From positions 1-20,437 of the IMG/VR virus record IMGVR_UViG_3300025012_000317: DNA of 20,437 nucleotides; one strand, given 5' to 3'. Positions 1 through 20,437 of this stretch are shown here, in pieces. The DNA comes from a virus. Under the pieces are notes generated by a model, which saw only the letters and a program-made list of their open reading frames with translations, had not been told where the DNA came from and did no database searches. How positions within the stretch are numbered: position 1 is the stretch's first letter; every line of letters starts with the position of its first letter. The position numbers and the translations under genes were made by a program.

Positions 1-127
1 TGTTCTGGTACGCGCCCTCTTGCGGGAAGTGGGCAATTATGGATGTGTCGGAGATGGTCAGGTAGATATTCTCACCGGCTAGGGAGATCCGGCACCGCTT
101 ACATGGTTCGCTCTCAATTTCTGCCAT
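1..127 (-). CDS. Partial hypothetical protein, C-terminus beyond window
   Basis: An ATG at 127 is preceded by a strong GGAGGTG ribosome binding site and opens a frame of 42 codons that runs off the left edge without a stop. The visible part has a CKRC pair near residue 9, which could be half of a zinc site. Its start overlaps by one base the stop of the tiny upstream gene (TGATG), so the two would be translationally coupled. It is the last visible gene of the long minus-strand early operon. I do not recognise the product. Confidence 0.5.
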   Translation of the reverse strand, partial: MAEIESEPCKRCRISLAGENIYLTISDTSIIAHFPQEGAYQN

Positions 128-222
128 CACCACCTCCGAGTTATAACCCGAGCATACACCATAGCATCTTTCCACGTGTCGCCCTGTAGCCAGTATTTGA
201 TTGCTAGGATGTACGTCCTCAT
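127..222 (-). CDS. Micro-ORF, 31-aa hypothetical protein
   Basis: A 31-codon frame starts at ATG 222 with GGAG about six bases upstream, directly after the TAG stop of the preceding gene, and ends in a TGATG overlap with the next gene. The product (starts MRTYILAIKYWLQGDTW, ends in a basic ITRRW tail) resembles small helical phage proteins, but I cannot name a family. The exact packing between two genes and the RBS are the main support. It is below the usual length cut-off of gene callers. Confidence 0.45.
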   Translation of the reverse strand: MRTYILAIKYWLQGDTWKDAMVYARVITRRW

Positions 223-225
223 GGG

Positions 226-411
226 CTACTCCAGTCCTATCGCAAACCGCCAGCCTTCCGTCCCAAAATAATCATCGTTATCGGCATCCTCCAAAAGCCC
301 TTCTATAACTGACACGTATGTCAAGAAATCTTGCAGTTCCTTCTGTGTAGCTGCCGCAACGAGCATCTTCCCTCTGATCATGTCAAGTTCGCTTTCGGTC
401 CTCAGTTTCAT
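226..411 (-). CDS. Hypothetical early phage protein, 61 aa
   Basis: Small acidic protein of 61 residues. The first half is predicted helical (residues 5-40) and the C-terminus carries an FGTEGW motif near residue 49, which recurs in short phage proteins of unknown role. It starts with ATG inside the stop of the upstream gene (ATGA, 4-bp overlap), so expression is coupled to it. It is part of the downstream end of the early operon, after the replication genes. No function is assigned. Confidence 0.6.
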   Translation of the reverse strand: MKLRTESELDMIRGKMLVAAATQKELQDFLTYVSVIEGLLEDADNDDYFGTEGWRFAIGLE

Positions 412-590
412 TTCGTCACCTCAATAGTCCGTGATATAACAAAAGTTATATAATACCCGCTATCTGCCTCGCAGTCGTAGCCCTCTGCCTCGCACTCAGC
501 CTTGGATCTCATGCTGGCACTGGCATCGTCTGAGTAATCCCATAGCAGGTTCAGCGCGGTTTGGATATCGTCTGGTAGGTTTATGAACAT
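408..590 (-). CDS. Hypothetical early phage protein, 60 aa
   Basis: A 60-residue acidic protein beginning MFINLPDDIQTALNLLWDYS, with two cysteines near residues 33 and 40. It has no recognisable domain. The start lies seven bases after the stop of the upstream PGDWIITGV-type gene, behind a weak AAGCGG ribosome binding site, and the stop overlaps the next start by 4 bp. Translational coupling probably matters for its expression. Confidence 0.55.
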   Translation of the reverse strand: MFINLPDDIQTALNLLWDYSDDASASMRSKAECEAEGYDCEADSGYYITFVISRTIEVTK

Positions 591-596
591 TTCCGC

Positions 597-881
597 TTAT
601 TTCACTTGATCGTAAGTTTCCGCGAAAATATCAGGCTTGCATGGGTAGTTCTCGCCCCGGACCCCAGTAATAATCCAGTCGCCAGGGCATACTTCCTGCG
701 CTCCGTCAAGGCCCTCAAGGGTTTTGATATCCCCATGATCTTCGGTGTGAAACCCGCATTTCTCGCATTTATTGTTGAAACACTCAGGCACGTTGCCACG
801 GGCTTTGACGTTTGGATGATCACCAGCCTTAAACCACTGGTTTGCTTCAATCGGAATTGGTTTTTTCACATACTTTCCCAT
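597..881 (-). CDS. PGDWIITGV-type phage protein with Cys cluster
   Basis: This 94-aa protein belongs to a widespread, functionally uncharacterised family of phage early proteins. The family is recognised by an N-terminal KKPIPIEANQWF segment, a TLEG turn, and the hallmark PGDWIITGVRGENYPCKPDIF near residues 66-86. Between residues 34 and 44 this copy has an inserted CFNNKCEKCGF cluster followed by HTEDH, a plausible zinc site that many relatives also carry. It lies between two hypothetical genes in the early operon, four bases after the upstream stop. Family membership is clear from the motif. The biochemical role is unknown. Confidence 0.75.
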   Translation of the reverse strand: MGKYVKKPIPIEANQWFKAGDHPNVKARGNVPECFNNKCEKCGFHTEDHGDIKTLEGLDGAQEVCPGDWIITGVRGENYPCKPDIFAETYDQVK

Positions 882-885
882 ACTC

Positions 886-1140
886 TTACCCCCGTTGATT
901 TAACCTCAACCACAGCATCATTGCAAAATTAGCTATATCAACCAGTACCTTATGCTGAACTTCATGCCCGCGCACTACCACATGAGCCGCATTGGTCAGC
1001 AACCTAACAGGAACATCGAAGTTATGAAAAGCCCCGCAATCCCACCCGCGAAAACCTTGTTTATGTTTCTGCACCATCCTGTCTTTCATTGCCTGCGAGA
1101 ATCTGTCAATTGCATTGTAATAATCATCTTTCGCCGACAT
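886..1140 (-). CDS. Hypothetical phage protein, VDIANFAMMLW type
   Basis: An 84-aa protein when started at ATG 1140. TTG 1155 and ATG 1152 are also in frame, but only ATG 1140 has GGAGGG about five bases upstream, so that start is preferred. The C-terminal VDIANFAMMLWLRL segment matches a common short phage family of unknown function with a conserved D-x-x-N-F-x-M-M-L helix. The first half has a GFRGWD motif. It is the first gene after the helicase, separated from it by about 115 bases that contain an imperfect hairpin. Confidence 0.65.
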   Translation of the reverse strand: MSAKDDYYNAIDRFSQAMKDRMVQKHKQGFRGWDCGAFHNFDVPVRLLTNAAHVVVRGHEVQHKVLVDIANFAMMLWLRLNQRG

Positions 1141-1184
1141 TTTGCCCTCCATCAATAAGTTAATGTTCCGCTCTATTGAAATTC

Positions 1185-1251
1185 ACACCACTCTACCACA
1201 GAATGCGGTATCTTGCAACGATAAACCTGCATGTGGTGGGGTTGGTGGTGT
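1185..1251. repeat. Imperfect inverted repeat in intergenic gap
   Basis: Arms ACACCAC-TCT-ACCACA (1185-1200) and TGTGGT-GGGGTTG-GTGGTGT (1232-1251) pair as 6 bp plus 7 bp around an internal loop, with a 31-base apical loop. It fills the only sizeable gap between helicase and the following gene. No T-run follows it on the minus strand, so it is not an obvious terminator for the operon. It could be an RNA processing or stability element. Confidence 0.35.
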
Positions 1252-1255
1252 TTTC

Positions 1256-3598
1256 CTAACCTTGTAATCCGCATTGCGCCTCCGCTTTCTCGCGCTGTTT
1301 GTTGCGCCTGATTATTGAGTGAGTTATGAAATTCTTGACATCATCGGTGATCGGCCCGACCGCACCCCATTCAATCCCTGACGGTGGCTCAGTGCCGAAT
1401 TTGTTCTTGTACATCTTCAGGGCGGTCCCGAAACATCCCTTGCGGCCTGGTGTCCATCCCCGGTCCCTGCACCATTGATTCAACCCGGAAAGAAATTCCT
1501 GCTTTGCGGCAACGGTGTACTCTTTCCGTGCGGATTTACTCAGCTTCTCAAGTTCCCCTTCGTCGGTTTCGACATCCTCAGCAAAACTCGGTATCAGCCC
1601 ACAGGCAGGACATTTCCGCACCCCTGCCGGTTTCAGGAAGTCACAGGACGGGCAGCGTTTCGGCAATGGCTCATCTTTCTCGTCTGCTTTCTTCTTGTCG
1701 CTCTTGCCAGCTTTTTTCTTGCCATCATCAAGCACGGTCGGCAGTTGAGCATCGACAAACCCTAGCCGCTCGTGATTCCCTGCATGGTCCAATATCAGGC
1801 ACTGGGTTTTTCCATCAGCAACCCGCAACCCGCGCCCTACCTGCTGGATATGCACCATCAGACTTTTCGTCGGTCGGGCCTGGATGATGCAGGAAACTTC
1901 AGGATAATCAAAGCCCTTCGTGAGGATATCGACATTACAGAGTACCGTTGTCTCGCCGCTCTTGAACCTGCCGATTACATCAGCCCTTGACTCATCCTCT
2001 GCCAGTTTGCCGGTGTAGCAGTCGATATGATCAGCGGACACTCTGTGCTTCTGGAACTCCCGCACCAGATGCCGGGAATGCGCCCGATTGGTGGCAAAGC
2101 AGATGGTCTGCCGTCCTTTCCCCAGTTTCAGCCATGTCTCGACTATATCAGCAACGAGCTTCGGTTTGTCGGCACGTTCTCCTAGTTCCTGTGGGTCGAA
2201 GTCACCAGCAACGGTCTTAATACCAGATACATCAATCGTCTTCGGGCCGTATGCCTCAAAATCAGCTAGGTAGCCCTGGTCGATCAGGAAGCGGGTCGAT
2301 ACTGGATGTACCATTCCGTCAAAATGCTTGCCCATCCCCTTAGCGAAAGGCGTAGCACTCAACCCTACAACATGACCGTCATTCGCTCTCATCAGGTTGA
2401 TATGTGCCTGGTGGAGCGCATGACAATTGTGTACTGCTACACCATTAGCGAAGTAAGAAGGGTGTCCACTGACGTGAAGGTTGTATACAGTCTTATTGCC
2501 TCCTCGTTCGACAATCGAAACACTTTCCACCCTTTTGATGCCAAAAAGTCCATCTTCTTCTGGTCTTGTCCTCTTCTTGTCTCCGTAGTATGACTCACAC
2601 CATCTATTTCCACCCCTATCATTTTCCCTTTGTGGGCAATGTCCATTTTGTAACAAGTTGGATAACCTTGCCCATCCCCCCTCATCCCTGTGGCCACAGC
2701 CACCTCTGCCTCCCACCCTTCCCCTAGAGCATGAAGGAGGGCCAACTGTGGCAAAGGAAGCAAGCGCCCGTTCCCTCCTTGCTTTATAGGTCGATGTCGC
2801 ATTTCTTTCAGCCGCTTGCTCACCTTTAGTCTCACGCTGTGGTTGCTCATCGGGTTCTTCAATTTCTTCGCACACGATATCGAGCAGCATTCTTGCAATT
2901 TCCAAGTCTTTTCCGAGCAAACGTCCTCTTTCCCATCCCTGCCTATGCTCCTCCATGGGGTGAACGTCTTCCCACACCATACGCATTCCTTCGAGGCCGA
3001 AAGCGACCTGTCCGACCTCCAAGAGCCTTGCCTCTTTCCACCCTTCAGTTGTGAAAAACTTGTGACTTCCTGTACACTCTGTCTCAGTTCCATCCGTGAA
3101 CCTCACTTTGTAAGTTTCTGAAACTGAACGGCAAAAAACTTTTTTTACCGTTCCAGTCCCTATTTGGTTGTACACCTCATCCCCACACTGCAAGGAATCA
3201 ATAGTTTTATCTCCATTGGGGGTTGAAATGATTGTGCTTCCGACAAAACATTCATCAATTACCAACAGATCAAAGTTCATGATCTTCCGCCGCGCAAGGG
3301 TTTGGATACTGCATACCTGCACGGGCAATTCGGGGAAAAAGTATGGATGACTCGCCTGGATAACTCCGTGGTCAATATTGTCTTTGAAAAATCGTTCCGA
3401 GGTCTGGTTGATAAGTTCAATTCTATCGCAGACAAACAGACATTTCAGCCCCCTGGAAGATGCTTGCTGTATCATGTAACTCGCTATGTGGGTCTTGCCG
3501 CTGCCTGTCGGGAGCATGAGGACTTGTTTCTTGCCTGTGGTCCTGAACCCTTCCCGAACCGCTTGAATGGCCTGTGATTGGTAATCCCGTAGATTCAT
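1256..3598 (-). CDS. RadD-like SF2 helicase interrupted by an intein
   Basis: ATP-dependent SF2 DNA helicase, 780 residues as encoded and 505 after intein removal. Motifs: Walker A PTGSGKT (30-36); Walker B LLVIDE|CH, split at E116 by the intein and resuming at C392; motif III SATPF (414-418); motif VI QQVGRGLR (585-592). A four-Cys zinc finger follows at C649, C652, C663 and C666, and then a C-terminal domain with KMYKNKFG. This order matches the RadD/YejH family and its phage relatives, which act at replication forks and in repair. Start ATG 3598 has AGGAGA upstream and overlaps the primase stop by 4 bp, so the two replication proteins are coupled. Activity requires protein splicing, since the intein destroys the DECH box. 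Confidence 0.9.
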   Translation of the reverse strand: MNLRDYQSQAIQAVREGFRTTGKKQVLMLPTGSGKTHIASYMIQQASSRGLKCLFVCDRIELINQTSERFFKDNIDHGVIQASHPYFFPELPVQVCSIQTLARRKIMNFDLLVIDECFVGSTIISTPNGDKTIDSLQCGDEVYNQIGTGTVKKVFCRSVSETYKVRFTDGTETECTGSHKFFTTEGWKEARLLEVGQVAFGLEGMRMVWEDVHPMEEHRQGWERGRLLGKDLEIARMLLDIVCEEIEEPDEQPQRETKGEQAAERNATSTYKARRERALASFATVGPPSCSRGRVGGRGGCGHRDEGGWARLSNLLQNGHCPQRENDRGGNRWCESYYGDKKRTRPEEDGLFGIKRVESVSIVERGGNKTVYNLHVSGHPSYFANGVAVHNCHALHQAHINLMRANDGHVVGLSATPFAKGMGKHFDGMVHPVSTRFLIDQGYLADFEAYGPKTIDVSGIKTVAGDFDPQELGERADKPKLVADIVETWLKLGKGRQTICFATNRAHSRHLVREFQKHRVSADHIDCYTGKLAEDESRADVIGRFKSGETTVLCNVDILTKGFDYPEVSCIIQARPTKSLMVHIQQVGRGLRVADGKTQCLILDHAGNHERLGFVDAQLPTVLDDGKKKAGKSDKKKADEKDEPLPKRCPSCDFLKPAGVRKCPACGLIPSFAEDVETDEGELEKLSKSARKEYTVAAKQEFLSGLNQWCRDRGWTPGRKGCFGTALKMYKNKFGTEPPSGIEWGAVGPITDDVKNFITHSIIRRNKQREKAEAQCGLQG
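2426..3250 (-). mobile_element. Intein in the DECH box of the helicase, 275 aa
   Basis: The intein starts with Cys1 (CFVGST) and ends in VHN, followed by an extein Cys. Block A is CFVGSTIISTPNGDKTID; block B holds T60-G-S-H63; the C-terminal block F/G reads VYNLHVSGHPSYFANG followed by VAVHN. All residues needed for standard class 1 splicing are present (C1, T-x-x-H, terminal N, +1 C). Ligation restores LLVIDECHALHQAH, a perfect SF2 Walker B. Between block B and block F lie about 135 residues of low-information, Arg/Glu/Gly-rich sequence with no known endonuclease motif in this frame, yet without a stop. The nuclease is in the +1 frame instead (see the nested gene). The insertion sits in an invariant ATPase motif, as is typical of inteins. 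Confidence 0.92.
2437..3093 (-). CDS. Vsr/DUF559-like homing endonuclease nested out of frame
   Basis: A 218-codon ORF lies wholly inside the intein, in its +1 frame. ATG 3093 has a GAGGT site seven bases upstream; the stop sits a few codons before the intein end. Residues 37-74 form a C-x2-C...C-C-x3-C zinc finger (C37, C40, C69/C70, C74). Residues 148-194 show the PD-(D/E)XK pattern of the Vsr/DUF559 group: D151 in YKMDIA, VEIDGVSH (E162, D164, H168), D177 and K180, then FLASKGWKVFRL. I infer site-specific cleavage of intein-less helicase genes, meaning homing. No ATG, GTG or TTG lies in the stretch just before the zinc finger, so an alternative expression route would be a +1 frameshift out of the intein frame. 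The conserved motifs make a chance ORF unlikely. Confidence 0.82.
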   Translation of the reverse strand: MELRQSVQEVTSFSQLKGGKRQGSWRSDRSLSASKECVWCGKTFTPWRSIGRDGKEDVCSEKTWKLQECCSISCAKKLKNPMSNHSVRLKVSKRLKEMRHRPIKQGGNGRLLPLPQLALLHALGEGWEAEVAVATGMRGDGQGYPTCYKMDIAHKGKMIGVEIDGVSHTTETRRGQDQKKMDFLASKGWKVFRLSNEEAIRLYTTFTSVDTLLTSLMV

Positions 3599-4890
3599 GC
3601 GTATCTCCTAGCCGACCGCAACAGCAATTCAATCTCATGATCCGGCAAAGGGGGAGAGCAACCCTTGCCCCATTTCCACGCCTCAGACTCTACCTGATCC
3701 CAAGGCTTACGCCGCTTCACCATCCCGCCGACGAATTTCATCAGCCCATTATTCCGATTCCCTGCGACCGTCCCGTACTGCCCCTTATACTCGCTGTTCT
3801 CGTCGCTCTCGGTGTATCTCGGCTTTGACCATTGTTTCACCGGCTTAGGCGGGAATTTCGCTACCACTTCCGAGTAGTCAAGCGGTTCTTCGTAGCCTTC
3901 AAGGATTATACGGCTCAGGAACGCCTCACCCTTCTGATGCCAATAGCCGGGAACCCGCATCACCCGCGATGTGTCGTGAACCACCGGATCGCCGTTGAAC
4001 ATCTCCGCAAGTCGTTTCTGTGTGTCGCTGAATGCCTCAATCGGAAAGTCCTTGACGAACCAGTAACAGTGGAATTTACCTTGAGAAGTTTCAACCACCA
4101 TGTGCGGGTTGTGCTTTAACACCGGCTCAAGCGGGCTACCGTCAAGGTCAACGAATATCGCCCGGATTCTGGTTATGTTCTCCTTTCGCCTCCCCTTGCC
4201 GTCCGTCTCGTTCACGGTCAGGAATATGCCGCCGCCGTAATAGTTGATCTCCTCAAGTTTTGATGTGTCGTTATGGAATACCTTTGTGATACCGGGGCGT
4301 TTTTCCTTGCAGTCATCAAATGTTTGGAATGTCTTTATGCCAGGGAACCGGCTTAGGAACCTGGCTCGGTGCCGCTCGATTTCTTCCTGTGTCATGCCGT
4401 CCTCCGATGGTCGTTTTTCGGTAAACCCACCCCTTAGTAATCCCCTGGTAGATAGTGGGTAACATTTCACCATAGGTGGCAAAATGTCACTCTCGGTGAG
4501 ATGGTTGATTTTAGGGGCTTTGGTGGTTTCGGTGTGGCTAACTTGAGGTTTTTCAAGGGGTGTTTCATCATCGTCTCGCCGCCGATTATCCCAACCATAG
4601 AACACGTACTCACGCCCGACGATTTTCCCTGAATTATTTCTGACCAGTTCGATTCTCAGGACACCGAGCGAGATGAGAAACCTGATCGCGGCCTTCCACT
4701 TCCTCTCCCCGCAGCCGATGAATCTTTCCATCACATATTTTTTCCTGAAGATCCAACCGGTATTACTTTTCATCATGGCAAACATCCAGATTGATAAAGC
4801 CTCGATGTTACGTGCAAAAGATTCAAGTGCATCACCAGTCAGATAAAACCCGCTGGTTGTCTCGGTCCTTGCGCTGTAGTTATCGGCCAT
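3595..4890 (-). CDS. Winged-helix/RepB-type primase fusion protein
   Basis: Replication initiator/primase of 431 aa. Residues 10-100 look like a replication-protein winged helix (helices around 20-75, ending REYVFYGW), followed by a polar linker of about 60 residues. Residues 165-335 match a RepB-like archaeo-eukaryotic primase fold: GGGIFLTVNETDG, metal-binding FVDLD (D248, D250), the S-x-G-K-x-H motif around H274, and SRVMRVPGYWHQK. Residues 375-430 resemble the PriCT C-terminal domain (GNRNNGLMKFVGGMV; PDHEIELLLRSA). It probably recognises the origin and lays primers. Its stop overlaps the helicase start by 4 bp, and its start overlaps the HNH gene end by 11 bp. Domain assignment rests on motifs read by eye. 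Confidence 0.82.
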   Translation of the reverse strand: MADNYSARTETTSGFYLTGDALESFARNIEALSIWMFAMMKSNTGWIFRKKYVMERFIGCGERKWKAAIRFLISLGVLRIELVRNNSGKIVGREYVFYGWDNRRRDDDETPLEKPQVSHTETTKAPKINHLTESDILPPMVKCYPLSTRGLLRGGFTEKRPSEDGMTQEEIERHRARFLSRFPGIKTFQTFDDCKEKRPGITKVFHNDTSKLEEINYYGGGIFLTVNETDGKGRRKENITRIRAIFVDLDGSPLEPVLKHNPHMVVETSQGKFHCYWFVKDFPIEAFSDTQKRLAEMFNGDPVVHDTSRVMRVPGYWHQKGEAFLSRIILEGYEEPLDYSEVVAKFPPKPVKQWSKPRYTESDENSEYKGQYGTVAGNRNNGLMKFVGGMVKRRKPWDQVESEAWKWGKGCSPPLPDHEIELLLRSARRYA

Positions 4891-5422
4891 TGACGCTTGC
4901 CTTGATGAATCTTAGGGAGGTGGGGTTCTCGATGCACTCGGTATACTTGTATTTTACTTCAGCGTCATACCTAGCCTGCGCCGCACTTAAAACGTCTGGG
5001 AATCTGCCGAGGATAAGAGTTTTCCCATCACCCCTAATATGGGACAGCCATTTCCCCCGCTTTTCATCAAAGCAAACTCCATTAACCCCAGATGTGTTCC
5101 TTTTTTGCGCCCCCTTGTTCCTCATATTCGTTTTGGTATCGCACTCTCTGAGGTTTTTTATCCGGTTGTCTTGCTTGATTCTGTTGATATGGTCTGTTTG
5201 GACTGGCCAGACTCCGTAGTGAAAAAGCCACGCAAGCCGGTGAGCAAGGTAATAGCGGCCATTGTAGAATATCCTTATATACCCAGCCCCGCTTTTGCAC
5301 CCAACGATCTTCCCAAGTTTACCTTTCCCGTCTCCATCGCTTTTCCTATAGAAAAACCCAGTCTTAGGATTGTACCGGAATGCCGACATCAACTCTTCCC
5401 TGCTTGCTATCTCTCTTTTCAT
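4880..5422 (-). CDS. HNH homing endonuclease with AP2 domain (copy 1)
   Basis: A free-standing HNH endonuclease of 180 aa. The HNH core spans residues 61-92: H61-R62, then D77-H78-I-N80 and the DNRIKNLR segment. An AP2-like DNA-binding domain follows at about residues 110-160 (NTSGVNGVCFDEKRGKW to ARYDAEVKYKY). This HNH_3-AP2 order is typical of mobile nucleases that hop among phages. The frame extends five codons upstream to a TTG, but ATG 5422 has GGAGGGG just upstream and is preferred. It is preceded by a large structured leader with a terminator-like hairpin and overlaps the primase start by 11 bp, which suggests insertion into the operon. A paralogous architecture lies at 15487-16065. 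Confidence 0.88.
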   Translation of the reverse strand: MKREIASREELMSAFRYNPKTGFFYRKSDGDGKGKLGKIVGCKSGAGYIRIFYNGRYYLAHRLAWLFHYGVWPVQTDHINRIKQDNRIKNLRECDTKTNMRNKGAQKRNTSGVNGVCFDEKRGKWLSHIRGDGKTLILGRFPDVLSAAQARYDAEVKYKYTECIENPTSLRFIKASVNGR

Positions 5423-5433
5423 TGCCCCTCCAA

Positions 5434-5520
5434 ACAAAAAAATGACTTCCCACCAGGATAGGCACCCGTAGAGGAGAGAACCCCCTTTCCTTGCCTATCG
5501 GCCCCTGGTGAGAAGCCATT
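5434..5520 (-). ncRNA. Long structured RNA hairpin ending in U-run
   Basis: The arms 5441-5464 and 5492-5520 form a 24-bp helix interrupted by one 5-nt bulge (5499-5503), with a 27-nt apical region. On the minus strand every position pairs, two of them as G-U wobbles; on the plus strand those two would be A-C mismatches. The structure therefore favours a minus-strand RNA. Seven U residues follow the 3' arm (5436-5442), the form of an intrinsic terminator. It ends about 15 bases before the HNH start. With the candidate promoter at 5559-5585 it could be a small non-coding RNA, or an attenuator that isolates the HNH gene from upstream transcription. Confidence 0.6.
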
Positions 5521-5558
5521 CTTTTGGAACAATTTTTTGTTCATTTGATACCCACGGG

Positions 5559-5585
5559 TTTATAGGACGCAACCGAATAAGTCAA
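5559..5585 (-). promoter_or_regulatory. Candidate promoter ahead of structured RNA/HNH
   Basis: On the minus strand TTGACT (5580-5585) and TATAAA (5559-5564) are separated by 15 bases, slightly shorter than the sigma70 optimum. Transcription would start near 5551. The transcript would first carry a small GAACAA-AAAA-TTGTTC stem-loop (5526-5541) and then the long hairpin. A CGCAACC/GGTTGCG inverted repeat (about 5568-5574 and 5611-5617) straddles the -35 region and could be an operator. Confidence 0.45.
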
Positions 5586-5668
5586 CGAGGGGGGCCATCC
5601 CTCCATTTTTGGTTGCGCCTACAAGTTTAACATACCTGACAAAAAGATGCAACACTTTTTCACGAATA

Positions 5669-5684
5669 ACGCTATATATAGCGT
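5669..5684. promoter_or_regulatory. 16-bp perfect palindrome, operator candidate
   Basis: ACGCTATATATAGCGT is a perfect palindrome in the non-coding stretch 5423-5804. It lies about 85 bases upstream of the candidate minus-strand promoter, where a dimeric regulator or a stem structure could act. Nothing links it to a particular protein. Confidence 0.4.
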
Positions 5685-5721
5685 ACCCATCATCCACCAC
5701 CCCACCACATAAGCCCCATCA

Positions 5722-5776
5722 CCGATTTCCCACGCGCCACCTGCAATCAGTTGTTCGACTGGCTGCGGGAAATCGG
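5722..5776. repeat. 10-bp inverted repeat forming nested hairpin
   Basis: CCGATTTCCC (5722-5731) and GGGAAATCGG (5767-5776) are perfect inverted arms. Inside them a second stem CAGT/ACTG (around 5748-5761) can form, giving a stacked hairpin. It lies just after the stop of the 63-aa gene at 5805, in the minus-strand sense, without a T-run. It may be a 3'-end stabiliser, a processing site or a protein-binding site. The remainder of 5623-5804 shows no supported gene. Confidence 0.4.
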
Positions 5777-5804
5777 ATTGGCTGTCTCGGCAGGTTAGGC
5801 GGGA

Positions 5805-5996
5805 TTATTCACCTTCTGCCTCAATCACCTGCAATACGTCTCTGGCAAAATCTATCCTCCCGCAAGCTACCCCGAGGTGAAATGCGTCATCAATGTTTCC
5901 ACCTGCGTAATCGTCCACCATAAAATCGTCAGAGTCTGATACACATTCTTCTGCTGCTGTTATTTTGATTAATGCCAATACTGCTCTTTTCATCAT
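5805..5996 (-). CDS. Hypothetical phage protein, GNIDDAF type
   Basis: A 63-aa acidic protein. The N-terminal KRAVLALIKI helix is followed by GGNIDDAFHLGVACGRIDFARDVL, a pattern shared by many short phage early proteins (a D-A-x-x-x-G repeat-like helix pair) of unknown function. Two ATG codons are adjacent at 5996 and 5993; the AGGTG site fits the second slightly better. It follows SSB by about 30 bases and is the last gene before the long non-coding stretch. Confidence 0.6.
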   Translation of the reverse strand: MMKRAVLALIKITAAEECVSDSDDFMVDDYAGGNIDDAFHLGVACGRIDFARDVLQVIEAEGE

Positions 5997-6027
5997 TACA
6001 CCTAAATAGTTGAGTTAATTGGATATT

Positions 6028-6423
6028 CTAGAAAGGCACATCCTCGCCAGTGCCATTGTTCGACGGGAATGGTTCCGGCTCCTGCTGCTGCCCACCTTCC
6101 CCGCGAGGGCTGAGGAATTCCAACTCCCTCACGACCACCTCAGTCTTGTATCGTTCTCCCCCATCATTCGCCGTGTACTTCGTCGTCTTGAGTTTCCCCT
6201 CGATGTACACCTTGCTCCCCTTGTGGAGATATTCAGATGCCAGGGTTGCGAGACGATCCCACGCCGTGCAGTTTACCCACTCCGTACTCTCCTGCTGCTG
6301 CCCGCTCTTATCCTTGTACCGCTCAGTCACCGCGATACTGAACGATGCTACCGGAGTGCCGCTGCCGGTGTACCTTAATTCCACTTCCCGGCCCAAATTC
6401 CCTATTGCTTGTACTTTCAGCAT
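6028..6423 (-). CDS. ssb: Single-stranded DNA-binding protein
   Basis: Bacterial-type SSB of 131 aa. The OB fold occupies residues 1-105: MLKVQAIGNLGREVELRYT, then SFSIAVTERY, EWVNCTAWDRLA and VYIEGKLKTTKY. A short Gln/Pro/Gly-rich linker follows, and the acidic tip ends EDVPF, the hook that recruits replication and repair partners. ATG 6423 is preferred over the upstream in-frame codon at 6465 because it matches the family N-terminus, has GAGGT about five bases upstream, and avoids overlap with the zinc-ribbon gene. SSB works beside the YqaJ exonuclease and annealing protein encoded upstream and the primase/helicase downstream. Confidence 0.95.
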   Translation of the reverse strand: MLKVQAIGNLGREVELRYTGSGTPVASFSIAVTERYKDKSGQQQESTEWVNCTAWDRLATLASEYLHKGSKVYIEGKLKTTKYTANDGGERYKTEVVVRELEFLSPRGEGGQQQEPEPFPSNNGTGEDVPF

Positions 6424-6424
6424 G

Positions 6425-6589
6425 TTATACCTCTTCCTCTTCAAAGTTTTCGATACTAATTTCACTGGTGCATTTCCAGCACACAGCGCACTCTTCTTCT
6501 ATGACATCACTCTCGGCGGTAAAATTGTTTCCACCACAATCGGGGCAACGCCATTCCCGCACCAGCCGGTAGGTTACTGTCTCTGTCAT
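6425..6589 (-). CDS. Small zinc-ribbon protein, 54 aa
   Basis: A 54-residue protein starting MTETVTYRLVREWRCPDCGG with a second CAVCWKC cluster near residue 36 and an acidic tail (EEEEV). The two Cys pairs form a classic zinc-ribbon pattern. ATG 6589 overlaps the upstream stop by 4 bp and has GGAGG seven bases upstream; its TAA stop lies one base before the SSB ATG. It is probably a nucleic-acid- or protein-binding accessory of the recombination module. No family name can be given. Confidence 0.75.
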   Translation of the reverse strand: MTETVTYRLVREWRCPDCGGNNFTAESDVIEEECAVCWKCTSEISIENFEEEEV

Positions 6590-6831
6590 ACCCCCGCCTC
6601 CATGTCGAAGTTTGTCTTAGCCAGGTCGAGCAATTGCCGGATATCCTGCTTCGACTTGTGGGCGAAGTGGAGAAGGTCGATCATGAGGCCCAGGATATCG
6701 GTATCGAGTGTGTCCGCGTCGAACCCGTCCGTCTCCGGTGGTATCCATGCCGCCAGTGCCACCTTCGCCCGTGCTACCCGCTCCGCATTCGCCGCCTTTC
6801 TATCCGCAGCCCCCGGCATTGCTCTGGTCAT
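6586..6831 (-). CDS. Hypothetical phage protein beside YqaJ exonuclease
   Basis: An 81-aa protein starting at ATG 6831; a GTG one codon earlier is also possible, but AGAGGT is better spaced for the ATG. The central segment TLDTDILGLMIDLLHFAHK followed by DIRQLLDLAKTNFDME is typical of a short phage family commonly encoded next to recombination genes. No catalytic motif is seen. It overlaps the exonuclease stop by one base and the zinc-ribbon start by 4 bp. Confidence 0.65.
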   Translation of the reverse strand: MTRAMPGAADRKAANAERVARAKVALAAWIPPETDGFDADTLDTDILGLMIDLLHFAHKSKQDIRQLLDLAKTNFDMEAGV

Positions 6832-7436
6832 CACGATACCTCTTGCAATTTCTTGACGATGGTTTCAAGTTCCTCTGAAAACCTCACAAGTTCCGCCTGC
6901 AATGCTGCATGAAATTTAGTATCAGGCTCGGCCTTGATCATCAGTGGTTTCATGCCAGGATAGTACGAGACAAACCACCAGTAGTCGCGTCCGGTTACAA
7001 ACATGCTGCCCTGAACCTGCTGGTAATATGTCGATGGAATTTTGCCAGTGAGAAGATAATCAACGTGGGTAGCAAGTTGTGGACACTTGATCTCAATCCC
7101 GCCATTGTCACCAATCAACCCGTCAGGACTGCACCCCCATCGTCCATCATCCTCGATACACAGACCAACCTCCTGAACTTCCGCGTCATGCAGCATACAG
7201 AAGAGAAGCCTTGCCTCTGCCTCCATCTCGATCCCTCTTGACATCGCCGCCGACTGGTATGATTCTTCCTTGCTGCCTGTAATTTTCTCCCCTGCCAGTT
7301 GGTAGAGGTACTTCGTCCGGCTCTTGCTTGGCTCTCCCTTAGTTGTGACTATCTCGGAAAACTTACTGGCGGTCGGCAGGCCAGCACGATATGACATCCA
7401 TTCAGGTGATCCCTGGTCAACATTGATTATCTTCAT
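6831..7436 (-). CDS. YqaJ-type phage exonuclease
   Basis: Lambda-Exo-like 5'-3' double-strand exonuclease of 201 aa, the family's normal length. Conserved blocks are GSPEWMSYRAGLPTASKF at the N-terminus, RGIEMEAEAR (E70), SPDGLIG (D105), IEIKCP (E115, K117), and YYQQVQGSMFVTGR with WWFVSYYPG. Together these give the PD-(D/E)XK active site D105/E115-x-K117 of the YqaJ/viral recombinase family. It resects DNA ends so that the annealing protein encoded directly upstream (4-bp overlap) can pair single strands. It is the core of a Red-like recombination system. Confidence 0.93.
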   Translation of the reverse strand: MKIINVDQGSPEWMSYRAGLPTASKFSEIVTTKGEPSKSRTKYLYQLAGEKITGSKEESYQSAAMSRGIEMEAEARLLFCMLHDAEVQEVGLCIEDDGRWGCSPDGLIGDNGGIEIKCPQLATHVDYLLTGKIPSTYYQQVQGSMFVTGRDYWWFVSYYPGMKPLMIKAEPDTKFHAALQAELVRFSEELETIVKKLQEVS

Positions 7437-8182
7437 GGCTTGACCAGTGGCTTTTGCATGACTGCCGCCATGATAGTAGGAAGTTTACCTTGAGGAATTT
7501 CGCTCAACGCGCCGACAGCCGCCACCTTTTCGACGTACTCCATGAACTTTTCCAGGATGACCCCCCTCGACCTCATTTCAGCTTCTAAAACGTCAAGCTG
7601 TTCAGAGGTAACAGGGTCCATATCAGGATTGCCGCCTCCAGGGCCTACAAGGCCACCTGACGCGTTTTCTGTGCCGCCCCCTTGTGATGGTATTAGTGAA
7701 CCAGGAGAAGCGTTCCAGCCGCCTATATGAAGCTCTCCTTTGTGCCACAGGTCAAGTGCCGCTCCGAAGCGCATTGCCGCGTTCCTGAGAGCATCGCCTA
7801 TCCGCTCCTTTGTAGCATTTGCGCCAGATTTGCCTTGTGCATCGCCGTAACCAAGGCGGGTCACTCCGCACACGGTCAGTTTGATCCACATACCGCCGTC
7901 TTTGTCGAGCACCGGATATCCATCTGGACCAACCGAAAGAAAGTCCCAACTCCAAAACGGGTCAACAGAGAGAAGCCTGTCAGTAATCGCTGCATGCCCC
8001 ACATAATCGAGATGGATTATTTTAGGATGATGCCAACCGCCACAGACTGAGCAATTCTTCTTATCTGAGGCAGGACACTCGTTTTGTGCCTTGGTGCCTT
8101 TCGGGAGTTTTGACACCTGATTCGGTAAAAAATCTTCCCTGAGTAACTTCAATCTTTCAACCGCTTCTTTTGGTTCCATCAT
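7433..8182 (-). CDS. Rad52-superfamily single-strand annealing protein
   Basis: A 249-aa protein. Residues 55-150 carry the conserved core of a phage annealing family: DYVGHAAITDRLL, DPFWSWDF, MWIKLTVCGVTRLGYGDA, and the hallmark ATKERIGDALRNAAMRFG near 123-140. The hallmark resembles the Rad52/Sak core helix. A C36/C44/C47/H51-52 cluster looks like a small zinc knuckle before the core. A Gly/Pro-rich linker (about 155-190) leads to a C-terminal helical tail. Its position next to a YqaJ exonuclease (4-bp overlap) supports a strand-annealing partner role. The starts at 8182 and 8179 are both possible. Functional assignment is family-level inference. Confidence 0.75.
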   Translation of the reverse strand: MMEPKEAVERLKLLREDFLPNQVSKLPKGTKAQNECPASDKKNCSVCGGWHHPKIIHLDYVGHAAITDRLLSVDPFWSWDFLSVGPDGYPVLDKDGGMWIKLTVCGVTRLGYGDAQGKSGANATKERIGDALRNAAMRFGAALDLWHKGELHIGGWNASPGSLIPSQGGGTENASGGLVGPGGGNPDMDPVTSEQLDVLEAEMRSRGVILEKFMEYVEKVAAVGALSEIPQGKLPTIMAAVMQKPLVKP

Positions 8183-8475
8183 TTCTCTCCGTTAATTTTT
8201 ATCAGACCCTTACTCCGCAAAATCTCTTGCGTCCTAATCACACCCTCGTGAAACATCAGCGCCAATTCCTGCTGTGAATACTCCGACCACACCCGCCCAT
8301 CCACCGCATCGTGGCAGGCTGAACATGCGTAGGCCGCTGCCATGTCGGAGTTTTTGCGCCCCATGCCTGCACCGTTGAGGTGGGCTAAAATGGTGGTTTC
8401 GGGATTTGAATTGCAAATTCCGGGTAATCTCACCTGGCATGGTTGCCCTTGTGCTGACTTGCGTATTTTGCTCAT
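8179..8475 (-). CDS. YbcO-like (DUF1364) phage nuclease
   Basis: A 98-aa protein matching the DUF1364 family typified by YbcO of the E. coli DLP12 prophage. Seen here are KIRKSAQGQPCQVRLPGICN, PETTILAHLNGAGMG, and YACSACHDAVDGR. The two cysteine clusters (C13/C21 and C51/C54 with H55) form the metal-binding HNH-like core. The family is thought to act in recombination, alongside NinB/NinG-type functions. Neighbours are the annealing protein and a NinB-like gene, as in lambdoid nin regions. Overlaps of 1-4 bp on both sides indicate coupling. Confidence 0.88.
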   Translation of the reverse strand: MSKIRKSAQGQPCQVRLPGICNSNPETTILAHLNGAGMGRKNSDMAAAYACSACHDAVDGRVWSEYSQQELALMFHEGVIRTQEILRSKGLIKINGEK

Positions 8476-8657
8476 TTCCTCTTCCGCCTCTCAGCAAAAT
8501 TGGTGTTGCGGATATGCTCAAGCACCTCTTCAAGCGTCCCGCTGATAATGTGCCGTGGCTTCCCCTCTGCCTCACGAATCTCACCGATGATATAGTCAAT
8601 CTCGGACTGGGTTTTGTTCGTGAGATGATGCTTTAATTCATCCTCAGTGATTTTCAT
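8472..8657 (-). CDS. Hypothetical protein, 61 aa
   Basis: A 61-aa charged protein, predicted mostly helical, ending in a basic ERRKRK tail. ATG 8657 has GGAG about eight bases upstream; the gene overlaps its upstream neighbour by 14 bases and its downstream neighbour by 4. It has no recognisable motif. It is kept because of the RBS, the overlaps and its place in a continuous operon. Confidence 0.55.
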   Translation of the reverse strand: MKITEDELKHHLTNKTQSEIDYIIGEIREAEGKPRHIISGTLEEVLEHIRNTNFAERRKRK

Positions 8658-8835
8658 CCATCTTCTCCCTGAGTGCTAAAATCTGCCGGTCGATGTCGGC
8701 TATGTTCTCCTTCAGGGTGGTAACGTCCTCGACATCGTAGTGATTTGTCCGGTCTGCGTAGAGGTAGTCGAGTAGGGTGGTCTGCATTGCACTTCGCCGG
8801 TTGATGAGGTATTCTAATTCGTCTGCGTCTGTCAT
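8644..8835 (-). CDS. Hypothetical coiled-coil protein, 63 aa
   Basis: A 63-aa acidic protein with heptad-like hydrophobic spacing through most of its length (for example TLKENIADIDRQILALREKM), suggesting a helical hairpin or coiled coil. It starts by ATGA overlap with the NinB-like gene's stop; the ribosome binding site is weak (AAGAGA), so coupling probably drives translation. Function is unknown. Confidence 0.55.
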   Translation of the reverse strand: MTDADELEYLINRRSAMQTTLLDYLYADRTNHYDVEDVTTLKENIADIDRQILALREKMDENH

Positions 8836-9308
8836 TTTCTCTTGATCCCCATTGCTCCATAGTAAAGGTCTTCAGGTTTCGGCAGGATTACCCCGATACC
8901 AGCATAGTGAACCTCCATTGCCTCAAGGTATCGTGACATCTCCTTAACCTTCATGTCCCTCGTTACTGGGAAGTCGATTGCGCCGACCATGATTTCTAAC
9001 TTCTGCTCGTAGGTCAGCGGACGGATTACCCTGTCGTACACTTCACGAAACGCTTCATCTTCCCGCCGAATTGGTACGCCGAAATGCAGCTTGCAGTATG
9101 CCCGCTTATCCTCCGCTATCTCATCTCCCATATCAACAGCCGCATATTTGTACCAGTGGAACGCCAGCCGGTTTTGTAGGTTGCTCCGGGAATGGTCGAG
9201 GTCTTTGATTATGACCTCCTGCGGGCCTCTTGATTCCAGAATAGCCTTGCAGCGGTTGCTGAGGACTACTATGTCATCGGGTGATGAGATGATTATTGAG
9301 GCCTTCAC
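8832..9308 (-). CDS. NinB/Orf-like recombination protein
   Basis: A 158-aa protein starting at GTG 9308, which overlaps the upstream stop by 4 bp (GTGA) and has GGAGGA about nine bases before it. An in-frame ATG at 9398 would overlap the upstream gene by 90 bases and adds sequence unlike the family, so it is rejected. Conserved features are RSNLQNRLAFHWYKYAA, CKLHFGVPI, YEQKLEIM and PVTRDMKVKEMSRYL, as in phage NinB-type proteins. Lambda Orf/NinB loads the annealing protein at SSB-coated DNA. The neighbourhood (YbcO, annealing protein, exonuclease, SSB) fits that role. The family call is by recognition, without alignment. Confidence 0.7.
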   Translation of the reverse strand: MKASIIISSPDDIVVLSNRCKAILESRGPQEVIIKDLDHSRSNLQNRLAFHWYKYAAVDMGDEIAEDKRAYCKLHFGVPIRREDEAFREVYDRVIRPLTYEQKLEIMVGAIDFPVTRDMKVKEMSRYLEAMEVHYAGIGVILPKPEDLYYGAMGIKRK

Positions 9309-9715
9309 TCTGCCAGTTCCTCCGGGGTTGGTCTGCGCCAGGTGGTCCACATCGAAGTCGCCCCGCCAGAAGTCCATTTGTCGCCTCCGTTGTAGCACAA
9401 CAGATGCCCTTCCTTATTGAGCCTACCCGCAGAGTACCGTTTACGATTGCACGGACCCACAATCACCCGCTCCCCATCCCCAGGCACATCGAACTTCACC
9501 AACTTGCCGTCGATTATCTGGTGCAGGGAGTCTTTCCAATCGCCTTGCCATTCTGGCGTTGAGAATATTTTAATGCTTACCGCGTCGCCGTGAGTATTGT
9601 CCCACACGCTCTCGGTTGGGGTTGGTTTTTCATCATAAACCCACCACTTGCCGTCCTTGTCCTTCGCCGTCCACTTCCACCGTGGGGCAATCTTCAGCTC
9701 AATCGTTTCGCTCAT
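9305..9715 (-). CDS. Hypothetical protein, 136 aa
   Basis: A 136-aa Trp-rich, likely beta-rich protein (WKWTAKDKDGKWWVYDEKP; WQGDWKDSLHQI; WTTWRRPTPEEL). It has no Cys clusters or catalytic pattern that I can identify. The start overlaps the nuclease stop by 4 bp and the stop overlaps the NinB-like GTG start by 4 bp. Phage proteins of this style are common next to recombination genes but remain uncharacterised. Confidence 0.6.
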   Translation of the reverse strand: MSETIELKIAPRWKWTAKDKDGKWWVYDEKPTPTESVWDNTHGDAVSIKIFSTPEWQGDWKDSLHQIIDGKLVKFDVPGDGERVIVGPCNRKRYSAGRLNKEGHLLCYNGGDKWTSGGATSMWTTWRRPTPEELAE

Positions 9716-10047
9716 TCCATCACCTCATTAGATTGTTCATGCCACACCACCGGCAACCGCCCCTTGCCCATCACTAACCAAGACCGCGTTTTGTCGAGAT
9801 GGCAGAGTAGGAGCCAGTGATTCTTCTTCGCGTTAGTCCGAGCCTGCTTGACAAACTCAGGCACATTGATCAACTTACAGTTCTTCACTTCCACCGACAC
9901 CACCCGACCGTCAGGGTCTTGGCACACCAGATCATCCGTGGACAACCCCGAACTTGTATCAGCCAATATCAGCCAATCGCGGGATGTGAGCAGGTCTTTA
10001 GCTGCACGTTCGCCGCGCTTTCCCTTGTCTCTAGAGGACTTGCCCAT
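9712..10047 (-). CDS. Hjc/RecB-like PD-(D/E)XK nuclease
   Basis: A 111-aa nuclease with the small PD-(D/E)XK layout. The motif GKRGERAAKDLL holds E13; STDDLV holds D39; VSVEVKN holds E53-x-K55; a later EFVKQA helix follows. This order (R-x-x-G-x-x-x-E, D, E-x-K) is that of Hjc-type Holliday-junction resolvases and related phage nucleases. It would resolve or trim recombination and replication intermediates. ATG 10047 is chosen because GGAGG lies five bases upstream and it sits in a TAATG overlap; a GTG two codons earlier is less well spaced. Whether the substrate is a Holliday junction is inference. Confidence 0.75.
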   Translation of the reverse strand: MGKSSRDKGKRGERAAKDLLTSRDWLILADTSSGLSTDDLVCQDPDGRVVSVEVKNCKLINVPEFVKQARTNAKKNHWLLLCHLDKTRSWLVMGKGRLPVVWHEQSNEVME

Positions 10048-10397
10048 TACCACCTCCCGTGATAATTCGGCTTGCTAAACATTATCTCTCCAGTCTCAAC
10101 CCAGTGATTCCAGTTTTTCCGCAAGGCATCCGAGTCGTACTCTGCCGTGCGCCCTGTTCTTTTATAGACAGACATTATGGACTCAGCGGAAATAGCGAAG
10201 TGGTGATATCTGTTGAACTCCACAAGTAAACATCCGCAGCACGTTTCTCTCCCGTTGTCAAAACTCCAAACCTTCGGGGTCTGCCCACAAAACGGACACT
10301 CATGCCAATCGCCTTCGGGTACTTTGTAAAAATCGAGGTCTACAAAGTCGTAACTAAAACTCTGGACTATCCCGAAATCTATTGCTTCAAGGTTCAT
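10047..10397 (-). CDS. Lar-like zinc-ribbon protein
   Basis: A 116-aa protein with CPFCGQTPKVWSFDNG and CCGC near residues 34-56, followed by a helical C-terminus containing ALRKNWNHWVE. The spacing and the trailing A-x3-W-N pattern resemble the Lar/restriction-alleviation-like zinc-ribbon family found in prophages. That role is possible but unproven here. The start is in an ATGA overlap with the upstream gene; the stop overlaps the nuclease ATG. Confidence 0.6.
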   Translation of the reverse strand: MNLEAIDFGIVQSFSYDFVDLDFYKVPEGDWHECPFCGQTPKVWSFDNGRETCCGCLLVEFNRYHHFAISAESIMSVYKRTGRTAEYDSDALRKNWNHWVETGEIMFSKPNYHGRW

Positions 10398-10711
10398 CCT
10401 ACCGCCCTCGTCAGTTCAGACACAGCGATGTAGAGATACTGATCAATCAGTGCGAGGTGCCGCTCGTAGTTCTCCTTGCAATCCAGGGGCTGGGAAGGTA
10501 CTCGCTTCGGGTTAGACTCGGACGCTGCCTTGAGGTTAGTAATAGTCCGCTTGATCGTATCGACAAGTTCAGCGTTGTGCTGCTCTACCGTCTTCATTTT
10601 CTCCGCTCTCTCTTCTGCGTTCAAACAATGGACGCATACCGTTCTGCCGTCTGCCTGGATATACATCAGGGAATTGTCCCACTGATTGCCGCATATTTCG
10701 CATCTGGTCAT
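10394..10711 (-). CDS. Zinc-binding hypothetical protein, 105 aa
   Basis: Begins MTRCEICGNQWDNSLMYI and continues to CVHCLNAEE, giving two C-x2-C pairs of a zinc ribbon in the first 30 residues. The rest is predicted helical (residues 30-100). ATG 10711 is chosen over in-frame ATG 10717 and an earlier codon because GGAGG lies seven bases before it and it forms an ATGA overlap with the preceding stop. The role is unknown; the fold suggests nucleic-acid or protein binding. Confidence 0.6.
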   Translation of the reverse strand: MTRCEICGNQWDNSLMYIQADGRTVCVHCLNAEERAEKMKTVEQHNAELVDTIKRTITNLKAASESNPKRVPSQPLDCKENYERHLALIDQYLYIAVSELTRAVG

Positions 10712-11088
10712 CGACATACCTCCATTACATTGTCGCATCCGTTAGAACAGATGTAATCGTATTTGCCAGGACGGCGAATCTGCGCTAACCGATCCTTCCG
10801 CGATTTCTCAGACAATGCCTTGTACTCAGCGTTGCCCGTCTCATCGGCCATGCACTCGGTATGCAGAGGTTCCCAGATACGCTGTGAGTGCCAACCAAAC
10901 CGCTCGACCCTGCCGCGAAGACCGTCCTTGCTAATGCCGATGTGCGCTGCAAGTTGGGCGATGGTGAAATAGCCAGCGTCGGTGTCGATCAGGGTTAGAC
11001 GACCAGTGCCGTCTTGCTTGTTGATCATTACAGGGTTGCCTCTAACCTTTGTTGGCTTCACGATTGCACTCCTTTTGCAATTTTTCAT
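10708..11088 (-). CDS. HTH-containing phage protein
   Basis: A 126-aa protein. Residues 41-66 (YFTIAQLAAHIGISKDGLRG followed by RVERFGW) have the length and hydrophobic pattern of a helix-turn-helix. The N-terminus is basic (MKNCKRSAIVKPTKVRGNP), and two cysteines (CSNGC) lie near the C-terminus. AAGGAG is well placed before ATG 11088. It could be a regulator or an Ogr/Delta-style activator; nothing seen decides between these. Confidence 0.6.
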   Translation of the reverse strand: MKNCKRSAIVKPTKVRGNPVMINKQDGTGRLTLIDTDAGYFTIAQLAAHIGISKDGLRGRVERFGWHSQRIWEPLHTECMADETGNAEYKALSEKSRKDRLAQIRRPGKYDYICSNGCDNVMEVCR

Positions 11089-11117
11089 GATGGCTCCTTG
11101 GGTTGCGGGTTGATGGA

Positions 11118-11411
11118 CTACTGCTGCATCGAAAGCCGATACGCCGTGAAGGATTTCCTTGCCGCCTTCTTCTGCGCCTTGGATGGTCTGGGCCTGTGCT
11201 TGCCGGGGATGATGTACGTCCCGTCCACCGGAGTCTTGACGATCTTCTCCGTGCCATTAAGATGGACAATCTTTTGCAGCACACAAGACACATGCACCAC
11301 CTGACCGGCGAGTTTGCGCTTGGTCGCTGCCGCTACCTTCTTGCGCCGGGACTGGTATGCTTCGTAACTTTCACCTTCAAGACGCGCTGGGTTCATGTTC
11401 AGTTCAAACAT
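11118..11411 (-). CDS. Hypothetical basic phage protein, 97 aa
   Basis: Strongly basic protein starting MFELNMNPARLEGESYEAYQ, followed by RRKKVAAATKRKLAG and a C-terminal PGKHRPRPSKAQKKAARKSF tail. The NPARLEGESYEAY opening recurs in short phage proteins of unknown function. ATG 11411 has GGAG seven bases upstream, whereas ATG 11417 sits only one base from it. Basic character suggests nucleic-acid contact. A 29-bp gap separates it from the next gene. Confidence 0.6.
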   Translation of the reverse strand: MFELNMNPARLEGESYEAYQSRRKKVAAATKRKLAGQVVHVSCVLQKIVHLNGTEKIVKTPVDGTYIIPGKHRPRPSKAQKKAARKSFTAYRLSMQQ

Positions 11412-11421
11412 TGTCATTCTC

Positions 11422-12138
11422 CTATTTTTTTGCTTTACGCCGTTCGATGTGTGCCTTATGAAGTTTTTTTATTGCAGCCTCAGACGCATTGGGGATTGAT
11501 AAAAACTTGGAGCAATCTATCGGATCATCACTCATCATCAAGTCAGACAGCAGATGGACTAACGACCAATTTATCTCGACCCCATTCTTGACCTTTTTGT
11601 CGAAAATGATGACAGGTTGTTCCTTGCAGCACAAATGACCAGAAGATTTGTCTATTGCGTTCCCGTAGCCGGTGTTCCTGTCGCCGGTGTTCCCGTCGCC
11701 GGTGTTCCTGTCGCCGGTGTTCCCGTAGCCGGTGTTCCTGTCGCCGGTGTTCCTGTCGCCGGTGTTCCTGTGGCCGGTGTTCCTGTCGCCGGTGTTCCCG
11801 TAGCCGGTGTTCCTGTCGCCGGTGTTCCCGTAGCCGGTGTTCCTGTCGCCATCAAACGAAACCTCTTCAACCAGTCGAATTTCCATGGCAACATGCTTCA
11901 AGTCTGCACCTGGGCCTTCACCTCGCATCACTCCCCGCGCCTCAACCTTGAATATCCTCGTACCGGCATCGCTGTAAAAAGACCACGGGCCAGACGGATA
12001 CTCACAGAAATGGAACCCACTCTCACACATTGCGATTTCGCCATTGTGCTTATGCCAAACCCCCAACTCAAACTGAAACCCACGGCATTGCATGTTCTTG
12101 TCGGTGGCCTTGAAACCTTTTACTATTTCGTCGGTCAT
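11422..12138 (-). CDS. Phage NTG-repeat protein (DUF7666-like N-domain)
   Basis: A 238-aa protein of three parts. Residues 1-95 form a domain with MQCRGFQFELGVWH and CESGFHFCEYP, resembling the N-terminal domain of phage proteins annotated DUF7666. Residues 100-159 are 12 tandem five-residue repeats N-T-G-[D/Y/H]-[R/G], which would fold as a short pentapeptide-like or beta-solenoid rod. Residues 160-238 form a helical, basic tail ending IERRKAKK. AAGGAG lies six bases before ATG 12138. Role unknown; such proteins are usually early-expressed and variable in repeat number. Domain naming is by memory of family sequences. Confidence 0.7.
   Translation of the reverse strand: MTDEIVKGFKATDKNMQCRGFQFELGVWHKHNGEIAMCESGFHFCEYPSGPWSFYSDAGTRIFKVEARGVMRGEGPGADLKHVAMEIRLVEEVSFDGDRNTGYGNTGDRNTGYGNTGDRNTGHRNTGDRNTGDRNTGYGNTGDRNTGDGNTGDRNTGYGNAIDKSSGHLCCKEQPVIIFDKKVKNGVEINWSLVHLLSDLMMSDDPIDCSKFLSIPNASEAAIKKLHKAHIERRKAKK
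11662..11841 (-). repeat. Twelve tandem 15-bp repeats encoding N-T-G-x-x
   Basis: The unit is AACACCGGCGACAGG with variation mainly in its last six bases (GACAGG, TACGGG, CACAGG). Twelve exact-length units run without interruption. NTGYG and NTGDR units alternate at the start and then become irregular. Because the unit is a multiple of three and very GC-regular, all neighbouring frames also stay open (VAGVP-like and TGTPA-like shadows). Such arrays change copy number by slippage without frameshift. Confidence 0.92.
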
Positions 12139-12148
12139 GTCACTCTCC

Positions 12149-12229
12149 TTAGATTTGCACTGCGAATGAGAAAATACATACCGCCATCGTCGCGGCGATT
12201 ACTAGGTAGGACAGGATTGAGTTAATCAT
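12149..12229 (-). CDS. 26-aa single-span membrane micro-protein
   Basis: The frame reads MINSILSYLVIAATMAVCIF plus six more residues ending VQI, one hydrophobic span with almost no loops. ATG 12229 overlaps the upstream stop (ATGA) and has AGGGGTG just before it. Its TAA stop is embedded in the ribosome binding site (TAAGGAG) of the NTG-repeat gene. The tight fit in an otherwise unexplained 90-bp gap supports a real gene. Role unknown. Confidence 0.55.
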   Translation of the reverse strand: MINSILSYLVIAATMAVCIFSFAVQI

Positions 12230-12477
12230 CTCACACCCCTAAGCCTTTCAGCCGACTTGCGCCCAGCGTCGAGGTCGGACGCTTCGATGGTGGAGTAATC
12301 ACGGTTCCGGTTTCGCTCGTTCATCCACTCTGCGATTGCTGCCGCTGAAAATTTATAGGTGCGGGGTCCGGTCTTGATGTATGGGAATCCTTCTTCCTCC
12401 ATCAATCTTTTGATCGTTGGATACGAAGACCCCATGTGTTTCTCGCATTGTTTGATGTTAATGATAATGTCGCTCAT
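12226..12477 (-). CDS. AlpA/MerR-like HTH, possible excisionase
   Basis: An 83-aa protein with an N-terminal HTH (residues 7-35, KQCEKHMGSSYPTIKRLMEE) and a wing GFPYIKTGPRTYKFSAAAIAEWM. This is the HTH_17/AlpA layout used by phage excisionases and small regulators. It is the second gene transcribed from the switch on the lytic side, where xis or cro/cII-like genes are expected. It overlaps its neighbours by 4 bp. Whether it excises the prophage or regulates the early operon cannot be told from sequence. Confidence 0.72.
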   Translation of the reverse strand: MSDIIINIKQCEKHMGSSYPTIKRLMEEEGFPYIKTGPRTYKFSAAAIAEWMNERNRNRDYSTIEASDLDAGRKSAERLRGVR

Positions 12478-12734
12478 TTCGTCACCTTCTTAGCTAGGAT
12501 TTTCTCTTCGCGCTGTTTTCTGAAGAATTTTCTTAACCGGATATCCAACCTGTCACGCGGTCCTGCTGACCACCCCCAGATAGATATCCCGCTGACTTCC
12601 GCCAACTTTGTATAACTCTCCATCGAGATTGAAAATTTGTCTGCCTTGGCTCTTGACACCGTTAATGGGCAGACTCCTGCCGCCTCCGCTAGACGGTTTT
12701 GACTTGTGATGAATTCCACTTGCTTGTTTTCCAC
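12474..12734 (-). CDS. Cro-like HTH regulator, first early gene
   Basis: An 86-aa protein starting at GTG 12734 behind GAGAGG. Residues 12-50 (NRLAEAAGVCPLTVSRAKAD, then FSISMESYTKLAEVSG) form a helix-turn-helix typical of Cro/CII-size regulators. The C-terminus is basic. It is the promoter-proximal gene of the lytic operon, directly opposite the repressor gene, and the inverted repeat TGTTAA-N13-TTAACA lies just upstream of its start. Position and size make it the Cro counterpart; a CII-like role remains possible. Confidence 0.72.
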   Translation of the reverse strand: MENKQVEFITSQNRLAEAAGVCPLTVSRAKADKFSISMESYTKLAEVSGISIWGWSAGPRDRLDIRLRKFFRKQREEKILAKKVTK

Positions 12735-12745
12735 GACCCCTCTCT

Positions 12746-12770
12746 TGTTAAATGGTTATCTGTATTAACA
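12746..12770. promoter_or_regulatory. Operator candidate TGTTAA-N13-TTAACA
   Basis: An inverted repeat with 6-bp perfect arms and 25 bp total, 12 bases upstream of the first lytic gene. The size fits a repressor dimer site, and binding here would cover the early leader or promoter. I could not find a convincing minus-strand sigma70 pair in this switch region; a TATAAT hexamer at 12897-12902 (minus) lacks a good -35. Confidence 0.45.
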
Positions 12771-12838
12771 ATTACAACCACCATTTGACGACAAAGTACC
12801 ACCATCGAAAACGCAACGCAATCACAATTTTCTTATGT

Positions 12839-12859
12839 GTTGACGTTACTGTTGACGTT
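12839..12859. repeat. Tandem GTTGACGTT repeats in the switch region
   Basis: GTTGACGTT occurs at 12839-12847 and 12851-12859, 12 bases apart, and a third TTGACG core lies at 12785-12790. They sit midway between the divergent regulators. They may be half-sites for a regulator bound on one helix face, or -35 elements. Confidence 0.4.
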
Positions 12860-12923
12860 TTTAATTGTTTGCATTGCTAAATAGTTGATCTTGCTTATTA
12901 TAAAAATAATGCAAAATTATCAC

Positions 12924-12951
12924 TTGACCTTCACGATAAGATAATTATAAG
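12924..12951 (+). promoter_or_regulatory. Candidate sigma70 promoter toward repressor (distal)
   Basis: TTGACC (12924-12929), 16-base spacer, TATAAG (12946-12951). Inverted arms AATTATC (12915-12921) and GATAATT (12940-12946) flank and overlap the promoter, giving a plausible operator. It would drive the repressor-integrase operon with a leader of about 65 bases. Confidence 0.5.
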
Positions 12952-12975
12952 ATTAAGTTGTTGTTTAAATCGTTG

Positions 12976-13003
12976 TTTACTTTACCTTGCTATGGTGTAT
13001 ACT
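12976..13003 (+). promoter_or_regulatory. Candidate sigma70 promoter toward repressor (proximal)
   Basis: TTTACT (12976-12981), 16-base spacer, TATACT (12998-13003). The transcript would start about 15 bases before the repressor ATG, leaving only a short GGGAG ribosome binding site. Two stacked promoters are common for phage repressor maintenance and establishment, but neither has been shown here. Confidence 0.5.
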
Positions 13004-13025
13004 TAAAACTCCGGGAGTCCCTGCT

Positions 13026-14135
13026 ATGGAACGTAAAAAAAAATCACAGGCTAAGGAAATGACAAGAGAAGAGGTTGGGTATTTCCTCGTTGGGGTACAA
13101 ACGACAATTGCCGAGAGAGGACTTGTGCAAAAAGATTTGGCACTCGAAGCTGGTGTCAGCCCTGAAAACTTCAGCAAGGTTCTCAATCGCCGCATCGGGT
13201 CATCCGCAAAGTACCGGAAAAAAATCTGTGATGCTCTTAGCGTAACCGTTGAAGAAATGGTGATGATCGGCAAGCCTACCCCCGAACCTCAACAGGAGGC
13301 CACTAAATTCCCGGTGGCGATCCCCAAAGATTACCTTCCCGCTGATGAGGTGGCGCAATACGTAGCCAGAGTGTCTACCTCTTTATTAGATATATCTGCT
13401 TCTTATTCTAAAATAGACGCCCGTTTAAAATATTGGCAGCAACTTTTTGAGACTATGCCAGTTCCTGTGGTCGTTCTTAGAGACGGGTTGGTTTATAATC
13501 AGAACCGGCGCAGCAGGGCGATCTGGGATGGTTTGGGCCGGTCGCTGTGTTCAGGGTGTCGAGACGAGAAGTGCAAGGAGTACGACTGCAATATCAAGGA
13601 CGCAATTGATAAGGGGAAAGACATCGAAGTTTACAAGATGATCGGGGACGATTACTACAAAGTAATAGCAACTCATTTTTCAGCGAATAACCATGAATAC
13701 ACGACAATTGTTATTACCCCGATTGCTGAATGTAAAACAGCTATGGAAAAACTTACTCAACTTGCCGACGAGCGGGCATTCCTCGAAAGCAATCAATATG
13801 AGGCGGCAGAATACTACGCTGATGCAAATCGCCGCGTGAGTTACTGCAACCATGCATTTCTTCGACTATTTGAGATTGAACGCGACGACATAAAAACGAC
13901 CGACGACTTTCATATTCTTTTGTCAAGGAAACTTTTCTACTTCCAGCACGTAGCGAAAGCAGCAGACGAGGTTCGTATGTCTAAGAAACCGGCAGAAGTG
14001 GTGGCAAAGTTGACGAACAATAAGACGGTCCATTTCATATTCAAACCACATCTCAAGGACGGAGAACTGCAAGGGGTGATGGTGATGGTATTAACCCCTG
14101 AGTTATACGAGGCATTCAACGGAGGTGAAAAATGA
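13026..14135 (+). CDS. XRE-family repressor with PAS-like sensor domains
   Basis: Likely lysogeny repressor, 369 aa. Residues 15-80 form an XRE helix-turn-helix (RGLVQKDLALEAGVSPENFS, then KVLNRRIG). A linker leads to a PAS-like domain from about 135 to 235: FETMPVPVVVLRDGLVY, then the cluster C175-x2-C178-x4-C183-x4-C188, then YYKVIATHFSANNHEYTTIV. A second PAS-like segment spans about 255-362 (ADANRRVSYCNHAFLRLFEI). No LexA/CI-type S24 Ser-Lys protease is seen, so induction by RecA-stimulated cleavage is unlikely; ligand, redox or metal sensing is inferred. ATG 13026 is preferred to 12987 because the HTH alignment begins after it and the proximal promoter overlaps 12987. It overlaps the integrase start by 4 bp. 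Confidence 0.8.
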   Translation: MERKKKSQAKEMTREEVGYFLVGVQTTIAERGLVQKDLALEAGVSPENFSKVLNRRIGSSAKYRKKICDALSVTVEEMVMIGKPTPEPQQEATKFPVAIPKDYLPADEVAQYVARVSTSLLDISASYSKIDARLKYWQQLFETMPVPVVVLRDGLVYNQNRRSRAIWDGLGRSLCSGCRDEKCKEYDCNIKDAIDKGKDIEVYKMIGDDYYKVIATHFSANNHEYTTIVITPIAECKTAMEKLTQLADERAFLESNQYEAAEYYADANRRVSYCNHAFLRLFEIERDDIKTTDDFHILLSRKLFYFQHVAKAADEVRMSKKPAEVVAKLTNNKTVHFIFKPHLKDGELQGVMVMVLTPELYEAFNGGEK

Positions 14136-15238
14136 GTGCGATAGTACGGGAGAAACCCAAAGGTTCAGGCACATGGTACGTTTTTGTCAATGACAACGGC
14201 CACCGACGAGCAGCCAAGATGCCCAACCGCCGCACCGCCGAGGTGATTGCAAAGGAAATCAACGCTGAGATGATCGCCGGGAAATTCAATCTCGGTACTA
14301 AGGAGGCGGGAACGGTGCGGGAGTATGCTGAACGGTGGATGGAACACTCTACGGTCAAACCAGCTACCCGCAGCAATTACCAATCAATCCTGACCACCCA
14401 CATCTACCCCAAGTTTGCCGATAAGCCGGTTGACCAGATCAAGCGGGGAGATGTAAAAGACTTTTTGAAGAAGAAGATCAAGGATGGATTGAGCCTGTCC
14501 ACGGCCAAGAATATCAAGGCGGCACTCTACAACATTTTTGAGACTGCCCTGGACGATGAGGCTATCCCCTCAAACCCTGCAAGTCGGGTCGGTGAGTTGG
14601 TAGCGAGGAATCAGAAGGCGCACACTACCGGCAAGGCTGGATTCTTCACGCCGGAAGAATTGACTAAATTGTTAAACGCTTTCCTCAAGTATCGACCGCA
14701 ACACTACTTGCTTGCGTTGTTATTGGCACGTACAGGCATGAGGGTTGGTGAAGCTGTAGCTTTGCAATGGCGGGACTGCAACTTTGACACTAAACAGATA
14801 TCAGTGAGACGGGCGAAGTCGCGGACGGTCATCGACACTACCAAATCAGGCAAGGATAGACTGATAGATATGAGTGACCAGTTAGCCTCCGAATTGAGGA
14901 AGAAGCGCACCGAGGCAGTGTCCGACTCACTCAGAACGGGGCGAAGGTCAGACTATATATTCGTCGGCAGGACAAGTGCGACACTCGACCCGACTGCGTG
15001 GCGTAAGCGCAACTTCGATCCGATGTGTGAAAAGGCGGGGCTGGGGAAAAGGTTGGTTAAGGATCTCCGGCATACTTACGCATCGTTACTCCTGTACCAC
15101 GGCAAGTCGCTGAAATATGTGCAGCAGCAACTCGGACATCACTCTATCAAGATTACGGCAGACACGTACTCGCACCTCATCAAGAACCCGGATCATGGGA
15201 CTGTTAATGTGCTGGACGATGTAGTGAGTGGGGAGTAG
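14132..15238 (+). CDS. int: Tyrosine-recombinase phage integrase
   Basis: Site-specific integrase of 368 aa. The N-terminal arm-binding domain (about 1-55, GSGTWYVFVNDNGHRRAAKM) is followed by a SAM-like core-binding domain (about 60-155) and the catalytic domain (about 170-360). Active-site residues are R204 (ARTGMRVGEAVAL), K238, R313 (DLRHTYAS), H336 (LGHHS) and nucleophile Y346 (ADTYSHL). The usual first His of the H-x-x-R box is a Lys here (K310). ATG 14132 has GGAGGTG upstream and overlaps the repressor stop, so repressor and integrase are co-translated. attP lies about 80 bp downstream, the standard arrangement. Confidence 0.95.
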   Translation: MSAIVREKPKGSGTWYVFVNDNGHRRAAKMPNRRTAEVIAKEINAEMIAGKFNLGTKEAGTVREYAERWMEHSTVKPATRSNYQSILTTHIYPKFADKPVDQIKRGDVKDFLKKKIKDGLSLSTAKNIKAALYNIFETALDDEAIPSNPASRVGELVARNQKAHTTGKAGFFTPEELTKLLNAFLKYRPQHYLLALLLARTGMRVGEAVALQWRDCNFDTKQISVRRAKSRTVIDTTKSGKDRLIDMSDQLASELRKKRTEAVSDSLRTGRRSDYIFVGRTSATLDPTAWRKRNFDPMCEKAGLGKRLVKDLRHTYASLLLYHGKSLKYVQQQLGHHSIKITADTYSHLIKNPDHGTVNVLDDVVSGE

Positions 15239-15244
15239 GGGCTT

Positions 15245-15270
15245 TGCAACCTTGCGCAACGGAATGCAAC
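15245..15270 (+). promoter_or_regulatory. Candidate integrase arm sites, int side
   Basis: Three CAAC ends occur at exactly 10-bp spacing (15247-15250, 15257-15260, 15267-15270), each preceded by TGC, GCG or ATG, with TGCAAC at 15245-15250 and 15265-15270. One helical turn between sites and a position 50-75 bp from the core fit arm-type binding by the integrase N-domain. This is inference. Confidence 0.4.
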
Positions 15271-15281
15271 TGGAAAAATAA

Positions 15282-15312
15282 AAAGGGTTCTCAGATTGCT
15301 CTGGAACCCTTT
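15282..15312 (+). terminator. Intrinsic terminator after integrase, bidirectional
   Basis: AAAGGGTTC (15282-15290) pairs perfectly with GAACCCTTT (15304-15312) around a 13-base loop, followed by TTGTTTT on the plus strand. On the minus strand the 3' arm is followed by TTTATTTTTCC, so it can also stop convergent transcription from the HNH side. It lies between int and the attP core. Confidence 0.85.
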
Positions 15313-15319
15313 GTTTTAC

Positions 15320-15366
15320 TGGAGCCAATAAGGGGACTCGAACCCCTGACCTACTGGTTACGAAAG
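15320..15366 (-). other. attP core: 3' portion of tRNA-Thr(CGT)-like gene
   Basis: Read on the minus strand, this stretch gives the anticodon loop TTCGTAA, the 3' half of the anticodon stem, an AGGTC variable loop, a perfect T-arm (AGGGG-TTCGAGT-CCCCT), acceptor strand TATTGGC, discriminator T and CCA. No D-arm or matching GCCAATA 5' strand lies upstream, and the 5' anticodon stem pairs only in part, so it is not a functional tRNA. It is the identity block by which the phage would integrate and rebuild the host tRNA. Assignment to Thr rests on anticodon CGT. Confidence 0.85.
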
Positions 15367-15437
15367 AGTTGTCCTTATTTCGGCTACTTATAATATCAAG
15401 CGGTTACGTGTTCAGGCAAATCACTTATATTGTTAGG

Positions 15438-15477
15438 AATCTGCCACTTTCTTGACTAATCTGCAACTATTTACAAC
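15438..15477 (+). promoter_or_regulatory. Candidate integrase arm sites, distal side
   Basis: AATCTGCCAC (15438-15447) and AATCTGCAAC (15458-15467) are near-identical and 20 bp apart, and CAAC recurs 10 bp later at 15474-15477. The TGCAAC core is the same as on the integrase side of attP. TTGACT also occurs three times in and just after this stretch. The rest of 15367-15486 holds no gene. Confidence 0.4.
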
Positions 15478-15486
15478 CAAATTGAC

Positions 15487-16065
15487 TCAGATTGACTTGT
15501 TAGGAACCAATGCGGCAATTTTCTTTTTTACCCAATCCTCACCCTTCTGTGAGACGAGATAATTGTATGCTGTAGAGTCTTCGTTGCACTCGTTCCACCC
15601 TACTTCTACCTCACTCTCAAATCTGATCATCACCGCAGTTATTTTGTCGTTAAACAGGCCAAGGTTTACGCCTTTGTTGTCCACTTTTATTTGTGCACAC
15701 CACTTGCCGCTTCGCTTGTCATAGTGAACACCCCTAATCCCAGACGTATTCTTGACAGACACTAATGAATTGCGGAGATTGCATTGCTGAGACACTTCTC
15801 TCAGGTTCTCTATCCTGTTATCGTCTCTTATGTGGTTGATATGGTCAATCCCCTTTTCGGGGAGATACCCATGATGCCAAAGCCAAACTACACGGTGAAC
15901 CCTGTATTCTTTCTTGTCAATCTTAACCAGCACATACCCTTCGTTATGCCGTCTTGTTATGACCTCCCCTTCCCTCGCAGTGGGACTGGCACTCACCCTC
16001 CGCACCAGCACACCATCTTCCCGATAATCGAACAACTCCCGGACTCTTTCCTGCGTCAGTTTCAT
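15487..16065 (-). CDS. HNH homing endonuclease with AP2 domain (copy 2)
   Basis: A 192-aa nuclease with the same architecture as the gene at 4880. The HNH core has H57-R58, then D74-H75-I-N77 and DDNRIENLRE (81-90). The AP2-like domain at about 110-160 reads NTSGIRGVHYDKRSGKWCAQ to ESEVEVGW. ATG 16065 has GAGGTG two bases upstream. It lies immediately beside attP, convergent with the integrase, and is last in the small minus-strand cluster. Sequence divergence from copy 1 is large outside the motifs, which suggests separate acquisition rather than recent duplication. Its target is unknown. Confidence 0.88.
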   Translation of the reverse strand: MKLTQERVRELFDYREDGVLVRRVSASPTAREGEVITRRHNEGYVLVKIDKKEYRVHRVVWLWHHGYLPEKGIDHINHIRDDNRIENLREVSQQCNLRNSLVSVKNTSGIRGVHYDKRSGKWCAQIKVDNKGVNLGLFNDKITAVMIRFESEVEVGWNECNEDSTAYNYLVSQKGEDWVKKKIAALVPNKSI

Positions 16066-16162
16066 TTCACCTCACTCGTTGAATTAATCTTGCAGCGCAA
16101 CCGAGTACATTTTCGCACCCCATCCGCACATATCCGCACACAGTTGAGCACGGTGGCGCACG

Positions 16163-16546
16163 TTAGGACTCCTCGTCATCAAGGTCTTCCCAACAATCCT
16201 CAATCATCGCACAGACCATAGCCCTTGCCCCTGGTGTCAATGCTTCAATACAGGACTCGGAGATATCACCGCCGCTGTCATTAACGTGTTCTTCAAGCAT
16301 CCACTTAGTTTCGCCGTAATAAAATCCGTCCTTGAAGAACTCGCGCCGGATGCTCAGGCAATCCAGGCAAGTTTTGTGCTTGGATATTTCGCCATCATAG
16401 ACAGTAACCTCAAGATTGTATTTCTCACCCACATCAATCACTCGCTTGCACTCGTTGCATTTATGCTGCTTCCTGGCTACTGGTTGTTCTTCCCGCAGCA
16501 TCGTGCAATAATCTTCGACATCACAATAAACTGTTGCACATTCCAT
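16163..16546 (-). CDS. Cys-rich zinc-binding phage protein
   Basis: A 127-aa acidic protein. Residues 26-66 read ARKQHKCNECKRVIDVGEKY, followed by KHKTCLDCLSIRREF: two C-x2-C pairs with the spacing of a treble-clef or LIM-like zinc site. The motif (KCNECKR...GE.Y...TC..C) recurs in uncharacterised phage proteins. ATG 16546 has GGAGG seven bases upstream and overlaps the upstream stop (TGATG). It precedes the HNH gene with about 100 bases between them. Confidence 0.65.
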   Translation of the reverse strand: MECATVYCDVEDYCTMLREEQPVARKQHKCNECKRVIDVGEKYNLEVTVYDGEISKHKTCLDCLSIRREFFKDGFYYGETKWMLEEHVNDSGGDISESCIEALTPGARAMVCAMIEDCWEDLDDEES

Positions 16547-16830
16547 CACCCCACCTCCTTATCAGGGATTACCACATACTCTGGCACCCTGCTCATCTCC
16601 ATACTGAGAACCTTGTCAAAAAGTGTCTCGTATTGGAGCATGATGTGATATGCCAGCATCGTCATCCTGTCTTCACCGGACAACCCGTCTCGATCTGCAA
16701 TCTGGTAGACATAGCGTACCGTTGTTGCGGTTGCGCTAAGGGTTCGGGAGTACCCACCTTCCTTTTCCTCAAGCCTGGCACCTAAATACGCCACATCGTG
16801 AATCCGCCGCCTCATCTCGTTAATGTCCAT
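16546..16830 (-). CDS. Hypothetical protein, 94 aa
   Basis: Starts MDINEMRRRIHDVAYLGARL; predicted largely helical with no Cys or catalytic pattern. ATG 16830 follows GGGGGTGTG. It ends in a TGATG overlap with the zinc-binding gene, so the two are coupled. Unknown function. Confidence 0.55.
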   Translation of the reverse strand: MDINEMRRRIHDVAYLGARLEEKEGGYSRTLSATATTVRYVYQIADRDGLSGEDRMTMLAYHIMLQYETLFDKVLSMEMSRVPEYVVIPDKEVG

Positions 16831-16838
16831 CACACCCC

Positions 16839-17030
16839 CTACAGTCCGTTTTCATCCAGCACATGAGAAAGCAGGATAGCCAGCATCTCAGCAGTCTGCT
16901 CCCTGATGAACGATTCCTCGGCCCGCCTTGCCCATTCCAGATTAGTCATGGGGTTAGCCTCCACCTCGTTTTTGCACCTGTCAATGTATCTGCCGATGCA
17001 GTCCATTATCCCTTCGCGTACTGTACTCAT
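16839..17030 (-). CDS. Hypothetical helical protein, 63 aa
   Basis: A short helical, acidic protein (LEWARRAEESFIREQTAEML in the middle). ATG 17030 directly overlaps the stop region of the membrane-protein gene, and it ends eight bases before the next gene. No family is recognised. Confidence 0.5.
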   Translation of the reverse strand: MSTVREGIMDCIGRYIDRCKNEVEANPMTNLEWARRAEESFIREQTAEMLAILLSHVLDENGL

Positions 17031-17242
17031 CACCGCTCCCCCGTATATTTGACATTCCGCTCAGGGAACTTCTCCCGGCAAGCGAGCCGAACAAACGATG
17101 CCGCGCGCTCGTTTTTCGCGTTCGGAATATTCTGCAATATGCAGTCCTCGTATGTCCTCGGCTCGTTGAACTGTGACACTAGGTACGCCCCTGAGATGAG
17201 GGTTACTACGACTATACCCATAAGCAGCATCTTATTGTCCAT
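17030..17242 (-). CDS. Small membrane-anchored protein
   Basis: A 70-aa protein. Residues 4-22 (KMLLMGIVVVTLISGAYLV) are a single membrane span or uncleaved signal anchor. The remainder has RTYEDCILQNIPNAKNERAA followed by SFVRLACREKFPE, with two cysteines (DCILQN...LACREKFP) seen in short secreted or periplasmic prophage proteins. The C-terminal part is probably outside the cytoplasm and may form a disulfide. ATG 17242 has GGAGG four bases upstream; it overlaps the upstream gene by 11 bp. Confidence 0.6.
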   Translation of the reverse strand: MDNKMLLMGIVVVTLISGAYLVSQFNEPRTYEDCILQNIPNAKNERAASFVRLACREKFPERNVKYTGER

Positions 17243-17447
17243 CACACCTCCTTGCCGCTAAGTATTCAGCGGCCTCCAAACAACTCCGGGAAAGATAGCG
17301 TAAGTCTGATTCAGACAAGTACACCTTGCCGCACTCCCCATCGCCATCAGCATCAAGCATATATCCTTTGAAATGCTTGCCATCCACAGTCGGACTAAAG
17401 TTGCCAAGGAATTTCATATCCTCCCTTGCTTGCTTGCTCAGTTCCAT
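17232..17447 (-). CDS. Hypothetical protein, 71 aa, first of minus cluster
   Basis: Starts MELSKQAREDMKFLGNFSPT with AGGAGG four to five bases before ATG 17447; an in-frame codon at 17480 lacks a site. The C-terminus (SESDLRYLSRSCLEAAEYLA) is helical. It is the promoter-proximal gene of the minus cluster. A TAGAAT hexamer within the palindrome ATTCTAGAAT (17468-17477) may be its -10, but no good -35 is seen. Confidence 0.55.
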   Translation of the reverse strand: MELSKQAREDMKFLGNFSPTVDGKHFKGYMLDADGDGECGKVYLSESDLRYLSRSCLEAAEYLAARRCDGQ

Positions 17448-17501
17448 CACCCCTCCTTTTGTTCTACATTCTAGAATCAAAGAAACTCTGCCTTGTAGAT
17501 C

Positions 17502-17540
17502 AAATATTACTTGCCTATCACAAAAAAATCAAGTATATTT
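17502..17540 (+). promoter_or_regulatory. Promoter within inverted repeat, accessory operon
   Basis: TTGCCT (17511-17516), 17-base spacer, TATATT (17534-17539): a near-consensus sigma70 promoter. It is framed by inverted arms AAATATTACTTG (17502-17513) and CAAGTATATTT (17530-17540), which match except for one extra base and cover both promoter hexamers. This is a likely operator, so the operon downstream is probably repressed. The ribosome binding site AAAGGAGG follows at 17557-17564. Confidence 0.68.
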
Positions 17541-17567
17541 TACGTATGATAATAAAAAAGGAGGCGC

Positions 17568-17735
17568 ATGAAGAAACCAGCAATTACAGAGACTATCTGC
17601 CTTGAGTGTGTTTGTCAACGCTGCGGTCATCGGTGGGTAGCGCGGGGCAAGGTTGCTCCTAAGCTCTGCCCCAATCAGAAATGTCACAGTCCTAATTGGA
17701 CTACGGCTAAGAAGGTTAAGAAGGAGGGGATATGA
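17568..17735 (+). CDS. Small zinc-ribbon protein, 55 aa
   Basis: A 55-aa protein, first gene of the plus-strand accessory operon. Cysteines at 11, 14, 16, 19 and 34, 39 fall in the pattern ECVCQRCGHRW ... LCPNQKCHSPNW, a zinc ribbon of the R-C-G-x-x-W ... C-P-x-x-x-C-x-S-P-x-W type common in phage and antitoxin-like proteins. AAAGGAGG lies a few bases before ATG 17568. The stop overlaps the next ATG (ATGA). Confidence 0.75.
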   Translation: MKKPAITETICLECVCQRCGHRWVARGKVAPKLCPNQKCHSPNWTTAKKVKKEGI

Positions 17736-17923
17736 AACCATCACCAGAAAACGGAGGAGGTTGGGTTAAGCCGACCTTCAGCGAGATATCAGAGAGGTGC
17801 CCGTGGCGGGACGTTGGTCAATGCATAGTATTATGGACAGCGGAGAGATATAGGAAGCTGGGCGGGGCCAACTGTTCGCCAGAGCATTGCGCTGTGTTCT
17901 ACTGGATCAAGGAGATGCGATGA
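17732..17923 (+). CDS. Cys-rich hypothetical protein, 63 aa
   Basis: A 63-aa protein with four cysteines (RCPWRDVGQC near 22-31; NCSPEHC near 47-53) followed by AVFYWIKE. The spacing suggests metal binding. The start overlaps the previous stop by 4 bp with AAGGAGG upstream; the stop overlaps the next ATG by 4 bp. Function unknown. Confidence 0.6.
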   Translation: MKPSPENGGGWVKPTFSEISERCPWRDVGQCIVLWTAERYRKLGGANCSPEHCAVFYWIKEMR

Positions 17924-18243
17924 AGATCCAAGCGCACCGCATCCGCATCACCACTCCGCAGCCGATAAGGTGGTATGCCGACAAAGTAGGGCGGCAGTTT
18001 TGGGCTGAATACGTAGGCTCTGATTTTTGCTGGAAGGTAATTCAGGAAGGGAATACAGACACGCCACGGTACGTTCATGCGTTTGAGTGTGTGGTCGTGC
18101 GTGAGGCTGAGGTTGAGGTTGACCTGATACAGACAGTACGGGAGATTAAGAAATGCAAGTGCGACTTCCGCACCCGCTTAGTCGGTGACGGATGCTCTGT
18201 TTGCAACCCTGAGTATGCAGCGCAATTCAAAGAGGATGAATGA
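17920..18243 (+). CDS. Hypothetical protein with C-terminal Cys cluster
   Basis: A 107-aa protein starting MKIQAHRIRITTPQPIRWYA. The first 75 residues look beta-rich; the C-terminus has KCKCDFRTRLVGDGCSVCNP, a four-Cys zinc site. ATG 17920 has AAGGAG five bases upstream and overlaps the previous stop; an in-frame codon at 17887 lacks a site. Unknown role. Confidence 0.6.
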   Translation: MKIQAHRIRITTPQPIRWYADKVGRQFWAEYVGSDFCWKVIQEGNTDTPRYVHAFECVVVREAEVEVDLIQTVREIKKCKCDFRTRLVGDGCSVCNPEYAAQFKEDE

Positions 18244-18419
18244 TGGACCAGGCTACAATAGGCCTAGACCTTGTTGTTGGGGGGATATTATCAAGGATTG
18301 CTGGTTGCGAAGAGTACCGCGACATCTGCGAGGACATCCACGCGCAGCTATCCGAGCGGGGGGAGGTGGACCCATACACTCGTGATCGGCTGAAAATTTT
18401 GATTGATGGGGAGGAATGA
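18243..18419 (+). CDS. Hypothetical protein, 58 aa
   Basis: A 58-codon acidic frame starting MDQATIGLDLVVGGILSRIA, then CEEYRDICEDIHAQLSERG and a C-terminal GEE. It is coupled by TGATG overlaps at both ends, filling exactly the space between two clear genes. GAGG lies six bases upstream. No domain is recognised. Confidence 0.6.
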   Translation: MDQATIGLDLVVGGILSRIAGCEEYRDICEDIHAQLSERGEVDPYTRDRLKILIDGEE

Positions 18420-18832
18420 TGAAGATACAAGTAATTATTGAGGTGCCGGATGGAACTGAATGCACTGGCTGTGTCCATCTATATGAAAATGTCTTCAGTG
18501 GATACAACTGCGCTTTGTTTGTCGGGGAAACTGGCGATTCGGTATTCATCGAGGGGTTCAGCAAATGCCCCCAGTGCCGCGCCGCAGAGGTGAAGCCAAG
18601 CATAATCACGACAGTAGGAGTTTCCTCAACCGGGCATAATCTTTTGCTGCTTGCTGACGGCAATGGGGTGGATGTAATGAAAAAATACAAGGTGACACTA
18701 GAACCATTCGCAGAGGTGAAGGATGATGACGCTGGAATGTTGGAGTACGACACTGATACAGGGATATATCGAGTGAGGGGAAATGGCAATAGCCTGGATA
18801 ACCTGCGGGTCGTGCGGAAGGAGGGGGAGTGA
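18419..18832 (+). CDS. Hypothetical protein with N-terminal Cys site
   Basis: A 137-aa protein. Residues 1-60 have CTGCVHLYENVFSGYNCALF and later KCPQCRAAE, matching the C-x2-C ... C-A-L-F ... C-P-x-C arrangement of small phage zinc proteins. The remainder (80-137) is less conserved and likely beta-rich. ATG 18419 rather than 18416 is better spaced from GGGAGG and overlaps the preceding TGA. Confidence 0.6.
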   Translation: MKIQVIIEVPDGTECTGCVHLYENVFSGYNCALFVGETGDSVFIEGFSKCPQCRAAEVKPSIITTVGVSSTGHNLLLLADGNGVDVMKKYKVTLEPFAEVKDDDAGMLEYDTDTGIYRVRGNGNSLDNLRVVRKEGE

Positions 18833-18833
18833 G

Positions 18834-19166
18834 ATGAGGGAAGAGGACGAAAGCAACATCGCATGGGGAATGGCGGACACTGAAGACCATTTCAAGAAGG
18901 CAAATGAATGGGCATACCGTATCATGGCCAAGCATGAAGGCTTGAAGTGTGGCGAAACCTGCACTCGTTGCGGAGGATGGGGTTGTATGTGTGTACCGGT
19001 GCTGCTGGTGGAGCTTGATGATGCTGAGGCAAAGTACCAAGAACTGATCATGGCGGTTGCAAAGAAATACCCCGGCGAGTCGAGGCATGAAACGGCACTG
19101 AGGTATATCATGCAGGCTGAGGCTGTAGATTGCGGCCCTGCTCAATGTGTTAAGGAGGATGAGTGA
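18834..19166 (+). CDS. Cys-rich hypothetical protein, 110 aa
   Basis: Starts MREEDESNIAWGMADTEDHF. In the centre is GLKCGETCTRCGGWGCMC, five closely spaced cysteines probably binding zinc or another metal. Two further Cys lie near the C-terminus (DCGPAQC). ATG 18834 has GGGAG four bases upstream; an earlier in-frame codon would overlap the previous gene by 50 bp. Function unknown. Confidence 0.55.
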   Translation: MREEDESNIAWGMADTEDHFKKANEWAYRIMAKHEGLKCGETCTRCGGWGCMCVPVLLVELDDAEAKYQELIMAVAKKYPGESRHETALRYIMQAEAVDCGPAQCVKEDE

Positions 19167-19489
19167 TGGACCTACACAAAAAGATAATGAATATTGGATA
19201 TGACAAAGAGACGATGGATAAATTTGATGATCTAGATGATCTCTTGAATTACAAGATGGGGCACCGTGACGCACGACACGCCGCCGCTGAACTGGCTATC
19301 GCGCACGATGCCAAGTACGCTGAGTTGATGGAATCGCACCGGGAGTTACTGGCTGCGGTAAACCATTGTCGGGAGGCCCTAAGAGACAACCTATCAAAGT
19401 ATGCCTACAAGAACGAACTGATCATGCTTGATGCTCTCACGGTAGCCGACAATGCAATTGCCAAGGCTGAAGCACTGGGAGGGGAATAG
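19166..19489 (+). CDS. Hypothetical helical protein, 107 aa
   Basis: Starts MDLHKKIMNIGYDKETMDKF and is almost wholly alpha-helical, with a long central helix (ARHAAAELAIAHDAKYAELM) suited to a coiled coil. GGAGG lies seven bases before ATG 19166, which overlaps the previous TGA. It ends directly against the next ATG. No family is recognised. Confidence 0.6.
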   Translation: MDLHKKIMNIGYDKETMDKFDDLDDLLNYKMGHRDARHAAAELAIAHDAKYAELMESHRELLAAVNHCREALRDNLSKYAYKNELIMLDALTVADNAIAKAEALGGE

Positions 19490-19639
19490 ATGAATAGCAT
19501 AATGATGGGAGTTGGTTCAGTGCTGATTTTCGCTAATGCCCCATCCGCGCTATCTGGCGATGTATGGTCCTTGGGAGCAATCGTTGTGCTGTCTATCGCC
19601 GTTGGGGCTACGCTGTGTAACATAGTGAGTGGAAATTAA
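19490..19639 (+). CDS. 49-aa two-span membrane protein
   Basis: Begins MNSIMMGVGSVLIFANAPSA; a second hydrophobic span (LGAIVVLSIAVGATLCNIV) ends the protein. ATG 19490 follows the preceding TAG immediately, with GGAGG seven bases upstream. A holin is conceivable from size and topology, but no lysis genes are nearby and the call is not made. Confidence 0.55.
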   Translation: MNSIMMGVGSVLIFANAPSALSGDVWSLGAIVVLSIAVGATLCNIVSGN

Positions 19640-19657
19640 ACTTAACCGGAGGACACC

Positions 19658-19816
19658 ATGAAGAATTTACTGAACGCAATAATGTGTTTCGTATTCGGGC
19701 ATCTGCTTCGCCATAGGGCAACGCACAACTCGACCGCGAATATCAACGTATGTTTGCGCTGCGGGAAGGTGGTGCATGTGGATCGGCCTGGGGTGCGGTT
19801 TAGTATTGCGCGATGA
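19658..19816 (+). CDS. Small protein with CLRCGK motif
   Basis: A 52-aa protein: hydrophobic start MKNLLNAIMCFVFGHLLRHR, then VCLRCGKVV. The opening resembles the MKxLLCxxFGH type of tiny phage proteins with a His/Cys metal site (H15/H19, C37/C40). GGAGG lies six bases before ATG 19658; the stop overlaps the next gene by 4 bp. Confidence 0.6.
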   Translation: MKNLLNAIMCFVFGHLLRHRATHNSTANINVCLRCGKVVHVDRPGVRFSIAR

Positions 19817-20019
19817 TGGGGTTTGTGTGGGCATGTGTCGTGTTTTCTGTGTGGATACTGATTGGCGCTGGACTATGGGCATACTGGGACGACGACCAAC
19901 AAACTCTACTGAAGCAGGCTAAGAAGGACCATGAATACCTGCCGCAATTGCTTATGCTGACATGGCCTGTTTTCCTTTGGAAGTGGTTAAGGCGAGACAA
20001 ATATAAAGTGGTTCGATGA
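19813..20019 (+). CDS. Two-span membrane protein, 68 aa
   Basis: Residues 3-24 (GFVWACVVFSVWILIGAGLW) form a clear span; a second hydrophobic stretch (LLMLTWPVFLWKWL) lies near 46-60 and is followed by a basic tail RRDKYKVVR, predicting a cytoplasmic C-terminus. The start overlaps the previous stop by 4 bp. Function unknown. Confidence 0.6.
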   Translation: MMGFVWACVVFSVWILIGAGLWAYWDDDQQTLLKQAKKDHEYLPQLLMLTWPVFLWKWLRRDKYKVVR

Positions 20020-20031
20020 TGGGTGGGGGTA

Positions 20032-20181
20032 ATGAAGATAGTCCATATAGACCAGTGCGGAGATTGCCCACATCGGTATTACGAGGGCAATGAGATATGG
20101 TGCGGGAAAGAGAACCTAGAGGTTGATGCGTGGTTCATTCCGAAGTGGTGCCCATTGCCTAATGCTGAGGGGGATGAGTAA
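20032..20181 (+). CDS. Cys-rich phage protein ending WCPLP
   Basis: A 49-aa protein: MKIVHIDQCGDCPHRYYEGN, then WCGKE and IPKWCPLPNAEGDE. The C-x2-C-P-H/Y ... C ... P-x-W-C-P-L-P order is a widespread tiny phage family of unknown function, probably one zinc per monomer. ATG 20032 is preceded by GGGTGGGGG, a poor but usable site. It is the last clear gene of the accessory operon. Confidence 0.7.
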   Translation: MKIVHIDQCGDCPHRYYEGNEIWCGKENLEVDAWFIPKWCPLPNAEGDE

Positions 20182-20194
20182 GTTTGAGGGGATG

Positions 20195-20215
20195 ATCGGA
20201 TTAAAACCGATTTTT
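20195..20215 (+). terminator. Weak intrinsic terminator candidate
   Basis: ATCGG and CCGAT form a 5-bp stem around a 7-base loop, followed by TTTT, 14 bases after the last accessory gene. The stem is short, so termination may be partial. Confidence 0.4.
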
Positions 20216-20291
20216 GGTGCAGGGATGGGGTATCTATTCGTTAGGCAAAGCTACCCCTACCCCGATTTTCTTGATGGTTCCTAGGAGAGAG

Positions 20292-20420
20292 ATGTTACAC
20301 TCCTGTAGTACCAAAAAGAGCCGCAAGAGGTGTAAGCGGCAACCATTGCTGGTGACTGACTTCGTTTATCGCGCCGGAGTATTTTTCGTGGACTATCCCT
20401 TGTCCCATATCCACCGATGA
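20292..20420 (+). CDS. Possible 42-aa basic protein
   Basis: ATG 20292 has AGGAG four bases upstream and opens 42 codons: MLHSCSTKKSRKRCKRQPLL, then a hydrophobic VTDFVYRAGVFFVDYPL. The N-terminus is very basic with two cysteines. There is no coupling to a neighbour, and the stretch 20182-20437 has no other support, so this could be chance. The 17 bases after its stop (20421-20437) are too few to judge. Confidence 0.3.
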   Translation: MLHSCSTKKSRKRCKRQPLLVTDFVYRAGVFFVDYPLSHIHR

Positions 20421-20437
20421 TATCAATCGAACTGATA

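Follow-up and report, generated by a model that had tools for sequence, protein, structure and literature searches.

A probable phage lysogeny repressor with an XRE DNA-binding domain and predicted tandem PAS domains

The gene at 13026-14135 of a 20.4-kb bacterial virus record of uncultured origin (the whole 20,437-nucleotide stretch that was analysed, hereafter the window) encodes a protein that is almost certainly an XRE DNA-binding protein and very probably carries two PAS domains. Position and helix-turn-helix class together make it a probable, still putative, lysogeny repressor, and we somewhat favour the reading in which the state of this repressor is set via the tandem PAS domains instead of by RecA-stimulated self-cleavage. 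The usual phage repressors carry a self-cutting domain that responds to DNA damage, and induction is mostly modelled as a matter of DNA damage and RecA. That host cues can drive lysis is already known from phage receptors for quorum signals; if our reading is true, a repressor with a built-in sensor would be such a switch in its simplest form, induction of the prophage by redox or metabolite cues could be tested directly, and the phage encoding this protein may wake on a chemical or redox cue.

A sequence-only reading of this DNA had proposed a gene at these positions, and it is confirmed: the frame is open throughout on the forward strand and yields 369 residues, arranged as an N-terminal XRE domain, a first PAS domain (PAS1), a short linker and a second PAS domain (PAS2) (Table 1). 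An alternative in-frame TTG is present at 12987; because it sits 5′ of a promoter-like -10 element (TATACT) and of a GGGAG stretch resembling a ribosome site, we prefer the ATG at 13026 as the start.

Table 1. Features of the repressor region, with positions in the window; residue numbers are those of the 369-residue protein.
Feature	Position	Strand	Basis
Excisionase/HTH-like gene, leftward early operon	12226..12477	-	phrog_668 HTH E 1e-8, phrog_66 excisionase E 1e-6; 62% identical in L002
Cro/CII-like small regulator, divergent from repressor	12474..12734	-	phrog_725 CII-like E 0.0013
Divergent control region, 33% GC	12735..13025	.	inverted repeats and spaced direct repeat; operators putative
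Promoter-like site for repressor-int operon, TTTACT-16-TATACT	12976..13003	+	consensus match only
XRE-PAS-PAS regulator of 369 aa (probable lysogeny repressor)	13026..14135	+	ORF, Pfam, PHROG, synteny with L002:4598-5659
XRE/Cro-CI-type helix-turn-helix, residues 12-82	13059..13271	+	Pfam HTH_26, PHROGs, model Z up to 10.9
PAS1, residues ~128-236	13407..13733	+	PAS_8 stretch 13431-13490, model topology, PDB matches, 58% identity to L002
Cys-rich loop of PAS1: C175, C178, C183, C188	13548..13589	+	exact spacing; C178, C183, C188 common to L002
Helical linker PAS1-PAS2, residues 237-256	13734..13793	+	model helix 239-254
PAS2, residues ~257-361	13794..14108	+	sub-threshold PAS_8, PAS, PAS_9, PAS_10, PAS_4 on isolated domain; 54% identity to L002
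Tyrosine integrase	14132..15238	+	phrog_1 E 3e-68; 96% identical integrase in L002

Three lines of evidence agree with the N-terminal XRE helix-turn-helix (HTH) that had been seen earlier. Pfam HTH_26 matched the N-terminus at E 3.7e-4 (21.1 bits, slightly below the cut-off of 22), the PHROG matches were to transcriptional regulators and repressors (phrog_8 at E 8e-7), and a model of the N-terminus aligned with XRE structures, the P22 c2 and 434 repressor domains included. The product therefore has the Cro/CI-type HTH by which XRE regulators are recognised, and this HTH is closest to those of phage repressor families.

The surroundings of the gene are those of an immunity region. The integrase ATG shares 4 bp with the stop of the repressor gene (ATGA), in keeping with the coupling to int that had been noticed from the sequence. 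On the other side, beyond the small divergent regulator and the excisionase-like gene, the leftward block continues with matches to a resolvase, NinB, an HNH endonuclease, single-strand annealing protein, exonuclease, SSB, primase and helicase. Temperate phages usually have their immunity region and early operon laid out in this way, and no second repressor candidate was seen among the window proteins scanned. The proposed operators fared less well, since the inverted repeats named for them (12746-12770 and 12915-12946) do exist, at 12745-12771 and 12915-12946, but are no better than those of shuffled sequence. The same control region also holds a direct repeat, TGTTGACGTT, at 12838 and 12850, with a 12-bp spacing.

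One relative was found, in the contig L002 of an independent phage, which was reached via the integrase. There, a 353-residue homologue (L002:4598-5659) occupies the same position beside the integrase gene, with the same 4-bp overlap. The two proteins are only 31% identical in the HTH, as compared to 58% in PAS1 and 54% in PAS2, and the small divergent HTH gene of L002 (4100-4291) is different from that of the window. DNA similarity resumes only at 14004, near the repressor 3′ end, and holds at 87% through int to 16168 (L002:5528-7693); so sharp a step from a diverged repressor to an int region of 87% identity suggests that a recombination boundary lies close to where the repressor gene ends. 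The weaker conservation of the HTH than of the PAS domains, together with the differing small HTH gene, fits a change of immunity specificity in which the sensor half would have been kept, a pattern drawn from two sequences since one relative was found. With respect to the control regions, both phages have a direct repeat of 9-10 bp with a 12-bp start-to-start distance (12838-12859 in the window and L002:4395-4415); the sequences differ, and it is only in the window that the repeat rises, weakly, above shuffled sequence.

A third phage contig, L009, shares a resolvase-like gene with the window (70% identical protein) and has a plain XRE regulator of 121 residues (L009:6001-6366). This small repressor is likewise of the XRE type and gives the same PHROG matches, but it lacks PAS domains and lies with another integrase, differently placed relative to the regulator. 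A sensing domain is thus not required in this phage group. Broader searches with the repressor returned little more: tblastn gave HTH matches only among phages and none among plasmids, and scans with exact 7-8-residue peptides, which miss distant relatives, found the protein only in L002 among viral contigs and nowhere among bacterial and archaeal species genomes. No tRNA was found in the window, and the matches that point to a host are all distant.

The PAS assignment draws on both profile and structural matches. Over the whole protein, PAS_8 (PF13188) scored 28 bits against a cut-off of 21.8, in two stretches, one per PAS region (residues ~136-155 and ~265-296). When cut out alone, PAS2 weakly matched five PAS families and PAS1 a single one, all below cut-off. 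AlphaFold models were of low confidence both for the full-length protein (mean pLDDT 49) and for PAS1 alone (pLDDT 46, pTM 0.43), and the latter has the element order of a PAS domain, namely an N-cap helix, two strands, helices and three strands. Foldseek searches with the PAS1 model returned mainly PAS/LOV domains (probabilities up to 1.00, E-values no better than 0.011), while with VIA-align all 50 of the 50 best PDB entries were PAS/LOV domains (Z 7.1-8.1, 75-103 residues aligned); a single Z in this range is little proof, and it is the uniform list that carries more weight. The uniformity of these 50 entries and the PAS_8 result make the assignment likely, and the resemblance to LOV domains is one to PAS in general. 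The two PAS-like regions of the sequence-only reading are thereby supported, as is, for PAS1, the PAS fold for which a structure prediction had been suggested as a check. The poor full-length model had as its first Foldseek match PpsR, a multi-PAS HTH repressor, and the best viral structure match was A0A8S5NZU2, a protein of 305 residues from Myoviridae sp. ctLnO19. A PDB sequence search with the repressor gave no PAS match, and a profile comparison of PAS1 with PAS2 was not significant.

A self-cleaving domain, on the other hand, was not detected. Pfam returned no S24 family at E up to 10, in agreement with the earlier remark that no Ser-Lys autoprotease is visible, and the C-terminal half is instead PAS. 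No AG or CG cleavage dipeptide lies in the linker between domains of either the repressor or the L002 homologue; indeed, the sole AG of the repressor is inside the HTH (residue 42) and the homologue has none. Similarly, no HExxH protease gene of the ImmR/ImmA or DdrO/IrrE type was found near 12000-15500 in frames of at least 80 aa, the only two matches being at ~220 and ~970.

On our favoured reading, the XRE domain would bind operators between the repressor gene and the divergent Cro/CII-like gene, and the bound repressor would keep the leftward early operon off, with its regulator, excisionase-like, recombination and replication genes, while the repressor gene would be co-transcribed with that for the integrase. 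The two tandem PAS domains would take the place of an S24 self-cleaving domain and most likely provide both dimerisation and input. The signal would be a change in PAS1, PAS2 or both, such as a small molecule or cofactor bound there or an altered state of the PAS1 Cys-rich loop, and would pass via helical segments to the HTH, so that DNA binding is released or strengthened. Prophage induction would thereby be tied to host physiology and not directly to RecA. Gene order, the HTH, the lack of a detected S24 domain and the conserved PAS half beside a diverged HTH are observations, and the PAS folds are well supported. We infer the repressor role, the allosteric sensing and what the signal is; an input by ligand, cofactor or redox change is proposed because PAS domains do so elsewhere, for example in NreB, WalK and PpsR, and we consider input through a PAS-bound signal, still putative, a little better than an even prospect.

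Known systems resemble this arrangement in part. The protein is like CI/LexA-type (XRE plus S24) repressors in its XRE HTH, its location upstream of int and its divergence from a Cro-like gene, and differs in having tandem PAS domains and no detected S24 domain or AG/CG dipeptide. Among phages, the nearest precedent is the quorum-sensing receptor VqmA of phage VP882, which has PAS and DNA-binding domains and brings about lysis by inducing the antirepressor Qtip, while the cI repressor is a separate protein (PMC12802170). Both are phage proteins that combine PAS and DNA-binding domains, and VqmA links lysis to a host signal; however, the PAS domains described here are fused to an XRE protein in the repressor position. 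PpsR/CrtJ of purple bacteria is likewise a one-component multi-PAS DNA-binding repressor, which responds to redox (PMC3949515), but it is chromosomal, has a C-terminal HTH and three PAS domains, and no sequence relationship to the 369-residue protein was seen. A repressor that itself carries PAS domains was not found in the open-access literature searched, which is no proof that none has been described.

The PAS domains might alternatively serve for dimerisation or oligomerisation only, as a substitute for the C-terminal domain that gives CI its cooperativity, with derepression by an antirepressor or by lost synthesis and no ligand or redox input. We regard this as possible but unlikely. The PAS domains of PpsR and their helical extensions do drive oligomerisation (PMC3949515), phage VP882 can be induced independently of DNA damage through an antirepressor (PMC12802170), L009 copes with a PAS-less XRE protein and, as described below, none of the cofactor motifs checked is present. 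The 54-58% identity of the PAS cores as compared to 31% for the HTH may exceed what a dimer interface alone would require, which argues weakly against this alternative, with two sequences to compare.

A second alternative, in effect a special case of the favoured reading, is a metal or redox switch in which C178, C183, C188 and C236 coordinate Zn or an Fe-S cluster, or pair in disulfides, and the repressor responds to oxygen, NO, sulfide or redox state. The four-Cys cluster on which the earlier interpretation was built is exact in its spacing (C175-x2-C178-x4-C183-x4-C188), and four Cys within 14 residues have a chance of only ~0.002 per 369-residue protein. It did not survive as a cluster, however, since C175 is replaced in the L002 homologue, and the Cys shared in the PAS1 region are C178, C183, C188 and C236, the last of these at the end of PAS1 (codon 13731-13733). 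Sharing four of five PAS1-region Cys at 58% domain identity is about what that identity predicts (binomial p ~0.3, hand calculation), so that Cys conservation alone is no argument for a metal site, and no coordinates place C236 near the Cys loop. Motif checks of the repressor for the NreB-type Fe-S motif C-x2-C-x(10-13)-C-x2-C, the c-type haem motif CxxCH and the LOV flavin-adduct Cys in GxNCR found none of the three. Cys-loop PAS domains may also be a common host type. A PAS consensus that includes a Cys loop, composed after reading the repressor, scored PAS1 at 11 SD above shuffles; the consensus is a real PAS domain by its PDB matches, and we take this score as a lead only. With its poor sensitivity in the phage scan, the same consensus found PAS domains in only 3 of 50,697 phage records, and two of these may be host contamination. 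Precedents for such chemistry do exist, as the PAS domain of NreB holds a [4Fe-4S] cluster and that of WalK holds Zn (PMC8534201), in addition to the redox response of PpsR (PMC3949515). NreB is similar in that Cys of a cytoplasmic PAS domain could form a cofactor site, but its Cys spacing differs, it is a histidine kinase, and a cluster in the repressor would be putative. We regard a Cys- or metal-based input as possible but unlikely. The fuller proposal, an immunity repressor that senses oxygen, redox or metal/Fe-S directly via its PAS Cys as a one-protein environmental switch without RecA, is more doubtful still. What stands of the sequence-only reading is the repressor position, the XRE HTH, the tandem PAS domains and the lack of autoprotease signs, whereas the four-Cys cluster as such and the operator sites do not.

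Least probable is that the protein regulates integrase or excision, or is an accessory regulator, with the true immunity repressor outside the 20-kb fragment: its gene does share an operon with int, and the record, which is linear without end repeats, may be a fragment, but the repressor gene lies directly opposite the divergent Cro/CII-like gene and the early operon, as is standard for an immunity region, and what the two phages have conserved is int and the excisionase-like gene, whereas their HTH and small divergent HTH gene differ.

Other features of these contigs were also noted. The window contains HNH endonuclease genes at 4880-5437 and 15487-16065 (phrog_99), and similar-looking HNH frames are present in L002 at 1298-1846 and 7012-7590, the 15487-16065 copy occupying a site, downstream of int, that both phages have in common. 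A DUF7666 protein encoded on the reverse strand at 11422-12138, and at L002:2656-3432, has NTGDRNTGYG pentapeptide-like repeats that differ in number between the two (238 as compared to 258 residues). L002 also encodes an alpha/beta-hydrolase related to DUF3141 (9746-10678). In the window, the superfamily-2 helicase frame at 1256-3598 (reverse strand) includes an intein (Intein_splicing, 40 bits against a cut-off of 35.8), within which a nested frame at 2437-3093, on the same strand in another frame, encodes a DUF559 endonuclease-like domain (28.1 bits against 20.6), an unusual arrangement in that the endonuclease gene is out of frame within the intein.
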